Assembly: GCA_013376995.1 (NCBI GenBank)
Contig: JACAAZ010000010.1
Coordinates: 124,001-188,000 of the forward strand
Length of the DNA stretch: 64,000 nt
DNA from: Bacteroidota bacterium
Lineage (GTDB): Bacteria > Bacteroidota > Bacteroidia > Bacteroidales > UBA4417
Direction: 5' to 3'
Shown here: positions 1-64,000 of the stretch, piece by piece
Layout: each line of letters starts with the position of its first letter
Position numbering within the stretch: position 1 is the first letter of the stretch
Program-made: the position numbers and the translations under genes
The notes under the pieces: model-generated
The model's input: only the letters and a program-made list of their open reading frames with translations
What the model was told of the DNA's origin: nothing
Database searches by the model: none

Positions 1-87
1 CGTCCTTTTCGATTTGCAATATGATCTGTTACTTTCATTTAATAGCTTGTATAAGAGTCCTTTGATCTCGCCTTTAAGTTAGAGCGA

Positions 88-3000
88 TCAATAATTAAGA
101 TTTTGAGCTAAAAGTCTTTCAGCCTGTGCAAGTGTTATTCCTTTCCGCTTGGCATAATCTGCAGCCTGCTCTTGCCCTACCCTTCCAACATTAAAGTATT
201 GTGAGAGCGGATGCGCAAAGAAATATCCACTAACCGAAGCTGCAGGATACATGGCAAAGTTCTCCGTAAGGCTGATACCTGCCTCAGAAGCATTAAGCAA
301 ATTGAAAATGGATTCTTTCTCACTATGCTCGGGGCAGGCAGGATACCCGGGAGCAGGCCGTATCCCATTGTATTCTTCCGCAAGCATTTGTTCAATCTCT
401 AAGGATTCAGAAGAATTATACCCCCAGAACTCGCGCCTGACTCGCTTATGTAGCAATTCCGTAAATGCCTCGGCAAGCCGGTCGGCCAGTACTTTTACCA
501 TTATGGCATTGTAATCGTCATTCTCAGCAACATAGCGATCAGCCAGTTTTTCTACGCCAAGTCCGGCTGTTACAACAAAGAATCCGAGGTAATCTTTGAC
601 ACCAGAACCGACAGGTGCAACGAAGTCAGAAAGACAGAGGTTGGGAATCCCTTCCTCCTTGGCTTCCTGGTTCCTCAGGAAATGGAAGGATTTAAAAGTC
701 TTTCCCGAAGTCTCATCATACAATTCCACACTATCACCTTCTGACCTTGCCGGATAAAATCCATAAACAGCATTGGCCGTAACATGGCGTTCAGAGATCA
801 TCTTCTTAAGCATCTCCTGGGCATCATTGAATAACTTCCATGCCTCGGCACCCTTGGCCTTATCTTCAAAAATCTGAGGGTACCGCCCACTGATCTTCCA
901 TGCCTGGAAAAAGAATGTCCAGTCGATGTACTGGCTTATTTCTTCCAATGAATAGGATTTGAGTATTTCACGTCCAAGTTTTTGAGGGCAGACGGGCATA
1001 ACAGTGGTCCAATCGATAACAGGCTTGTTTGCCCTTGCCTGTTCAAGCGTAACATACGTAACCCCGGCACGTGTGTTTTCATGGCGGTGGCGCAGTGCAG
1101 AGTACTTTTCAAGCACTGAAGCCTGGAATGCGGGCCGCTGATCTGCTGAAAGCAGGCTGGCAACAACTCCGGTAGCCCGAGATGCATCTTTTACATGCAC
1201 AACTGTCTGCGAATATGCAGGCGCAATCTTCACAGCAGTATGCATTTCGCTGGTTGTAGCACCGCCGATAAGAAGGGGTATTTTAAGGCCTTCACGCTCC
1301 ATTTCTGATGCTACATGGACCATCTCTTCCAGTGAGGGTGTAATAAGGCCACTCAGCCCAAGTATATCGACTTTTTCTCTTTTAACAGCTTCAATAATGG
1401 ATGCGGTCGGAACCATAACGCCCAGGTCAACTACCTCGTAATTGTTACAGGCAAGCACAACACCCACAATATTCTTTCCTATATCATGCACGTCTCCTTT
1501 TACTGTTGCCAGCAGTACTTTCCCCGCCGACCGGCTTTCGCCTTCTACTTTTTCAGCCTCAAGGTACGGAAGCAAAACTGCAACAGCTTTTTTCATCACC
1601 CTGGCACTCTTAACCACCTGGGGAAGGAACATTTTTCCTTCACCAAACAGGTCTCCAACTACATTCATGCCGGCCATCAGGGGGCCTTCAATTACCTCAA
1701 GCGACCTGGAAAACAGCACCCTGGCTTCTTCCACATCTTCTGCAATATGAGCATCTATTCCGTGAACTAGTGAATAACTCAGCCGTTCCTTAACAGGTAA
1801 TTCGCGCCATGCTTCTGTTTTTTCTTCTTTCTTTCCACTGGCAGTCATCCGGGAAGCATATTCAATCAGCCGCTCCGTTGCATCCTCCCTCTTATTGAAA
1901 AGTACATCTTCAATCCTTTCAAGTAATTCCTGGGGAATATCATTATAAACAGGGAGATTACCGGCATTTACAATGCCCATATCAAGCCCTGCTTTTATGG
2001 CGTAATACAGGAAAATGGAATGCATGGCTTCCCGCAAGGCATCATTTCCCCTGAACGAAAATGAGAGGTTACTGATGCCACCACTAACCTTGGCATACGG
2101 GAGATTTGCCTTAATCCATTCAATAGTGTGAATGAAATCAACTGCATAATTTGCATGCTCTTCAATGCCGGTAGCAATGGCAAGGACATTTGGGTCGAAG
2201 ATGATCTCTTCGGGTGGAAATCCTACCTCATTAACCAGTATATCATACGCTCTTCTGCATATTTGAATACGCCGTTCGAAGGTCGAAGCCTGGCCTTCTT
2301 CATCAAAAGCCATAACTACTGTAGCAGCCCCGTAACTCCTGACGAGCCGTGCCCGCTCCCTGAAAGCCTGCTCACCCTCCTTCAGGCTTATTGAATTTAC
2401 GATAGCCTTACCCTGGAGGCATTTCAATCCTGCTTCAATCACTGACCATTTGGAAGAATCGATCATGATGGGCACAGAAGCAATTTCAGGCTCTGACATT
2501 ACCATATTGAGGAAACGGACCATTGCTTTCTCGGCATCAAGCATCGCATCATCCATATTGACATCGATCACCTGTGCACCGGCTTCCACCTGTTGACGAG
2601 CAACTGTAAGGGCTTCTTCGTATTTCTCTTCAATGATAAGCCTGGCGAATTTTCTTGAACCCGAAACATTGGTACGTTCCCCGATATTGATAAAATTGCT
2701 GCCGGGAAAAACCAGCAGGGGCTCAAGTCCGCTAAGTTTCAGATGATGGTCATCAGCCGGAATTTTCCGAACGGATGCCTTTTCAGCAAGCAGGCATAAT
2801 TCGTGAATATGCTCCGGAGTGGTTCCGCAACATCCCCCGATGATATTCACAGAACTGTTGAGAAGTATCTCATTAACATGGCCTGCCATCTGAAGAGGAG
2901 TTTCATCATATTGCCCGAACTGGTTCGGGAGTCCGGCATTCGGATAGGCGCTGACGTAAAATGGAGCTTTCTGGGAAAGTTCTTCGATGAAAGGTTTTAG

Positions 3001-3756
3001 TTGCTTGGCTCCAAGAGAACAATTAAAACCCACGCTCAGTAAATCGAGGTGGGATATGGAATTCAGGAATGCCTCAACGGTCTGGCCTGATAAGGTCCTT
3101 CCGCTCAGGTCAGTGATAGTACCTGAAACCATTACCGGAATTCTTTTCCCTTTAGCGGTGAGGACATTATTGATTGCAAAAAGGGCTGCTTTGGCATTTA
3201 ATGTATCAAATATAGTCTCAACAAGAAGGAGGTCGACATTACCCTCCAGTAAACCTTCAATCTGCTCGCTGTAGGCAGAAACCAGGTCGTCGAAGTGAAC
3301 TGCCCGAAAACCCGGGTCATTCACATCAGGTGACATTGAAGCCGTTTTGTTGGTAGGACCTATAGAGCCTGCAACGAACCTGGGTTTTTGAGGATTGGCA
3401 AGGGTAAATTCATCTGCTATTTCACGTGCAATTTGTGCAGAAACCTTATTCATTTCAAACACCCGGGGCTCCATATGGTAATCGGCCATGGAGATGCGGT
3501 TGGCATTGAAGGTATTGGTTTCGATGATATCAGCTCCGGCAGCAAGATATTTTTTATGGATCTCCCGTATTATATCCGGACGGGTAAGGCTCAGCAAATC
3601 ATTGTTGCCAATAAGGTCGGATGGGTGATCAGCAAACTTTTCACCCCTGTAATCCTTTTCCTTGAGACCATATTGCTGGATCATGGTACCCATGGCACCA
3701 TCCATAACCAGGACCCTATGCTCAATTTCCCTATAAATATTCCGTTCGGTTCTCAT
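88..3756 (-). CDS. metH: Cobalamin-dependent methionine synthase
   Basis: Cytoplasmic enzyme that moves a methyl group from methyltetrahydrofolate through cobalamin to homocysteine, making methionine. The 1222-residue length matches full-length MetH. Domains in order: homocysteine-binding (about 1-330) with the three zinc cysteines seen at C246 (FNCSLGA) and C309/C310 (GGCCGTTP); pterin-binding (about 350-620); cobalamin cap and B12 Rossmann domain with DVHDIGK, in which H757 should be the lower cobalt ligand; C-terminal AdoMet activation domain (about 900-1222). I chose the ATG at 3756; a TTG one codon upstream gives a longer frame but is less likely. A SAM-I riboswitch lies upstream on the same strand. 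The divergent neighbour ahcY handles the SAH formed from SAM, so the locus covers the methyl cycle. No missing key residue was seen. Confidence 0.97.
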
Positions 3757-3771
3757 CAAAATAAATTTTCT

Positions 3772-3810
3772 CCTGCATATTCAAATATAATCATATTGAA
3801 TATATGCAGG
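3772..3810 (-). promoter_or_regulatory. Hairpin between SAM riboswitch and metH start
   Basis: An inverted repeat lies 15 bases before the metH ATG. CCTGCATATTCAA (3772-3784, plus strand) pairs with TTGAATATATGCAGG (3796-3810), leaving a 2-base bulge. It could be the expression platform of the upstream riboswitch, acting either as a terminator or by hiding the start region. The loop also contains TATATTTG on the minus strand (3782-3789), which fits the Bacteroidota -7 box, so a secondary promoter is possible. Both roles are inferred. Confidence 0.5.
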
Positions 3811-3865
3811 CAGTTACCAAAATAACACAACCTATCTTCCGAAAATCGAATTATAAGCGTGCTCC

Positions 3866-3972
3866 AATTATAAGTTTCCCGCTATGGGAACAGGTTTTGG
3901 CACCTTTCAAGCTTTTGTGCTGAGGTTGCCAGAGGATCCCTGAGCCTGGTCTCTCCCCTCTTCTTTATAATT
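3866..3972 (-). promoter_or_regulatory. SAM-I (S-box) riboswitch of metH
   Basis: Read on the minus strand, this stretch has the conserved S-box core in order: AGAGGGGAGAGACC, then GGCTCAGGGATCC, then GGCAACC, and later GGTGCCAAAACCTG, followed by a short GTTCCC/GGGAAC hairpin. The ends close as a P1 helix: AATTATAAAG (3963-3972) pairs with CTTATAATT (3866-3874). This is the known architecture of SAM-I aptamers, which bind S-adenosylmethionine and turn down methionine genes. It ends 109 bases before the metH ATG. A second copy of the 3' P1 strand lies at 3849-3857 and may act in switching. Confidence 0.9.
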
Positions 3973-4207
3973 CAAACACCTTTTTGTAATAGGTGAAGAA
4001 CGATTTCAGCATGGATTTAACCGAAAAAGTCACCAAAATTCTGTGAAAGGAACCGTTTGAAGCTGCAAAGATAAGCATAATACTTAAAAAACAGCAGATT
4101 CAGGGTTTTGTTGGTATGATCAGCTGTTTGGCTTTCAGGACCCAGAGTTTCTGTTCTTTCTGCACGTGAATTATTGAATTCGAAAAAATTAGCATCCAAC
4201 ATTTGCT

Positions 4208-4215
4208 TACCTTTG
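4208..4215 (+). promoter_or_regulatory. Putative -7 box of ahcY promoter
   Basis: TACCTTTG matches the Bacteroidota -7 consensus TAnnTTTG and lies 16 bases before the ahcY ATG. No good -33 TTTG was found at the expected spacing, so this rests on one box. Confidence 0.35.
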
Positions 4216-4231
4216 CGCACTTTTGAAATAA

Positions 4232-5659
4232 ATGCATATGGAACAGATACTTATCGATACAAACCTTGTCTATAAGGTTAAAGACATCAAGCTGGCCGAA
4301 TGGGGCCGCAAGGAAATTGAAGTTGCTGAAAAGGAAATGCCCGGGCTCATGTCCATCAGGCGTAAATATTCAGCAGAAAAACCGCTGAAAGGAGCCAGGA
4401 TTACAGGATCTCTGCATATGACCATACAAACGGCTGTGCTGATTGAAACCCTGGTTGACCTTGGGGCAGATGTCCGCTGGGCAAGCTGCAATATATTCTC
4501 CACGCAGGATCATGCTGCAGCAGCAATCGCAGCTGCCGGTGTTCCGGTATTTGCCTGGAAGGGCGAAACCCTCGATGAATATTGGTGGTGTACTTTTATG
4601 GCATTAAGCTTCCCGGGAGGAAAAGGCCCTAACCTTATAGTTGATGACGGAGGTGATGCCACTCTCCTTATCCACAAGGGATTTGCAGCAGAGAAAGACG
4701 CCAGCCTGCTTGAAGCAAAAGCATCAAGCCTGGAAGAAGAAAGCGTAATGAAGATCTTAAGAGAATGTTACGTCGAAACTCCTAAAAAATGGCATGGCGT
4801 AGTTTCAGAATGGAAAGGTGTTTCGGAAGAAACTACCACCGGTGTTCACCGTCTCTATCAAATGATGGAAAAAGGCGAACTGCTGATTCCTGCCATTAAT
4901 GTGAACGATTCTGTAACCAAGTCGAAATTCGACAACCTCTACGGATGCCGTGAATCTCTGGCCGATGGTATCAAGCGCGCCACCGATGTTATGCTTGCAG
5001 GTAAAGTTGTAGTAGTATGCGGATATGGTGATGTAGGCAAAGGATGTGCTAAATCAATGCGTGCCTATGGAGCACGTGTTATTGTTACTGAAATCGACCC
5101 GATTTGTGCATTACAAGCCGCAATGGAAGGTTTTGAAATTACTACCGTAGAAGATGCCCTTGCTGAAGGAAATATTTATGTGACTACCACCGGTAACAAG
5201 GATGTCATCACAGTTGAACATATGTCGAAAATGAAGGATCAGGCTATCGTATGCAACATTGGCCATTTCGATAATGAGATCCAGGTTGATAAGCTCAATG
5301 TCCTTACTGGCATTGAAAAGATCGAGATCAAACCACAGGTTGACAAATACCTGTTCCCTGACGGGCATGCTATATACATGCTTGCTGAAGGCCGCCTGGT
5401 AAACCTGGGTTGTGCCACCGGACACCCATCATTTGTTATGAGCAATTCTTTCTCTAACCAGACCCTCGCTCAGCTTGACCTCTGGAAGAACAATTATGAG
5501 GTTGGCGTTTACCGCCTTCCGAAATACCTTGATGAGGAAGTTGCACGCCTTCACCTTGATCAACTTGGCGTTAAGCTTACAAAACTGACACCTGAACAGG
5601 CCTCCTATATTTCAGTGGCAGTGGAAGGCCCTTATAAAGCTGATCATTACAGGTATTAA
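4232..5659 (+). CDS. ahcY: Adenosylhomocysteinase (SAH hydrolase)
   Basis: NAD-dependent cytoplasmic enzyme that reversibly splits S-adenosylhomocysteine into adenosine and homocysteine, clearing the product inhibitor of methyltransferases. The 475-residue sequence is full length and has the family landmarks: an N-terminal substrate domain ([15 protein letters not shown]), the [14 protein letters not shown] segment, the NAD-binding glycine-rich loop [12 protein letters not shown] near residue 265, and the C-terminal [10 protein letters not shown] that closes the NAD pocket of the partner subunit. Two ATGs lie two codons apart (4232 and 4238); I keep the first, but the second gives MEQILIDTN and is equally plausible. 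It is divergent from metH, with which it completes methyl-cycle turnover. A terminator follows. Confidence 0.97.
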
Positions 5660-5697
5660 AAACAACACAGCCTTTGTAAAGGCAAACAACATCTGCA

Positions 5698-5727
5698 AAG
5701 GAGGCCGGGATATACCTGGCCTTCTTC
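5698..5727 (+). terminator. Terminator after ahcY
   Basis: A 12-bp stem AAGGAGGCCGGG / CCTGGCCTTCTT with two G-U pairs and a 5-base loop (5710-5714), followed by a pyrimidine-rich tail. It sits 38 bases after the ahcY stop and fits an intrinsic terminator. Confidence 0.7.
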
Positions 5728-5789
5728 TATTATAGCAGATTTAATAAGTGTGAAAAGTCGAAAGTATCGAAGAAAAGCTCTTTTGGTGA

Positions 5790-6203
5790 TCAATTGAAAA
5801 TCAGCAGCTTTTCCCCGTCATACGAATAATTATAGTTTACTAAAGGATAGTGTGATGGCCCTTGGAATACCACACCGTCAATAAGACTGAAACGTGATTT
5901 ACAAACGGTATCAATAACACTCAGGCCATTTGACTCAACACTCACCCTGGCATTGACATTCTCAGGATCCCATGGGCAGCATCGTTCATATACCCTGAAT
6001 TCGTCAGTCGACATCCGGTAAACTATGATTCCCCTATAACCTGAATTCAGGTACTTATAGCCAGAAATATTAATATAGTCGAGCGTATTTGGATACAACG
6101 TTTCATACACATATACATAAGGCACCTTTGTTTGGTTATCCTTTTTACAGGAAGAGTAAGAAACAAGTAAAACAAATACGAAAGCCAGTTTAAGGATTTT
6201 CAT
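5790..6203 (-). CDS. Hypothetical lipoprotein
   Basis: 137-residue protein of unknown function. The ATG at 6203 gives MKILKLAFVFVLLVSYSSCK, a typical lipoprotein signal with the lipid-carrying cysteine after VSYSS; the open frame extends upstream to a TTG, but that would bury the signal. The mature part is rich in Tyr and contains RCCPWDPENVN in its middle and IDGVVFQGPSHYP towards its end. The Cys-Cys pair followed by a short turn recalls Rieske-like lipoprotein folds, but the full ligand pattern (CxH and CxxH) is not there, so I make no functional call. It is convergent with ahcY and divergent from the next small lipoprotein. Confidence 0.75.
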   Translation of the reverse strand: MKILKLAFVFVLLVSYSSCKKDNQTKVPYVYVYETLYPNTLDYINISGYKYLNSGYRGIIVYRMSTDEFRVYERCCPWDPENVNARVSVESNGLSVIDTVCKSRFSLIDGVVFQGPSHYPLVNYNYSYDGEKLLIFN

Positions 6204-6282
6204 CAGTGGGCAATTAACCAATTTGAATAACGTTGTAAAAATAGTCTTATTTTGTGTCCTTTTCAATTCATACTGTTACTCT

Positions 6283-6576
6283 ATGCATGAGAATTCCCGA
6301 TTATTCCTGCTTCCGGCATTTATCCTGATGCTTGGCATTCTGCTATTTACCTCCTCATCATGCAGCCTGCTTCATCCAAGCAGGAAGGATAAAGTAGAGA
6401 AGAAGGTTGAAAAGGAAAACAAGAAGGCTGACCTGGAATATGAGAAGGCCAAGAAGCAGCACATGAAACATCAGAAGAAAGAAACGCTGCGTATGATGAA
6501 AAAAACTAAAAAAAGGGCTGACAGGGTAAACAGTCCCAAAAAGAGAAGCTTTCTGAGTAGTAAAAAGTGCAGATAA
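6283..6576 (+). CDS. Small Lys-rich lipoprotein
   Basis: 97-residue protein. Starting at the ATG at 6283 gives MHENSRLFLLPAFILMLGIL followed by LFTSSSC, a lipoprotein signal and lipobox. The rest is almost wholly charged: a run of Lys/Glu heptad-like repeats (KVEKKVEKENKKADLEYEKA) suggests a coiled coil, ending in a basic tail. The open frame extends upstream to a TTG at 6223, which I reject because it precedes the signal peptide. Such short basic lipoproteins are common and mostly uncharacterised in Bacteroidota. Function unknown. Confidence 0.65.
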   Translation: MHENSRLFLLPAFILMLGILLFTSSSCSLLHPSRKDKVEKKVEKENKKADLEYEKAKKQHMKHQKKETLRMMKKTKKRADRVNSPKKRSFLSSKKCR

Positions 6577-6971
6577 CAATCTTCTGTTTCCATTTGTTCA
6601 TTTAATATATTTCAATTATCCTCATAAATGCCTCTATTTTGGCTTATGGAAAGAGTCATTTCAGCCTTTAAACCCTCTGTTTTACCGAATAACTGCCATA
6701 AGAGTCAGATTTTTCAAGTATCTTTGTATACATTAAAGGAGAATTATTGCTTATGGCAATCCACTAATGCGCTCTAATAGTGGATATTGTAAATTTCCTG
6801 CCTAAACGCTATTTACGATAATTTTTCTTAAATCAACATATTTAACAAATTTTAATTTTTTTAGTAGCAGGAGAAAAACTTTGTTACTGAAAAATTTTTT
6901 CTTTCTACTTTTACCTGCTTTTTCAGGCATGCTCATTCATATACTTTAATGCATCATTAAACCACTAGTTT
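6577..6971. other. AT-rich leader region before the surface operon
   Basis: About 395 bases without a gene. The only signal I can support is TATCTTTG at 6719-6726, which fits the Bacteroidota -7 consensus and would give a leader of about 240 bases before the TonB-receptor ATG. No convincing -33 element, terminator or known riboswitch was recognised. Confidence 0.3.
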
Positions 6972-9900
6972 ATGGTAAAAAATTTACTCATTGTCCTTGT
7001 TTTGCTATTTACAGCAAACATGGCGGTTATTGCCCAACAGGGAGCGCTGAAAGGGAAGATCCTGGACAAATCCAACAAAGAGCCCATTCCATTTGCCAGC
7101 ATCATTGTTGAAAACAATGGAACCCAGGCCGGAGGAACAACATCCGACATTAATGGTGAGTATACCATTAAACCGTTGAATCCAGGCACCTATTCAGTTA
7201 AAGCTACCTTCGTAGGGTATAAGCCGGTATTGATCCGGGGATTGGTTATCCATTCTGAGAAAATTGAATTCCAGAATATTGAGATGGAACCTACAGCTAC
7301 TGAGCTGCAGACCTACGAGGTAATCGACTATAAGGTTCCTCTTATCAGCAAGGATAACACAGCTTCCGGTCAAAGTATCACAGCTGAGGAAATTGCCAAG
7401 ATGCCTCAGCGCAACGTCAATGCTGTTACAGCATCGGTTGCAGGGGTATTTTCTCGTGATGGTGAGATCGGCAGTATGCGTGGGCAGCGCTCTGAAGGCA
7501 ATGTTATGTACATTGACGGTATCAGGGTGCGCGGTACATCCAGCCTGCCTGAATCAGCCATTGAACAGGTGTCAGTTATCCTTGGCGGCTTACCTGCCCA
7601 GTATGGTGATGCTACCGGTGGAGTTATCAACGTTACCACCAAAGGACCATCAAGGACTTTTGGCGGCGGACTTGAATTACAGACTTCCGAAGGTTTGGAT
7701 CATTTCGGATATAATCGTGCAGGTATTAACCTTACCGGCCCTATCTTCTGGAACAAAGACAAAACTTATTCAATCCTTGGATATTTTGCAGCCGTCGACT
7801 TCGAATACAAAAAAGATGGCAGCCCATTAGCTCTCGGGATGTATAAGGTAAAGGATGATGTACTTGCTGAACTTGAAAAAAACCCCCTCCGGGTTTCAAC
7901 TACAGGTTTTGGTACAGTTCAGAATGCTGAGTATATCCATGCCAATGACATTGAGAAACTGAACTCCAACCTAAACGACAATGAGTTCAATGTAAACTCC
8001 TCAATCAAATTTGACATCAAGACCGGTAAAAACACCAATCTTACCATAGGTGGTTCTTACAACTCTTATAATACCCATGATTTTAACTGGACAAGTTCCC
8101 TTTTCAATTATGACCGCAATTCCATTTCAGATGGAAAAACCTATAGGGTATTCGGAAGATTCACCCAGCGTTTCCCGGTTGACAAGGAAAGCGCATCCCT
8201 TATTAAGAATGTATATTACAGTATCCAGGGTGACTATACCAATATTTACCAAAGGAGCCAGGATGCTGATCTGAAAGACAATCTCTTTGCTTATGGTTAT
8301 GTAGGAAAATTTACAACCTATAAGTCTAAAATATATGAGAATGTTGAGGATACAAACAGCGCCGCTGGTTTCCGCAGGGAACTGCAGCTTTTTGGCGACA
8401 CTTTGGTAACTTTCCAACGCGAGGAGTATAACCCTATCATGGCCAATTATACTTCCAATTATTATGACCTATTTGCTGATGATCCTTCATTCCGCTTCAG
8501 GAATACGGACATGCTTCTCGCAGGTGGAGCTTTGCTCAGCGGGTTTACACCTTCAAACACCCGCGGAGGCGTTTTCGGGTTATGGTCAGCTCCGGGAGAT
8601 CCACAGTCCGGTTATGGAGTTAGCGGACAGGAGCAGGTTACTGCTAACCTTAACCTCTCGGCAGATATAGGCAACCACGAAATCAAACTTGGTTTCTCCT
8701 TCGAAAAATACACGCTCAGCAGTTATGGTTACAGCCCGGTTAACTTCTGGTCTATTATGAGGCAGTTCACCAATTCGCACATTGAACAGCTGGATAAAGC
8801 AAATCCTATTAATTATACAACGCCGCTTAACGATTCGGTCGATGTAAGCGTTACGGATTACTACAGGTTATATGATGCTGCTTCACAAAGGACTTTTGAC
8901 CGCAATCTCCGCACCTTGATGGGTCTAGCTAAAGACGGAACTGACTGGATTGACATTAATTCTTATGATATTGATGCTCAAACAATCAACTATTATGACA
9001 AGAATAACGTAATGCGTACAGTTAACCTTTCAAAACCCTTGTCAGTTGATCTGTTTGGTGCAGAAGACCTGTTGAATGGTGGTTACCCTGTTGCTTCCGC
9101 TCGCGGTTATGATTACTATGGCAACAAATTCTCCAGGAACTATCGTCCCAGCATGGCCGACTATTTCAACAAAACAAATTCCGAAGGAGATCTCACCCGT
9201 GAGGTTGCTCCATTCGAACCAATATACATGGCCGGTTACATCCAGGATAAGTTCGCTTTCGATGACCTCGTATTTAACGTTGGTTTACGTTTCGATCGTT
9301 TTGATGCTAACCAGAGTGTCCTCAAGGATCCCTACAGCCTGTATCCGGCAAAAACTGTAGCCGAGGTAAAGAAGGAAGGAATTGACCTTGGAAATATTCC
9401 TACAAGCATGGGCGATGACTATATAGTATATATTAATGATATCAATAACCCCAGTGCAATTATGGGTTACCGCTCCGGCTCCACATGGTTTGATGCCAAT
9501 GGTTCTGTCGTACAGGATCCTTCTATCAAGCTGAATGCTGGAAATGGCGTTATCCCTTATCTCCAGGACAGGACTGATCCTAAAATAACAGAAGAATCTT
9601 TTGTTGACTACAATCCTCAATGGTCGGTAATGCCACGTATTTCATTCTCATTCCCGATCTCAGATGTTGCATTGTTTTATGCTCACTACGACGTACTTAC
9701 CCAGCGTCCGAAAACCGCAGCTGAAGCTAACCCGGTACAATATCTCCAGTGGCAGAAAAATGTTATTGGCACCAACAGTATTAATAACCCCAACCTGAAA
9801 CCAGAAAAGACCGTTGATTATGAATTAGGTTTCCAGCAAAAGGTTTCCAATACTTCCTCAATAAATATTTCCGGATTCTATCGTGAATTCCGTGATCAGA

Positions 9901-10685
9901 TCCAGAGCTTCAGATTTACGGGTGCTTATCCTCTTGGATACTATTATTCCTTCAACAACATTGACTTTGGTACTGTTAAAGGTTTGTCTATCTCCTATGA
10001 CCTCAGAAGAACTACCAACATACGTGTACGTGCAAGCTATACCCTGCAATTTGCCAATGGTACAGGTTCTGATGCATCTACTGCAAAAGGTCTGATCCTT
10101 TCCGGACAACCTAACCTTCGTACCCTGATTCCTTACGATTATGATCAGAGGCACCAGTTCAAACTTGACGTCGACTTCAGGTATGCAGAAGGAAAAGATT
10201 ACAATGGCCCGATCATCGCTGGTAAGCAGATACTTAAAAATGCAGGCTTCAACATCACTCTTGATGGTGGATCAGGTACACCCTACACACGCTCGAGCAA
10301 AGTTTACAAGTTGGGAAATCAAAGGCAAATTGCTGGATCAATCAACGGTTCACGTCTTCCGGCCTTCTTCAGGTTCGACGGCAGGGTTGATAAAGATTTC
10401 ACAGTTGCTACCAAAAAAGACTCAAAGGGAAATGCCAGGGAAATCTACCTGAATGTTTACCTCCAGGTTCTTAATATTCTTAACACTCGCAACGTACAAG
10501 CAGTGTATGCTGCAACTGGAAATCCTGATGATGATGGTTATCTGGCTGCTGCTGAATGGCAATCAGAAATTCAGGCATGGGATGACACTCAGGCGTTTAT
10601 CGACCTATACAAGATCAGGGTCAATAACCCATACTTTTATAGCTCTCCTCGTATGATCCGCTTAGGAATCGGCATAAACTTTTAA
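6972..10685 (+). CDS. TonB-dependent receptor with CarboxypepD-reg domain
   Basis: 1237-residue outer-membrane receptor. The signal peptide (MVKNLLIVLVLLFTANMAVIAQ) is followed by a carboxypeptidase-regulatory-like Ig domain (about 24-110, LKGKILDKSNKEPIPFASI), a plug domain (about 130-225, ending in GLPAQYGDATGGVINVTTKG) and a long beta-barrel. NPNLKPEKTVDYELGFQ is a typical late-barrel motif, and the protein ends in an aromatic-containing strand (IRLGIGINF). Substrate unknown; there is no SusD partner, so it is not a standard polysaccharide-utilisation pair. It opens an apparent operon with a giant T9SS cargo (46 bp later) and a PorV-like protein, an arrangement that suggests a role in surface display or processing of the cargo rather than simple nutrient uptake. 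That last point is inference. Confidence 0.9.
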   Translation: MVKNLLIVLVLLFTANMAVIAQQGALKGKILDKSNKEPIPFASIIVENNGTQAGGTTSDINGEYTIKPLNPGTYSVKATFVGYKPVLIRGLVIHSEKIEFQNIEMEPTATELQTYEVIDYKVPLISKDNTASGQSITAEEIAKMPQRNVNAVTASVAGVFSRDGEIGSMRGQRSEGNVMYIDGIRVRGTSSLPESAIEQVSVILGGLPAQYGDATGGVINVTTKGPSRTFGGGLELQTSEGLDHFGYNRAGINLTGPIFWNKDKTYSILGYFAAVDFEYKKDGSPLALGMYKVKDDVLAELEKNPLRVSTTGFGTVQNAEYIHANDIEKLNSNLNDNEFNVNSSIKFDIKTGKNTNLTIGGSYNSYNTHDFNWTSSLFNYDRNSISDGKTYRVFGRFTQRFPVDKESASLIKNVYYSIQGDYTNIYQRSQDADLKDNLFAYGYVGKFTTYKSKIYENVEDTNSAAGFRRELQLFGDTLVTFQREEYNPIMANYTSNYYDLFADDPSFRFRNTDMLLAGGALLSGFTPSNTRGGVFGLWSAPGDPQSGYGVSGQEQVTANLNLSADIGNHEIKLGFSFEKYTLSSYGYSPVNFWSIMRQFTNSHIEQLDKANPINYTTPLNDSVDVSVTDYYRLYDAASQRTFDRNLRTLMGLAKDGTDWIDINSYDIDAQTINYYDKNNVMRTVNLSKPLSVDLFGAEDLLNGGYPVASARGYDYYGNKFSRNYRPSMADYFNKTNSEGDLTREVAPFEPIYMAGYIQDKFAFDDLVFNVGLRFDRFDANQSVLKDPYSLYPAKTVAEVKKEGIDLGNIPTSMGDDYIVYINDINNPSAIMGYRSGSTWFDANGSVVQDPSIKLNAGNGVIPYLQDRTDPKITEESFVDYNPQWSVMPRISFSFPISDVALFYAHYDVLTQRPKTAAEANPVQYLQWQKNVIGTNSINNPNLKPEKTVDYELGFQQKVSNTSSINISGFYREFRDQIQSFRFTGAYPLGYYYSFNNIDFGTVKGLSISYDLRRTTNIRVRASYTLQFANGTGSDASTAKGLILSGQPNLRTLIPYDYDQRHQFKLDVDFRYAEGKDYNGPIIAGKQILKNAGFNITLDGGSGTPYTRSSKVYKLGNQRQIAGSINGSRLPAFFRFDGRVDKDFTVATKKDSKGNAREIYLNVYLQVLNILNTRNVQAVYAATGNPDDDGYLAAAEWQSEIQAWDDTQAFIDLYKIRVNNPYFYSSPRMIRLGIGINF

Positions 10686-10731
10686 TCATCTCAAGTGTAG
10701 CGAGTTTAGAAACGAATAAATATACAATCCA

Positions 10732-13700
10732 ATGAAAAATATTCTCCGTATATTAATGGTAATCGTTCCAGGCTTTTTGCTTGTACTTTCAGCAGGTGCT
10801 GAACAGGTACACATGAAATCTGGCGGGACTTCCACCATAAAATCAACCGCAGCAGGATGCCTGCCCGGAGCCAATTATAAATACCTCGAACTTAATAATG
10901 TCAGAACCCGTATCAACACGGGCGGTGATATGTGGTGGGATTTTGAAACAGCACAGTACGAAATCCCTAAAGGTTCAAAAAAGATGTCTATGTTTAGTGC
11001 AGCTCTCTGGATTGGTGGTATTGACGCTAACGGTCAGTTAAAGCTTGCAGCGCAGAGGTATCGCCAGGTAGGAGTTGACTTTTTCCCGGGTCCACTTTCC
11101 ATCGAAGGAAAAGCAGCTATCGATCCTTCTACTTGTGCTGCTTATGACAAAATGTTCTATATCACACGCAGCGAAGTAAATGATTTCAACGCAGCATGGG
11201 AAGATCCTGCAAGTTACCCGGATTATGTTCCACCCCAGTCTATTATTGACTGGCCTGCAAAAGGTGATGTCTCACTTGGACAAAGCTACTACCTTGCCCC
11301 ATTCTTTGATAGGGATAACGATGGCGTTTACGATCCAAAAGGATCTGGAGACTACCCTTATTATGATATCAGCAATGACCTTTGCCATACCAAAACTCCT
11401 ACCATGGAGGGAAATGAACAGTTTACTCCTCCCACCTCGCACCAATGGATCGATAATACATCGCTCGTTGACCAGGTTATTAAAGGAGATGCAACTCTTT
11501 GGTGGGTATTCAATGACAAAGGTAATATCCATACTGAAACCAAAGGCCAGCCTATCGGAATGGAAATCAGGGGACAAGCTTTCGCCTTTACTACCAATGA
11601 TGAAGTAAATGACATGACCTTCTACAGTTATGAAATCATCAACCGTTCTACTTATCGCCTGACAGGTACCTATTTCAGCCAGTGGGTTGATACTGACCTG
11701 GGATATGCCGGTGACGACTATGTTGGTTGTGATGTTATGCGTGGTCTTGGATATTGTTATAACGGCTTACCAAAAGATGGGAATGGCCAGAGCTGGGCTT
11801 ATGGTGACCAACCACCTGCAATCGGTGTTGACTTCTTCCAGGGTCCTTATATTGACCCTGACGGATATGACAATCCTTCCTTTAAAATGGATATTAACAA
11901 GCTGGGACCTTCTTACAACGAAAGTTGTGATATCGTTGCCCAGGACTCAACAATGCAAACCCTGCCAAATGGTTTCGGCGTAACTTCAACTGTTTTGGTT
12001 AATGCAGCAGCAATCAATGGCGTTAACTTCGGTAACGGGATCATTGATGATGAACGTTTTGGTATGCGCCGCTTTGTATACCATAATAATGGTGGTCCTG
12101 ATGCTACAAGTGACCCCAGTATTGCCATTGAGTATTACAACTATCTGAGAGGTATCTGGAAAGACGGAGCCAAAATGAAATACTACGGAAATGCACACCC
12201 ATTGTCAGGTGGAACAGGTCCGGTATGCGCTTTCATGTTTCCTAACGAAACAGATATTTGTAACTGGGGTACCGATGGTGTGGTTCCTAATCCAAAAAAA
12301 TGGACTGAAGTAACCGCTAATAATGCTCCTGAAGACAGAAGGTTTATGGAGTCAGCTGGCCCGTTCACACTTGAACCTGGTTCAGTAAATTATATCACGG
12401 TAGGTATTCCATGGGCAAGGGCTACTTCAGGTGGACCCGAAGCCTCTGTTCGCTTACTCCAGTCTGTTGATGATAAATGTCAACAACTCTTCGACAACTG
12501 TTTCAAAGTAATTGCTGGTCCAAATGCACCTGACCTGACAATCAGGGAACTTAACAATGAATTCCTGATCTATCTGACAAACCGCAAGACTAACGATGCC
12601 GGGAATAATTACCATGAAGCATATACCGAATACGATCCCCGTATCCAGCCACCTCCAGGTGAAACATGGGATCAGTACTATCATTTTGAAGGATACCAGG
12701 TTTACATGCTGAAAAACTCAAATGTTACGATCGCTGATATCCACAATAGTGATCTTGCCCGTCTGGTTTACCAATCCGACATCAAGAACGATGTTTCCAG
12801 GATTGTTAATTACAATTTTGACCAAACTCTGGGTGCCAGTGTACCAAGAGAAGAAGTCAATGGAAAGAATGCCGGGATACAGCATTCATTCTCACTGACA
12901 ATAGATCCATTCACCTCAGCACAAATAGTAAACAACAAGCAGTATTATTTCCTTGCTGTTGCCTATGCTTACAACAATTACAAAACTTACATTCCAACTG
13001 TTGCAGAAAACCTGAATGGCCAGAAGCAGCAATACCTGCAAGGCAGGAATAATATTAAGGTTTATACCGGTATTCCTCACCCTACTATCGGTTTGATAGC
13101 CGGAAAAGTTAACTATGGTGATGGAATTATCGTTACCAGGGTTGCCGGACAAGGTAACAGCGGAAACTTCCTTGATTTTACTGACGAAACTGTTAATGAC
13201 ATCCTTTCCAAAAAGCCTACGGATTCAACCAATTTGTTGGGCAATGATAACTATCCAATTGCATACAATGCAACCTATACTGCAGGCCATGGACCAATAA
13301 ATGTAAAAGTTATTGACCCATTGAATGTAAAGGATGGTAATTATACTGTAGTCCTTGATTCCATGTATAATATTCATGTTCCGGTGGGTGATTTTGATAC
13401 TATCATGCCAACTACCCGTTGGAAATTGATCGACAATGAAACGCAGATTGTATACAAATCCGATACTACCATCGATCAGCAAAATGAACAAATGTTCCTT
13501 GACCTTGGGCTGTCAGTACAATTGAATCAAACTCTATATCCGGGCGTTTACAAAACCAGTGAACGTTGGGATTCGCAAAATAATAAATGGGTTCCTATAT
13601 ACACCCCGGTACTGGCCAATAACGGAGTATTAGGAAGCGGTATGGAATTCAAAGGTGGAACATCCTGGTTAGGATTCGTTGCAGATGTTGATGGTACGGA

Positions 13701-15054
13701 TGCCAGGAACTGGATACGATCTGGTTCGCAGGTGCCTTCTGTTGGCGATACTGTTCAGGCAGATCTGTATACCCATGACTGGGATGCACCTGGTAAACCA
13801 TATGACCCGAACCAGGATTTCGAAAAAGTTCTTGATGGCACATGGGCACCTTATATGCTTTGCTCATCCAGGAAACAACAAGACCCTGTTGCCGGTATTA
13901 CTTACGGCGAACCAATCAATAAACTGACCAAGAACTGCAATTTCTTCTCAGATCTGGCCAGCATTGATATCGTTTTCACCTCGGATAAATCTAAATGGAC
14001 AAGGTCTCCAATTATTGAAATGTCCAACAAGCCTGAACTGGCTGAAGGAAACGCAGCTGCGTTTGAGTTGAGGAAACATCGTTCAGTAAATATCAATGGT
14101 GATACAGCCGTTGAAAACTCAGATCCGACCCTGAACTCAGATTATATTTCAAAATATGGAATGGGATGGTTCCCTGGATATGCAATCAATCTAGAAACTG
14201 GAGAAAGGCTGAATATCATTTTTGGAGAAGATTCCCATCTGAAGGATGACAACGGGGCTGATATGCTTTTCAATCCTTCATCACGAATCAGGAATAACAG
14301 CACCAGAGAGTGGGTCTTCGGAGGAAAGCACTATATCTATGTAATGGCACATACCGAAAACAAGAAAGCCAGGATTTCAACCCCAACTCAACAGGTATCA
14401 GCAAAAGAACTTGATTTCCCTGCCTATGATGCCGGCTTATTTGCCACTACATTACTGAATAAACCGTTCAGCGGATTAAGCTACAAACTTGCGCGCAGTT
14501 TTATGTATGCAAATACAATGTGGGTTGGTATTCCTTTGGCTAATCCAACAGCTCAATGGCTTTCAGAAGATATCAAGATCAAGTTGAGAGTTACCAAACC
14601 AATAAGGCGGTACTTTTCAACGCCTATACCTGATGGTACAGTCACAACACATAACATAAATAACTTCTGGCCTCAATACTCGTTCAGCACCAGTGGAGTA
14701 GCTACAGTGAAGGATTCAACTGCTAAGGCTGTTAGTGACCTTGACAAGATCAATGTTGTCCCAAATCCATATAACGGTTATTCAGATTACGAGAATTTAC
14801 CTACGGACAATTTGGTAAAGATCACTAACTTACCTCAGACTTGTACTATTACTATTTATTCAACCGGAGGTTCTCTCATCAGGACCTTTAACAAGGCTGA
14901 GGCTAAGACCTATATCGATTGGGATCTTAAGAATTTCGCAGGGATTCCAATAGCAGGTGGAGTTTACATCATTCATGTTAAAGTCCCCGGGGTAGGAGAA
15001 AAAATTGTCAAATGGTTCGGTGCACTCCGACCAGTTGACCTAAACAACTTCTAA
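10732..15054 (+). CDS. Large secreted protein with C-terminal T9SS-type sorting domain
   Basis: 1440 residues with a signal peptide (MKNILRILMVIVPGFLLVLSAGA) and no recognised catalytic domain. The body is rich in Asn, Asp, Tyr and Gly and has WWDFETAQYEIPKGSKKMS near the N-terminus and DRDNDGVYDPKGSGDYP, a calcium-loop-like aspartate cluster, near residue 190. From residue 1340 to the end there is a beta-sandwich tail that starts VVPNPYNGY and contains TIYSTGGSLIRTF and AGGVYIIHVKVP, like FlgD/T9SS type A sorting domains. This predicts export through the Por/T9SS system and surface anchoring or release. It sits between a TonB-type receptor and a PorV-like protein with 46- and 44-bp gaps, so the three are probably co-transcribed. 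The function of the body is unknown. Confidence 0.85.
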   Translation: MKNILRILMVIVPGFLLVLSAGAEQVHMKSGGTSTIKSTAAGCLPGANYKYLELNNVRTRINTGGDMWWDFETAQYEIPKGSKKMSMFSAALWIGGIDANGQLKLAAQRYRQVGVDFFPGPLSIEGKAAIDPSTCAAYDKMFYITRSEVNDFNAAWEDPASYPDYVPPQSIIDWPAKGDVSLGQSYYLAPFFDRDNDGVYDPKGSGDYPYYDISNDLCHTKTPTMEGNEQFTPPTSHQWIDNTSLVDQVIKGDATLWWVFNDKGNIHTETKGQPIGMEIRGQAFAFTTNDEVNDMTFYSYEIINRSTYRLTGTYFSQWVDTDLGYAGDDYVGCDVMRGLGYCYNGLPKDGNGQSWAYGDQPPAIGVDFFQGPYIDPDGYDNPSFKMDINKLGPSYNESCDIVAQDSTMQTLPNGFGVTSTVLVNAAAINGVNFGNGIIDDERFGMRRFVYHNNGGPDATSDPSIAIEYYNYLRGIWKDGAKMKYYGNAHPLSGGTGPVCAFMFPNETDICNWGTDGVVPNPKKWTEVTANNAPEDRRFMESAGPFTLEPGSVNYITVGIPWARATSGGPEASVRLLQSVDDKCQQLFDNCFKVIAGPNAPDLTIRELNNEFLIYLTNRKTNDAGNNYHEAYTEYDPRIQPPPGETWDQYYHFEGYQVYMLKNSNVTIADIHNSDLARLVYQSDIKNDVSRIVNYNFDQTLGASVPREEVNGKNAGIQHSFSLTIDPFTSAQIVNNKQYYFLAVAYAYNNYKTYIPTVAENLNGQKQQYLQGRNNIKVYTGIPHPTIGLIAGKVNYGDGIIVTRVAGQGNSGNFLDFTDETVNDILSKKPTDSTNLLGNDNYPIAYNATYTAGHGPINVKVIDPLNVKDGNYTVVLDSMYNIHVPVGDFDTIMPTTRWKLIDNETQIVYKSDTTIDQQNEQMFLDLGLSVQLNQTLYPGVYKTSERWDSQNNKWVPIYTPVLANNGVLGSGMEFKGGTSWLGFVADVDGTDARNWIRSGSQVPSVGDTVQADLYTHDWDAPGKPYDPNQDFEKVLDGTWAPYMLCSSRKQQDPVAGITYGEPINKLTKNCNFFSDLASIDIVFTSDKSKWTRSPIIEMSNKPELAEGNAAAFELRKHRSVNINGDTAVENSDPTLNSDYISKYGMGWFPGYAINLETGERLNIIFGEDSHLKDDNGADMLFNPSSRIRNNSTREWVFGGKHYIYVMAHTENKKARISTPTQQVSAKELDFPAYDAGLFATTLLNKPFSGLSYKLARSFMYANTMWVGIPLANPTAQWLSEDIKIKLRVTKPIRRYFSTPIPDGTVTTHNINNFWPQYSFSTSGVATVKDSTAKAVSDLDKINVVPNPYNGYSDYENLPTDNLVKITNLPQTCTITIYSTGGSLIRTFNKAEAKTYIDWDLKNFAGIPIAGGVYIIHVKVPGVGEKIVKWFGALRPVDLNNF

Positions 15055-15098
15055 CCTGTAATCGTAGAAATGGTAACAAATTTTAAACTAGACTGAAC

Positions 15099-16157
15099 AT
15101 GAAAAATATATATAAATCCTTTTTTGCAATACTGTTATCCGCGATACTGGTGCTTCCTGTTGTATCGTTTGCAGGAAACAAGGATCGTTCAGGGCAAGCT
15201 GGTGCATCTGAATTACTAATAAATCCCTGGGCAAGAAGTTCCGGATGGGGCGGTGTTAACATCTCCAACAGCACAGGATTGGAATCAATGTATACCAATA
15301 TTGCAGGCCTTGCCTTCACACAAAAAACAGAACTTATCTTTAGCCATACGCAATGGCTCAAAGGCTCCGATATCAACATCAATACCTTTGGCCTTGCTCA
15401 AAAGGCTGGTGATGCAGGGGTACTTGGGATTGGAGTTATGTCATTGAGATTCGGTGATATTCCAATCACTACAACCAATTTGCCTGATGGCGGAATTGGT
15501 AATTTCACTCCTAACTACCTGAATATCAACCTAGCCTATGCAAAAGCATTCTCCAACAGTATTTATGGAGGATTCAATTTCAAGGTTATCTCCGAATCAA
15601 TCAGTAACCTAAGCGCTACAGGTGTTGCCATTGATGCAGGTATTCAATATGTAACAGGTGAAAAGGAAAACGTTAAATTCGGAATTTCCCTTAAAAATAT
15701 CGGGCCCACAATGAAGTTCCGTGGAGATGGTTATTCTGTTAGCAGCTTCCTTCCAGGGAATGATAATGGTAAATTTACTCTTGAACACCGTGCAGCTGAT
15801 TTCGAACTTCCTTCACAATTGAACATTGGGATGTCCTATCGGTTTATCATGAGTGAAGTACATAGTCTTACCTTAGCGGGAGCCTTTATTTCGAATTCTT
15901 TCTACAAAGATCAATATGCCCTGGGAGCTGAATACGAATTGAAAAACTACCTTATGCTTCGGGCCGGTTATGTTTACGAAGACGGAATCACAGATAATAC
16001 TAAAAGAACTACTGTTTTTACTGGTCCAAGTGCCGGATTTTCTATCCAGGTGCCACTTAATAAGGAAAAAGGATCAATATTCTCGATTGACTACTCCTAC
16101 AGGGCTACTGATCCTTTCAGCGGATCACAGACCCTTGCTGCCCGCTTGAGCTTCTAA
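15099..16157 (+). CDS. PorV/PorQ-family outer-membrane protein
   Basis: 352 residues. After the signal peptide (MKNIYKSFFAILLSAILVLPVVSFA) comes the PorV/PorQ signature: AGASELLINPWARSSGWGG followed by a segment with MYTNIAGLAF. The remainder reads as alternating beta-strands of a FadL-like barrel, ending in LAARLSF with a terminal Phe. Known PorV carries T9SS cargo from the translocon to the attachment complex, and PorQ has a related role. This copy is beside one specific cargo gene, so it may be a dedicated shuttle rather than the housekeeping PorV; that is inference. A strong terminator follows at 16190. Confidence 0.85.
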   Translation: MKNIYKSFFAILLSAILVLPVVSFAGNKDRSGQAGASELLINPWARSSGWGGVNISNSTGLESMYTNIAGLAFTQKTELIFSHTQWLKGSDININTFGLAQKAGDAGVLGIGVMSLRFGDIPITTTNLPDGGIGNFTPNYLNINLAYAKAFSNSIYGGFNFKVISESISNLSATGVAIDAGIQYVTGEKENVKFGISLKNIGPTMKFRGDGYSVSSFLPGNDNGKFTLEHRAADFELPSQLNIGMSYRFIMSEVHSLTLAGAFISNSFYKDQYALGAEYELKNYLMLRAGYVYEDGITDNTKRTTVFTGPSAGFSIQVPLNKEKGSIFSIDYSYRATDPFSGSQTLAARLSF

Positions 16158-16189
16158 GCGCCGAAGAACCAAATTACATACTGACAAAG

Positions 16190-16214
16190 GACCCTTTATC
16201 CAAAGGGTCTTTTT
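16190..16214 (+). terminator. Terminator ending the TonB-cargo-PorV operon
   Basis: A perfect 8-bp stem GACCCTTT / AAAGGGTC with a 4-base loop, followed by TTTTT. It lies between the PorV-like gene and greA. Confidence 0.85.
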
Positions 16215-16245
16215 CTCTTATTTTGAACCACACAACCAGATTATT

Positions 16246-16722
16246 ATGAATGAAATCAAGTACTATACGAAAGAAGGACTGGAAAAATTGAAATCAGAAC
16301 TTGAACAACTGGTCCACATAGAGCGTCCAAATATTTCACAGCAGATTGCTGAAGCCCGAGATAAGGGTGACCTTTCAGAAAACGCAGAATACGATGCTGC
16401 AAAAAACGCTCAGGGGATGCTCGAAATGAGAATCTCTAAAGTCCAGGAACTCATTCGTAATGCTCGGTTGATTGATGAGTCAAAACTCGATAATTCAAGG
16501 GTGTTGATTCTTTCGACTGTTAAGTTGAAGAACCTCAAGACCAATGCGGTAATGACCTATATGCTGGTTCCAGAGAACGAAGCTGATTTGAAAGCAGCGA
16601 AACTTTCAGTCAATTCTCCAATAGCACAAGGACTCCTTGGAAAAAGCGTCGGCGAAACTGTCGAAATATCTATCCCCGCAGGGAAAATTACATTTGAAAT
16701 CGTAGAAATATTAATTCGATAA
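16246..16722 (+). CDS. greA: Transcription elongation factor GreA
   Basis: Binds RNA polymerase through the secondary channel and stimulates cleavage of backtracked transcripts. The 158-residue length is standard. The N-terminal coiled coil (about 1-75) contains the acidic tip pattern ARDKGDLSENAEYDAAK, whose Asp/Glu residues act at the polymerase active site. The C-terminal FKBP-like domain has SPIAQGLLGKSVGETVEI. Starts at the ATG at 16246 and is followed 19 bp later by a HIT-family gene, a pairing consistent with one transcript. Confidence 0.96.
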   Translation: MNEIKYYTKEGLEKLKSELEQLVHIERPNISQQIAEARDKGDLSENAEYDAAKNAQGMLEMRISKVQELIRNARLIDESKLDNSRVLILSTVKLKNLKTNAVMTYMLVPENEADLKAAKLSVNSPIAQGLLGKSVGETVEISIPAGKITFEIVEILIR

Positions 16723-16741
16723 CCCCAAATAATTCAAAAAA

Positions 16742-17134
16742 ATGGCAACCATTTTTTCTCGAATTGCATCAGGAGAAATCCCCTCATTCAAGGTAGCAGA
16801 AAATGAGAAATTTTTTGCCTTCCTCGATATCAGCCCGCTGTCGTTCGGTCATACTTTAGTGATCCCAAAACAGGAAGTGGATTATATCTTTGATATGGAT
16901 GAATCACTGCATATGGAGTTCTGGGATTTTGCCATGAAAATAGCGAAAGCTCTCAAACAGGTCGTACCTTGTGTTAAAATCGGAGTAGCAGTAATAGGGC
17001 TAGAAGTCCCTCATGCCCATATTCACCTGGTCCCTATGAATTCTATGGAGGATATTAACTTCAGCAGGCCAAAGCTGAAATTCCCTGATGATGAAATGTT
17101 GAAAGTTGCAAAGGCTATAAGTGAGAAATTATAG
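16742..17134 (+). CDS. HIT-family nucleotide hydrolase
   Basis: 130-residue histidine-triad protein of the Hint/PKCI type. It has the N-terminal IFSRIASGEIPSFKV pattern and the catalytic HxHxH motif H91-A-H-I-H95 followed by LVP. Family members cleave phosphoramidate or phosphoanhydride bonds on AMP-containing nucleotides; the true substrate is unknown. It lies 19 bp after greA and before a strong terminator, so greA and this gene probably form a two-gene unit. Confidence 0.92.
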   Translation: MATIFSRIASGEIPSFKVAENEKFFAFLDISPLSFGHTLVIPKQEVDYIFDMDESLHMEFWDFAMKIAKALKQVVPCVKIGVAVIGLEVPHAHIHLVPMNSMEDINFSRPKLKFPDDEMLKVAKAISEKL

Positions 17135-17153
17135 CAATTATAGAATGCTCATG

Positions 17154-17177
17154 AATGCCGGAATTATTTCCGGCATT
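17154..17177. terminator. Bidirectional terminator between HIT gene and purF
   Basis: A perfect 10-bp inverted repeat AATGCCGGAA / TTCCGGCATT with a 4-base loop (17164-17167) lies between two convergent genes. It ends just 3 bases before the purF stop codon. The U-tract is short on the plus strand (TTTTG) and weak on the minus strand. Confidence 0.75.
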
Positions 17178-17180
17178 TTG

Positions 17181-19082
17181 TTAATAGGCCCTTTCGTTCC
17201 TGCCTTCAATAAAATTCATGAACGATCTGTTTACTACCTTGTTTCCACCAGGAGTTGGGTAATCACCGGTAAAATACCAGTCACCGGTATGATTAGGAAT
17301 TGCTTCGTGCAGGTCCTCTATTGTTTGGAATACCACAGCTACCTTAGCATGGCAATTCTGCGGAGTTACCAGTTCCGAAATTTTATCGGCAATTTGCAAG
17401 GCGGAAAAGGGAGCATAGATTTGTTTGACGGAATTCCTTACATCCTCCTTAGGCAAATGTTCCTGCGCTTTACATTCACGATAAACTTCGTTGAGAATAT
17501 GCGTTTGCTTGCTATCCTTCAAAAGTTCTATAGCTGCATTAAAAGCTATAAAATCGGTTATTTTTGCCATATCAATTCCATAACAGTCAGGATAGCGGAT
17601 TTGAGGTGCAGATGAAGCCACCACAATCTTCTTTGGACCAAGCCTATCGAGAATTCGAATAATACTTCGCTTAAGTGTTGTTCCCCTGACTATGGAATCA
17701 TCAATTACCACCAGGTTGTCAACTCCTGGCCTTACTGTGCCATAGGTTACATCATAAACATGTCCGACCAGGTCATCCCTTTGAGAATCCTGTGTAATGA
17801 AAGTCCGAAGCTTAATGTCCTTCACAGCCACCTTTTCCATCCTTGGCTTTAAGGAAAATATTTCTTCAAGTAATTCAGGAGTTAGCGAACCCTTAGCCTC
17901 CAGCAACTTATCTTTCATAACATTATCACAAACCCTGGTCAGTTCCTCTACCAATCCATAAAATGCGGATGTAGCAGTATTAGGAATATAAGAGAAAACT
18001 GTGTTTTTAAGGTCATGGTCTACCTCTCGTAAAATCCCCTTGGCTAACAATTTACCAAGTTTTTTGCGTTCCTGGTAAATTTCAGTATCCGTACCGCGGC
18101 TGAAGTAGATTCGCTCAAAGGAACAAGCTTTCCTCGCTTTGGGCTCCCGGATCTGCTCTTCACTCACCTTTCCGTTTTTCCTTACTATTAAGGCATATCC
18201 AGGTTTTACTTCCTTAATGCTTGAGAAAGGCACATTAAAAGCAGTTTGGATAACCGGCCGTTCCGATGCAGCTATTACAATTTCATCGTCCTGGTACCAA
18301 TATGCTGGACGGATACCATTTGGATCGCGCATCACGAAAGCATCCCCATGACCAAACATGCCTGCAATGGCATAGCCTCCATCCCAATTAACCGAAGCTT
18401 TTGAGAGTATATTCTGTACATCCAGGTTATCAGCAATTAATTTGGTGCTCTGTTCTTTGGTGAATCCTTGCTCCTTGAACTTACGGTAGAGGTCTTCATT
18501 GGTCTGATCAAGCACATGCCCGATCTTCTCCAGGATAGTCACAGTATCACTCGTTTCAACAGGATATTGTCCATACTCAACAAGTTTGCGAAAGAGTTCA
18601 TCAACATTGGTCATATTGAAATTACCTGCAAGTACCAGGTTACGAGTCATCCAGTTATTGAAGCGCACAACCGGGTGAAGGTTCTCAATACTGTTCCTTC
18701 CGAATGTGCCATACCGTAAATGCCCGAGGAAAAGCTCTCCTGCAAAATCAACATGCTTTTTGAGCCAAACAGAATCATCAAGCCTGTCGGATTTCTTTTC
18801 AGCAAGTTCCTGGAAAGGCTTGTATATCTGTTTGAAAATATCGTCAATAGGAGCAGACGCATTTGACCTAAGCCGGAAGATGTATTTATTCCCGGGTTCT
18901 ACATCGAGTTTGATTGCAGCTACCCCGGCACCATCCTGACCACGGTTATGCTGCTTTTCCATTAGCAGATGCAGCTTATTGATACCATAGAGGTTGGTAC
19001 CATAGCGTGTGTAATAGTATTCGAGGGGTTTGAGGAGCCGTATCAGGGCAATACCGCATTCATGCTTGATTTGTTCACTCAT
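17181..19082 (-). CDS. purF: Amidophosphoribosyltransferase (PurF-type)
   Basis: First committed enzyme of purine synthesis: glutamine plus PRPP gives 5-phosphoribosylamine. The N-terminal Ntn glutaminase domain has the family's HECGIALIR start, with the nucleophile expected at C9; the eight residues before it would have to be removed, as in other PurF proteins with propeptides. EKQHNRGQDGAG (about 42-53) and the FNMTN loop are glutaminase landmarks. The C-terminal phosphoribosyltransferase domain has the PRPP motif VVIDDSIVRGTTL around residue 460. At 633 residues it is longer than the roughly 470-510 of E. coli or Bacillus enzymes; this long form is seen in Bacteroidota. Monocistronic in this window, convergent with greA-HIT. 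Confidence 0.93.
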   Translation of the reverse strand: MSEQIKHECGIALIRLLKPLEYYYTRYGTNLYGINKLHLLMEKQHNRGQDGAGVAAIKLDVEPGNKYIFRLRSNASAPIDDIFKQIYKPFQELAEKKSDRLDDSVWLKKHVDFAGELFLGHLRYGTFGRNSIENLHPVVRFNNWMTRNLVLAGNFNMTNVDELFRKLVEYGQYPVETSDTVTILEKIGHVLDQTNEDLYRKFKEQGFTKEQSTKLIADNLDVQNILSKASVNWDGGYAIAGMFGHGDAFVMRDPNGIRPAYWYQDDEIVIAASERPVIQTAFNVPFSSIKEVKPGYALIVRKNGKVSEEQIREPKARKACSFERIYFSRGTDTEIYQERKKLGKLLAKGILREVDHDLKNTVFSYIPNTATSAFYGLVEELTRVCDNVMKDKLLEAKGSLTPELLEEIFSLKPRMEKVAVKDIKLRTFITQDSQRDDLVGHVYDVTYGTVRPGVDNLVVIDDSIVRGTTLKRSIIRILDRLGPKKIVVASSAPQIRYPDCYGIDMAKITDFIAFNAAIELLKDSKQTHILNEVYRECKAQEHLPKEDVRNSVKQIYAPFSALQIADKISELVTPQNCHAKVAVVFQTIEDLHEAIPNHTGDWYFTGDYPTPGGNKVVNRSFMNFIEGRNERAY

Positions 19083-19205
19083 TGAAGAAACGGTTTACTG
19101 AGGATTACCTACTTTTGAATTCCCGTAAATGAGTATGCAAAAGTAAGCATTTCCCGCTAAGGGCCCTTTTTATTCTTAATTTCCGGCATTAACCTTTTTT
19201 GTACA

Positions 19206-19670
19206 ATGAACAATTCAACCATTCCGGCTATCAGACCGGCAAAACCAGAAGATGCGCTCCTGATCAGGGATTTTCAGCTTGAAATGGCCTGGGAAACAGA
19301 AAAGATCAGGCTTGATGGTGAAATAACATTGAAAGGTGTGCATGCAGTATTTGCAGATCCTTCAAAGGGCCGGTATTACATAGCCATGATCCAAAAAACA
19401 ATTGCCGGCTCCCTCCTTGTAACTCCGGAATGGAGCGACTGGAGAAACCGTCAGATCCTTTGGATACAATCCGTTTTTGTACTTCCGGAGTACAGGAAGC
19501 AAGGCATATTTAAAGCACTGTACAAAAATCTGCTTAAAGAAGTCATGGAAGATGAAACTGTAGGGGGTATCCGGCTTTATGTGGATAAAACAAACCTGCT
19601 TGCACAAAAAGTTTACCATCAGTTGGGAATGGATGGAGAACATTACAAGGTTTTTGAATGGATGAAGTGA
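19206..19670 (+). CDS. GNAT-family N-acetyltransferase
   Basis: 154-residue single-domain acetyltransferase. It has the GNAT fold order: an N-terminal strand (PAIRPAKPEDALLIRDFQ), the central strand and acetyl-CoA loop (SVFVLPEYRKQGIFKALYKN) and the terminal YVDKTNLLAQKVYHQLGM motif, which in this family contacts CoA and shapes the substrate site. The acceptor is unknown. It is divergent from purF and convergent with the downstream secreted protein, so context adds little. Confidence 0.9.
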   Translation: MNNSTIPAIRPAKPEDALLIRDFQLEMAWETEKIRLDGEITLKGVHAVFADPSKGRYYIAMIQKTIAGSLLVTPEWSDWRNRQILWIQSVFVLPEYRKQGIFKALYKNLLKEVMEDETVGGIRLYVDKTNLLAQKVYHQLGMDGEHYKVFEWMK

Positions 19671-19675
19671 CCTAC

Positions 19676-20869
19676 TTATTTCTTGATGACCTTTTTAACG
19701 CTCAACGATCCAAAACGGTCATAGCAGAGCAACACATACATTCCTACAGGCAAATTGCTGGTTTCAACTGTGAACCTGCCTGTTGGGTTAAGATATTCAC
19801 TTATTACCCTCCCGTGCATGTCAACCAGCTTGATATTCATAATTCCCCTTTCAGGAATGACTGTCAGTTCTGACATGAAAGGGTTTGGAAATACGGAAAC
19901 ACCCGAATTCAGTAGGTTGGGTTCAGGGATAGCGGATACAACACCTTCCTCGTTGTAAAAGGCCGAGTATGTATATTTATCATGTTCAATAAGCCAGATA
20001 CGGTTCGGGCCACCGTAAGGAAACTCAAGTGCTGTATCACTCCAGCTGCTGTTGATGCGGAATTTGAATTGGATTTCACGTCCATCAATAAAACCTGGAA
20101 TGGTAGTGGAATAAATGCTTGAATCGGAATTGGGAACCAGGCTCATAATATTCAATGTTCCATCCCAGCCATTAAAATCTCCTGCAATATCGACTGTATC
20201 AGTCCTTGGGTGGAAATTACCGGCTGTAATATATTTTGACATATTAACTTTAAAGGTAAGGCTGGCAAGAGATTGAACAGAATCATCCATAACCTGGATA
20301 TCATCGATGGCAAGATAATCACCATCGGAGACAGTATTAAGCCTGAAACCAACATAAACCTGCTGATTGGCATATCCTGCATCTTTCAGGGATATTTCAT
20401 GTTCCTGGAAGGCACCTGACTGCTCCCCATGGATTGTCAATACTGGCACATTTACAAGGCAACCATAGGGAGATTGAGTAGATGTTGAAATATAAACTTC
20501 AAAATCATCTGGTTTTCCATTTGTCAGTGACATAGACTTGAATGATAAATGAGAAGCTTTCCCAAGAAAGATGGCAGGTGTTACAAACCAGTCATTAGCT
20601 GGTATAGCCGGGTCATAGTTTGATGTAGCGATGGCAGCATGGGTATTTTCACCGGCCAAATACCTTACTAACCAGGCACTGTCAGCCAATGTGGAATCAG
20701 CTGCTTTCGCAGGAATACCCTTGTCAAAATTGGCCAATACATAACCCTGGAAAAGGTGGGCTGTATCTTCAAAGTTTTGATGGTACAACACTGCCTGGCT
20801 ATAAGTTCTTCCTGAAAAACAGGAAAAGAGAATGATCAAAGCTATAAATGAACTCAGTTTGTAATGCAT
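19676..20869 (-). CDS. Secreted choice-of-anchor-J / T9SS sorting-domain protein
   Basis: 397 residues with a signal peptide (cleavage near RTYSQA). Residues about 28-195 look like a choice-of-anchor-J domain, a galactose-binding-like beta-sandwich (HQNFEDTAHLFQGY, NDWFVTPAIFLG, ISTSTQSP). A second small beta domain follows (about 200-305), with VDIAGDFNGWDGTLN resembling starch-binding/AMPK-GBD folds. The tail (about 325-397) is a T9SS type A sorting domain with SVFPNPFMSELTV, KLVDMHGRVI and LPVGMYVLL. Likely exported to the surface by T9SS and binding glycan or protein; no catalytic motif was seen. Confidence 0.85.
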   Translation of the reverse strand: MHYKLSSFIALIILFSCFSGRTYSQAVLYHQNFEDTAHLFQGYVLANFDKGIPAKAADSTLADSAWLVRYLAGENTHAAIATSNYDPAIPANDWFVTPAIFLGKASHLSFKSMSLTNGKPDDFEVYISTSTQSPYGCLVNVPVLTIHGEQSGAFQEHEISLKDAGYANQQVYVGFRLNTVSDGDYLAIDDIQVMDDSVQSLASLTFKVNMSKYITAGNFHPRTDTVDIAGDFNGWDGTLNIMSLVPNSDSSIYSTTIPGFIDGREIQFKFRINSSWSDTALEFPYGGPNRIWLIEHDKYTYSAFYNEEGVVSAIPEPNLLNSGVSVFPNPFMSELTVIPERGIMNIKLVDMHGRVISEYLNPTGRFTVETSNLPVGMYVLLCYDRFGSLSVKKVIKK

Positions 20870-21126
20870 GGCAATGTTTTATAAATAACTATCAAGAGAA
20901 GCATTCATTTTGGTGATGCAAAAAGCACCTAAAAAGGAACTTTCAGTAAGCAACCGGGCAAATTTACGAATTCATTTGCTTGGGTTAGCCTGACGAACAA
21001 AAGTATATGAGCCGGGTTATGTTAAGAGATTATAAAACTTCAGATAATTTTGCACAGCTTTCTTATAAACTGTTCAACTTTGTTTGTTCCAATTGATTTA
21101 CTTGCCTTCAGGCATAATACGGATAC

Positions 21127-22284
21127 ATGCGCCCAATTCAAATGATTGTTTTCCTTACTGTTGTTTTAAGCATCTATAGTGCAGTAAATTATTATATCTA
21201 TAGCAGGGGATTGATGGCCATTCCAGCCGATTCCTCGTTTCGGCCATGGTATCCATGGCTGTACCTTTTCCTCTCCGGTTCCTATATCATTGCCCGTTTC
21301 CTTGAAAGGATGTGGCTTTCTCCTGTAAGCGATGTTTTTACCTGGATAGGCTCATTCTGGCTGGGACTGATGATTTACCTGTTACTGGCAGTAATTGCCA
21401 TTGATATTATCCGGCTTATTCACCTGGTACTTCCCGTGTATCCACGGATATTCGGATCTGCTCCTTCAACTGCCCGTTTCTGGCTGTTCAAAGGGGCTAT
21501 CATCCTAGCCGGCCTTGTGGTATTTGCCGGTTACATAAATGCTATGAATCCTGTTATTCGCAACCTTGACCTGAAAATCAGGAAAAAGTCAGAAAGACAT
21601 AAGGAATTAAAGATTGTATTGGCCTCTGATATTCATATGGGAACGCTTGTTGGTCCCAGTAGGACAGCTCGCCTTGTAAAACAGATCAATTCATTAAAAC
21701 CGGATTTGATCCTGTTCGCCGGCGACATGGTAGATGAAGATCTTGCACCGGTAATCAGGCACGATCTCGGAAGGTCTCTCAAGAAGTTGCAGGCACCACT
21801 GGGCGTCTACGCTATTACCGGCAATCATGAATACATTGGTGGTGCTGAAAAAGCTGTAAAATACCTCCAGGAACATGGAATTACATTCCTGAGAGATACA
21901 TCAATACTGGTCGATAACAGTTTTTACCTGGCAGGCCGCGATGATAAGGATAAATCCCGTTTCAGCGGAAAACAAAGAAAATCACTGAGTGAAGTCCTGG
22001 AAGGAGTTGATAAAACCCGCCCCATTATCATGATGGATCACCAACCGTTCAAACTGGATGAAGTACAGGCTGCAGGTGTTGACCTGCAACTTTCAGGGCA
22101 TACCCACCATGGGCAACTCTGGCCTTTCAATTACATTACCAGCGCTATCTACGAACTAAGCTGGGGATACAAGCAGAAAGGGAATTCACAGTTTTATGTC
22201 TCTTCCGGGTATGGAGGCTGGGGCCCTCCCGTGCGACTGGGTAACCGTCCGGAACTAGTCTGTATCAAAATTACATTTGAGTAG
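21127..22284 (+). CDS. Membrane-anchored metallophosphoesterase (YkuE-like)
   Basis: 385 residues. The N-terminal 150 residues hold about four transmembrane segments (near 5-25, 45-60, 75-100 and 120-140). The C-terminal calcineurin-like phosphoesterase domain carries all metal-binding motifs: ASDIHMG with D168 and H170, FAGDMVDE, GNHEY and SGHTHHGQLWP. The relative YkuE is a membrane-associated metal-dependent phosphatase; the substrate here is unknown and the active domain may face either side. The gene stands alone between convergent or divergent neighbours. Confidence 0.92.
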   Translation: MRPIQMIVFLTVVLSIYSAVNYYIYSRGLMAIPADSSFRPWYPWLYLFLSGSYIIARFLERMWLSPVSDVFTWIGSFWLGLMIYLLLAVIAIDIIRLIHLVLPVYPRIFGSAPSTARFWLFKGAIILAGLVVFAGYINAMNPVIRNLDLKIRKKSERHKELKIVLASDIHMGTLVGPSRTARLVKQINSLKPDLILFAGDMVDEDLAPVIRHDLGRSLKKLQAPLGVYAITGNHEYIGGAEKAVKYLQEHGITFLRDTSILVDNSFYLAGRDDKDKSRFSGKQRKSLSEVLEGVDKTRPIIMMDHQPFKLDEVQAAGVDLQLSGHTHHGQLWPFNYITSAIYELSWGYKQKGNSQFYVSSGYGGWGPPVRLGNRPELVCIKITFE

Positions 22285-22492
22285 ACTTGCTAAGTAGCCC
22301 TTTCGAATTAGGAGCATTGGAGATATTTCTTGAAAACATCAGAATCACCTGATATTAAAATCTCTAATACTAATATTCTCATCTTAATGCATTTTACATC
22401 CTGACACAGGCTCAACTTCGGGGCGATTTGAATTTTGAAATTTAAATTTTAAATTTCTCATTCTCTTTCACTAATGCCTTAAAATATTCAAC

Positions 22493-24268
22493 CTACCTCT
22501 CTAATCCATCCATCGTCTTCCTGTCAATGATCCTTCCAACAGGGTAGAGATCAAAGTGCGAGTCCAGCCAGGGCGTTTTGCTGTAAAACCAATATAGTAT
22601 AGCCTCCGGATCTGAAGCAAATTTCTTGTCAGTGGCTTTCAGAGATTCAAACTCTTTCTTCAAAATTGGATCCGCAGCAAGCATTCGCCTGGCCTCGGTT
22701 TCCATCACATAGGATTCAAAGTATTCCTTTTGTTCCATGGTTGCATCAAAAAAGCCCCAGGAAGCAAATGAATCAGGAGATTTCGGTTCAAGCAGATGGG
22801 CGACAACCCTAGCAGACCTCTGATTCATATCGACCAACATGGAGCCGGCAGGGAAGGTGAAAGCCTGAACAGAGTCTGTAACCTGGTAAGAAACCTTATG
22901 CCGGCCTTCGTATGATCCTTCACGCCATTTTACATTGTTAAAACGCGACATCCTAACCTGGATTGAGGCTTCTTTTTTCAAAGGCTCCATCCTGACACCA
23001 TGTAGTTTGAGTCGATCTATCACCACACCCCATTCAGGAGGTATGATATAGGCTTCAGGAAGGTTAACGGTTGCATCTATTCTTGCTTTATCGAATGTCG
23101 GGATCTTCCAGGTAGCCGGTTTGCTGCGGTCATACTTGAACCATAATCCCCCTGACAGATCACTGGTGTCCATGGTATATTCGAATCCTTTAAAATCGGA
23201 CATGACACAGTCAGCGAATGATTCCTCCCAGTTAACAGGGAAAGGTTCACTCCTGAATTCTTTACCGGATGTATATTCATCAGCTGCTTTTTCAAGCTTT
23301 TTCAAATTAGTATATTCTTTATCAAGCAGGCGAATTACAAGTTCCAGCATGGAATAGGTTGATTCTACGCGTGTTTTGTAAGGCTTTAGCATGTGGGTTT
23401 CAATCAGCAGTCCGGGCCTGTTCTGGACCAGCGTATAGCCCTGGCTGAGCATCGGGGGAGCAGGCCTTGACACAAGTCCCGATCTAGGGTCATGCCAGTT
23501 TCTGAACTGAACATAGGGAAAAATGGGATAACCTCTTGATTCCATCTCCTTGCGCAAGTAATTGTCGCAAACATTGGCAGTCCAGTTGGAAAGGTTTTTC
23601 TCCATATTACCCTGCGTTTCCAGTGCATAGGTAAGCACATATTGGTAATCGGCACCATCCGTCACATGGCAATCAACAAAAAAATCAGGCAGCCATGAGT
23701 TGTACAATTTCAGCCAGGCCTGCATTTCGGGGGCATCTGCCTTCATGTAATCCCTGTTAAGGTTCAGGTTCTGGGCAGTGACCCTCCAACCCATTTCTTC
23801 TGGGCCATTCTGGTTTATCCGATTATAGGGGCCAAACCTTTCATGCCCGTCAACATTGAAGATGGGAATGAATAAGATTGTGACATGATCCAACAAACTG
23901 TTGAGCTCCTTTTTGGTTAGTATATCACGAAGGAGCATCAATCCTGCATCCTTACCATCACATTCACCTGAATGGATACAAGCCTGAACCAGTAATACAG
24001 CATTCCCTGAAGCAGCAACGGATGCAGGTGTAGAATTCCCTCCCTTGTCCACAATCAGCAATGGCAAATCTCTTCCCTGCGGACTCAAGCCGAAAGAGAG
24101 ATAATGCACCTGTGGAAAGGTCCTGGCTAATTTTTGACAATATTCCACGGTTTCTGCATACCTGGGTGTGCGCATGCCACCTGAATTCTCAAAATAGGTT
24201 TCCAGCGACTGTGCCCGGGCACACCATGTCAGGCATATAATAGCAACAAGAATGATTGCAGTTTTCAT
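22493..24268 (-). CDS. Secreted M14-family zinc carboxypeptidase
   Basis: 591 residues from the ATG at 24268; an upstream TTG adds only MKLIN before the signal peptide and is less likely. The signal peptide ends near ARAQS. The M14 zinc site is intact: H99 and E102 in IHSGECDG and H201 in VDCHVTDG, with a candidate catalytic Glu in LLIETHML (about residue 302). LNLNRDYMKADAPEMQAW fits the substrate-binding arginine region. The 250 residues after the catalytic domain are an uncharacterised extension ending in WLDSHFDLYPVGRI. Predicted to trim peptides in the periplasm or outside the cell. Confidence 0.9.
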   Translation of the reverse strand: MKTAIILVAIICLTWCARAQSLETYFENSGGMRTPRYAETVEYCQKLARTFPQVHYLSFGLSPQGRDLPLLIVDKGGNSTPASVAASGNAVLLVQACIHSGECDGKDAGLMLLRDILTKKELNSLLDHVTILFIPIFNVDGHERFGPYNRINQNGPEEMGWRVTAQNLNLNRDYMKADAPEMQAWLKLYNSWLPDFFVDCHVTDGADYQYVLTYALETQGNMEKNLSNWTANVCDNYLRKEMESRGYPIFPYVQFRNWHDPRSGLVSRPAPPMLSQGYTLVQNRPGLLIETHMLKPYKTRVESTYSMLELVIRLLDKEYTNLKKLEKAADEYTSGKEFRSEPFPVNWEESFADCVMSDFKGFEYTMDTSDLSGGLWFKYDRSKPATWKIPTFDKARIDATVNLPEAYIIPPEWGVVIDRLKLHGVRMEPLKKEASIQVRMSRFNNVKWREGSYEGRHKVSYQVTDSVQAFTFPAGSMLVDMNQRSARVVAHLLEPKSPDSFASWGFFDATMEQKEYFESYVMETEARRMLAADPILKKEFESLKATDKKFASDPEAILYWFYSKTPWLDSHFDLYPVGRIIDRKTMDGLER

Positions 24269-24548
24269 ATTTATCAATTTCAAATGAATTTACAAACCTA
24301 ATAGTTTTTCCCGACAGTTACGGGGGCCAAAAGTCACCGCAGCAATGTTAATAACTTGCTAAATTTTTCTGTTAATGAGTAGACTCAGAAGCCTAAAATG
24401 CTATAATTTTACTTTGGCAGGAGTGTTTTGGAGGATTCAAATCTGCCACATCTCGTTTTCTATTTCCGGGAAAATTGTTCCAGGATCATTTCTGTTTCTA
24501 ACTATTTAAACTTTAGTCCATTAGACTTTCACTCTCAAATCCTCCTAA

Positions 24549-27500
24549 ATGAAAACCCATTATTTTTTTGATGCTGTGGCAGGCATTTTCCTGCTGGCAA
24601 TGACTATTTTTATTCAAAATAATTCTCTGGCTAACAGCAAGGTATTTACCATCGGGCCTACAGCTCCAATTACGATTCCGGTAACCTGGTTCAGTCAAAT
24701 TCCCACTGCTGGAGATACCATTAAAATCCTTTCTACACGCACTCAAACTATTAAGTTTACCAATCTGACAGGTTCGGCAAATAGCCCTATTGTCATCATC
24801 AATTCAGGTGGGCAGGTCTGTATTAATGATTCCATTGTGTGGGGTGCCCTGACATTTGATAACTGCAAGTATATCAAGGTTTCAGGAAGAGGTTCTTCTT
24901 CCTGTTATTATGGCTTCAAACTCAGCGCTCATTATTGCGGTTTGAGCTTCGCCGAATTTAGCAGTGACTGCGAAGCTGAGAACATTGAAATCTATCATAC
25001 TCTCTTCTTCGGAATCTATGCAAAGAAAGATTTCGGCGGGAACCCTCCTTTTCCATACCCACGTTTTAACAACCTTGTCATTCATGATGTATATATCCAC
25101 AACGTCGAGGAAGGTATGTACGTGGGTGAAACCAAGTCACCGGGAATGGAATTCCATCATGTGCGCCTATACAACAATTTAGTGACGCAAACTGGAAGGG
25201 AAGCCATTCAACTTGCCAATTGCGTTGAAGACGTTGAGGTCTATAATAATTTCTGTTCCTATGCAGGGCTTGCAGGTATTTATGCCCAGTCTAACAATTT
25301 ACAGGTAGGTGGAAATACTATTGGGCGTTATTACAATAATATCCTGATACATGCCAAGGAAAATGGTCTGATATGCCTGGGTTCAGGAGATATCGAAGTA
25401 TTCAATAATTATGTCTCCGACAATGATGGAATTTATTGTGATAACAGAGAATTTAATACTCCATACTCTTCGATCAGTTTCAAAGGCAATTATTTCAGGA
25501 ATACTACTGGTAACGAGGTAATCATGAATGCCAACCAATTAAACGATTTCCATATAAGAAATAACTTTTACAATACCGACATACTATTTGCTCAACGTGG
25601 CAAACCTAGTCCAGCTGTCTGGGACATAAGCGGGAATACCTATCAGCCACTGGACTCAATCAGGTACACTATTTCCAATGGAATATTTATTCCAGGCACT
25701 GGAAATCCTTCATATTATAATGGACTGGGACCAGTTCCGGGGCTCTCACACCAGATGAACTGCACTCCGGTAATCGACTCCATCGGCCCTGTTATAGTGC
25801 AATTTGGAGATACCCTGTCAAAACCTATTATAGCTTCAACAGCCGATAATGATGCTCTCATCTTTACAATGATCAATCTTCCTTCATTCGCTCAATTCAA
25901 TATTACCGGGAATGGTCAGGCTGTATTATCCCTGCTGGGAAGTCAGCAAAACATGGGCGTTTATTATCCAACTTTGCTGGTGCATGATTCAAGTAACACG
26001 CAATATGCAAGAGAAACCTTCAAACTTGCCATTAAAAACCCGTTAAACCACAACCCCCAGCTTTCCCTTCCAGGTTCAATTACCATGGAGAGTGTATCAA
26101 AACGACACCTGAATGTTACAGCATCCGATCCGGATCATGATCCTATAACCTATACTTTTACCAATTTACCCGGGTTTATCACCTTTAATTCAACCACTGA
26201 TTCTGCTTGGTTGGAAATCAAGCCGTTACTTGCGGATCAAGGTTTATATGATTTCACCATAATGGCAGATGACGGGTTTGGTTTCCCAAACTCAGCTGTG
26301 ATTCACCTGGTAGTGAACCCCGCTACACTCGTCCCTGGAAAGATTCTCTACCGTGTGAATTGCGCCGGACCGGAACTTGAAGACCAGCCGATAAATTGGC
26401 AGTCCGATGGAATACCCGTACCAGTATACGCCACGTCTGTAAGCAACGGAACAGGAAGTCATTCCTGGAGTGGTATCAACCAGACTGGTGCCCCGAATAA
26501 TCTTTTCGGGCCCTTCAGGCATTATGGCCCTGCGCCACGTACCATGGGCTGGTCATTCCCTATACCCACGAATGGGAAATACCGGGTAAAACTCTTCTTT
26601 TCCGAACGTTCTACGGAGGTGAATAATAATACGACGGGAACCTTTGATGTTTCCATTGAAGACAGCACGGTCCTGCATGCATTCAATATCTACAATTCTT
26701 CCGGGTATGCAGCCTGCTCCAGGCAATTCGATATTAATGTTTATGATGATGCCATCGATATTCAATTCATTCCAATTCTCAATGATGCCAAGATCAATGG
26801 CTTTGAGATCAGCCTGCTGGAAAAGTACAACAACCCTCCATCCATCCAGGGTTTAGGAAATATCGAGATGCCGGAGGGCAACACACTTGAAATGCCTCTC
26901 ATAATCACAGATGATCATTTCATCAACTGTGATAACCTGAATGTCAGCCTGCAGAATGCACCGGCTTTTATCGCGCTGCAACAGATAAACAACAACTGGA
27001 AACTAGTTTCAACACCCGGATATGCAGATGCAGGAATGTACAATACCATAATTCTTTCAGCCACTGACGGATGCCTTAGCAGGACCCTCTCTTTTAATGC
27101 TGTGATATCTGATGTATTTATAAACACCCCACCTGTACTTTCAGGACTTTCTCCGGTATCCCTAAATGAAGGAGTTTCATTAACCTATCCCTTCAGTGCA
27201 ACAGATGCAGATAATCAAACTCTTACCTTTAGTTTTTCTTCGTTGCCTTCTTTTGTTCAGTACCAGCCAAATGGAAATGGCTTTGGGAAGTTCCTGATCA
27301 ATCCCGGCTTCAACAACTCCGGCAGTTATGATATCCTTGTCACGGTAAGTGATACCTATGGCGCCACCGATTCAGATATACTGCACCTGGTTGTAGTAGA
27401 TGTTCCTGAGATCGTTCGGATACCCCTGAATTCATCCATGATTACTGATCTTGTTCGTCCACCTTACGGCAGCACAAACTCCCCCAATTACCTGGTAGAT

Positions 27501-28109
27501 GAACAAGGACTTAATCCCATGACCAACCAACATGCTGTAAGCCTCTCCTGGAAGCCATACTTTAATCTTACGGCAGCACCATACCTGGTTTATTTCAATC
27601 TTGGAGACGATTATATTATAAAAAAGATTTATCTGCACGACATGAATGCTGTTGCAGATCTCTTCGTCTCTTACGGCACTCCAGGCCAATGGATAAGCCT
27701 GTTTACTGAACCCTGTAACTCATACAATGCCTGGAAGTTGCACGAAACAAATATTTCCACCCGTTATATCTGCCTTTCAATGACCACTTCGGTATACGCG
27801 GCGGTGAATGAAATAGCTGTATATGGATACCCTGATCCGCAAAAAAGCTCTGCCATTGAGCCAGTTGAACATTTAACAATAGATGCCCCGTCATTTTACC
27901 CAAATCCCTGCAATAATATCCTTCACCTGGGTTCTTTAATTGAAAATTCTATTGTTGAATTGTATTCCATAACTGGTACCCTCGTAAATAAGACGAACTC
28001 CGCAGAAATCAACACCAGTCAATTGCCTGAAGGCGTGTATATTCTTTCAATAATAAATGGAAATAGTTGGCCTGTGACTAAAAAGATAGTTGTTAACCAC
28101 AAACTATAG
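24549..28109 (+). CDS. Large multidomain T9SS-exported protein (beta-helix, malectin-like)
   Basis: 1186 residues with a signal peptide. Order seen: right-handed parallel beta-helix (about 80-370, repeated short Asn/Gly strands such as NIEIYHTLFFG, VEVYNNFCSYA, IEVFNNYVSD); cadherin/Ig-like repeats (about 400-590, ASDPDHDPITYTFTNLPGF); malectin-like carbohydrate-binding domain (about 598-755, ILYRVNCAGPELED and YRVKLFFSE); further Ig-like repeats (to about 960, ATDADNQTLTFSFSSLPSF); a discoidin-like beta-sandwich (about 970-1100); and a T9SS type A sorting domain (about 1112-1186, FYPNPCNNILHL, LPEGVYILSI). Likely a surface glycan-binding or glycan-processing protein. Helix proteins of this kind can be polysaccharide lyases or hydrolases, but I cannot assign catalytic residues. 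Confidence 0.85.
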   Translation: MKTHYFFDAVAGIFLLAMTIFIQNNSLANSKVFTIGPTAPITIPVTWFSQIPTAGDTIKILSTRTQTIKFTNLTGSANSPIVIINSGGQVCINDSIVWGALTFDNCKYIKVSGRGSSSCYYGFKLSAHYCGLSFAEFSSDCEAENIEIYHTLFFGIYAKKDFGGNPPFPYPRFNNLVIHDVYIHNVEEGMYVGETKSPGMEFHHVRLYNNLVTQTGREAIQLANCVEDVEVYNNFCSYAGLAGIYAQSNNLQVGGNTIGRYYNNILIHAKENGLICLGSGDIEVFNNYVSDNDGIYCDNREFNTPYSSISFKGNYFRNTTGNEVIMNANQLNDFHIRNNFYNTDILFAQRGKPSPAVWDISGNTYQPLDSIRYTISNGIFIPGTGNPSYYNGLGPVPGLSHQMNCTPVIDSIGPVIVQFGDTLSKPIIASTADNDALIFTMINLPSFAQFNITGNGQAVLSLLGSQQNMGVYYPTLLVHDSSNTQYARETFKLAIKNPLNHNPQLSLPGSITMESVSKRHLNVTASDPDHDPITYTFTNLPGFITFNSTTDSAWLEIKPLLADQGLYDFTIMADDGFGFPNSAVIHLVVNPATLVPGKILYRVNCAGPELEDQPINWQSDGIPVPVYATSVSNGTGSHSWSGINQTGAPNNLFGPFRHYGPAPRTMGWSFPIPTNGKYRVKLFFSERSTEVNNNTTGTFDVSIEDSTVLHAFNIYNSSGYAACSRQFDINVYDDAIDIQFIPILNDAKINGFEISLLEKYNNPPSIQGLGNIEMPEGNTLEMPLIITDDHFINCDNLNVSLQNAPAFIALQQINNNWKLVSTPGYADAGMYNTIILSATDGCLSRTLSFNAVISDVFINTPPVLSGLSPVSLNEGVSLTYPFSATDADNQTLTFSFSSLPSFVQYQPNGNGFGKFLINPGFNNSGSYDILVTVSDTYGATDSDILHLVVVDVPEIVRIPLNSSMITDLVRPPYGSTNSPNYLVDEQGLNPMTNQHAVSLSWKPYFNLTAAPYLVYFNLGDDYIIKKIYLHDMNAVADLFVSYGTPGQWISLFTEPCNSYNAWKLHETNISTRYICLSMTTSVYAAVNEIAVYGYPDPQKSSAIEPVEHLTIDAPSFYPNPCNNILHLGSLIENSIVELYSITGTLVNKTNSAEINTSQLPEGVYILSIINGNSWPVTKKIVVNHKL

Positions 28110-28394
28110 AAAAGCTGTTCGGCTTAACAAGGAATATTATGGAAAAGGAGCAATCAATGCTGAGATTTAGTTATCAAATGGGCAAGTCTCAGGTAACCTA
28201 AACCAGGATGAACCTTGAATCATGAACATTGTTAGTCAATGCATTACATGGATGTAACAAGTGGATTAATCAATAATATCTTAGAGAACACCAATTCGCA
28301 AATTATTGATTAACTTTATACTTGGTCTGCTTTTCTATTATTTTTTCTCATATGCTCAGTATAATTTTCTCTTCATTCAAAAAATGCCTTTTTC

Positions 28395-31300
28395 ATGAAG
28401 ACCAAAGAAAGAAAAAATCTCATCAATCGCTGGCATCTGGTTGTACTGGTTGGCATCCTGGCATTCCTGATTGTTGGAAGTTGTTATATCTATTACCAAA
28501 CTGAGCTCAAAAATATCCGGAATGAAAAGTATGAGGAACTCAAGGCGATTGCTGATCTTAAAATAAGCCAGATCCTCCAATGGCGGGTCGACCGGATCCA
28601 GGATGCCAATAGCGCACAGTCCGTTTTCTTTGGCAAGGCAATCACTGAATATGCTCTTGATAATTCCGACAAGATATTGGAGAAGAATCTTCTTCTCAGG
28701 CTATTGCAATATGAGAAACAATATAAATATGAGGATGCATTTCTTCTGGATAAAAACATGAAGATGCTCTTAACTGCAGACTATGAATTGACCAATCTGG
28801 ATAAAAACACTTTACAGAATTGTATACAAGCTGCAGAAATAAGGAAAACCATTTGCTCCGATATTTATTATAATAGTGAACGCAAGAAAGCACTCATTGA
28901 AATAGTTACTCCTGTATACAAGAATACAGATTTGGTAGCATTTATGGTATTGCAGAACAATCCTGAAAGCTTCCTCTTCCCTTTGGTTCAATCATGGCCT
29001 ACTCCTAGTAAAACTGCAGAAACTGTGCTGATAAAGCGAGATGGGGACGACCTGCTATTCATTAATGATGTAAGGCATGTTAAAAACACTGCGTTGCGTT
29101 TACGAATACCCTTGACTACAACTAAGATAGCTGGTGTGCAAGCCATACTAGGGAAAAGAGGCGTTTCGGAAAGTGAAGATTACAGGGGAATTAAGGTTAT
29201 TGCAGATCTCCGGTCTATTCCAGGCACTAATTGGTTCATGATAACCAAAATGGACAAATCGGAATTATTCAAGGATCTGAATACCATGACCTCTATGATG
29301 ATCCTCTTCTTAGTGATTATCTTGCTCCTGCTTGCTGCAGGTCTTACCATGATCTTCCGGTTCAGGCAGCATAATATTTACAGTGAATTAAACAAAGCCG
29401 AAAGTGAATTACGACAAACAGAAAAAGAACTTCAGGCTACTTTATTGAATATTGGCGATGCAGTCATTTCCAGTTCCCTGGAAAACAAGATCCAAAGCAT
29501 GAATCCAATGGCCGAAAAACTAACTGGATGGGAAGAGAAAGAAGCAATTGGAAAACCTATCAATGAAGTATTCCACCTGATTAACGGAGAGAACAGGCTT
29601 AGCGTAGAAAACGTTATCGATGAGTTGCTAAACAGGAAAAAATCCGGCAACCTTTCGGACCAGCTGGTCATGGTTTCAAACAGGAATGAGGAAATTCCCG
29701 TATCATTAAGCATAGCATCACTTTCAGACTTTGACAGGGAACACAAGGGATATATGATTGTCTTTAGGGATGAAACTGATGAATATGAAGCTGAACTCAA
29801 GCTAAAATACTCTGAAGAAATGCTCAGCAATCTTTTCCAACTTGGGCCATTCCCAACTGCATTGGTACGATTATCCGACCAAAAGATAATGGATGTAAAC
29901 CTGAGTTATACGGAATTATATGGTTTTTCCAAGGATGAGATTATTGGCAAATCAATTCTCGAAATTGGTAGATGGAATGACCCATTGAAACAATCAGAGT
30001 TCTTGGATCGATTACAAAACCAGGAGAATATTGACAATTTGGAGTTTGATTTTAGACTAAAATCAGGCGAATTGCGGAAAGGCATGATAACAACCAGGAA
30101 AATTGATTTCCATCATGAAAAATATGTTGTTGGAAGAATCCAGGATATCACGGATCAATGGTTAGCTGAATCAGCCCTGAAAGACAGAGAAGAGCAGTAT
30201 CGCAGTCTTTTTGAAAGCATGCTGAACGGATATGCCTATTGTCATGCCATTTACGAAGATGGCATCCCGGTTGATTTTGAATTCCTTAAAGTCAACAAGG
30301 CACTCGAGACACTTACAGGAATTAAGGATGTAGAAGGTCATAAGATTTCTGAGTTCTTGCCTACCCTTAGAGAATCTGATCCCGAACTGTTTGACTTCTA
30401 TAAAGCGTTTATCGCCAATAACGAGCCTGCAAGATTTGAATATTTCATGAATTCGATGGGCCAATGGTTCGTATTCACTGTTTATTCTCACAGGAAAGAC
30501 TACTTTGTTGTCATATTTGATGTCATTACAGAACGCAAAAAAACTGAGCAGGCGCTGATCGAAAGTGAAAACAGGTTCAGGTCTACACTTGACAATATGA
30601 TGGAAGGCTGCCAGATCATAGATTTTGACTGGAAATACTTCTACATGAATACTGCTGCAGCCAACTTCGGAAAACTCCGTAAAGGCGAAATGATCGGTAA
30701 AAAGGTAACGGATTTCTATCCTGATTTCGAATCTACAGACATGTTCAAGGCGCTCAAAAAGTGCATGAACGAAAGGATTTCCTTGCGCCAGGAATTCTAC
30801 TTCAAGCATCCTGATGGCTCTGATGCATGGTTTGACTTTAGCATCCAACCTGTACCTGAAGGCATTTTCATTCTTTCACTGGATGTATCTGAAAGGCGGT
30901 TGGCTCAGGAGGAACTTAGGCTGATGAATAAAGAACTCGATAACAGGGTGAAAGAAAGAACGATTCAATTGGAAAGTGCCAATCAGGAACTTGAATCTTT
31001 TTCATACTCGGTTTCCCACGACCTGCGCGCTCCATTGCGCCATATAGCGGGCTACTCCCAGATACTTACCAACGATTTCAAAGCCGACTTACCCGAAAAA
31101 GCCCAGAATTATCTGTCAACTATCGTTCAGGTAGTAAAAACCATGAGTACCCTAATAGATGATTTATTACAATTTTCAAGGACCGGTAGAACAGAACTAA
31201 AAAAGTTAGTATTCAGCATGGATCAGTTGCTGAACGAAGCCATGACTCCTATTATCCAGGCACTGGAGGACAGGAATATAGAATGGGATATTCAAAGTCT

Positions 31301-31655
31301 TCCCAAAATAAATGGTGACTACAATCTACTTAAACAAGTCTGGTCAAACCTCTTGTCAAATGCCGTAAAGTATTCCCGTGACCGCTCACCTGCCAAAATC
31401 AGGATTGGCTGCATTAAAAAGCAGGATGAAAATGTGTTTTTTATTGCCGATAATGGAGTTGGTTTTGAAATGAAGTATGCTGATAAGCTCTTCGGGGTTT
31501 TTCAGAGATTACATTCAGTTGAGCAATTTGAAGGGACCGGCATTGGCCTGGCTAATGTCAGGCGAATTATTGCCCGCCATGGAGGCAGGACATGGGCAGA
31601 CTCTAAACTTAATGAAGGGGCAACCTTCTACTTCTCACTGCCAAGGGAAATTTAA
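28395..31655 (+). CDS. Multi-PAS membrane sensor histidine kinase
   Basis: 1086 residues. Two transmembrane segments (about 14-34 and 300-322) flank a periplasmic sensor region of about 260 residues. Four PAS-like modules follow in the cytoplasm (about 343-465, 475-590, 600-715 and 720-835). A short coiled coil leads to the HisKA domain with phospho-acceptor H875 (SYSVSHDLRAPLR). The ATPase domain has N989 (SNLLSNAVKYS), DNGVGF (1019-1024) and GTGIGL (1047-1052). No receiver domain or response regulator is adjacent, so the partner is elsewhere. The HisKA/HATPase type resembles phytochrome-class kinases of Bacteroidota. Signal unknown. Confidence 0.93.
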   Translation: MKTKERKNLINRWHLVVLVGILAFLIVGSCYIYYQTELKNIRNEKYEELKAIADLKISQILQWRVDRIQDANSAQSVFFGKAITEYALDNSDKILEKNLLLRLLQYEKQYKYEDAFLLDKNMKMLLTADYELTNLDKNTLQNCIQAAEIRKTICSDIYYNSERKKALIEIVTPVYKNTDLVAFMVLQNNPESFLFPLVQSWPTPSKTAETVLIKRDGDDLLFINDVRHVKNTALRLRIPLTTTKIAGVQAILGKRGVSESEDYRGIKVIADLRSIPGTNWFMITKMDKSELFKDLNTMTSMMILFLVIILLLLAAGLTMIFRFRQHNIYSELNKAESELRQTEKELQATLLNIGDAVISSSLENKIQSMNPMAEKLTGWEEKEAIGKPINEVFHLINGENRLSVENVIDELLNRKKSGNLSDQLVMVSNRNEEIPVSLSIASLSDFDREHKGYMIVFRDETDEYEAELKLKYSEEMLSNLFQLGPFPTALVRLSDQKIMDVNLSYTELYGFSKDEIIGKSILEIGRWNDPLKQSEFLDRLQNQENIDNLEFDFRLKSGELRKGMITTRKIDFHHEKYVVGRIQDITDQWLAESALKDREEQYRSLFESMLNGYAYCHAIYEDGIPVDFEFLKVNKALETLTGIKDVEGHKISEFLPTLRESDPELFDFYKAFIANNEPARFEYFMNSMGQWFVFTVYSHRKDYFVVIFDVITERKKTEQALIESENRFRSTLDNMMEGCQIIDFDWKYFYMNTAAANFGKLRKGEMIGKKVTDFYPDFESTDMFKALKKCMNERISLRQEFYFKHPDGSDAWFDFSIQPVPEGIFILSLDVSERRLAQEELRLMNKELDNRVKERTIQLESANQELESFSYSVSHDLRAPLRHIAGYSQILTNDFKADLPEKAQNYLSTIVQVVKTMSTLIDDLLQFSRTGRTELKKLVFSMDQLLNEAMTPIIQALEDRNIEWDIQSLPKINGDYNLLKQVWSNLLSNAVKYSRDRSPAKIRIGCIKKQDENVFFIADNGVGFEMKYADKLFGVFQRLHSVEQFEGTGIGLANVRRIIARHGGRTWADSKLNEGATFYFSLPREI

Positions 31656-31939
31656 ACTCTTTTATATTTTGCTATTTTTTACTTCTCGAAATCCAATTAA
31701 CCGGAGAGGTGAATTGCATTTATCTGTTGGATAGGCCTGAATGAGCTGCAGTATTAAGTTAAAAAGTTGTTAAGTCCTGTGGCTGCATGATAAATCAACT
31801 AATTTTGTCGATCCTGACAGGAATCATTCATCATGAAATGATTTAACAGCTATTAATTTCAATCCTAAATACTTTTTTGGCTCTGTCAAAATCAAAATTC
31901 AACCGACCTTCTAAGTTTGAAAATATCAATTTGAGAATA

Positions 31940-34432
31940 ATGGCCCTTACCCGAAATTTAGTATGCATATTAATAATTGGATTATTATTCTCTGCTGTAA
32001 CAATCAAAGCCCAATCATCTAAAGGAAAATCCGGAAACGGACCTGGTAAGCCCGCTGAAGGTTTTGGAGTAATTACAGGGACTCTTCATGATGCCACCAC
32101 CGCAGAACCAATAGCTTACGGGAATATCTTCCTGCTGAGAATTCCTGACAGCAGTATGGTTACAGGAGCCATATCTGATACCAGGGGCAGGTTCACCCTT
32201 GATAAATTGCCTGCCGGAAATTACATACTCAAACTAAGATTCATCGGATATAAAACAACATTTATCCCTTCGATTAATATCTCCGCCTCCAATGCAGATA
32301 TTCAATTGGGAGAAATAAAATTGCAAGCCAAAGTTGCTTCCCTGTCAGAAGTCGAAATTACGTCCCAACGATCCATGATAACCAACAACCTTGACAAAAA
32401 GGTGATCACTGTAGATAAGAATATGGCAGTTGGGGGTGGGACAGCTACCGATATCATGGAGAATATTCCTTCAGTATCAGTTGATGCAGATGGGAATGTA
32501 AGCCTGAGAGGAAATACAAATATTACACTTTTGATCGATGGGAAACCTTCAAGCCAGGCAGGAATAGCAACCAGTGATGTCCTGAACCAGATCCCGGCAA
32601 ATGCCATTGAGAGTATTGAAGTAATAACAAATCCATCCGTCAGGTATGATCCTGATGGCACCTCAGGGATTATCAACATCGTAATGAAGAAAAAAGCCCT
32701 GCAGGGATTTAATGGGATGATTTCAGGAAATGCAGGCACTGGCGACAAATACAATGGATCATTGAACCTGAACTTCCGGCAGGAAAAATTTAATATATTC
32801 CTTGGGGCAGATGGCAGGATGAACCACATGAAAACTTCGCTTGACAATAAAAGGACATCAGATTACAACGAAATCAAAAGTGTGCTGCTACAATCCCAAT
32901 CAGGGAATATGAGAAGGGATATGTATAACCTGAACGGAGGTTTTGATTACTTCGTAAACACCAGGAATACGCTGACGATTAGTATCCAGCACAGAAACAT
33001 GTCATTCGGATCGCAAGGGAATATGCACAACAGCGATTATGACGGAAATGAAATCTTGCAGAGGTACTTCGAGAGATATACCGATAATACCCGCAGCGTG
33101 AAATCAAACGATTATACCCTTTCATACAAACATCTTTTCCCCCAAAAAGGACGTGAGTTTACAAATGATATCATCTTCAATACCAACCAAATGGATAATG
33201 GAAGTGATATCCGCCAGCAAGACTATTCTTCTGATGGTGGAACCAGCATTGGTATACCATTACTTCAAAATAATACAGCTCTGAATGATAACAACTTGCT
33301 CACTTTGCAGGGGAACTATGTATATCCAAAAGAAGAAGCCGGCCGGATAGAAGCAGGTTACAAGGCTGCAATCCGTGACATGAAGATGAGATACGATTAC
33401 AGCAACTTTAATGATTCCACTGGTTCATTCGTTACTCGCGAAGATTTGAAAAATCATTATGATTATAAGGACCAGATCTATGCAATTTATGGGCTTTATG
33501 GCAATTCAATAGGTGAATTTGAATACCAGGCCGGGCTGCGTTTTGAGCAGGTGTGGACCCGTTCAAAGGTCGCCCTCGATAATAAAGAATACAATAGCAG
33601 CTATTCCAGCTTTTATCCTTCCTTGCATACGCAATACAAACTAGGAAACGAATGGGAACTGCAATTCAGTTATAGCAGGCGTGTTGAGCGCCCTTCACCA
33701 CGTGAGCTAAACCCATATATCGATTATTCTGATTCATTGAATATTGAAACTGGTAACCCCGCCCTGAAACCTGAATATTCAAATTCAATTGAATTGGGAG
33801 TGGAAAAATACTGGGATAAAAGTTCACTCAGCAGTAGTCTCTTTTATGATAATACACATAATAGTGTAGAAGATATCAGCAGAATCGGAAGCAATAACAT
33901 AACTATCACTATGCCAATGAATATTGGCAAAAATCAATCCTATGGAGTGGAACTCGTTGGATCATCCAATCCAGCTAAATGGATCAGGATTAACGCCAAT
34001 TTATCTGTATTTCGTGAAATAACCGGTGCTATCCCTGATCAGAATATTCCAGGTTCAGACCGGATATCCTGGAGTTCTAAGTTAAATACTACTTTCAATC
34101 CATGGAAAGATGGCACACTGCAACTCATTGCGAATTACAGCTCCCCCACGCGTTCAAGTCAGGAGTTTCATAAGGAGCAGTATTATGCTGATGCTTCTTT
34201 CCGGCAAGACTTTCTTAAAAACAAATTATCACTCACTCTGCGGCTCACAGATATTTTCAATACGCGTAAATTCAGCGAAACCACTTATGGCAATGGATTT
34301 ACTACCGAAAGCAGACGCTATCGTGAGTCCCGTGTTTTATACATTGGCTTCCAGCTAAAGATCAACAACTACAATAAGAAAATACCCAAAGACCAGGGCT
34401 CGAATGAGAATGGTGAGGGGGATGGGTTCTAG
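31940..34432 (+). CDS. Outer-membrane beta-barrel receptor (TonB-dependent-like)
   Basis: 830 residues from the ATG at 31940, which begins a clear signal peptide (MALTRNLVCILIIGLLFSAV); the frame is open further upstream to a TTG. A CarboxypepD-reg-like domain (about 45-125, GVITGTLHDATTAEPIAYGN) is followed by a plug (about 140-230, TDIMENIPSVSVDADGNVSLRG and NITLLIDGKPS) and a barrel of the outer-membrane-protein-beta family. It lacks the 1000-residue length of SusC and ends in a polar tail (GSNENGEGDGF) rather than a terminal aromatic strand. Probably a peptide or small-ligand importer or a structural barrel; ligand unknown. The gene is followed by the first 11-bp inverted array. Confidence 0.88.
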   Translation: MALTRNLVCILIIGLLFSAVTIKAQSSKGKSGNGPGKPAEGFGVITGTLHDATTAEPIAYGNIFLLRIPDSSMVTGAISDTRGRFTLDKLPAGNYILKLRFIGYKTTFIPSINISASNADIQLGEIKLQAKVASLSEVEITSQRSMITNNLDKKVITVDKNMAVGGGTATDIMENIPSVSVDADGNVSLRGNTNITLLIDGKPSSQAGIATSDVLNQIPANAIESIEVITNPSVRYDPDGTSGIINIVMKKKALQGFNGMISGNAGTGDKYNGSLNLNFRQEKFNIFLGADGRMNHMKTSLDNKRTSDYNEIKSVLLQSQSGNMRRDMYNLNGGFDYFVNTRNTLTISIQHRNMSFGSQGNMHNSDYDGNEILQRYFERYTDNTRSVKSNDYTLSYKHLFPQKGREFTNDIIFNTNQMDNGSDIRQQDYSSDGGTSIGIPLLQNNTALNDNNLLTLQGNYVYPKEEAGRIEAGYKAAIRDMKMRYDYSNFNDSTGSFVTREDLKNHYDYKDQIYAIYGLYGNSIGEFEYQAGLRFEQVWTRSKVALDNKEYNSSYSSFYPSLHTQYKLGNEWELQFSYSRRVERPSPRELNPYIDYSDSLNIETGNPALKPEYSNSIELGVEKYWDKSSLSSSLFYDNTHNSVEDISRIGSNNITITMPMNIGKNQSYGVELVGSSNPAKWIRINANLSVFREITGAIPDQNIPGSDRISWSSKLNTTFNPWKDGTLQLIANYSSPTRSSQEFHKEQYYADASFRQDFLKNKLSLTLRLTDIFNTRKFSETTYGNGFTTESRRYRESRVLYIGFQLKINNYNKKIPKDQGSNENGEGDGF

Positions 34433-34441
34433 AAATTCAAT

Positions 34442-34640
34442 GGTCACTCTATGGTCAATCAATTGTTATTCGATTGTCATTTCCGCCTATGGTGAATCAC
34501 TCAATTGTTACACAATTGTCAGTTAGATGATTACCATTTAGTATTAGACAACTGAATGACTACTGAGGACTATTGTATGACCATCGAATAACTACTGAAT
34601 GACTATGGAATGACTATCGAATGACCACCGAATGACCCTC
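34442..34640. repeat. 11-bp tandem units in two opposing arms, copy 1
   Basis: Between two convergent genes. The left arm (34442-34528) is built of degenerate 11-bp units such as GGTCACTCTAT, GGTCAATCAAT and TGTTACACAAT. The right arm (34553-34640) has units of the opposite sense: TGAATGACTAC, CGAATAACTAC, TGAATGACTAT, GGAATGACTAT and CGAATGACCAC. Together they can fold into a long imperfect hairpin. The same family occurs at 46509-46750. It may act as a terminator-like structure for both flanking genes or be a non-coding repeat element. Confidence 0.8.
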
Positions 34641-34649
34641 AACTCCCCT

Positions 34650-35690
34650 TCACATCTTCCTATCCCCGAAACTAATCCCCATTTTTCGTGATTTACGGAT
34701 GAGGGAATGATCACCCGGTACAAGCTTCACTTTCCCTCCTACTTCTGAAAGCGGCATTGGTACGAAGCGCTCACCATTCTTGGAAACCATCACACCAAAT
34801 GTACCCTCTGCGATCAATTCAACAGCCTTTGCTCCAAACTGGGTTGCTATTACTCTGTCAATAGGAGTTGGAGTGCCCCCCCGCTGAATGTAACCCAGGA
34901 TGGTTTCGCGTGTTTCAAGTTTGGTCATATCACGTATTGCCTGTGAAACATAGGTGGCTGCGGATATGCCCTTAGGTTTCTTAATGCCTTCTGCAACAGC
35001 AACAATCGAATATGGCTTCAGGTTCCTGGATCTCTTTTCAAGATACTTGGCCACATATTCCATGTCAAAATCAATTTCGGGAATAAGGATAACATCACCT
35101 CCACCTGCAACACCAGCATATAATGTCAACCAACCGGCTTTATGGCCCATCAGTTCAATCACCATGATCCTTTTATGAGAATTTGCAGTTGAGTGCAGTC
35201 GGTCAATAGCCTCAGTTGCAATCCAAACGGCAGAGTCAAAACCAAAGCTCACATCAGTACCCCATACATCGTTGTCAATGGTCTTAGGTATCCCAACAAC
35301 ATTTAATCCTTCGTCAAACAATCGGCTTGCTGTTTTCATCGTGCCATTCCCCCCAATCACGACAAGGGCATCCAAACCCAAATCCAGGTAGTTCTTTTTA
35401 ATTTGCTTCGGAATCTTATTTTCAGCAGCAGCATCACCTTTATAGGGCTTATCTCTTGACGTTCCCAAAATAGTTCCACCCAGGGTAAGTATCCCGGATA
35501 ACTGACCTTCATCAAGCTCTGAATAAAGGTTCTCTGCCAGTCCCCTAAATCCGGATGAAATGCCGAATACATTCATTCCATATTCATAGATGGCGGTTTT
35601 CCCGACGCCTCTGATAGCAGCATTAATTCCGGGACAATCCCCACCTGCAGTGAGAATACCGATCTTCATTCCTTTTGTATCTTTTGCCAT
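34650..35690 (-). CDS. pfkA: 6-phosphofructokinase
   Basis: 346-residue glycolytic kinase making fructose 1,6-bisphosphate. It has the phosphoryl-donor loop TAGGDCPGINAAIRG (14-28), GGNGTM (113-118), the catalytic PKTIDND (135-141) with D139 as expected base, and MVIELMGHKAGWL for substrate binding. The two residues used to judge donor preference are G116 (equivalent to E. coli G104, typical of ATP users) and K136 (equivalent to position 124, Lys in PPi and some ATP enzymes). The enzyme therefore belongs to the mixed G/K class, and ATP use is likely but not proven. N115 replaces the usual magnesium-binding Asp103. The start ATG at 35690 is six codons before a second Met (MKIGIL). Confidence 0.93.
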   Translation of the reverse strand: MAKDTKGMKIGILTAGGDCPGINAAIRGVGKTAIYEYGMNVFGISSGFRGLAENLYSELDEGQLSGILTLGGTILGTSRDKPYKGDAAAENKIPKQIKKNYLDLGLDALVVIGGNGTMKTASRLFDEGLNVVGIPKTIDNDVWGTDVSFGFDSAVWIATEAIDRLHSTANSHKRIMVIELMGHKAGWLTLYAGVAGGGDVILIPEIDFDMEYVAKYLEKRSRNLKPYSIVAVAEGIKKPKGISAATYVSQAIRDMTKLETRETILGYIQRGGTPTPIDRVIATQFGAKAVELIAEGTFGVMVSKNGERFVPMPLSEVGGKVKLVPGDHSLIRKSRKMGISFGDRKM

Positions 35691-35850
35691 CAGCTGAAAT
35701 CTTTAATACGTTGTAGGGAAATTGGATTCTAATCAAAATAAAGCATGATATAAGCCACTATTAATTTTAACTGCAGTTCTACAACCTATGCAAATTTATC
35801 TATTTGCAATTCAAAAATGTCGAATTCAGCATTTTACATAAAAATTTAAT

Positions 35851-35883
35851 ATTGGGAACATCATCCAAATTGAAGTACCTTTG
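35851..35883 (+). promoter_or_regulatory. Putative promoter of the Asp-box secreted protein
   Basis: TTG at 35852-35854 and TACCTTTG at 35876-35883, 21 bases apart, match the Bacteroidota -33/-7 pattern (TTTG and TAnnTTTG). The ATG follows 56 bases later. Confidence 0.45.
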
Positions 35884-35939
35884 TATCAGCCTATTGTCAT
35901 CAAATCCAATTGTCTCTATTCTTGGGAGAAACCTACACT

Positions 35940-37511
35940 ATGAAACGCTGCATTACCGCACTTACCATTACTATCTTTATACTGGCAATTCATTTTCAGG
36001 CCGCCGGTCAGTATACCAATGTGATGATCAGTAACCAGGACTGGCCGAATGAAACCTCAATCTATATGAATCCCAAAAACACCAATCAACTGGTGGCCGG
36101 GGCCAATTTAACGGCTGCTTATTATTCAAACGATGGTGGTTATACATGGGGAAACAGCAAGATGCAATCAACGTTGGGCGTTTATGGAGATCCGGTATTG
36201 GTAATTGACACGAATGGCTATTTTTATTATTTCCATCTGTCAAATCCGGTTAACAATCCCGGCGGGTGGTTGGATCAGATAGTCTGCCAGCGTTCAACTA
36301 ACAGCGGACTGAGTTGGAATGACGGCTCTGGAATTGGAAAGAACTCCCCTGCCCAGCAAGATAAACCGTGGGTCATCGTTAACCCTTACAATAATGAGCT
36401 TTATGTCACGTGGACACAATTTGATTTATACGGTGTATCTGATACTACTAAACATTCAAATATCCATTTTTCAAGTTCTTCCGATAATGGGATAAGCTGG
36501 ACTCCTGCAATCAGGCTGAATGAGATCAGTGGTAACTGTGTTGACAGCGATAGCACAGTTGAGGGAGCAGTCCCGGCAGTTGGACCCGAAGGAGAAATCT
36601 ACACAAGTTGGGCCGGACCTGCCGGTATAGTGTTTGACCGTTCACTTGATGGTGGTATTACGTGGTTGGATCATGATATCACGGTTAGTGATATGCCTGG
36701 TGGTTGGGACTTCCAGGTTCCCGGCATTTTCAGGGTGAATGGAATGCCTGTTACCTGCTGCGACCTTAGCAAGGGCCCTCACAACGGAACGATATACATC
36801 AATTGGAGCGACCAGCGGAATGGTACTTTCGATACAGATATATGGTTGTCCAAATCAACAGATGGAGGGAACACCTGGAGCCCACCACTCAGGGTGAATA
36901 ATGATCCACCGGGAAAGCAACAGTTTTTTAACTGGATGACAATAGACCAGTCAACTGGATATATCTGGATAGTTTTCTATGACAGGAGAAATTATAATGA
37001 TAACCGGACTGATGTTTTCCTGGCATGTTCTACGGATGGAGGAAATACATTCTCCAATTTTAAGGTGAGTGAAACGCCTTTCCTTCCAAGCCAGACTGTA
37101 TTTTTTGGTGATTACACCTGCATTACAGCTCATAACAACAAGATTCGCCCTATCTGGACCCGCCTGGATGATCTGGACCTCTCTATTTATACCGCAATTG
37201 TTGATACGTTATTGCTGAGTTCTCAGGTTGAGGAAGCTATCCCCTTCGCAGTTGAGCAGAATTATCCTAACCCTTTCCATGAAAGTACCATCTTCTCTTT
37301 CAAACTTCGTAATTCAGGCAACATCACACTCACGGTAAATGATATTTTTGGAAAAACGGTTGCCCTTATTATCGACAATAAATGGATGGAAAGAGGAAAA
37401 TATGTTAAATCCTTTAATCCTGCTGTACAGAACCTTCCATCAGGCGTGTATTATTTCTCTTTGAAGGGAAATGGTATTAACAGGCAACGAAAGATGATCT
37501 ACCAGAAGTAA
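35940..37511 (+). CDS. Secreted Asp-box (sialidase-like propeller) T9SS protein
   Basis: 523 residues from the ATG at 35940, which opens a signal peptide (MKRCITALTITIFILAIHFQ); the open frame has an earlier ATG ten codons upstream. Six Asp-box motifs are visible in order: SNDGGYTWG, STNSGLSWN, SSDNGISWT, SLDGGITWL, STDGGNTWS and STDGGNTFS. They mark the blades of a six-bladed beta-propeller as in sialidases and BNR-repeat proteins. The catalytic Arg triad of true sialidases could not be identified, so enzymatic activity is open. The tail (about 435-523) is a T9SS sorting domain: EQNYPNPFHESTIFSF, NDIFGKTVALI and LPSGVYYFSL. Confidence 0.88.
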   Translation: MKRCITALTITIFILAIHFQAAGQYTNVMISNQDWPNETSIYMNPKNTNQLVAGANLTAAYYSNDGGYTWGNSKMQSTLGVYGDPVLVIDTNGYFYYFHLSNPVNNPGGWLDQIVCQRSTNSGLSWNDGSGIGKNSPAQQDKPWVIVNPYNNELYVTWTQFDLYGVSDTTKHSNIHFSSSSDNGISWTPAIRLNEISGNCVDSDSTVEGAVPAVGPEGEIYTSWAGPAGIVFDRSLDGGITWLDHDITVSDMPGGWDFQVPGIFRVNGMPVTCCDLSKGPHNGTIYINWSDQRNGTFDTDIWLSKSTDGGNTWSPPLRVNNDPPGKQQFFNWMTIDQSTGYIWIVFYDRRNYNDNRTDVFLACSTDGGNTFSNFKVSETPFLPSQTVFFGDYTCITAHNNKIRPIWTRLDDLDLSIYTAIVDTLLLSSQVEEAIPFAVEQNYPNPFHESTIFSFKLRNSGNITLTVNDIFGKTVALIIDNKWMERGKYVKSFNPAVQNLPSGVYYFSLKGNGINRQRKMIYQK

Positions 37512-37734
37512 TTTGATCCTCCCCCAATTTTAGAGAATAAGTGGCTAATTATAATGAATCTTAATCAAAATGTGATCCGTCTGCTGACGGATTTGAGTTT
37601 AGTTTCAGCTATGCCGTGCAGTATAAGTTGTCCGTCAGTTGACCGATCGCAAAATTAAATAGCCTTGGTGTATCAGCTAGCTCAAAGCAAATTTTGAGTA
37701 GATTTACCGACTTTTTTCAACCCATTTGACTTTT

Positions 37735-38349
37735 ATGAATTCCTCTGTTACCCCGCTGGTCGAAGATATCCGGAAACATCTTTCAGGTTACCAGCCTGAA
37801 GAATTCAATCTAATATCCCTGGCTCGCGACCTAAACCAGCCATTAGAGAAACTAATTGAATCTTTTGGCAATGAAGCAGGTTTAGTAGAGGAAATCCTGG
37901 ATTATGAGCAAAAAAGTCTTGAATCCATCTTCGTGAACATGGATATGGGGAATGGCAATGCCATTGATGGTTTATTACTTGTCAGTAAAAAGATCAGCCA
38001 GAAATTCAGCGATATCCTGCCCGCCATTTCCTTCGACCTCAGGAAATACTACCCGGAAATCAGGCAATCCTTTGTCGACAAGAGGATAAATTTTGTAAAC
38101 GATAAAATCCGGAAAAATATTGAACAAGGTATCCACCAGGGGCTTTATCGCGAAGACCTCAGCCCGGAACTGGTTTCCCGTATCTATATAAGCCGCCTCA
38201 TTGACTTGCATAACCCAGATTTCTTCCCTAATGATGAGATTTCATTCAGCACTCTCTTCGATGTGATGTTCGACACATTTATAAGAGGGATCAGCACGAC
38301 AGAAGGAATCAGGTTCTATGAGAAAAAGGTAAAATGCATGAAATTCTGA
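37735..38349 (+). CDS. TetR-like transcriptional regulator (divergent HTH)
   Basis: 204 residues, nearly all predicted helix. The N-terminal 45 residues (VEDIRKHLSGYQPEEFNLIS, then LARDLNQPLEKLIESFGNEA) have the spacing of a TetR/AcrR helix-turn-helix, with NEAGLVEEILDYE recalling the KEEL helix. The C-terminal part (DKIRKNIEQGIHQGLYREDL, then SRIYISRLIDLHNPDFF) matches the TetR C-terminal pattern common in Bacteroidota regulators. I start at the ATG at 37735; a TTG three codons earlier is the other option. Ligand and targets unknown; the next gene is convergent. Confidence 0.7.
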   Translation: MNSSVTPLVEDIRKHLSGYQPEEFNLISLARDLNQPLEKLIESFGNEAGLVEEILDYEQKSLESIFVNMDMGNGNAIDGLLLVSKKISQKFSDILPAISFDLRKYYPEIRQSFVDKRINFVNDKIRKNIEQGIHQGLYREDLSPELVSRIYISRLIDLHNPDFFPNDEISFSTLFDVMFDTFIRGISTTEGIRFYEKKVKCMKF

Positions 38350-38351
38350 AC

Positions 38352-40502
38352 CTATTTCTGCAATTTCATCTCATTTAACAGGTAACCTGCTCCCGCAAAC
38401 TTATCGATTACAAAAAGGACATAACGGATATCAACACATATAGTACGTTGAAGATTTTCGTCGTACTTGATATCAGAACTCATAGATTCGGAATTACCGT
38501 CGAATGCAAGCCCAATCAGTTCGCCATTGGCATTCAATACCGGGCTTCCGGAATTACCGCCTGTTATATCATGGGTGGTAAGGAAACATACTGGTAAAAC
38601 CCCGTTTTCAGCATAATCGCCGAAATCCTTCGAAGCAAGAAGATTCTCCAGCTTTTTGGGAACGGTAAACTCCGGGTTTGATGGATCATCCTTTTCTAAA
38701 ATTCCCTTATAGGTTGTTCGATAGTCAAAACTAACGGCATCTGCAGCTTCATATGGTTTAACCTGTCCATAAGTAAGACGCAATGTACTGTTTGCATCGG
38801 GATAATACTTCATCCCGGGATCCATTTCCTTGAGTCCGGCGATATATTTCCGCCTTGCAATATTAAAGCGGTCTTCATAACCCATTTGAATTACTCTCAC
38901 AAGGATATAAGAAGCCAGGAATGAATTGGAAGCCATAAAGGCTGGATCTTTCTGTAATTTCTTAGCCCTGGGATGATCAAGGAATGAATTGAATTTCTCC
39001 TTCGAAGCAAGAATTGACTTTTTATAAAGATAGTCTGCATACTTACCAAAATCCCCTTTGAATTTCCTGTCAACAAGTTTAAAAGTTTCAGGATAGTATT
39101 GTTCAGGCAGGTTCTTCTTGTATAATTCCATCATCTTCTCAAGGATCTGTTTATCTACTTCAGGATTATAATCCTTGTAAAACTCTTCCGCCCTTTGCCT
39201 GTAGTCAGCGACAGTAGCAGAAAAATCACCCTTCTCTTCAAGTACACTGGCAAGTTCATTCGCCTTATAGGCAAACAGAAGGACTTTTGCTCCCATCAGC
39301 ATTTCCTGGAGGTAGGTTTCTGCAACATCCGATTTATCTTCTTCCTTGGTTTTGTAGATATCGGCAAATTCACTGATCACGGTTCCATATTTATCAGCCC
39401 TGTCCTGGTTTTGCCTGGCCCAGGCTTCAAAAGCATCCTCCTGCTTCTTCTTATCATCAAATACTTTCAAACGCGTCAATGCCTTAGTTTCCTGGATAGA
39501 TTTCTTCTGAAAATTAGCCAGGTAAGCATAATCACTTGCATAGGAAATCCGCAAAGCGTCACTTTTATCCATAAAGGACTTGATGATATCCATCTTTGCT
39601 GTTTTCAAGAGTATATCCGCAGGATTTGTAAGATTGATCTTTTCCTGGATACCGTAAGAAGTCAGGTACCGGTCCGTAGATCCCGGGTAGCCCATAATTA
39701 TTGAGAAATCGCCTTCTTTAACTCCAGCCATTGAGATAGGCAGGAAATACTTACCATGATATGGAATATTTTCTTTGGAATATTCAGATGGATTTCCATC
39801 GGCTCCAGAATATACCCTAAGAATACAAAAGTCACCGGTATGCCGGGGCCACATCCAGTTATCCGTTTCACCACCGAATTTTCCGATCCCGGATGCTGGT
39901 GCTCCTACAAGGCGGATATCTCTATAAGTCTGGTAGACAAACAGGTAATACTCATTTCCCGCAAACATGCTTTCCACGCTTGCTTCAAGTTGAGTGTTAC
40001 CTTCTACTTCCTTTGTAAGGCTGTCAATGGCATGTTCAATTATCTTGTTCCGGTCTTCCTCTTTCATTGTTTCATTAACACCCGACAACACTGTTGAAGT
40101 AACATCTTCCATCCTTACAAGGAAAGATACTGTTTTGCCAGGAATGGGCAGTTCCTCTTCTGGTCGCATGGCCCAATACCCATCAGTAAGGTAATCGTGG
40201 TCCACCGTGCTTTGTCCAGCAATAGCCTCATAACCGCAATGGTGATTGGTGATCAGCAGGCCTTTCCCGGATATAATTGACCCGGAGCATCCACCATGGT
40301 CCAGGGCAACAATTGCATCTTTGATACAAGCCTGGTTTACACTGTATATCTGGTCAGCAGTAAGTTTGCATCCCATTTTCTGCATATCGGCAATGTTGAA
40401 TCTGCTGATAAGCATGGGGAGCCACATTCCTTCATCAGCGAAAAGATTGGAAACAGATAATAAAACAAACGCTAACAGGATAGCCAATACTTTGTTCTTC
40501 AT
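38352..40502 (-). CDS. S46-family dipeptidyl-peptidase (DPP7-like)
   Basis: 716-residue periplasmic exopeptidase with a signal peptide ending near SNLFA. Chymotrypsin-like triad: H88 (ITNHHCG), D224 (PRHTGDF) and S651 (GGNSGSP). The residue 18 positions after the serine, which sets P1 preference in this family, is G669 (LAFDGN), as in DPP7 enzymes that accept hydrophobic P1 residues; DPP11 has Arg there and prefers acidic P1. Such enzymes release dipeptides for peptide-fermenting Bacteroidota. The stop is two bases from that of the convergent regulator gene. Confidence 0.95.
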   Translation of the reverse strand: MKNKVLAILLAFVLLSVSNLFADEGMWLPMLISRFNIADMQKMGCKLTADQIYSVNQACIKDAIVALDHGGCSGSIISGKGLLITNHHCGYEAIAGQSTVDHDYLTDGYWAMRPEEELPIPGKTVSFLVRMEDVTSTVLSGVNETMKEEDRNKIIEHAIDSLTKEVEGNTQLEASVESMFAGNEYYLFVYQTYRDIRLVGAPASGIGKFGGETDNWMWPRHTGDFCILRVYSGADGNPSEYSKENIPYHGKYFLPISMAGVKEGDFSIIMGYPGSTDRYLTSYGIQEKINLTNPADILLKTAKMDIIKSFMDKSDALRISYASDYAYLANFQKKSIQETKALTRLKVFDDKKKQEDAFEAWARQNQDRADKYGTVISEFADIYKTKEEDKSDVAETYLQEMLMGAKVLLFAYKANELASVLEEKGDFSATVADYRQRAEEFYKDYNPEVDKQILEKMMELYKKNLPEQYYPETFKLVDRKFKGDFGKYADYLYKKSILASKEKFNSFLDHPRAKKLQKDPAFMASNSFLASYILVRVIQMGYEDRFNIARRKYIAGLKEMDPGMKYYPDANSTLRLTYGQVKPYEAADAVSFDYRTTYKGILEKDDPSNPEFTVPKKLENLLASKDFGDYAENGVLPVCFLTTHDITGGNSGSPVLNANGELIGLAFDGNSESMSSDIKYDENLQRTICVDIRYVLFVIDKFAGAGYLLNEMKLQK

Positions 40503-40807
40503 GGGATTATGAATTAAATGAAAGATTATTTCCGGGAGATTAAATTATCGAATTTTCGTTGATTAGGCTCCAACAAAAAATAGTCCTGCTATTCAACAAA
40601 ATAACAGAACGATAACTGGTTCATTTTATTCTATTTAAATGATTTATACGGAATCCTCAGAATACAGAAACTCTACAATCAATGTTGACCAATAATTCAG
40701 TAACAAATGGAACGCAGATGACGCGGATCCGCCAGCTGACGGACGCGAAGGATCACGGATTTAATTGCTCTTTCTAAACTAATTACGAATAACTATTTAC
40801 CAATAAC
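40503..40807. other. Intergenic region with dispersed palindrome
   Basis: About 305 bases. It holds TCCGCCAGCTGACGGA at 40728-40743, a near-perfect palindrome found in variants elsewhere in the window, inside a GC-rich patch (ACGCAGATGACGCGGATCC) that resembles intergenic repeats common in Bacteroidota. No gene was recognised. Confidence 0.5.
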
Positions 40808-42607
40808 CTAAGCCTTCGAAGCACGCTTCCGCTCATGTTCCTTCAGAAGGATCTTCCTAAGACGCATTGATTTGGGAGTGATTTCCACCATTTCATCAAC
40901 CTGGATATATTCCAGTGCTTCTTCCAATGAGAACTTTACAACAGGTGCCATACGGACTGCCTCGTCCTTGGCGGTGGTGCGGAAGTTGGTCATCTGTTTT
41001 GCTTTTACGATATTCACACCAAGGTCATTATCCCTTGTGTTTTCACCTACAATCTGACCCTCATAAATATCTTCGAATGGTTCAATGAAAAATCTTCCGC
41101 GATCAGCTAGTTTATCAATGGAATAGGCTGTTGCCATACCTGTTTCAATTGAAACAAGAACTCCTACGAGACGTTGAGGCAAAGAACCTTTCCAGGGTTC
41201 GAAGGCTTTGAAGCGATGTGCAACAATGGCTTCTCCGGCTGTAGCTGTCATAACTGCATTTCTCAGGCCGATAATACCACGTGAAGGGATGTAGAATTCC
41301 ATATGCTGAAGGTCTCCCTTAGGATTGATTGAGACAAGTTCTCCCCTTCTCTGGGTGACAAGTTCAATTGCCTTTCCTGCCACGCTTTCCGGAACATCAA
41401 TAATCAATGATTCAACTGGTTCATGCTTTTCACCGTCAATTTCCTTGACAATGATCTGTGGTTGTCCAACCTGCAACTCATATCCTTCGCGACGCATGGT
41501 TTCAATAAGAATGCTCAGGTGGAGTATCCCGCGGCCAAATACCAGGAACTGGTCAGGTGAACCGGTTTCTTCAACACGCAGCGCCAGGTTCTTTTCTGTT
41601 TCCTTCATCAGCCTTTCGCTGAGGTGTCGCGAGGTAACAAATTTTCCTTCCTTCCCGAAGAACGGTGAATTATTGATCGTGAAGAGCATACTCATGGTAG
41701 GCTCGTCAATATGGATATCAGGAAGTGCTTCAGGGTTTTCAGGATCAGCGATCGTATCTCCAATCTCAAAGCCATCCAGCCCGACAACAGCACAAATATC
41801 ACCTGAGTGGACCGAATCAGCCTTCAAACGGCCTAATCCCTGGAAAGTATATAACTCTTTCACCCTTGATTTGACCATTGAGCCATCCCTTTTCATAAGG
41901 TTGACAAACATTCCTGCCTTGATCTCTCCACGTGATACCCTGCCAATGGCAATGCGTCCAACATAGGAACTATAATCGAGCGATGTAATCTGCATCTGAA
42001 GTGCGCCTTCAGGCTCAGGAGCTTCTGGTATATACTGAAGGATGGCATCCAGCAAAGCTGTAATATCTTCGGTTTGCTTGGTCCAATCAGTACTCATCCA
42101 ACCGTTTTTCCCGGATCCATAAATGGTTGGGAAATTAAGTTGATCCTCAGTAGCCTCAAGATTGAAAAAAAGCTCAAATACATGTTCTTCAACCTCATCG
42201 GGCCGGCAGTTCTCTTTATCAACTTTGTTGATAACAACAATGGGCTTCAATCCCAATGACAATGCTTTTTGGGTAACAAAGCGGGTTTGCGGCATGGGGC
42301 CTTCAAAAGCGTCAACAAGCAATAGTACGCCGTCAGCCATTTTAAGCACACGTTCCACTTCCCCGCCAAAGTCGGCGTGGCCAGGGGTATCAATAATATT
42401 GATCTTTACCCCTTTGTACTCTACTGAAACATTCTTGGATGTAATGGTAATACCTCTTTCACGTTCCAGGTCATTACTGTCAAGGATAAGGTCACCTGTT
42501 TCCTCGTTATCACGGAAAAGCTTACAAGCATGTAAAATCTTGTCGACTAGCGTAGTTTTTCCATGGTCAACATGGGCGATGATGGCAATATTTCGGATAC
42601 TTTGCAT
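40808..42607 (-). CDS. typA: Ribosome-associated GTPase TypA/BipA
   Basis: 599-residue translational GTPase of the EF-G family that binds the ribosome and supports late 50S assembly and stress adaptation. The GTPase motifs are intact: G1 AHVDHGKTT (12-20), G3 DTPGHADFGGE (about 74-84) and G4 NKVDKEN (about 128-134). Domains II, III and V follow, and the C-terminal domain has VNIVKAKQMTNFRTT and VEITPKSMRLRK, typical of BipA. Length is standard. Monocistronic, with a leader of about 370 bases before the next gene. Confidence 0.97.
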   Translation of the reverse strand: MQSIRNIAIIAHVDHGKTTLVDKILHACKLFRDNEETGDLILDSNDLERERGITITSKNVSVEYKGVKINIIDTPGHADFGGEVERVLKMADGVLLLVDAFEGPMPQTRFVTQKALSLGLKPIVVINKVDKENCRPDEVEEHVFELFFNLEATEDQLNFPTIYGSGKNGWMSTDWTKQTEDITALLDAILQYIPEAPEPEGALQMQITSLDYSSYVGRIAIGRVSRGEIKAGMFVNLMKRDGSMVKSRVKELYTFQGLGRLKADSVHSGDICAVVGLDGFEIGDTIADPENPEALPDIHIDEPTMSMLFTINNSPFFGKEGKFVTSRHLSERLMKETEKNLALRVEETGSPDQFLVFGRGILHLSILIETMRREGYELQVGQPQIIVKEIDGEKHEPVESLIIDVPESVAGKAIELVTQRRGELVSINPKGDLQHMEFYIPSRGIIGLRNAVMTATAGEAIVAHRFKAFEPWKGSLPQRLVGVLVSIETGMATAYSIDKLADRGRFFIEPFEDIYEGQIVGENTRDNDLGVNIVKAKQMTNFRTTAKDEAVRMAPVVKFSLEEALEYIQVDEMVEITPKSMRLRKILLKEHERKRASKA

Positions 42608-42975
42608 AATAGCTTTTCAGTGTTTGCGGACAATAATGTACATGTAAATTAACATGCAAATGAGGAAGAAGGTTCGGTAATAGTTTGAATATCAGTAAAA
42701 AGAATTAACCATCTACCTCCGGGAAACAGGGGTGCAAAGGTAGGGTTTTAAAACTTAATCTTAATAAAAATGCAATTCTAATTTGGCTTAAGCTCACTCC
42801 AATTGGATTTCATGCGCACTTATAACTCAGGAATACGTTGATTGACAGCATATGTAGAATCTTAAATATTTATTGTTGTTTATCAAATTTCAAAACTGAA
42901 TAAGGCCTGTTCCGGGGTAGAACAGGCCTTAACAATCGCTCCTGAGATAAGAATCAGGTGTCAAATTATGAAAAA
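42608..42975. other. Intergenic region between typA and the peroxidase gene
   Basis: 368 bases that hold the terminator at 42901-42931 and the typA leader. Nothing else was recognised; the stretch is AT-rich without repeats. Confidence 0.4.
42901..42931 (-). terminator. Terminator of the di-heme peroxidase gene
   Basis: A perfect 12-bp stem TAAGGCCTGTTC / GAACAGGCCTTA with a 7-base loop (42913-42919). It lies 44 bases past the peroxidase stop on the minus strand and is followed on that strand by a T-containing tail. Confidence 0.8.
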
Positions 42976-44022
42976 CTATGGCATTGTTGGTGCTTTTTTT
43001 GCATCCTCTGGTACATCCGCTGTCAGGGTTTTCATAAAGGTCGCCATATCTGAAGCCTGTTCGGGAGTTATATCTTTCCCGAGTTCCAACTTGGCCATAA
43101 TAGTGATGGCTTTGTCCAATTCCTTAACACTACCATCGTGGAAATAAGGATAGGTTTTCTCAATATTCCTAAGCGAAGGAACTTTGAACATATACTTATC
43201 TGCCTCGTTCTTGGTGACTTCCATTTTTCCCTTATCATCTTTGACACTCCCGGTCAAAGATTTATAATCCGTGCCAATCAGCGGGAACTTCTGGAACATG
43301 GTAGCACCTAGCAATGCTCCGGTATGGCAGGCGATACAGCCGGTTGTAATAAATGTATGCAATCCCTTCTTTTCCTGGTCATTTAAAGCGGTGGCATCTC
43401 CATCCAGGTATTTGTCAAATTTCCCTGGAGTTAGCAAGGTGCGTTCATAGGCAGCAATAGCCTTTTTCATATTATCAAAAGTTATGGGATCCTTGTCCTT
43501 AGGATAGGCAGAGGCAAACATCTTTTTGTAACCTTCCGACTTCGACAGTCGGGCAATAACTTCTTTCTCAGCGGGCATGTTCATCTCTGCCGGGTTCATA
43601 ACCGGCCCGCCAGCCTGTTCTTCAACGTTTTTCATCCTTCCATCCCAGAACTGGAGGAAATGCAGCGCTGCATTGAATGTTGTCGGGCTGTTCCTGTTCC
43701 CGTTTTTACCTAAATCTCCTTTGCTGGTTGAATTATTGTCAACACCGAAAGATGCAACATTATGACAGGTATTGCAACTTTGTGTGTTGTGCATCGACAA
43801 ACGGTTGTCGAAATAAAGCGTTTTCCCGAGAGCAACTTTCTCAGGTGTGACCAGGTTTTCGGGATTTACAGCCTCTTTAGGCAAAGCCTGGAAGTAATTC
43901 TTAGCCATGGTGAGAACCGAATCATCCTTCGGCTGGTTGGCATTCTGACTCTGCTGATTATTCTTGCATGCCACAAGGGCAACAAGAACAGCCATAACGG
44001 CAATAATTGAAATTTTTTTCAT
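42976..44022 (-). CDS. Di-heme cytochrome-c peroxidase lipoprotein
   Basis: 348 residues. The lipoprotein signal MKKISIIAVMAVLVALVAC predicts anchoring in the cell envelope. Two c-type heme motifs, CNTCH (about 82-86) and CIACH (about 233-237), are in the usual positions for bacterial CcpA/MauG-family proteins, which reduce hydrogen peroxide using cytochrome c or related donors. ENLVTPEKVALGKTLYFDNRLS and VPSLRNIEKTYPYFHDGSV are conserved in the family. Suggests a micro-oxic lifestyle or at least exposure to oxygen. Has its own terminator. Confidence 0.94.
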   Translation of the reverse strand: MKKISIIAVMAVLVALVACKNNQQSQNANQPKDDSVLTMAKNYFQALPKEAVNPENLVTPEKVALGKTLYFDNRLSMHNTQSCNTCHNVASFGVDNNSTSKGDLGKNGNRNSPTTFNAALHFLQFWDGRMKNVEEQAGGPVMNPAEMNMPAEKEVIARLSKSEGYKKMFASAYPKDKDPITFDNMKKAIAAYERTLLTPGKFDKYLDGDATALNDQEKKGLHTFITTGCIACHTGALLGATMFQKFPLIGTDYKSLTGSVKDDKGKMEVTKNEADKYMFKVPSLRNIEKTYPYFHDGSVKELDKAITIMAKLELGKDITPEQASDMATFMKTLTADVPEDAKKAPTMP

Positions 44023-44268
44023 CCTTAAAGATTTATAAGATTAAGGCCGGAAGGAACTCGCATGAAAGTTTTTACATCCGTTTTTTCCCCGCCAAAGCGG
44101 CATGCTGATTTCAAGATTAAACGATTAAGATGGATCAAAGGTAGGGAAGAATGAATGAGAACAATTTTAATCATGATGTAATTTTACGAACATTCAGTTG
44201 CAAATTTCTTCACCTCTTATAGTCATTTTTTAAGGATTTTTAGTAGATTCACAGTTCGAACAAAGCCA

Positions 44269-44276
44269 TATATTTG
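44269..44276 (+). promoter_or_regulatory. Putative -7 box before the DHS-like gene
   Basis: TATATTTG fits the Bacteroidota -7 consensus and lies 18 bases before the ATG at 44295. No clear -33 element. Confidence 0.35.
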
Positions 44277-44294
44277 CATCAAAAGATATCAGCT

Positions 44295-45269
44295 ATGACC
44301 AAAGGCCCTATTTCACAGTTCATGCAACATCATTACAGGCATTTTAATGCTGCTACTGTAGTGGATGCTGCTCAAGCCTATGAAACGCACCTGAAGGAAG
44401 GTGGTAAAATGATGATTACCCTTGCAGGGGCTATGAGCACTGCGGAACTTGGAGTTTCACTGGCTGAAATGATTCGCCAGGATAAAGTTCAGATCATTAC
44501 CTGTACAGGGGCAAACCTCGAAGAGGACATCATGAACCTGGTTGCTCATTCGCATTATCGCCGGGTTCCTAATTACCGCGACCTTACTCCGGAACAGGAA
44601 TTCGAACTCCTGGAAAAAGGGCTTAACAGGGTAACTGATACCTGCATTCCCGAGGAAGAAGCTTTCCGAAGGATACAGCACCATATCGAGATCATATGGA
44701 AAGATGCAAATGCCCGTGGTGAACGCCACTTCCCACATGAATTCATGTACAAGCTTTTAAAAAGCAGGGTCATGGAACCAGATTATGAAATTGATCCCAA
44801 ATATTCCTGGATGCTTGCTGCGGCAGAAAAAAACCTGCCAATTATTGTTCCCGGCTGGGAAGACAGCACAATGGGCAACATCTTCGCATCTTATTGTATT
44901 AAAGGTGAGATGAAACCCACAACCGTTAAGGGAGGTATAGAATACATGATGTGGCTTTCTGACTGGTATCGTAAAAATTCAGGCGGAAAGGGCGTTGGGT
45001 TCTTCCAGATTGGTGGTGGTATCGCCGGCGATTTCCCGATTTGTGTTGTCCCGATGATGTACCAGGATCTTGAATGGCATGATGTTCCTTTCTGGAGCTA
45101 TTTCTGCCAGATATCCGATTCTACAACATCCTACGGTTCTTATTCCGGGGCTGTCCCCAATGAAAAGATCACCTGGGGTAAATTGGATATCCACACACCC
45201 AAATTCATCATCGAAAGCGATGCAACCATCGTCGCACCCCTGATCTTCGCCTGGTTGTTGGATTGGTAA
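44295..45269 (+). CDS. Deoxyhypusine-synthase-like protein
   Basis: 324 residues from the ATG at 44295; the frame opens earlier at a TTG. It is a clear deoxyhypusine synthase fold: GGKMMITLAGAMSTAELG, a TGANLEEDI NAD-binding segment, VPGWEDSTMGN, FQIGGGIAGDFPI and the active-site Lys K296 in ITWGKLD. In eukaryotes and archaea DHS moves the aminobutyl group of spermidine to eIF5A, which bacteria lack. Plant homospermidine synthase arose from DHS, so a polyamine product is a reasonable inference. The gene converges on agmatinase and arginine decarboxylase, which would supply putrescine. Actual activity unknown. Confidence 0.92.
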   Translation: MTKGPISQFMQHHYRHFNAATVVDAAQAYETHLKEGGKMMITLAGAMSTAELGVSLAEMIRQDKVQIITCTGANLEEDIMNLVAHSHYRRVPNYRDLTPEQEFELLEKGLNRVTDTCIPEEEAFRRIQHHIEIIWKDANARGERHFPHEFMYKLLKSRVMEPDYEIDPKYSWMLAAAEKNLPIIVPGWEDSTMGNIFASYCIKGEMKPTTVKGGIEYMMWLSDWYRKNSGGKGVGFFQIGGGIAGDFPICVVPMMYQDLEWHDVPFWSYFCQISDSTTSYGSYSGAVPNEKITWGKLDIHTPKFIIESDATIVAPLIFAWLLDW

Positions 45270-45352
45270 TTTTCTTGACGATTAATCATTGCACCTTATA
45301 CAGATCAGTGCCTTTCTGCGTAATCAGCGTCTAACCTTTCGCCTAATCAGCG

Positions 45353-45534
45353 CTTTTCAGTGTAATCCCTGTCTGCCCTGTCTGCCGACAGGCAGGCGAT
45401 CAGCCAGATGCGTCTGCTCTTTTTCATGCATGAGATTTTATCCTGGATAAGACCAGTAATTCAATGCTTTTCAGCGCAATCCATGTCTGCCCTGTCTGCC
45501 GACAGGCAGACGATCAGGCAGAAGCGTCTGCTTT
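45353..45534. repeat. Pair of ~68-bp direct repeats with an internal stem-loop
   Basis: Two imperfect copies, at about 45353-45420 and 45467-45534 (114 bases apart), each start CTTTTCAG and share CTGCCCTGTCTGCCGACAGG, then GCGTCTGCT. Within each, CCTGTC and GACAGG form a small hairpin. They lie between the convergent DHS-like and agmatinase genes and resemble dispersed intergenic repeats rather than genes. Confidence 0.7.
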
Positions 45535-45545
45535 TCCTGTCTTCA

Positions 45546-46400
45546 CTATTTTATTCCCGTTATATACTTATATGTCAATAACGTATAAATTAATTTAGAC
45601 GCTAAGAAATCTGGCGACCTGTTTTCTTTTCCAGGTTTGAGTTCTACAACATCAAAACCTACAATATTTACCTTCTCAGAAACCGCCTTTAGGATATCCA
45701 GTACCTGGTACCAGAGTAATCCACCAGGTTCAGGAGTACCGGTAGATGGCATGATAGATGGATCGAATACATCCAGGTCGATGGTGATATACACATTCCT
45801 TGTAAGTTTATTCAGGAACTCAAACATCCAGGTCCGCTGCTCGTGAATATGTGAAGCATAGAATACCCGGTCCGGCTGAATATCTTCCCTCTCTTCAACA
45901 CTCATACTACGAATTCCAACCTGGACTACAGGAGCCACTTCCTTTGCCCGCGCCATAACACAGGCATGATTATTCTTCGAGCCTTCATACTCCTGCCGCA
46001 TATCCGCATGTGCATCCAACTGAAGAATGGTAAGATCATTGAAATTAGCAGCCATTGCTTTTATAGCACCAATACTTACAGAATGCTCCCCCCCAATTAC
46101 GATGGGAAATTTCTTTTTTTTCAGTAACTCTTTTACCCTTTCATTTACAGCTTCCACCATGGCTTCAGGCGAACTGTTCTCAGTAACGGACGACATAGTA
46201 TGTATTCCAACTTTGTGAACCTCACTGTCCGTTTCAACATCATAAACTTCCATATTGGCTGAAGCCTCCAGCAAAGCCTGCGGGCCTTTATCGGCACCTT
46301 TTAGCCAAGTACTTGTACCATCATAAGGAACAGGGACAATTACAACTTTTGAATTCTCAAAATCTGTATACTTCTTGGGTAAATCTCCATATTGCTTCAT
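45546..46400 (-). CDS. speB: Agmatinase / ureohydrolase
   Basis: 284-residue manganese enzyme that splits agmatine into putrescine and urea. The metal ligands are visible: GGEHSVS (first His), LDAHADMR (Asp-His-Asp) and DLDVFDPS (Asp-x-Asp). PSTGTPEPGGL is the family substrate loop. The arginine decarboxylase gene lies upstream on the same strand, so the two make a two-step arginine-to-putrescine route. The 401-base gap between them is filled by a repeat array, unusual for an operon. Arginase or guanidinobutyrase activity is possible but less likely in this context. Confidence 0.93.
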   Translation of the reverse strand: MKQYGDLPKKYTDFENSKVVIVPVPYDGTSTWLKGADKGPQALLEASANMEVYDVETDSEVHKVGIHTMSSVTENSSPEAMVEAVNERVKELLKKKKFPIVIGGEHSVSIGAIKAMAANFNDLTILQLDAHADMRQEYEGSKNNHACVMARAKEVAPVVQVGIRSMSVEEREDIQPDRVFYASHIHEQRTWMFEFLNKLTRNVYITIDLDVFDPSIMPSTGTPEPGGLLWYQVLDILKAVSEKVNIVGFDVVELKPGKENRSPDFLASKLIYTLLTYKYITGIK

Positions 46401-46508
46401 GCAATCCTATATTAAGGTTGTAATGAATAAAATCTTACAGTTGCTAAATTACGATAATTCCCGGATACTGAACGAAGGCGGAGCGCAAAGAGCGCAGAGG
46501 AAAAGGAG

Positions 46509-46750
46509 GGTCATTCAATGGTCACTCGGTGGTCATACAATGGTCACTCAATGGTCACTCGGTGGTCATACAATTGTCACTCGGTGGTCATACAATGGTC
46601 ATACGATGGTCATTCAATAGTCATTCAATTGTTTAACTACATCAAATCAACCGAATGACTATCGAATCACTATCGAATGACTACTGAATGACAACGAATG
46701 ATCCGTCAGCTGACGGAAATGACTACTGGATGACAACGAATGACAACTGA
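46509..46750. repeat. 11-bp tandem units in two opposing arms, copy 2
   Basis: The left arm (46509-46629) is eleven uninterrupted 11-bp units with consensus GGTCAYWCRRT, for example GGTCATTCAAT, GGTCACTCGGT and GGTCATACAAT. A 22-base spacer follows. The right arm (46652-46750) has units of opposite sense, such as CGAATGACTAT, CGAATCACTAT and CGAATGACTAC. The perfect 16-bp palindrome TCCGTCAGCTGACGGA (46702-46717) interrupts the right arm. The array lies between arginine decarboxylase and agmatinase on their shared strand. The plus-strand frame over the left arm is an artefact of the repeat. Confidence 0.88.
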
Positions 46751-46801
46751 TTGACCCCTTCTTGCAATAAGTCCCTCGCCCTATGCGCTATGCCCTAAGC
46801 C

Positions 46802-48193
46802 CTAGTACCCTAGTATCTTCAGCATACTCTTGTGGCTCTGCTCCTTGGCAAAAAGCTTGGTGAAATACTCACCATCTTCATCAAGATCGATGATGATATG
46901 CTTTGGTGCCGGGATCAGGCAATGCTGTATGCCTCCGTATCCTGCGAGAGAATCCTGGTATGCACCTGTATGGAATAATCCGATATAAAGAGGTTCATCA
47001 TCCTCCAACTTCGGGAGAAATATCGCATTGGTATGCGCTTCAGCATTGTAATAATCCTCGCTGTCGCAGGTAAGTCCGCCAAGAAACACCCTTTCATATT
47101 CCTTGTCCCAATGGTTAACAGCAAGCAGGATAAATTTCTGGTTAATAGCCCAGGTATCCGGCAAAGTAGTAATGAAAGAACTATCAATCATGTTCCATAC
47201 CTCCCGGTCATTCTGACGCTTCTGGTCAATGATGGAGAACAGGATAGCCCCGCTCTCACCAACAGTGAATGATCCGAACTCGGTGAAGATGTCTGGCTCA
47301 GGTGTACCGTTGCGCTCGCATATGCTTTTAATCTGTGCAATGATCTCTTCCGCCATGTATTCATAATCATAGTCGAAGTTAAGGGAATTCTTAATAGGGA
47401 AGCCTCCGCCAATGTTCAATGCAGTCAGTTGAGGACAAACAGCCTTCAGTTCACAATAAACATTGACACACTTCGACAATTCATTCCAGTAATAGGCAGA
47501 GTCGCGAATACCGGTATTGATGAAGAAATGCAGCATTTTCAGTTCAAACTTCGGGTTATTCTTTATCTCTTCTTCATAATAGGGAACGATGTCGTTATAC
47601 CGGATTCCCAGGCGGGATGTATAGAAGTCGAACTTGGGCTCTTCCTCCGACGCAATCCTGATCCCGATGCGAATCTTCTTCGTAATGTTGCGGTCATATT
47701 CATCCAGCTCGAACTTATTATCGAGGATGGGAATAACATTCTCAAATCCCTCTTCGATAAGGTTGCAAATACCCTCAATGTATAAGGGACGCTTAAATCC
47801 ATTGCAGACAATGAAAGTACTTTTCGACAATTTCCCGGCTTCGAAAAGGTTTTCAATAATAGGAATATCAAATGCTGAAGAGGTCTCAATATGTACTTCG
47901 TTCTTTAATGCTTCTTCAAGAACAAAGGAGAAATGGGAGCTCTTGGTACAATAGCAATATTGGTAAGCCCCTTTGTACGAAGCCTTTGCCATAGCCACAT
48001 TGAATAATCGTTTGGCTTTCTGGATCTGCTTGCCAATCTTGGGAAGATATGTTATTCTCAAGGGCGTACCGTACTGCTTGATCACCTCCATTAATGGAAG
48101 GTTGTTGAAAAGCAGTTCACCTTCTTCAACTTTGAATTCCTCATTTGGGAAGTCAAAGGTTTGCCCGATCAGGTCAAGGTATTTATTCTTCAT
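46802..48193 (-). CDS. speA: Arginine decarboxylase (PLP, alanine-racemase fold)
   Basis: 463-residue PLP enzyme that makes agmatine from arginine. The PLP-lysine is expected at K84 in YCTKSSH. HFFINTGI, LNIGGGFPI (the glycine loop that holds the PLP phosphate) and the second-subunit active-site motif C376-D-S-E-D are present. It is shorter than the ~630-residue proteobacterial SpeA and matches the compact form found in Bacteroidota. The agmatinase gene downstream supports arginine as substrate; diaminopimelate or ornithine decarboxylase is less likely. A minus-strand TAATTTTG (48216-48223) may be its -7 box. Confidence 0.9.
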   Translation of the reverse strand: MKNKYLDLIGQTFDFPNEEFKVEEGELLFNNLPLMEVIKQYGTPLRITYLPKIGKQIQKAKRLFNVAMAKASYKGAYQYCYCTKSSHFSFVLEEALKNEVHIETSSAFDIPIIENLFEAGKLSKSTFIVCNGFKRPLYIEGICNLIEEGFENVIPILDNKFELDEYDRNITKKIRIGIRIASEEEPKFDFYTSRLGIRYNDIVPYYEEEIKNNPKFELKMLHFFINTGIRDSAYYWNELSKCVNVYCELKAVCPQLTALNIGGGFPIKNSLNFDYDYEYMAEEIIAQIKSICERNGTPEPDIFTEFGSFTVGESGAILFSIIDQKRQNDREVWNMIDSSFITTLPDTWAINQKFILLAVNHWDKEYERVFLGGLTCDSEDYYNAEAHTNAIFLPKLEDDEPLYIGLFHTGAYQDSLAGYGGIQHCLIPAPKHIIIDLDEDGEYFTKLFAKEQSHKSMLKILGY

Positions 48194-48555
48194 GGCTTGC
48201 TACAGATTGAACAAACAAAATTAAGTAAATCAAAACGGATATTGCATTTTTTTTCATTCCAATTAAGTTGGATTGCTATTTATATAATAATGTAACTAAA
48301 TTGGATAGTGCTTAAACTATTTTTATTTGACAATGATTGTTGCTTAGCTTGATGGATGCGGGAGTTAAAGTTGATATTCCAAAAGCAACTATTATACTTT
48401 TGGTACAGACATTAAGGCAGTAAGGTCAGCAAATGAATTGAAATTGCCACGAATTCAGGAATATCAGACCTGCTCAGCCAATGGAAAACACAAAATGGGT
48501 CGAATGTCGGTTGTAATTCAACTTGTTATTACCTTTGATGCAGATACTTATTTCT
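48194..48555. other. Divergent intergenic region, speA to M28 lipoprotein
   Basis: 362 bases, AT-rich. It holds a possible minus-strand -7 box (TAATTTTG at 48216-48223). Beyond that I see no gene, repeat or known RNA. Confidence 0.35.
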
Positions 48556-49554
48556 ATGCGTTTTAATCTTTTATTAATAGCTGCGGGATCTCTGGCATTG
48601 CTGATTTCCTGCAATTCCTCAAAGCAGAAACCTGCTGTAAGCACTTCAACGGAAAAAGAAATCACTGTAACAGCAGCTGCATTTAACGCAGATACTGCCT
48701 TTGCATTCGTTAAGAAGCAGGCAGCTTTTGGCCCCCGTGTTCCAAACTCCCCGCAACATAAGGAATGTGCAAAATGGCTGGAAACAACCATGCGCAAGTA
48801 TACAAAAGATGTGGTAGTTCAGTCGTTCCAGATGAAAACATACAACGGAATAACGCTCAACCTGAAGAATATCATAGGTATTTTTAACCCGGATGCAAAG
48901 GATCGTATCCTGCTTTGCTCCCACTGGGATTCACGCCCTTACGCAGACAATGACCCGGATGTATCAAAACATCGCACACCGGTTGATGGTGTTAATGATG
49001 GAGCCAGCGGAATCGGAATCTTGCTTGAGGCTGCAAGACAGTTGAGCATAAAAGCTCCTGCAGTTGGAGTCGACCTCATTTTACTTGATGGAGAAGATTA
49101 CGGTGCTCCCCAGGATGAAAAGAATTCCGGGACAGAAGATGATTGGGCTCTTGGATCACAATATTGGTCAAAGAATCCGCATAAAGCTGGTTATACCGCT
49201 AAATTCGGAATCCTGTTGGACATGGTTGGTGCTGAAAATGCAACTTTCCGCCTTGAAGCCTCTTCCATGTATTATGCTCCTGACATTATGAATAAAGTAT
49301 GGAGGGTAGCTGCCAGCATAGGATACAGCAGTTACTTCCTGGCAGAGAACAGCAATGGCGTTACAGACGACCATGTTTACATCAATGAGGTCAGGAAGGT
49401 TCCAACCATCGACATTATCCAGAACGACCCCTCAACGGAGAGTGGTTTCTATAAATATTGGCATACCGTAAACGACAATCTTGCCGGAATCGATAAACAA
49501 ACCTTACGGGCTGTTGGGGAAACCATCCTGACTACTGTATACCAGGAGAAATAG
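48556..49554 (+). CDS. M28-family peptidase / glutaminyl-cyclase-like lipoprotein
   Basis: 332 residues from the ATG at 48556, which gives MRFNLLLIAAGSLALLISC, a lipoprotein signal; other starts upstream (ATG at 48538, TTG at 48523) would lengthen the n-region. The zinc-enzyme core has LLCSHWDSRPYAD, GVNDGASGIGILLE, LDGEDYG and the late His in KYWHTVND. The pattern CSHWDSR with a single-zinc-like arrangement is typical of the glutaminyl-peptide cyclotransferase branch of M28, which forms N-terminal pyroglutamate on secreted proteins. Several Bacteroidota periplasmic proteins begin with Gln after signal cleavage (AQ-cleaved receptors occur in this window), which fits, but aminopeptidase activity remains possible. 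Confidence 0.9.
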   Translation: MRFNLLLIAAGSLALLISCNSSKQKPAVSTSTEKEITVTAAAFNADTAFAFVKKQAAFGPRVPNSPQHKECAKWLETTMRKYTKDVVVQSFQMKTYNGITLNLKNIIGIFNPDAKDRILLCSHWDSRPYADNDPDVSKHRTPVDGVNDGASGIGILLEAARQLSIKAPAVGVDLILLDGEDYGAPQDEKNSGTEDDWALGSQYWSKNPHKAGYTAKFGILLDMVGAENATFRLEASSMYYAPDIMNKVWRVAASIGYSSYFLAENSNGVTDDHVYINEVRKVPTIDIIQNDPSTESGFYKYWHTVNDNLAGIDKQTLRAVGETILTTVYQEK

Positions 49555-49612
49555 GGCTAATCCGATTTGATAAAGAATATTTCTTCCCCATCATGCCAAA
49601 TACTCATTCATC

Positions 49613-50134
49613 ATGAAACAGGTAATATTTACTGCAACTATATTGTTCTCATTATTCACTGGTCCTGTAATTTCACAGAATTCAGCGAACCGCTGGGAAA
49701 AATGGGAATACCTGGTTGGAGAATGGAAAGGGGAAGGAACAGGAAAGCCTGGTGAAGGAATAGGGACATTCAGCATAAATAAAGACCTTTCCGATAAGAT
49801 ACTGGTAAAGAAAGGGCATACTGAATTTCCTCCAATAGGACTGGAAGCTGGCTATAATCATGATGATCTGATGATTGTATCACTTGATTTCAATGGGAAT
49901 CCCAATCAATCGATCTACTTCGACAATGAGGGACACACGATCCATTATGCGATTGTCTATACTGAAAATGAAATAGTTTTCACCAGTGAAGCGATTCCTA
50001 ATCTCCCAAGGTTCCAGTTGAAGTATCAGAAACTGGGTGAGAAAAAAGTAAACATAATTTTTGCCATAGCATCTCCTCAATCACCTGAAGAATTCAAGAC
50101 CTATATTGAGGGAAAAAGCAACAAAATTGAATAG
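49613..50134 (+). CDS. Secreted DUF1579-like beta-barrel protein
   Basis: 173 residues with a signal peptide (MKQVIFTATILFSLFTGPVI, cut near SQNS). The mature protein starts with the WEKWEYLVGEWKGEGTG pattern seen in DUF1579/THAP4-like small beta-barrels and continues with regular strands (FSINKDLSDKILVKK, LMIVSLDFNG, ENEIVFTSEAI). Relatives may bind lipid or heme, but no heme-ligand His is evident. Function unknown. Lies 58 bp after the M28 gene on the same strand and may share its transcript. Confidence 0.75.
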   Translation: MKQVIFTATILFSLFTGPVISQNSANRWEKWEYLVGEWKGEGTGKPGEGIGTFSINKDLSDKILVKKGHTEFPPIGLEAGYNHDDLMIVSLDFNGNPNQSIYFDNEGHTIHYAIVYTENEIVFTSEAIPNLPRFQLKYQKLGEKKVNIIFAIASPQSPEEFKTYIEGKSNKIE

Positions 50135-50292
50135 CGTTTACTTATAATCCATTACCTCAATCTTCCTATAAATTTGCATAATTGATTAGCGTTTCAATGA
50201 AAGCCATTCGTGCATTCGTGGCATAATAATTACTTCCATATACCTTGAAATCCTGCATTGCAGAACAAGTGAACCATTTCCTAAAATTAGTC

Positions 50293-51024
50293 TCATAAGG
50301 TTGAAGAAAAAAGATCAGTAATTCTTGAGTAGTGAATCTCAGAAGCTTCCTCATTGTAAGTTCCCATGTCCCGAATGGCAAAGCCATGTAATGCACCTTC
50401 GTATACCTCCATCCTGGATGCAACCAGGGATTCTTCGAATGCTCTTTCCAAAACAGCATGCTGTTCTTCCGTAAAACTTCGGTCATTAACAGCAATCCCA
50501 ACATATACTTTCCCTTTGATTGCCGAGACATTTTTGTGAGGACTATCCTCCTGATCTGTAACCAGGCCCCCACCATGAATAGAAGCTGCAGCCTTAACCA
50601 GTTCAGGGAAGTATGAGGCAGCTGCCAGAGCAAATTTCCCACCCATACAATAACCAAGTACACCTATCCGACTAAGATCCAGCCCCGGTTCATTTGACAG
50701 AGCAGCTAATAGCTTCCTGGTATCTGATATAACACTTTCAATCTTCAGTGACTGGATCATACCCATGACGCGCCCCCGCTCTCCAGGCTCAACAAATGCT
50801 GTTTTGGGATCAAAAGGAGCATAATCCCCGAAGCGGTAATACAAATTTGGAATTACAACTGACAACCCAATAGCATTAAGCCGCTCAGCCACTTCAAATA
50901 GAGAAGCCCTCGGCCCGAAAGCATCCATATATAATATAACCAATGGTGATGCAGAATCAGTCTTAGTTTTGAATAGAAAAGCCTCAACTGTTCCATCAGC
51001 TGTCTTGAACGAGATCTTATCCAT
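50293..51024 (-). CDS. Dienelactone hydrolase family protein
   Basis: 243-residue alpha/beta hydrolase from the ATG at 51024; the frame opens 16 codons earlier, but that extension does not match the family start. The nucleophile elbow is GYCMGG, with Cys as in dienelactone hydrolases. The acid is likely in VGIAVNDRSF, and the His is in EGALHGFAIRD. The substrate may be a lactone or another small ester; the gene is often found without aromatic degradation neighbours, as here. No signal peptide. Confidence 0.88.
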   Translation of the reverse strand: MDKISFKTADGTVEAFLFKTKTDSASPLVILYMDAFGPRASLFEVAERLNAIGLSVVIPNLYYRFGDYAPFDPKTAFVEPGERGRVMGMIQSLKIESVISDTRKLLAALSNEPGLDLSRIGVLGYCMGGKFALAAASYFPELVKAAASIHGGGLVTDQEDSPHKNVSAIKGKVYVGIAVNDRSFTEEQHAVLERAFEESLVASRMEVYEGALHGFAIRDMGTYNEEASEIHYSRITDLFSSTL

Positions 51025-51167
51025 TTTCTTTAGAAATAATACCAGTTTCAGGCAAGAGTATAACCATTTCAAGACTCAAACAACAACACACTAACCTATG
51101 TTGTTATCTATTGTCCGCCTAAAGCGGATTGTGTTTCAACATTTGACATTCTCAACAGTTTATCATC

Positions 51168-52049
51168 TTAAAATTCGTAACCGAATCTCTTAAGCTTCAG
51201 CTCATCCTGTCTCCAGTCATCACTAACCTTAACACTCAGTTCAAGATAAACCTTAGCCCCAATGAATGCTTCAATATCCTTCCTTGCAGAAGTCCCCAGC
51301 CGTTTAATTGCAGCTCCCTGGTGGCCAAGGATGATTGCCTTTTGCGTTTCCCTTTCCACGTAGATCATTGCCGTGATCACCGTGATCTTTGGCGTTTCCT
51401 TGAACGACTCCACAACAACTTCAGCTGAATAGGGCACTTCCTTCTGAAATTGCAGGAAGATCTTTTCACGGATCATTTCCGAAATAAAGAAACGAAGAGG
51501 GCGGTCAGAAAGTTCATCATCCTTTGGAAAATAAGGCGGGCTTTCAGGCAGCAGGTTGATCACCTCCCCTATTATCTTATCGACATTGAAGTTCAATTTA
51601 GCAGACGTTGGAATGATGAGTGCATCCGGCAATTTAAGTTGCCAGCCAGCTATTTTTGACTGCACCTCTTCCGGTGATACCAGGTCAACTTTATTGATCA
51701 CAAAGATCAGCGGCTTCCCCGATTTCCGGATCTTCTCAACAACCTCCTCATCGAAATCATTCTCCCCGACTTCTGTCAGGTAAATAAAGATATCCGCATC
51801 CTGCAAAGCCGATTGCACGAACTTCATCATCGATTCATGCAACTTATAATGAGGCTTCACGATCCCTGGCGTATCCGAATAGACGATCTGGTAATCCTCA
51901 CCGTTCACAATCCCCAGTATGCGGTGCCGGGTTGTCTGCGCCTTGGGAGTAATGATTGACAATTTCTCTCCCGTAAGGATATTCATCAGGGTGGATTTCC
52001 CCACGTTGGGGTGACCGATTATATTTACGAAGCCGGATTTGTGTGACAC
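51168..52049 (-). CDS. era: GTPase Era
   Basis: Essential GTPase that binds 16S rRNA during 30S assembly. G1 GHPNVGKST, G2 TTRHRILG, G3 DTPGIVK and G4 NKVD are intact, and the C-terminal KH domain is present with the ILGHQGAAIKRLGTSARKDI loop. I start at the GTG at 52049, giving VSHKSGFVNIIG (first residue Met), which matches Era proteins. The frame continues to an ATG at 52091, but those 14 residues (MRFAFHPSPQTPIH) come from repeat-like intergenic DNA and are not conserved. 293 residues is a normal length. Confidence 0.94.
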   Translation of the reverse strand: MSHKSGFVNIIGHPNVGKSTLMNILTGEKLSIITPKAQTTRHRILGIVNGEDYQIVYSDTPGIVKPHYKLHESMMKFVQSALQDADIFIYLTEVGENDFDEEVVEKIRKSGKPLIFVINKVDLVSPEEVQSKIAGWQLKLPDALIIPTSAKLNFNVDKIIGEVINLLPESPPYFPKDDELSDRPLRFFISEMIREKIFLQFQKEVPYSAEVVVESFKETPKITVITAMIYVERETQKAIILGHQGAAIKRLGTSARKDIEAFIGAKVYLELSVKVSDDWRQDELKLKRFGYEF

Positions 52050-52480
52050 GTGTATCGGGGTTTGGGGTGAAGGGTGAAAGGCGAAGCGCAAAGGGCGGAG
52101 CGCATAGGGCGAAGGGCTTAGAGCTTAGCGCATGGCTTTAATCTTCTGGTTATCTGAATTGGTCGGGCTAAACTACCATGTGATTATTGCTTATCGCTTG
52201 ATATAACAGGCAAAGCTATGAAAATATGAGGGCGATCCAACCAGGGACGTCAAAATGGAAAGGCCTGATAATTTACATAAAGTGATGCTTGCTGCAATTA
52301 GGCCAAGGAATGCAGGCTACTAAAAATTAGATCGTATTAGGTCCTATGTAATTGAATCGTATACTTATGACAAAAAGAAACTTTCCATGCAGGCAATCTG
52401 AATGGAGAACCAACTTTAAATATAGAATGAACAATAATATTATTAAGTGGTTCTTATCAGTTATTCCTAAGCTATGAAAT
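52050..52480. other. Intergenic region with GC-rich repeat-like patch
   Basis: Bases 52075-52135 are a GC-rich low-complexity patch built from AGCGCATAGGGCGAAGGGC and relatives. Similar words occur at 46479-46500 and, in reverse sense, at 46770-46805. The remaining ~340 bases are AT-rich with no recognised signal. Confidence 0.5.
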
Positions 52481-53665
52481 ATGAAATCAATTATTTTAAA
52501 TCTATTCTTATCAGTTTTATTTATTATAACCTCTCTTTCAACTTATTCCCAGGTTGGAATTAATTCAGATGGCAGTGTTCCTGAAAATTCAGCAATGTTG
52601 GATATCAAATCAACAAGCAAAGGATTATTACCTCCCAGGATGACCATGGCTCAGCGTAATGCCATTGTAAATCCGGCTGCAGGACTGATCATCTGGTGCA
52701 GCGATTGTAGCGGATTACAAATCTTCAATGGATTTACCTGGCAAACTCTTATAGTTGCTGGCGCTCCAGTCATAACTACCTCAACAGTAAGTCCCAGTTA
52801 TTTTTCGGCGCTATGCGGTGGAACCATAACTGAAAATGGAGGTGCCCCAATAACACAACGTGGGGTGTGTTGGAGAACCTCATCAAATCCTACAATTAAC
52901 GACAATCTTACTTTTGACAGTATCGGCTCTGGTAATTTTAGTAGCAGGTTAAACGGATTATCATTCGATTCAATATATCATGTGAGGGCCTATGCCATTA
53001 ATAGTACTGGTGTTGCATATGGAAATGAAGTGCTTTTTACAACTCTTCCTTATACCTGCGGTTCTCCTTTTACAGTTTATCATACAGCTGGAAGCGTTGC
53101 TCCAGTCACCAAAACTGTTACCTATAATACAATTACAAATATTCCCGGGGAATCATCCAAATGCTGGATTACCAGAAACCTGGGTGCCAGTCAACAAGCA
53201 ACTGCACTAACAGATGCTACTGAAGCTTCTGCAGGATGGTATTGGCAGTTTAATCGTAAGCAAGGATTTCAGCAGGATGGAACATCATTAACCCCTGCTA
53301 TCGCCTGGATAAGTCCCATCAGTGAAAACTCAGATTGGAATCCAGTTATTGATCCATGTGCTCTGCAACTTGGAGGTGGATGGCGTATCCCCACGAATAC
53401 TGAATGGTTTAATGTTGATGCTGCCGGCGGAGGGAACTGGTCAAACTGGAATGGGCCGTGGAACTCTGCATTAAAATTACATGCTGCAGGAAATTTAGAG
53501 GGAGGTACAGGGTCACTTCAATATAGGGGCTCACATGGAGTTTATTGGAGCAATGTACAATCCAGTTCCCTTCAAGCATGGAATCTATATTTCGATAGTG
53601 GCTTCAGTTTTCTCAACAGTGCTGATAAATCTTATGGCTTCACTGTTCGTTGCCTTAGAAATTAA
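52481..53665 (+). CDS. Secreted FISUMP-domain protein
   Basis: 394 residues with a signal peptide ending near STYSQ. The N-terminal block ([20 protein letters not shown], then [15 protein letters not shown]) is the start common to many Bacteroidota phage-tail-fibre-like and surface proteins. The middle (about 95-190) is a fibronectin-like domain ([36 protein letters not shown]). The C-terminus (about 220-394) is a 'Fibrobacter succinogenes major paralogous' domain with [23 protein letters not shown] and [10 protein letters not shown]. No T9SS sorting tail was seen. Function unknown; probably surface exposed. Confidence 0.85.
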
Positions 53666-53861
53666 CAACCTAAACCCGATTATATAATTTCCCTTTAATT
53701 GAAAGGGATAGTTTATAAAATTACAAGTATAATGCTCCTGAGCAAACCCAGTATCCTTTTCAGCAGAATGGCAGGATGAAATCAACCAAAGCCAGGTGCA
53801 ATAAGTGAATTAAAAATACAATATAAGTCATGAAACCAGCAATACAAAATCCAGTCAAGTT

Positions 53862-56540
53862 CTATTGCTCTTCAAGCATCCTCCTTAATACCTTATAGTC
53901 GGTTTTCCCGGTTCCTAAAACTGGAATTTCATCCAATTCAATGATGCGTTTGATTTTAGCTATAGGAGCTACCCCATTCTTTAATAGATAGTTATTTGTC
54001 TCATCAAGACTGATAGGAATGGTGGTAAAAAGCACAATTTGAGCAGGTGTTGTATTGTCAGATCCTTCCACTGCAAGTACTTGTTTCTCCTGCTCACCAT
54101 ATTGCTCCAACAATATTTTTTCAATAAAAGGAAGGCTTATCATTTCCCCTGCAATCTTAATAAACCGCTTAAGCCTGCCTGTAATGAACAGGTATCCTTC
54201 TTCATCCAGGTATCCAAGATCCCCGGTTTTATAGTAGGATTTACCATTGATCTCTTCAAAAGGATTATTTTTTTCTTCTCCTAAATATCCATGAAATACA
54301 TTCTTACCCTGCACATAAATCATTCCTGCCTGTCCGGGCAGTACCGGCTTCCCTGTCTCCAGGTCAATAATCTGGTATTCTATACCAGGAATGAATTTGC
54401 CGACACTATTCATTTTTTGCTTTTCTATCGGATTGGCTGAAAGTATTGGGGCACATTCAGTAATTCCATAGCCTTCGAGTAGTTTGGCCTCATTGGTTAA
54501 GCTGTCAAAAAGCTCCTTCACAGCCAGGGTCATAGCTTCAGCGCCAGAAATTACATATCGAACGGACTTAAAATAATATGCAGATCCCGCTGACATCAAT
54601 ATTTTCAGGAAGCCCGGAGTTCCAACAAGCAAATTTGATTGGGTATGTTTTAAAATTTTCAATACTTCCCTGGCATCCGTTGGGTTCGGGGTATATGCAA
54701 TCCTTATTCCTGAAACCAGCGGCAAGGCGCATAATGCGGTAAATCCAAAACTGTGAAACGGGGGAAGAAATCCCAGAAAGATGGTCTTGCTTTCGATGCT
54801 AAGCATCTTGAAAACATTGTGTAGATCACTGCATATGTTCACATGCGTTAAGGGTACTGCCTTGGGCAACGCTTCGCTCCCGGATGTAAACAGGATAACA
54901 GCGGTGCTGTTGATCTGCTTGTAATCAATGAATTGTTTTGGAAATTTGGAGACAATTAATCCTTTTATTTTTGAGCTTATACCGATTTTAGGAACCTCCT
55001 TTTCCAGCAACAGTAGTTTTGATTTGATACTTTCAGGAAGTTGGTCCTCAATTTTTTTGAGAAAGCCATCGGCTGAAAGTATCACGTTGACACCTGCAGT
55101 TTCCGTGCAATGCTCCAGCACCTTTTTCCCCACAGTCCAGTTGAGCATTACAGGGATTTTCCCGGCCATGTAGGTGGCTATAATTAACAAGGTAGTACTT
55201 TGCAAGGCTGGTAACATTATTCCAACATACTGATCTTTCACCTTCTTTTTGATAAGTTCTGAGATAACAGCAGCTTTTAACAGGAATGTTTTGCGGTTGG
55301 TTGATCCCAGCATGGCATCATAAACAAAATACTCTTTCTGATTGGTGGTGAAAGTATCCAGGAATTGCCAGAGAATGTTTTTATCAGGGTCCACATGGAT
55401 ATACCCTTCCCTTGATAATGCCGGATCAAGATAAGAGGGTTTCAGATCAGAATTCGTAATGAATTGACCCAAAACCAGCAGGCATAAATCGCCAATGGTC
55501 TTTAGATCATTGATTTCAGGAGTAGAAAAACCCTTAAACTGGTTCTCAAGTTCAGAGACAATTTCTACAATAGTTAGTGAGTCAGCACCCAAATCCAAAA
55601 CCAGGTTTGAATTGAGCGATAATTCAGCCGGAGCAACGTTTAGAATTGAAGAAACAATACTTTTTACCTTTTCTAATGTATCCTCAGGAATTGTTTCAGC
55701 ATCTGTGGGCAATGCCAGGTCCTGGATTTCTTCTGCAGAACCGGAAATCCTTTCAGCTACGTTCCTTCTAAAGTCTGGCAAATAAAAAATGTGTTTCAGG
55801 AAAAGGACCTTCTCCTCACCGCGCAAGTTGTAAAAATCTTCCAGGTATGTGTTGAATGGCTTCTGCCCAAGGGTAACATTTTCTTTCGCGACAGTGGTAA
55901 GATCTTCAAATTCTATGCTGACAGCGCGTTTGGGCACAAAGAATAGCAGGTTTGCCAGTACATAAAGCATCCCTTTCAATAATTGCATGAAAAAATCCGG
56001 CGATTTCCCTGTATTGGCTTTTGAAAACATGCTTCCCCATAAGCCATTTATTCGCACACCGATAATCTGAACATCATCGGGGATCGTTCTTACAACCTGG
56101 TATGCAGATTTCTTATTGAAAATTTTTTCATAGCCTTGCCCGGCAATTTGCCCGCTTGGGTAAATCAAAATGTTTTGGTTCCGGCGCAAGCCTTTATATA
56201 CTGAACGCGTTATGGATTTTAATACATGAATGTCGCGGCTGCCTGTTTCAAGATCACTGACCCGAACTGCCATTAATCGTTTAAGATACCAATTAACTAA
56301 AGGAATGTCGTAATATTTTTCCGAAACAACCGGAGTAGCTGTTGAGAACCGGTATATCTGGCTGAGTAGGATAATCGGATCCATCAGAGCCTGGTGGTTC
56401 GGTAAAAATAGTACAGGTGAATTCTTCCGAACAACTTCGGATCCATTAACTGAAACCTTGTACCTGAAACGAAGCAACAGCCTGATTATAAAAGCCAAAA
56501 TCTTCGAAAAGAGAATAATGAAAGAATTTGCTTTCTTCAT
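53862..56540 (-). CDS. PlsC acyltransferase - acyl carrier - acyl-ligase fusion
   Basis: 892-residue single polypeptide with three activities in line. PlsC-type acyltransferase (about 30-215): N-terminal membrane helix (5-25) and catalytic HX4D at H49-D54 (NHQALMD), with IYPSG. Acyl carrier protein-like domain (about 285-360): phosphopantetheine serine S321 in GADSL. AMP-binding acyl-ligase (about 395-892): FTSGSEALPK (551-560), YGITE (691-695), YKTGDLG and a C-terminal GTGK with K879. E. coli Aas joins acyltransferase and ligase without a carrier; here a built-in carrier lies between them. Likely activates fatty acids, holds them as thioesters and re-acylates lysophospholipids. A substrate other than lysophospholipid is possible. 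Confidence 0.9.
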   Translation of the reverse strand: MKKANSFIILFSKILAFIIRLLLRFRYKVSVNGSEVVRKNSPVLFLPNHQALMDPIILLSQIYRFSTATPVVSEKYYDIPLVNWYLKRLMAVRVSDLETGSRDIHVLKSITRSVYKGLRRNQNILIYPSGQIAGQGYEKIFNKKSAYQVVRTIPDDVQIIGVRINGLWGSMFSKANTGKSPDFFMQLLKGMLYVLANLLFFVPKRAVSIEFEDLTTVAKENVTLGQKPFNTYLEDFYNLRGEEKVLFLKHIFYLPDFRRNVAERISGSAEEIQDLALPTDAETIPEDTLEKVKSIVSSILNVAPAELSLNSNLVLDLGADSLTIVEIVSELENQFKGFSTPEINDLKTIGDLCLLVLGQFITNSDLKPSYLDPALSREGYIHVDPDKNILWQFLDTFTTNQKEYFVYDAMLGSTNRKTFLLKAAVISELIKKKVKDQYVGIMLPALQSTTLLIIATYMAGKIPVMLNWTVGKKVLEHCTETAGVNVILSADGFLKKIEDQLPESIKSKLLLLEKEVPKIGISSKIKGLIVSKFPKQFIDYKQINSTAVILFTSGSEALPKAVPLTHVNICSDLHNVFKMLSIESKTIFLGFLPPFHSFGFTALCALPLVSGIRIAYTPNPTDAREVLKILKHTQSNLLVGTPGFLKILMSAGSAYYFKSVRYVISGAEAMTLAVKELFDSLTNEAKLLEGYGITECAPILSANPIEKQKMNSVGKFIPGIEYQIIDLETGKPVLPGQAGMIYVQGKNVFHGYLGEEKNNPFEEINGKSYYKTGDLGYLDEEGYLFITGRLKRFIKIAGEMISLPFIEKILLEQYGEQEKQVLAVEGSDNTTPAQIVLFTTIPISLDETNNYLLKNGVAPIAKIKRIIELDEIPVLGTGKTDYKVLRRMLEEQ

Positions 56541-56689
56541 TTGAACATTAACTTAATAAATCAAATATAGCAAATATTAAATATGAATGATGAGAATCCG
56601 TTAAAGACAAGTATTCTCCGGTATGCATATTCAACGCTATGTCAATACAGTATCAAAAAAAATTGTTAGTTTTATAATTACATATATAT

Positions 56690-58012
56690 ATGAATAACAT
56701 GAGAAAACCGGTCCTGCCAATAAACTCCCCTAAGGTTATCAATGCGTGGTGTTCCTACGATATTGCCAATTCCGCTTATATTCTGAGTGTAAATACCGTT
56801 TTATATCCAATATTCTACCAGGAAGTAACCAGGAAAGCTTTTGGGTCTGAAATGGTATCATTCCTTGGAATGCATGTTAAGAATACAGTTTTGTATGAAT
56901 ACGCCATTGCCCTGGGTTATTTTTTAGTCATCCTGATGACTTTATCATTATCCGGCATTGCAGACCTGGGTGGATACCGCAAGCGGTTCATGCAATTTTT
57001 TACAGCGCTTGGGTCTTTTGCTTGTATGGGATTGTTCTTTTTTAAAGGGGAGAATATCGGCCTGGGACTCGTCCTTCCGATGCTTGCTGTTCTTGGCTTT
57101 GCCGGTTCGCTGGTCTATTATAATTCGTTTTTGCCCATCATTGCTACCCCCGATCTGCACGACCGCATCAGTGCCAGGGGATTTTCATTCGGATATGCCG
57201 GGAGTATGCTGTTGCTGATCTTCAATATATTCTCATTGCAAAAATACCAGCTGTTCGGGTTTTCCGACAGTCTGGAAGCCGTGCGGTTTTCTTTCATTGA
57301 AGTAGGAATATGGTGGCTGGTCGTATCACAAATTGCTTTTTATTATTTGCGGGAAGAGCGAAAAGTCGTCCAATGGGATGTAAGCATTTTTACCCGGGGA
57401 TTTCACGAGGTTTATAAGGTATTCGGCTATATCAAAAAGCACAAGGCCATGTACCGCTTTCTCCTTTCCTTTTTCTTTTTCAGCATGGGCGTTCAGACCA
57501 TCATCATTGTCGCATCCCTTTTTGGCAAAGCAGAACTTGGAATTACGGATACCAAGCTGATTATGACCATCCTGATCATCCAGGTAGTAGCCATCCTGGG
57601 AGCTTATGTATTCGGAAGAGTTTCAAGCCGGTTTGGAAACCGAACCTCCTTGCTCTGGATGCTTGCTATATGGGTATTTGTGTGTTTCTCTGCTTACAAT
57701 GTGCATGATGAATATCAGTTCTATGTATTATCGGCCCTGGTTGGACTTGTGATGGGAGGAATCCAGTCACAGGCTCGTTCAACCTGGTCGAAATTAATAC
57801 CCTCGAACACAGCTGATACGGCTTCCTATTTTAGTTTTTACGACAGTACCGAAAAATTAGCCATAGTAATCGGTATGCTTGGTTTTGGAATAATTGAACA
57901 AGTAACCGGCAGTATGAGGAACAGCACATTGCTGTTGTCTTCATTCTTTATTATAAGTTTCCTGATTATTGCATTCACAAAGTTGAAGAAAGAGGAATCT
58001 TCGCTGGCGTAA
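56690..58012 (+). CDS. UMF1/Atg22-family MFS transporter
   Basis: 440 residues with about 12 predicted transmembrane helices. The N-terminal INAWCSYDIANSAYILSVNT and the ISGIADLGGYRKRFM-like loop (SGIADLGGYRKRF) are typical of the UMF1 branch, whose fungal members export amino acids from the vacuole; the bacterial substrate is unknown. The later MGGIQSQARSTWSKLIP and ASYFSFYDSTEKLA motifs are also conserved. It is divergent from the acyl-ligase fusion, 149 bp apart. Confidence 0.9.
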   Translation: MNNMRKPVLPINSPKVINAWCSYDIANSAYILSVNTVLYPIFYQEVTRKAFGSEMVSFLGMHVKNTVLYEYAIALGYFLVILMTLSLSGIADLGGYRKRFMQFFTALGSFACMGLFFFKGENIGLGLVLPMLAVLGFAGSLVYYNSFLPIIATPDLHDRISARGFSFGYAGSMLLLIFNIFSLQKYQLFGFSDSLEAVRFSFIEVGIWWLVVSQIAFYYLREERKVVQWDVSIFTRGFHEVYKVFGYIKKHKAMYRFLLSFFFFSMGVQTIIIVASLFGKAELGITDTKLIMTILIIQVVAILGAYVFGRVSSRFGNRTSLLWMLAIWVFVCFSAYNVHDEYQFYVLSALVGLVMGGIQSQARSTWSKLIPSNTADTASYFSFYDSTEKLAIVIGMLGFGIIEQVTGSMRNSTLLLSSFFIISFLIIAFTKLKKEESSLA

Positions 58013-58692
58013 ATACTCCGGGATTATTGGATTAGGAATAAAAGTATTGAGTCTTAAAATGGGTAATAAAGTAATTCACAAGTCTTCTTTAACTCTCTAT
58101 TCACCTAATCCATTGTATGCCGGAACAAAATCCAAGGTACTCTATTAACCGTGAACGAGCAGTGGGGCCAAGAAATCAAAATGGTCCGGAAAGGGTGGAA
58201 CCAACATAGAAACCTTTTGTTTCCAGCGGTTTCTGGTCTAAGTATTTCATTCCCTGATTTCAAGTAAACTATTTGCCTAGCGCCCTTAACTAAGCCCACA
58301 GGACTTCGGACCTGGGCGTCATCATAGATCATCTCTACTAATAATCTACCTTTTCATTTAGAGCTGAAAGCGTGAAACTGTTTGATTTTATGGACAATGA
58401 ACTATTTGCACCCTCACATTGTTATTAGATTCTCCTGGTCAGTCTTGCAACTTTTTCGATCGTCATCTCCTTACTTCCTGGCTTTTATTATCCGGTTTCT
58501 TTCTGATTAAACTGTTTTCATTTTTTTGGCGATGAGGAAAATATAAACCCAGATTCCATTATGGGGCAACTACCCTTAGCTTCAGGAACCTTCTTCATAT
58601 CAATGCAGTTAGCTCTTTTGCTTATCATATCACGAAAAGCATCATGGATAAATTAATTCACTAATTCAAACTACTAACCAAAACAAACAATT
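58013..58692. other. 680-base region without a recognised gene
   Basis: No supported gene. A 75-codon minus-strand frame (58105-58332) lacks family resemblance and a start context. The part from 58100 to 58330 is less AT-rich than its flanks and may be decayed coding DNA. Confidence 0.35.
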
Positions 58693-58839
58693 ATGAAAAA
58701 CACAATACGTTTCGGTCACCTTTTTGCTGCTTTTGCAGTTGTTTCATTGTTAGCCACTTCATGTAAACAAACTTCCAAAGAGGAGTCCAAACCAGACCTG
58801 GCTCAATTCAGGGCTGAAATACAGGCTATTACACATTAA
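58693..58839 (+). CDS. Very short lipoprotein, possibly a truncated gene
   Basis: 48 codons from an ATG to TAA. The product MKNTIRFGHLFAAFAVVSLL-ATSCKQ is a complete lipoprotein signal followed by only about 22 residues (QTSKEESKPDLAQFRAEIQA, then ITH). The PDLAQFRAEIQAI ending resembles the start of secreted DUF4440/NTF2-like proteins of Bacteroidota, which usually continue for over 100 residues. It may therefore be a truncated remnant, or a genuine tiny lipoprotein. Downstream DNA shows no continuing domain that I could identify. Confidence 0.5.
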   Translation: MKNTIRFGHLFAAFAVVSLLATSCKQTSKEESKPDLAQFRAEIQAITH

Positions 58840-59168
58840 CCAATCAATCATTGCATAAACTCCATGGCTGTTTAGGAAATATAGTTTTAGTTTATGAAGT
58901 TTTGTCTGTCAGAGACAAGAAATTGTAGCCTGATGAAAGTGTAATTAATATTGAATCAATGTATTACTAATTATGGACTAATAGACCGAAATTATTCATA
59001 ATAACTTAGCGAAAATACTTTTATTAATTCAAGCATTTTTAATATGTTTGCTTATTGTCACATCTAAAAGATGCACATTTAACTATATTTATTCTTATTG
59101 GAATAAAACTCTATCTACCTCCTGATATGCGATAATTAGACTATTTATTTAAGCTTATAGTCTGATAT
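58840..59168. other. AT-rich leader of the sigma-factor gene
   Basis: 329 bases, strongly AT-rich, no gene. TATGTTTG at 59043-59050 fits the -7 consensus and would give a leader of about 110 bases before the sigma-factor ATG. No -33 match at the right spacing. Confidence 0.35.
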
Positions 59169-59786
59169 ATGGCGTTTTATCGATTTATTGGAATTTGTAT
59201 GCTCAAACACCTAGAGGACGAAAAGAAAACTAATAGCTATTTAGATATAGGGGATAGGCAACTTGTTACCCTCATTCTTGAGGGGAATAATAAAGTTGTC
59301 ACGAGTTTCTTTGTTCAAAAATGTAAATGGATTTTTGAATATCTCAATAAGACTCGTCTAAAAGGTCTGAATCTTCAGACAGATGATCTTGTCAATGATT
59401 TCTATCTTTTTTTACAGGAAGACAACTGGGAAAAACTCCGACAGTTCCGCTTTGAATCCAAACTGCAAACCTGGATTAACGTGGTAGCTTCAAGGTATTT
59501 TCTTAAGAAATATTCCAGAGAGTTGAAAGAAACCAGCCGAGATTGTCCTCCAATAGACAGCATCCTTTCATTTGTTTGTGAAGACGCTGATGAAAGATTA
59601 GTTCGGTCTGAAGTTCTTGAAGCGATCAGTTATTTGAATGATAAAAGGTCAAAGTTAATCTTGTTGCTGGATTTACAAGGATTTGAATCTAAAGAAATAG
59701 CAGATCAACTAGGCATAAGCACAAATAATGTTTATGTACTTAGATCAAGAGCAATAAAAAACCTTAAGAATCTGCTCAATGGATAA
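59169..59786 (+). CDS. ECF-like RNA polymerase sigma factor
   Basis: 205 residues. A region-2-like segment (about 25-110) has LNLQTDDLVNDFYLFLQE and FRFESKLQTWINVVASRYFLKKYSREL, matching the FRGESSFKTWLYRIA-type signature of sigma-70 ECF proteins. Region 4 (about 150-205) is a helix-turn-helix: LLLDLQGFESKEIADQLGIS, then TNNVYVLRSRAIKNL. The start at 59169 is an ATG; an ATG ten codons later (MLKHLED) is equally plausible. The stop overlaps by 8 bp the next gene, which begins with an anti-sigma zinc finger, so the pair is a sigma/anti-sigma unit. It heads the conflict-like island and is AT-rich compared with the core genes. Confidence 0.9.
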   Translation: MAFYRFIGICMLKHLEDEKKTNSYLDIGDRQLVTLILEGNNKVVTSFFVQKCKWIFEYLNKTRLKGLNLQTDDLVNDFYLFLQEDNWEKLRQFRFESKLQTWINVVASRYFLKKYSRELKETSRDCPPIDSILSFVCEDADERLVRSEVLEAISYLNDKRSKLILLLDLQGFESKEIADQLGISTNNVYVLRSRAIKNLKNLLNG

Positions 59787-60507
59787 GATGCTAAATAACC
59801 CAATGTGCCCTGACGAAAACGAATTGGCAAAGTTTATTGAAGGCAATTTGACTGGACATCGATTGACTCGGATAAAAGAACATCTTGATTCATGCAGTCT
59901 ATGTAATGATATGGTAAAACTAGCCATGGAATTTGATGTAGTGATTGAGGAACAGAATAACCTGCTCATGGAAGACCCAGCCTCTCAAAAGATTGCAGCG
60001 CTAAGTAAGCGGAATCTTTGTGTTTTACATGCTGAGATGTACATTCTTCAATTATTCAAATTCAAGGTTGACTTGATCACATTGCTGGAATTATCCGATA
60101 AATATGGTTGGCTTTCTAAGGGAGGGGTACAATTTAAGAATATTGGCAAATTGTTGGAATTCTTTGGTTTTAAAGTAGAACGAAAGACAAATGCCCTTCC
60201 AAAAGATATTAATGAAGCAATTGAACAAGGCTACAAGATTATAGTAGGTGTTGATAAAGGAGAATTATTCTTACATTCAAAACTTGAACGAATTTACGAA
60301 ATCATAGAAGACTGGATTGAAAAGAGACCAGATCATGCATTAATTGTCACAGGGGTTCAAATGAAAGCAGATTCAGCTGATAGTGTAAGTGTCATCAATT
60401 TTGAAAATGAGCAGCCTGTTAACTACATAATTCCATTTTCTCAATTTATGGATGCCTGGAAGGATTCGGATAATTACATGGTAATGATAAGAGAAGGAAC
60501 TATTTGA
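59779..60507 (+). CDS. Anti-sigma zinc finger fused to a C39/papain-like peptidase domain
   Basis: 242 residues, no transmembrane segment, so cytoplasmic. Residues 8-52 form a zf-HC2 anti-sigma finger with C10, H35, C39 and C42 (HLDSCSLC, HX3CX2C). Residues about 75-240 read as a C39-like papain-fold domain: candidate nucleophile C81 (NLCVLHAEMYIL), GVQFKNIGKLLEFFGFKVE, a GYKIIVGVD strand, candidate His H186 (DHALIVTGV) and a terminal PFSQFMDAWKDSDNYMVMI. These are the spacings of Peptidase_C39_2 proteins. Zinc-finger anti-sigmas usually end in a membrane helix; replacement by a protease-like domain is unusual. The gene overlaps the sigma gene by 8 bp (translational coupling). It probably holds the sigma until a signal, perhaps proteolytic, releases it. 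Confidence 0.75.
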   Translation: MDKMLNNPMCPDENELAKFIEGNLTGHRLTRIKEHLDSCSLCNDMVKLAMEFDVVIEEQNNLLMEDPASQKIAALSKRNLCVLHAEMYILQLFKFKVDLITLLELSDKYGWLSKGGVQFKNIGKLLEFFGFKVERKTNALPKDINEAIEQGYKIIVGVDKGELFLHSKLERIYEIIEDWIEKRPDHALIVTGVQMKADSADSVSVINFENEQPVNYIIPFSQFMDAWKDSDNYMVMIREGTI

Positions 60508-60751
60508 AAAACTAGTAACAGTTTCCTGGCGTCGTCAGCACACTTGTATACTGAAAAAGAATAGGTAGAATTGATTATTAGTCGTAAAAAAGCAAATTTC
60601 AGAGCATTGAGTTTGAAGTTACAGTAGAACTATTCATCCATTGTTAATGAAAACTCAGGAAGCCGTAAATGTATATCCTTTTTTTCAGAGGATAGTGAAT
60701 CTATCGGCATAGTTAGTATGATTGGAGCAATAAACCAAATGACAAGATATT

Positions 60752-62494
60752 ATGAAAAGAGACATTTTTATTAGCTATTCAAATAAGGACCGGAATATTG
60801 CTTTTGAGTTATGCACATACCTTGAAAATTACGGATTGAATTGCTGGATTGCACCGAGAGATGTTAAAGCCGGAAATAATTTTGGGGCTGAGATTGTATC
60901 TGCGATTAAATCCCAGGAAATGTTTCTATTAATATTATCCACGAATTCAAATAATTCTAAACATGTAGCCAGTGAAGTTGATTGTGCTTTCAGCAATAAT
61001 AAAATCATAATCACATTTAAGATTGGCAACTTCGATATTAGCGATACCCTGGGATACTATCTGAATAGTTTGCATTGGTTAAATGCTGGTGAAAAATACC
61101 AGGATTCTTTTAATGCACTTCTGCAGAATTGCAGGAAGGTGATAATATATGATGGACCTGAAAGTAGCACTGGTACTATTCTGCATTTTGCAGATACAAA
61201 AACTATTATTCTTAAAATTGATAATAAAGAATTCAAAATTTCAAATTCTTTTGCAGAATTTCAATCACTTTTGACGGATCATCATGTTGAACTTTTTTCG
61301 TATAATAATGTGGTATATAATATTGGTGAATTAAATGACTATACATTAGGACTGCTTACAGGTACAATTAGCTATAATCAATTTCTTACACGATCCTTAA
61401 TTGAAAGTACTAAAAATGACTGCCTTGCTTCTAAGCGATTTGGCGAAAAGGTTGAAAATATTAAATCCTGGGAAGAAGAAACCAGAATTAGTGATAAGGC
61501 TAAGGAAATCATTGCCTATAGTTTTGCCGGAATCATTGGAAAAGAACTGGGTAAGCTTATGGCAATCGGGAAGGAAGATTATTCAGTCGTTAAGCCGCAA
61601 AAATACGTTGAGAAATGCGTAAGTATAGTTAAACGAACGTTAGACCTGGTCAATTACGCTCTGCTGTCTATATTATGGGACTCTTCCCAGGATAAAGAAA
61701 TTATTTTTAGTGAACACGAAAGAAAGGTATTAACTCAAAAATTTGATTCACCCTTCGAACCTGATATGCTGGAACAAATCGAACTTCTATATATGTTGAC
61801 GGATATATTCGAGAATCCAAAAAATAATTTGCTCCTTCCTATTCCTGAACTTGAAAGAATATATAAGGCTGAGGAAGACAAAGCCTCATTGAAAAATGTT
61901 TGTCAAAAGATACATAACTTTCAGAATAAAAAATATAATGTTATAGACTGCTGGAAAGCCGAGGAGATTGTAGCAGATTTCTTTAAATATTTTAGTTTTC
62001 TGACTTCGTATCAAATGGCATCAATAAAAAAGATTGGTTACAGGCAAATCAAAAATTATAAACCAGGATTCGTTCACAGATATATTGCTTTGGGTATTGA
62101 TAATAAAGCTAATGTCGATGCTGAAAAAGTTGATTACGAAGAAAATGCAACCTATAGTGATTCAGTACTGCTGTTCAAAGGAGATGATTTCAGAAAGAGC
62201 ATCAATCTTTTCCCATTTATCCTGGACTATAATGCCATTACGCTGGAACAAGGATCAAAGATCTGTTTCTACAGATCATTACCAGTTGAAAGAGATACCC
62301 TGGAATATCTTTTTATAGATGATAACAACATTATTCAATTTGAAAAGAAAGGATTCCCGGATGATAACAGGAACATAAATGAACTATTGTTAAATGAAGA
62401 GAATTTGAGAATCCTCAATATTCAATGTTGTGTTGATAGATTCTTTGAAGCCAGGCGATCTATATTAAAAGAAATTGATTTTAATGACTTGTAA
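60752..62494 (+). CDS. TIR-domain protein with large unrecognised C-terminal region
   Basis: 580 residues. The TIR domain (1-130) shows box 1 DIFISYSNKDR, the CWIAPRDVKAGNNFGAEIVS loop and SNNSKHVASEVDCAF, in which E75 occupies the place of the catalytic glutamate of NAD-cleaving TIRs. TIR domains with this loop are common in bacterial defence and signalling proteins. Residues about 140-200 form a small beta-rich segment (ILKIDNKEFKIS, VELFSYNNVVYNIGEL) and about 200-580 is mostly helical with no family I recognise. The STAND NTPase starts 14 bp after its stop, so the two are almost surely co-expressed. Likely effector of the system; NADase activity is predicted, not shown. Confidence 0.88.
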   Translation: MKRDIFISYSNKDRNIAFELCTYLENYGLNCWIAPRDVKAGNNFGAEIVSAIKSQEMFLLILSTNSNNSKHVASEVDCAFSNNKIIITFKIGNFDISDTLGYYLNSLHWLNAGEKYQDSFNALLQNCRKVIIYDGPESSTGTILHFADTKTIILKIDNKEFKISNSFAEFQSLLTDHHVELFSYNNVVYNIGELNDYTLGLLTGTISYNQFLTRSLIESTKNDCLASKRFGEKVENIKSWEEETRISDKAKEIIAYSFAGIIGKELGKLMAIGKEDYSVVKPQKYVEKCVSIVKRTLDLVNYALLSILWDSSQDKEIIFSEHERKVLTQKFDSPFEPDMLEQIELLYMLTDIFENPKNNLLLPIPELERIYKAEEDKASLKNVCQKIHNFQNKKYNVIDCWKAEEIVADFFKYFSFLTSYQMASIKKIGYRQIKNYKPGFVHRYIALGIDNKANVDAEKVDYEENATYSDSVLLFKGDDFRKSINLFPFILDYNAITLEQGSKICFYRSLPVERDTLEYLFIDDNNIIQFEKKGFPDDNRNINELLLNEENLRILNIQCCVDRFFEARRSILKEIDFNDL

Positions 62495-62508
62495 TAATAT
62501 AGTAAGAA

Positions 62509-64000
62509 ATGCAAAAAATATATCCTTTCAAATTTCTTGATGCTTACACGCTGGATGACAGTCAATTGTTCTTTGGAAGAAACGAAGAGGTTGAAGCCTT
62601 ATACAATATGGTCTTCCAATCCGATCTTTTGCTTGTATACGGGGCTTCTGGAACAGGCAAGACAAGTTTGATCCAATGTGGCCTGGCTTCAAAATTTGCA
62701 ACTCATGAGTGGTTGCCTCTATTTATCAGGAGAGGAACTGACATAAATCAGTCATTCGAAAAAGTTTTGATTGAAAATGGAGGTGACATTGAATCAGACA
62801 GCCAGGATCTGGACTGGCTTGACCAGGACTGGACATCTGAGGTGGAAAATATCCAGAGCAACTTATCATCCCTGGCAAAGTTATTCCGGTCAATTTATCT
62901 GAAAAGTTTTAAACCTATTTATCTCATTTTTGATCAGTTCGAAGAATTATACATATTGGGATCTAAGCAGGAGCAACAGAAATTCTTTCAGACCATTAAA
63001 GAGATCCTACAAATCGAACAACCTGTTAAGGTTATTTTTTCTGTCAGGGAGGAGTATTTAGGTCACTTGTATGAGTTTGAGAGACGAGTTCCAGAACTGT
63101 TGCGCAAAAAGCTCAGGGTAGAATCAATGACGTTTGAAAAAATCAATGATATAATACAAGGAATTGGAAACTTAAAGCAAAGTATTGTAAAACTGGAAAA
63201 TGGATGTGAGGAAGAGTTTTGTGTGAAGGTTTTTCAAAAGATCAAAGGAAGCGAAAATAAAATAAGTATAGAACTACCCTATTTGCAGGTGTTCCTTGAT
63301 AAACTCTATCTCGACATTACAGGTGATGAAAAGAGGGAAACTGAAGCAGTTTTTAATGTAGAATCATTAAATAAACTTGGAGATATTGGCGACGTTCTCC
63401 AGGATTTTCTGGATGAGCAGGTTTCTTCAGCTGCCAGAGAGTTTAATTTTGAAAGAGAGGTAATTTGGAAAATTCTTTCATCGTTTGTAACCCTCGATGG
63501 GACTAAAGAGCCTTTATCAATTAATGAAATTTATAGTCGGTTGTCGGATATCAATCAATCAATAATATTTAATGCCATTCAGTACTTTGAGAACAGGAGG
63601 ATTATTCGTTTTTCGGAAAAAGAGCAGATGTTTGAAATTGCCCACGATTCTCTGGCAAACCAGATAAGCACCAGGCGAAGCAATGAGGAGATTGCAGTTT
63701 TGGAAGTATCGAGACTAATCAAATACCAAAGTAATTTAAAAGACAATGCAAGAGAACTTCTGTCTGCAAAACAACTTGCATTTATTGAGCCTTATCTTAC
63801 ACATTTACAATTAACGATTACAGAGAAAGAACTGATTGAACAAAGTTATATCGCAGCTGAAAAAGAAAGAAAACAAACCAGGAAAAGGCACAGGCGAATT
63901 CAGATGATTTACGTAGGTGCATCTGTTATATCCCTGTTTTTTGGGATGTATGCACTCTTCCAGAAAAGGGAAGCCGATCAAAATTACCTCGAACTGCGCA
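62509..64000 (+). CDS. STAND-type NTPase with transmembrane segment (partial, runs off window)
   Basis: First 497 residues of a longer protein; the frame is open to the window end. The start MQKIYPFKFLDAYTLDDSQL then FFGRNEE is typical of nSTAND1 (novel STAND) NTPases. Walker A GASGTGKTS (45-53), Walker B IYLIFDQFEEL (137-147) and a sensor-like FSVREEYL (177-184) are intact, followed by a winged-helix-like region ending in IAHDSLANQIS (about 380-390). A coiled stretch leads to a transmembrane helix at about 464-484 (IQMIYVGASVISLFFGMYAL), after which such proteins often carry WD40 or TPR sensors; that part is outside the window. Likely the sensor and switch for the upstream TIR protein. Confidence 0.9.
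   Translation, partial: MQKIYPFKFLDAYTLDDSQLFFGRNEEVEALYNMVFQSDLLLVYGASGTGKTSLIQCGLASKFATHEWLPLFIRRGTDINQSFEKVLIENGGDIESDSQDLDWLDQDWTSEVENIQSNLSSLAKLFRSIYLKSFKPIYLIFDQFEELYILGSKQEQQKFFQTIKEILQIEQPVKVIFSVREEYLGHLYEFERRVPELLRKKLRVESMTFEKINDIIQGIGNLKQSIVKLENGCEEEFCVKVFQKIKGSENKISIELPYLQVFLDKLYLDITGDEKRETEAVFNVESLNKLGDIGDVLQDFLDEQVSSAAREFNFEREVIWKILSSFVTLDGTKEPLSINEIYSRLSDINQSIIFNAIQYFENRRIIRFSEKEQMFEIAHDSLANQISTRRSNEEIAVLEVSRLIKYQSNLKDNARELLSAKQLAFIEPYLTHLQLTITEKELIEQSYIAAEKERKQTRKRHRRIQMIYVGASVISLFFGMYALFQKREADQNYLELR

Follow-up and report, generated by a model that had tools for sequence, protein, structure and literature searches.

Few riboswitches have been studied as thoroughly as SAM-I, with most of the mechanistic work done on terminator-controlled examples. 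In one described mode, strand migration, the SAM-bound P1 helix gains base pairs from a competing antiterminator helix (PMC3656099), and in other reported SAM-I leaders the 3′ side of P1 contains the ribosome site (PMC2258182). In SAM-VI of Bifidobacterium breve, P0 and P1 share bases and are mutually exclusive; as published, P0 is the SAM-free form with an open ribosome site, and SAM disrupts P0 and makes P1 (PMC10122661). With respect to distribution, an earlier note on this DNA had considered a clear SAM-I riboswitch in Bacteroidota worth reporting in itself, which is not supported, as the class is present in 178 of 247 Bacteroidia genomes and is already listed for Bacteroidetes by Barrick and Breaker (2007; PMC2258182). 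The regulon study by Sun and Rodionov names eight phyla besides Firmicutes (PMC3766115).

The leader described here resembles SAM-I (S-box, RF00162) in its whole aptamer model, the L2 pseudoknot, P1 as the switching helix and a methionine gene downstream, and differs from it by the lack of an intrinsic terminator and by an upstream P1-competing hairpin that lies outside the 108-position Rfam model. As reported for strand-migrating SAM-I, P1 would gain pairs from a competing helix upon SAM binding, but the competitor is there a downstream antiterminator, while here one competitor is located upstream (PMC3656099). P0 and P1 with common bases recall SAM-VI of B. breve as a functional analogy, not as membership, as the aptamer is SAM-I and RF00162 alone passes the threshold. 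The aptamer is an ordinary SAM-I, and the proposed upstream exchange would be the new part of the leader. A description of an upstream P1 competitor in SAM-I was not found in the accessible parts of the open-licence literature, which is weak evidence of absence.

The SAM-I aptamer upstream of metH

In the window, i.e. the whole 64-kb stretch of DNA that was analysed, a full-length RF00162 match (model positions 1-108, P1 to P4) covers positions 3865-3973 on the minus strand with 73.4 bits (E 2.8e-15; gathering score 44.4). It is the sole Rfam match over threshold in the window and the best of its clan. The covariance search bears out what had previously been read from the letters, a SAM-I riboswitch with clear aptamer and P1 on the minus strand, as does the position of the aptamer, 108 nt upstream of metH, for the assignment to this gene. 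The metH gene itself, encoding the B12-dependent methionine synthase (ORF 88-3759, minus strand, likely start ATG 3756; NCBIfam TIGR02082 with 1727.7 bits), is followed by a metF-like reading frame named by eye from the sequence, and a methionine/sulfur/SAM gene is accordingly found downstream as in other SAM-I loci. The divergent neighbour ahcY (adenosylhomocysteinase, 4232-5659, plus strand) is context outside the switch; the intergenic region is common to metH and ahcY and therewith to two SAM-cycle enzymes. A second SAM-I riboswitch of the same genome (L001) is located elsewhere, before a cystathionine-lyase-like gene, likewise named by eye.

For comparison, a clade of 21 leaders was assembled. 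Besides the window itself, it takes in 12 of the genus's other 15 genomes, one leader from another family of the order (L022) and, from a further family, seven leaders (L063, L087, L099, L167, L179, L183 and L176). A scan of viral contigs for comparison outside Bacteroidota yielded one stretch, which was left out. P1 is contiguous with the core, and seven core pairs are present in 21/21 clade leaders. The pseudoknot CAGG/CCUG, which joins loop L2 to the J3/4 strand, is found in the window and covaries strongly, with 125 of 132 Bacteroidota leaders keeping four pairs in five pair combinations (TAGG/CCTA 56, CAGG/CCTG 47, CGGG/CCCG 11, TGGG/CCCA 10, GAGG/CCTC 1); for five of the remaining seven the script located no partner strand. 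From the aptamer match, the window leader would be expected to bind SAM.

The likely leader promoter TATCTTTG (4066-4073, minus strand) conforms to TAnnTTTG, which we take to be the Bacteroidota-type -7 promoter element and which is located upstream of the aptamer in 21/21 clade leaders. Its distance to P1 is 40-51 nt in 20 of these 21 and 103 nt in the window, where about 55 nt extra relative to the 20 relatives are found inside the P0 loop (3980-4053, minus strand).

Proposed exchange around P1 and its read-out

We read the leader, with a probability of roughly 0.6, as a SAM-I riboswitch of a terminator-free Bacteroidota subtype in which P1 is contested from both sides and metH, together with metF, is off when SAM is plentiful. 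Four strands, all on the minus strand, would take part. Z (UCAAACG, 4054-4060) is the 5′ arm of the hairpin P0 in the fold of the leader segment; A (UGUUUGA, 3972-3978) is predicted by folding to be both the 3′ arm of P0 and the 5′ side of a P1 extension, and both helices covary in diverse leaders. B (GAGCAC, 3859-3864) is, from alignment and folding, the partner either of A in the P1 extension or of C (UGUGUU, 3824-3829), with which it would form an anti-P1 hairpin, as suggested by the B:C pairing and its conservation. Early in transcription, Z would pair with A and make P0. After synthesis of the aptamer, SAM would favour the P1 helix lengthened by A:B, and P0 would be opened; in this SAM-bound form, Z and C would be free. 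Without SAM, A would remain in P0, leaving B free to pair with C downstream. Among these steps, the aptamer, the predicted helices P0 and A:B, their common bases, the B:C complementarity of the clade and the lack of a terminator are supported by the sequence and by comparison; SAM binding, the OFF-with-SAM direction and a read-out at the translation start of metH are inferred.

Two kinds of leaders differ in how often a terminator occurs. In a set selected by Rfam score within the class Bacteroidia, comprising 89 RF00162 matches (60 fetched by place plus 29 loci), the inner P1 strand reads UUAUC in 70, UUAUU in 8 and UUAUA in 11 leaders. Classic UUAUC/UUAUU leaders, to which L001 belongs, have the aptamer family and, in the case of L001, the organism in common with the metH leader, but have their own traits: terminator-like hairpins occur in 35/78 with 1.0 expected, and P0 is mostly missing. 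In contrast, intrinsic terminators were detected in 0/59 and 0/11 UUAUA leaders and, by a second criterion, in 0/21 clade leaders, and the search near the window leader reported as its sole site P4 itself. The window leader as a SAM-I transcription attenuator was consequently discarded, with no intrinsic terminator downstream of P1. The comparison shows that a UUAUA-P1, terminator-free leader with a predicted P1-competing upstream hairpin recurs across one kind of Bacteroidota SAM-I. We consider it an even call that these leaders form a subtype in which switching is partly moved upstream, with the 3′ arm of P0 in P1 and with Z, A and B co-evolving, and which has converged on an exchange of the SAM-VI type.

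Classic leaders also differ by the motif GTTC[TA]T within 60 nt before P1, between promoter and P1 (61/78 classic versus 2/68 UUAUA leaders). In the other SAM-I type of the genus, the 5′ arm of the terminator hairpin contains TCTGACTT, which is complementary to the P1 3′ strand AAGTCAGA; one genome therefore holds a normal attenuator alongside the metH type. Leaders with this hairpin are L001 (1501-1700; seen by eye and missed by the script), L004, L014, L016, L017, L021 and L032.

In Bacteroidota, ribosomes are not dependent on Shine-Dalgarno pairing. As read-out of the exchange, the translation start is preferred, with Rho-dependent termination or RNA decay as the main rival, a possibility that we rate as rather unlikely. 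The rival leaves the exchange itself intact and agrees with the lack of an intrinsic terminator and with the length of the leaders (median distance from P1 to ORF about 131 nt, 109 leaders). It also profits from an accessibility change at the start region that is not robust: with 20 nt of coding sequence included, opening this region is costlier when P1 is formed in 15/21 leaders and less costly in two, but with 50 nt included six leaders stand against six. For the translation start, on the other hand, speak two leaders, L010 and L152, with the metH start codon only 15 nt past P1, within possible reach of the P1 extension, so that a longer P1 could cover the start codon directly. Translation in Bacteroidetes is, moreover, reported to be tuned by mRNA structure (PMC6847099).

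A hairpin is predicted right before the metH start region (3772-3810, minus strand; -14.0 kcal/mol for the 50-nt segment) and found at the same place in the folds of several relatives, with a sequence that is not conserved. A promoter inside this hairpin (TATATTTG at 3782-3789) was a match by eye, with no matching -33 element by eye, and was set aside. Rejected was the covering of the ribosome start region by C, which seemed convincing on visual inspection within the genus but reached p<=0.05 against shuffles in only 1/21 leaders and varied with transcript length.

Proposed competition for P1 from both sides

Upstream pairing of the 5′ edge of P1 is observed well beyond the window. In the window, the last 6 nt before UUAUA are predicted to pair upstream with a probability of 0.90 compared to 0.57 in shuffles (p 0.02), and in 129 Bacteroidota leaders the mean probability is 0.71 compared to 0.46; taken singly, 48/129 Bacteroidota, 11/43 metH-linked and 5/21 clade leaders reach p<=0.05. 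When the segment between promoter and P1 is folded, the 3′ arm of the resulting hairpin falls on the P1 5′ edge in almost every metH leader. An exchange of the last 12 nt among 68 representatives reduced the expected P0 pairs from 7.75 to 5.60, with the real leader higher in 58/68 (p 1e-9, uncorrected for phylogeny), and control windows further upstream gave nothing (p 0.77 and 0.58). These representatives are less than 62% identical over 36 nt and were mostly found, among the matches listed, by a pattern that fixes UUAUA; identical aptamers were counted once, and leaders with too little upstream sequence were left out.

The alternative that P0 is real but no competitor, acting instead as a 5′ hairpin for stacking on P1 or for protection of the 5′ end of the mRNA, with switching by B:C alone, is unlikely in our view. 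The position of P0, which ends at most 3 nt from UUAUA in 101/115 leaders (18/133 being left out as no P1 core was found), would suit stacking, and in 15/59 leaders P0 and P1 overlap by less than 2 nt. Against this, P0 and the P1 extension have at least 2 nt in common in 44/59 and at least 3 nt in 36/59 leaders (clear examples are L024, L041, L043, L057, L097 and L137), and both helices covary: beyond UUAUA/UAUAA, P1 continues outward with 5.36 of 8 possible pairs compared to 4.13 in swaps, higher in 42/59 (p 8.6e-6, equally uncorrected for phylogeny; 9/68 were left out for lack of a P1 core). In the Rfam-selected set, at least 3 nt are common to P0 and P1 in 7/10 UUAUA leaders versus 2/46 others (Fisher 1.7e-5), while P0 across the 56 representatives of this set as a whole gave p 0.085. 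An upstream helix that shares bases with P1, as in an exchange of the SAM-VI kind, is thus found by comparison and folding.

The predicted drop of P0 while the P1 extension is transcribed also speaks against this alternative. In the energy model of the growing transcript, P0 of the 21 clade leaders falls from 0.80 with the P1 core just made to 0.34 with the extension, and the P1 extension rises from 0 to 0.42; in the window, P0 falls from 0.92 to 0.16 once the extension is transcribed. With the full upstream leader and the platform included, P1 of the window is already at 0.975 without SAM in a model that contains neither SAM nor tertiary contacts, and the energy model therefore sets the balance towards P1.

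The inverted repeat of P0, located within about 40 nt of a TAnnTTTG promoter, might alternatively be a DNA operator rather than an RNA helix. This is very improbable, as the sequences differ widely among leaders with the pairing kept, the 3′ arm keeps its place at the edge of P1 in the 101 of 115 leaders mentioned above, and the RNA strand folds P0 slightly better than the complement (p 0.033).

On the downstream side, the contest proposed for P1 would involve B and C. Mean majority conservation across the 21 leaders is 97% for A, 97% for B and 96% for C, compared to 69% for the spacer between B and C and 54% after C. In register, B:C is paired in 96.0% of 126 cells, and slid registers reach at most 62.7%. 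Tested against shuffles, the stability of the B:C duplex reaches p<=0.05 in 13/21 clade leaders, though not in the window (p 0.65); as free duplexes, Z:A and A:B pass the same threshold in 1/21 and 0/21 clade leaders. As B, C and P1 barely vary within the clade and covariation is there nearly nil, the clade figures for B:C rest on conservation.

The repeated P1 3′ strand

The P1 3′ strand CTTATAATT is indeed present twice on the minus strand, at 3866-3874 and at 3849-3857, as pointed out in the earlier note, which had proposed the second copy as a decoy or alternative P1 strand in the absence of SAM. Folding and the alignment, in which the P1 3′ strand (columns 131-138) is identical in 21/21 leaders, identify the first copy as the one in use. 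Among 2000 dinucleotide shuffles of the 105 nt that follow P1, only 14 contain the exact 9-mer again, and 30 have a Watson-Crick match of at least 9 nt to the P1 5′ strand; the repeat is uncommon for a single leader, yet was chosen post hoc from the whole window.

Conservation of the second strand in other Bacteroidota metH leaders, which had been suggested as a check, is not seen in the alignment of leaders with the same architecture: recurrence of TTATAATT between P1 and start codon is restricted to 1/21 leaders, the window alone, with the closest metH relatives compared showing about 76% protein identity across the region that matched (L183 79%, across less of the protein). Forcing P1 onto the second copy is 4.5-10 kcal/mol costlier than using the first at four transcript lengths, with an ensemble probability of <=0.001. 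Among Bacteroidota leaders, a second match of at least 8 nt to the P1 5′ strand is found in 2/130 (L138 and the window) versus about 2.2 expected from shuffles; in L138, this is a 10-nt stretch, TTTATAAATC, about 72 nt after P1. The predicted partner of the second copy is GGAAGATAGG just downstream, with a probability of about 0.60-0.94 in three of four transcript lengths; for the remaining one (-16 to +232), a different partner is predicted. In this genome alone, the second copy would then supply the 5′ side of the inner stem of a hairpin that has B:C as its outer stem. Pairing of the two copies with each other through the TTATAA palindrome was considered and rejected, being 5-11 kcal/mol worse than P1 with the first copy (probability <=0.0002).

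Despite the exact 9-nt repeat, its rarity in shuffles and a further G-C pair possible beyond it, we give a decoy function next to no credence in view of its restriction to one leader, its energetic cost, its lack of enrichment and its other predicted partner. The repeat looks coincidental, and as a P1 strand the second copy looks to have no function by itself. What stands of the earlier proposal is its kind, something that takes the place of P1 when SAM is absent, with the difference that the conserved competitors are the upstream P0 strand and the downstream strand C.

Cumulatively, the first reading of this leader is corrected in that the eye-catching CTTATAATT repeat is not the functional one. 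If the proposed exchange is true, an upstream competitor that acts without a terminator or Shine-Dalgarno masking would represent a second wiring of the same SAM-I sensor.

What the first reader, a model, noticed from the sequence alone, without database searches (positions are those of the whole stretch)
46509..46750. Eleven perfect-length 11-bp tandem units facing an inverted arm
The left arm is eleven contiguous 11-bp units; the right arm has the same motif in reverse. 11 bp is close to one DNA helical turn, so every unit faces the same side of the helix, and the RNA could fold into a hairpin over 100 bp long. It lies between two genes of one pathway on one strand and could uncouple speA from speB or bind a repeat-reading protein.
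Basis: seen in the sequence. Interest (0 to 1): 0.6.

Follow-up and report, generated by a model that had tools for sequence, protein, structure and literature searches.

The report
Dispersed 11-bp intergenic repeat family
The repeats between speA and speB are one of at least 40 copies of an 11-base tandem repeat scattered through the spaces between genes in this bacterium and most of its genus; this copy looks like a recent, probably tolerated insertion rather than a dedicated switch, but the way such arrays point relative to the nearest gene is unusual.

Summary
Eleven 11-bp units (46506-46626, minus strand) face seven to eight inverted units (46653-46755) between speA and speB. The array is not special to this locus. 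The genome (a Bacteroidales MAG) has 126 exact two-unit hits against 0 for the reversed control, in at least 40 mostly one-armed intergenic arrays. Twelve of 15 same-genus genomes carry the unit; it is rare elsewhere in the phylum. None of 15 same-genus speA loci has an array. The core GAATGAC-N-A is nearly invariant; positions 8, 10 and 11 vary. The two arms are less alike than arms of different elements, so the hairpin is probably not maintained. A conserved region just upstream of speB, probably its promoter, lies beyond the array. Best reading: a genus-level minisatellite, closest in kind to the TAACTGA repeats of Beggiatoaceae. Unusual: orientation is tied to gene edges. Units read GAATGAC toward the start codon at 5' edges (35:4 genus-wide); at 3' edges of this genome they read GTCATTC away from the stop (21:2; no bias in relatives). 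The 3' rule is unexplained.

The parts
46506..46626 (-). left arm: 11 head-to-tail 11-bp units, consensus GAATGACCAYY on the minus strand (GGTCATTCAAT on plus)
   Evidence: unit scan; TRF; sequence
46627..46652 (.). spacer between the arms
46653..46755 (+). right arm: 7-8 units of the same motif in inverted orientation, with one 10-bp step and a palindrome inside
46702..46717 (.). 16-bp palindrome TCCGTCAGCTGACGGA interrupting the right arm; variant of a palindrome (TCCGCCAGCTGGCGGA) found 33 times in this genome and in none of 15 same-genus genomes
46441..46465 (-). conserved box upstream of speB (GGGAATTATCGTAATTTAGC in sense), probable speB promoter region, homologous to array-less relatives
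   Evidence: alignment; promoter role inferred
45546..46400 (-). speB, agmatinase/arginase family
   Evidence: PF00491 E 3.9e-71
46802..48193 (-). speA, arginine decarboxylase-like
   Evidence: PF02784 E 6.9e-13; the name speA is inferred from family and neighbourhood
34439..34482 (-). left arm of a second, decayed element of the same family, 6 bp after the stop of a TonB-receptor-like gene
34554..34640 (+). right arm of the second element, 9 bp from the stop of the phosphofructokinase gene (minus strand)

Best explanation
This is one copy of a genus-level dispersed minisatellite: arrays of an 11-bp unit (GAATGAC[C/T/A]A[Y][Y]) that appear in intergenic regions, change length by whole units (replication slippage, inferred), and are found at gene edges in a preferred orientation. 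At speA-speB there is an array at each edge of the spacer, each in its edge-specific orientation, and together they look like a hairpin. Units pointing GAATGAC toward a start codon put TGA in every unit, so all three frames close within 33 nt; the opposite orientation carries ATGs in largely stop-free frames. Purging of the latter near start codons is the simplest cause of the 5' rule (inferred). At speA-speB the array sits between the speA stop and the conserved speB upstream region and probably has little effect, or at most gives speA mRNA a structured 3' tail. Shown: the family, its dispersal, absence at this site in relatives, orientation bias, unit-number variation between sister species. 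Inferred: slippage, selection against the wrong orientation, near-neutral effect here.
For: Genome-wide family: 126 exact hits, 0 control; 395 three-unit hits with up to 3 mismatches, 0 control. Twelve of 15 same-genus genomes positive. Arrays lie in or at the edge of intergenic regions. None of 15 same-genus speA loci, nor the pfkA loci examined, has an array. Orthologous arrays in sister species G002/G013 keep position but differ in unit number, e.g. 3 vs 9. Within-arm similarity is high while the two arms of an element do not match each other specially. Orientation at 5' edges 35:4. Copies lie next to core genes (infC/rplT, speA/speB, an ABC transporter gene), which argues for tolerance.
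Against: The core (positions 1, 4-7, 9) is nearly invariant while 8, 10 and 11 vary in all species, which free drift would not give. Orientation at 3' edges in this genome (21:2; convergent regions 11:0) is not explained by start-codon avoidance. Other repeats in this genome seem to share the polarity.
Confidence: 0.62

Rival explanations
1. The arrays are functional binding sites: a protein reads GAATGAC-N-A about once per helical turn, or its RNA equivalent, and acts as an insulator or transcript-end element at gene edges.
For: Invariant core with degenerate positions 8, 10, 11 in all species; strict 11-bp period; orientation tied to gene edges.
Against: Arrays are mostly not at orthologous genes, have no hits in three of 15 relatives including G014, the closest by pfkA, and vary in number. 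No candidate protein was identified.
Confidence: 0.2
2. The repeats were added to DNA 3' ends (break repair or a telomerase-like reverse transcriptase), so that the same strand always runs 5' to 3' away from each flanking gene; joined ends give the inverted two-arm elements.
For: In G000 23 of 25 informative regions have units pointing outward; all five two-arm regions are '-...+'; GC skew of intergenic edges has the same polarity with arrays masked, 0.165 +/- 0.038 against 0.027 +/- 0.023 in other genera. DRT10 shows that bacterial RTs can make tandem-repeat DNA (PMC12632851).
Against: Array-rich G013 and G003 have no RVT_1 match. The 3' polarity is absent in relatives (8:10). DRT10 cDNA is protein-primed and not described as added to the chromosome.
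Confidence: 0.07
3. The speA-speB element is a long hairpin that terminates or stabilises speA mRNA and uncouples it from speB.
For: Strong predicted fold, z -9.35; position between co-directional genes.
Against: No stem plus U-tract terminator found there; arms do not match each other specially; single-arm arrays predominate; relatives have speA-speB without it.
Confidence: 0.1

Closest known systems
TAACTGA heptamer direct repeats of marine Beggiatoaceae, cyanobacteria and some Bacteroidetes (MacGregor 2015, PMC4679880)
   Same: Short head-to-tail units, many sets per genome, intergenic, patchy across lineages, preferred orientation toward start codons, unit with stop codons, relatives with repeat-free spacers, no known function
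   Different: Unit is 11 bp and unrelated in sequence; degenerate positions inside the unit; arrays at 3' gene edges are also oriented in this genome; inverted two-arm regions and palindrome interruptions
Cyanobacterial STRR (short tandemly repeated repetitive) sequences
   Same: Dispersed intergenic short tandem repeats (general knowledge)
   Different: Heptamers in cyanobacteria; no sequence relation tested
REP/BIME elements with RAYT transposases
   Same: Intergenic, palindromic parts, Y1 transposase genes present in the genus
   Different: The 11-bp unit is a direct repeat, not a 20-40 bp palindrome; Y1_Tnp also occurs in genomes without arrays
DRT10 / telomerase-like tandem-repeat DNA synthesis (PMC12632851)
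   Same: Tandem repeats with a fixed strand polarity
   Different: No reverse transcriptase in array-rich relatives; no template RNA identified

Membership tests
Dispersed intergenic short tandem repeat family (TAACTGA / STRR kind) | many head-to-tail arrays of one short unit across the genome | tested here: met
Dispersed intergenic short tandem repeat family (TAACTGA / STRR kind) | arrays intergenic | tested here: met
Dispersed intergenic short tandem repeat family (TAACTGA / STRR kind) | orientation biased toward start codons | tested here: met
   35:4 at 5' edges
TAACTGA repeats proper | unit sequence TAACTGA | tested here: not met
   unit is GAATGACNANN; same kind, not the same family
Intrinsic (rho-independent) terminator | short GC-rich stem followed by U tract | tested here: not met
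   no site in 46400-46800; the only hit lies inside speA
REP/BIME with RAYT | 20-40 bp palindromic unit | tested here: not met
   unit is an 11-bp direct repeat
REP/BIME with RAYT | linked Y1 transposase that mobilises the unit | tested here: inconclusive
   Y1_Tnp in all 16 genomes regardless of arrays; linkage not tested
Telomerase-like RT product (DRT10) | reverse transcriptase present where repeats are | tested here: not met
   no RVT_1 in G003, G004, G007, G010, G013, all with repeats
Known Rfam RNA | match above gathering score | tested here: not met
   only sub-threshold microRNA-type hits to the hairpin

The most novel reading that the evidence does not exclude
Several unrelated tandem-repeat families in this genome obey one strand-polarity rule relative to gene edges at both 5' and 3' ends, because repeats are added or selected directionally from gene boundaries, a process not described in bacteria as far as I found.
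Probability: 0.1. Interest if true: 0.75.

Novelty: new member of a known kind. Interest (0 to 1): 0.4.

Why it matters
It adds a well-populated 11-bp repeat family, unnamed in the literature I could search, to the few known dispersed tandem-repeat families of bacteria, with sister species in which unit number and position can be compared. The gene-edge polarity gives a testable handle on why such families persist: translation interference, transcript-end effects or directional repair. It may also explain some contig breaks in these MAGs.

Tried and rejected
Hairpin maintained by pairing: arms of one element are less similar than arms of different elements. Telomerase-like RT: no RT in array-rich relatives. 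Intrinsic terminator: none in the array. Rfam: only weak microRNA-type hits. Conserved speA-speB regulatory element: absent in relatives. Codon-bias gene calling was too weak to define flanks, so plain ORFs plus Pfam checks were used. A literature search for the unit sequence gave 7,160 papers by chance matching, none relevant among the 20 listed; other repeat searches found only the Beggiatoaceae paper. Stretches around two Y1 transposases and the RT were fetched but not analysed.

Full report
Observation. The region 46506-46755 holds eleven minus-strand 11-bp units at exact steps and, after a 26-bp spacer, seven to eight inverted units with one 10-bp step and a 16-bp palindrome. It is far above chance (23 two-unit matches in the window, 0.22 expected). 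The flanking genes are an Orn/Arg decarboxylase-family gene and an arginase-family gene, consistent with speA and speB.

Family. The two-unit pattern occurs 126 times in the genome with no hit for the reversed control; three units with up to three mismatches occur 395 times, again with no control hit. In the stretches fetched I counted about 38 arrays of at least four units, nearly all in or at the edge of intergenic regions and most with one orientation only; further arrays lie on C41, C43 and C5. Several contigs end inside arrays, so true sizes are probably underestimated. Twelve of 15 same-genus genomes carry the unit. Three exact units in a row occur in 2 of 395 genomes drawn from the phylum, one of them the window's own. 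Two viral contigs carry short arrays. Named members of the genus include Bacteroidales MAGs such as KR4_bin-0449 and Lentimicrobiaceae DFE_LEN (matched by contig coordinates).

Unit anatomy. Taking units that sit between two exact units, so that the middle unit is not selected for its own sequence, positions 1, 4-7 and 9 are 94-100% constant in G000 and 90-100% in relatives, while position 8 is C/T/A and positions 10 and 11 are mostly C/T. Requiring exact neighbours may still favour well-kept arrays.

Age and site. None of 15 same-genus speA loci has an array, and the shortest spacers in the closest collection hits are 146 bp (L039, L040). About 85 bp upstream of speB align with those spacers, including a box GGGAATTATCGTAATTTAGC, so the array lies between the speA stop and the probable speB promoter. 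The pfkA locus likewise lacks arrays in the relatives examined. In sister species G002 and G013 some arrays are orthologous and differ in unit number.

Hairpin. The RNA fold is strong, but that follows from any inverted pair. Left and right arms of the same element share 7.52 of 11 positions on average, against 8.08 for arms of different elements, while units within an arm are more alike. This argues against selection for pairing; it rests on five elements.

Orientation. In G000, 23 of 25 informative intergenic regions have units pointing outward, that is, GAATGAC read toward the nearest gene (p 1.9e-5). Split by gene end: 5' edges 9:1, 3' edges 21:2. In the other genus members 5' edges are 26:3 but 3' edges 8:10. 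So the start-codon rule is genus-wide and the stop-codon rule is seen only here. G002 and G013 share some loci, so these counts are not fully independent, and gene 5' ends come from plain ORFs. The start-codon rule resembles that of TAACTGA repeats in Beggiatoaceae. A simple cause is that GTCATTC in sense carries ATG in frames with few stops, while GAATGAC in sense carries TGA in every unit (read directly from the sequence; the selection step is inference).

Wider polarity. With arrays masked, GC skew of intergenic left minus right edges is 0.165 +/- 0.038 in unselected G000 stretches and 0.200 +/- 0.062 in unselected same-genus loci, against 0.027 +/- 0.023 in other genera. Other repeat words (ACAAGGGG, GGGAGATG, GCGCATAG) also run away from genes, with small counts and no correction for the many words tested. 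I have no explanation for this that I can support.

Mechanism tests that failed. Reverse transcriptases are missing in array-rich relatives, which speaks against a telomerase-like origin of the kind known from DRT10. Y1 transposases occur with and without arrays. No intrinsic terminator lies in the array.

Verdict. A real dispersed repeat family of a known kind, unnamed in the literature I could search, with an orientation rule that is partly expected and partly unexplained. The speA-speB copy itself is most likely incidental.

Noticed in passing
46702-46717 and 33 places in G000 (e.g. L160:4624, L165:5028): A 16-bp palindrome (TCCGCCAGCTGGCGGA and variants) interrupts the arrays in fixed register, GTCATT|palindrome|TCATTC, as if flanked by a TCATT duplication; the exact form occurs 33 times in this genome and in none of 15 same-genus genomes.
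   Followed up: partly
46778-46804 and other intergenic edges (L139:5151-5311, L140, L169): Other low-complexity repeats (GCCCTATGCGCT, ACAAGGGGAGATGG, CGCCGAACCCTTCAAA, CACGGAACACGG) fill intergenic regions; some seem to share the strand polarity relative to gene edges.
   Followed up: partly
L165:4310-5512: A two-arm array lies between infC-like and rplT genes, 13 bp after the infC-like stop.
   Followed up: no
L231 (viral contig, 38 kb), L230: Short arrays of the unit occur on two viral contigs, a possible route of spread.
   Followed up: no
L197 (G078), L111/L124/L136 (G028): Genomes of other families of the phylum or order carry short arrays of the same unit, one with two arms in the same '-...+' arrangement.
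   Followed up: partly
L265/L275, L255/L272 (G002/G013): In these species the 11-bp units sit inside longer repeats of about 63-64 bp.
   Followed up: no
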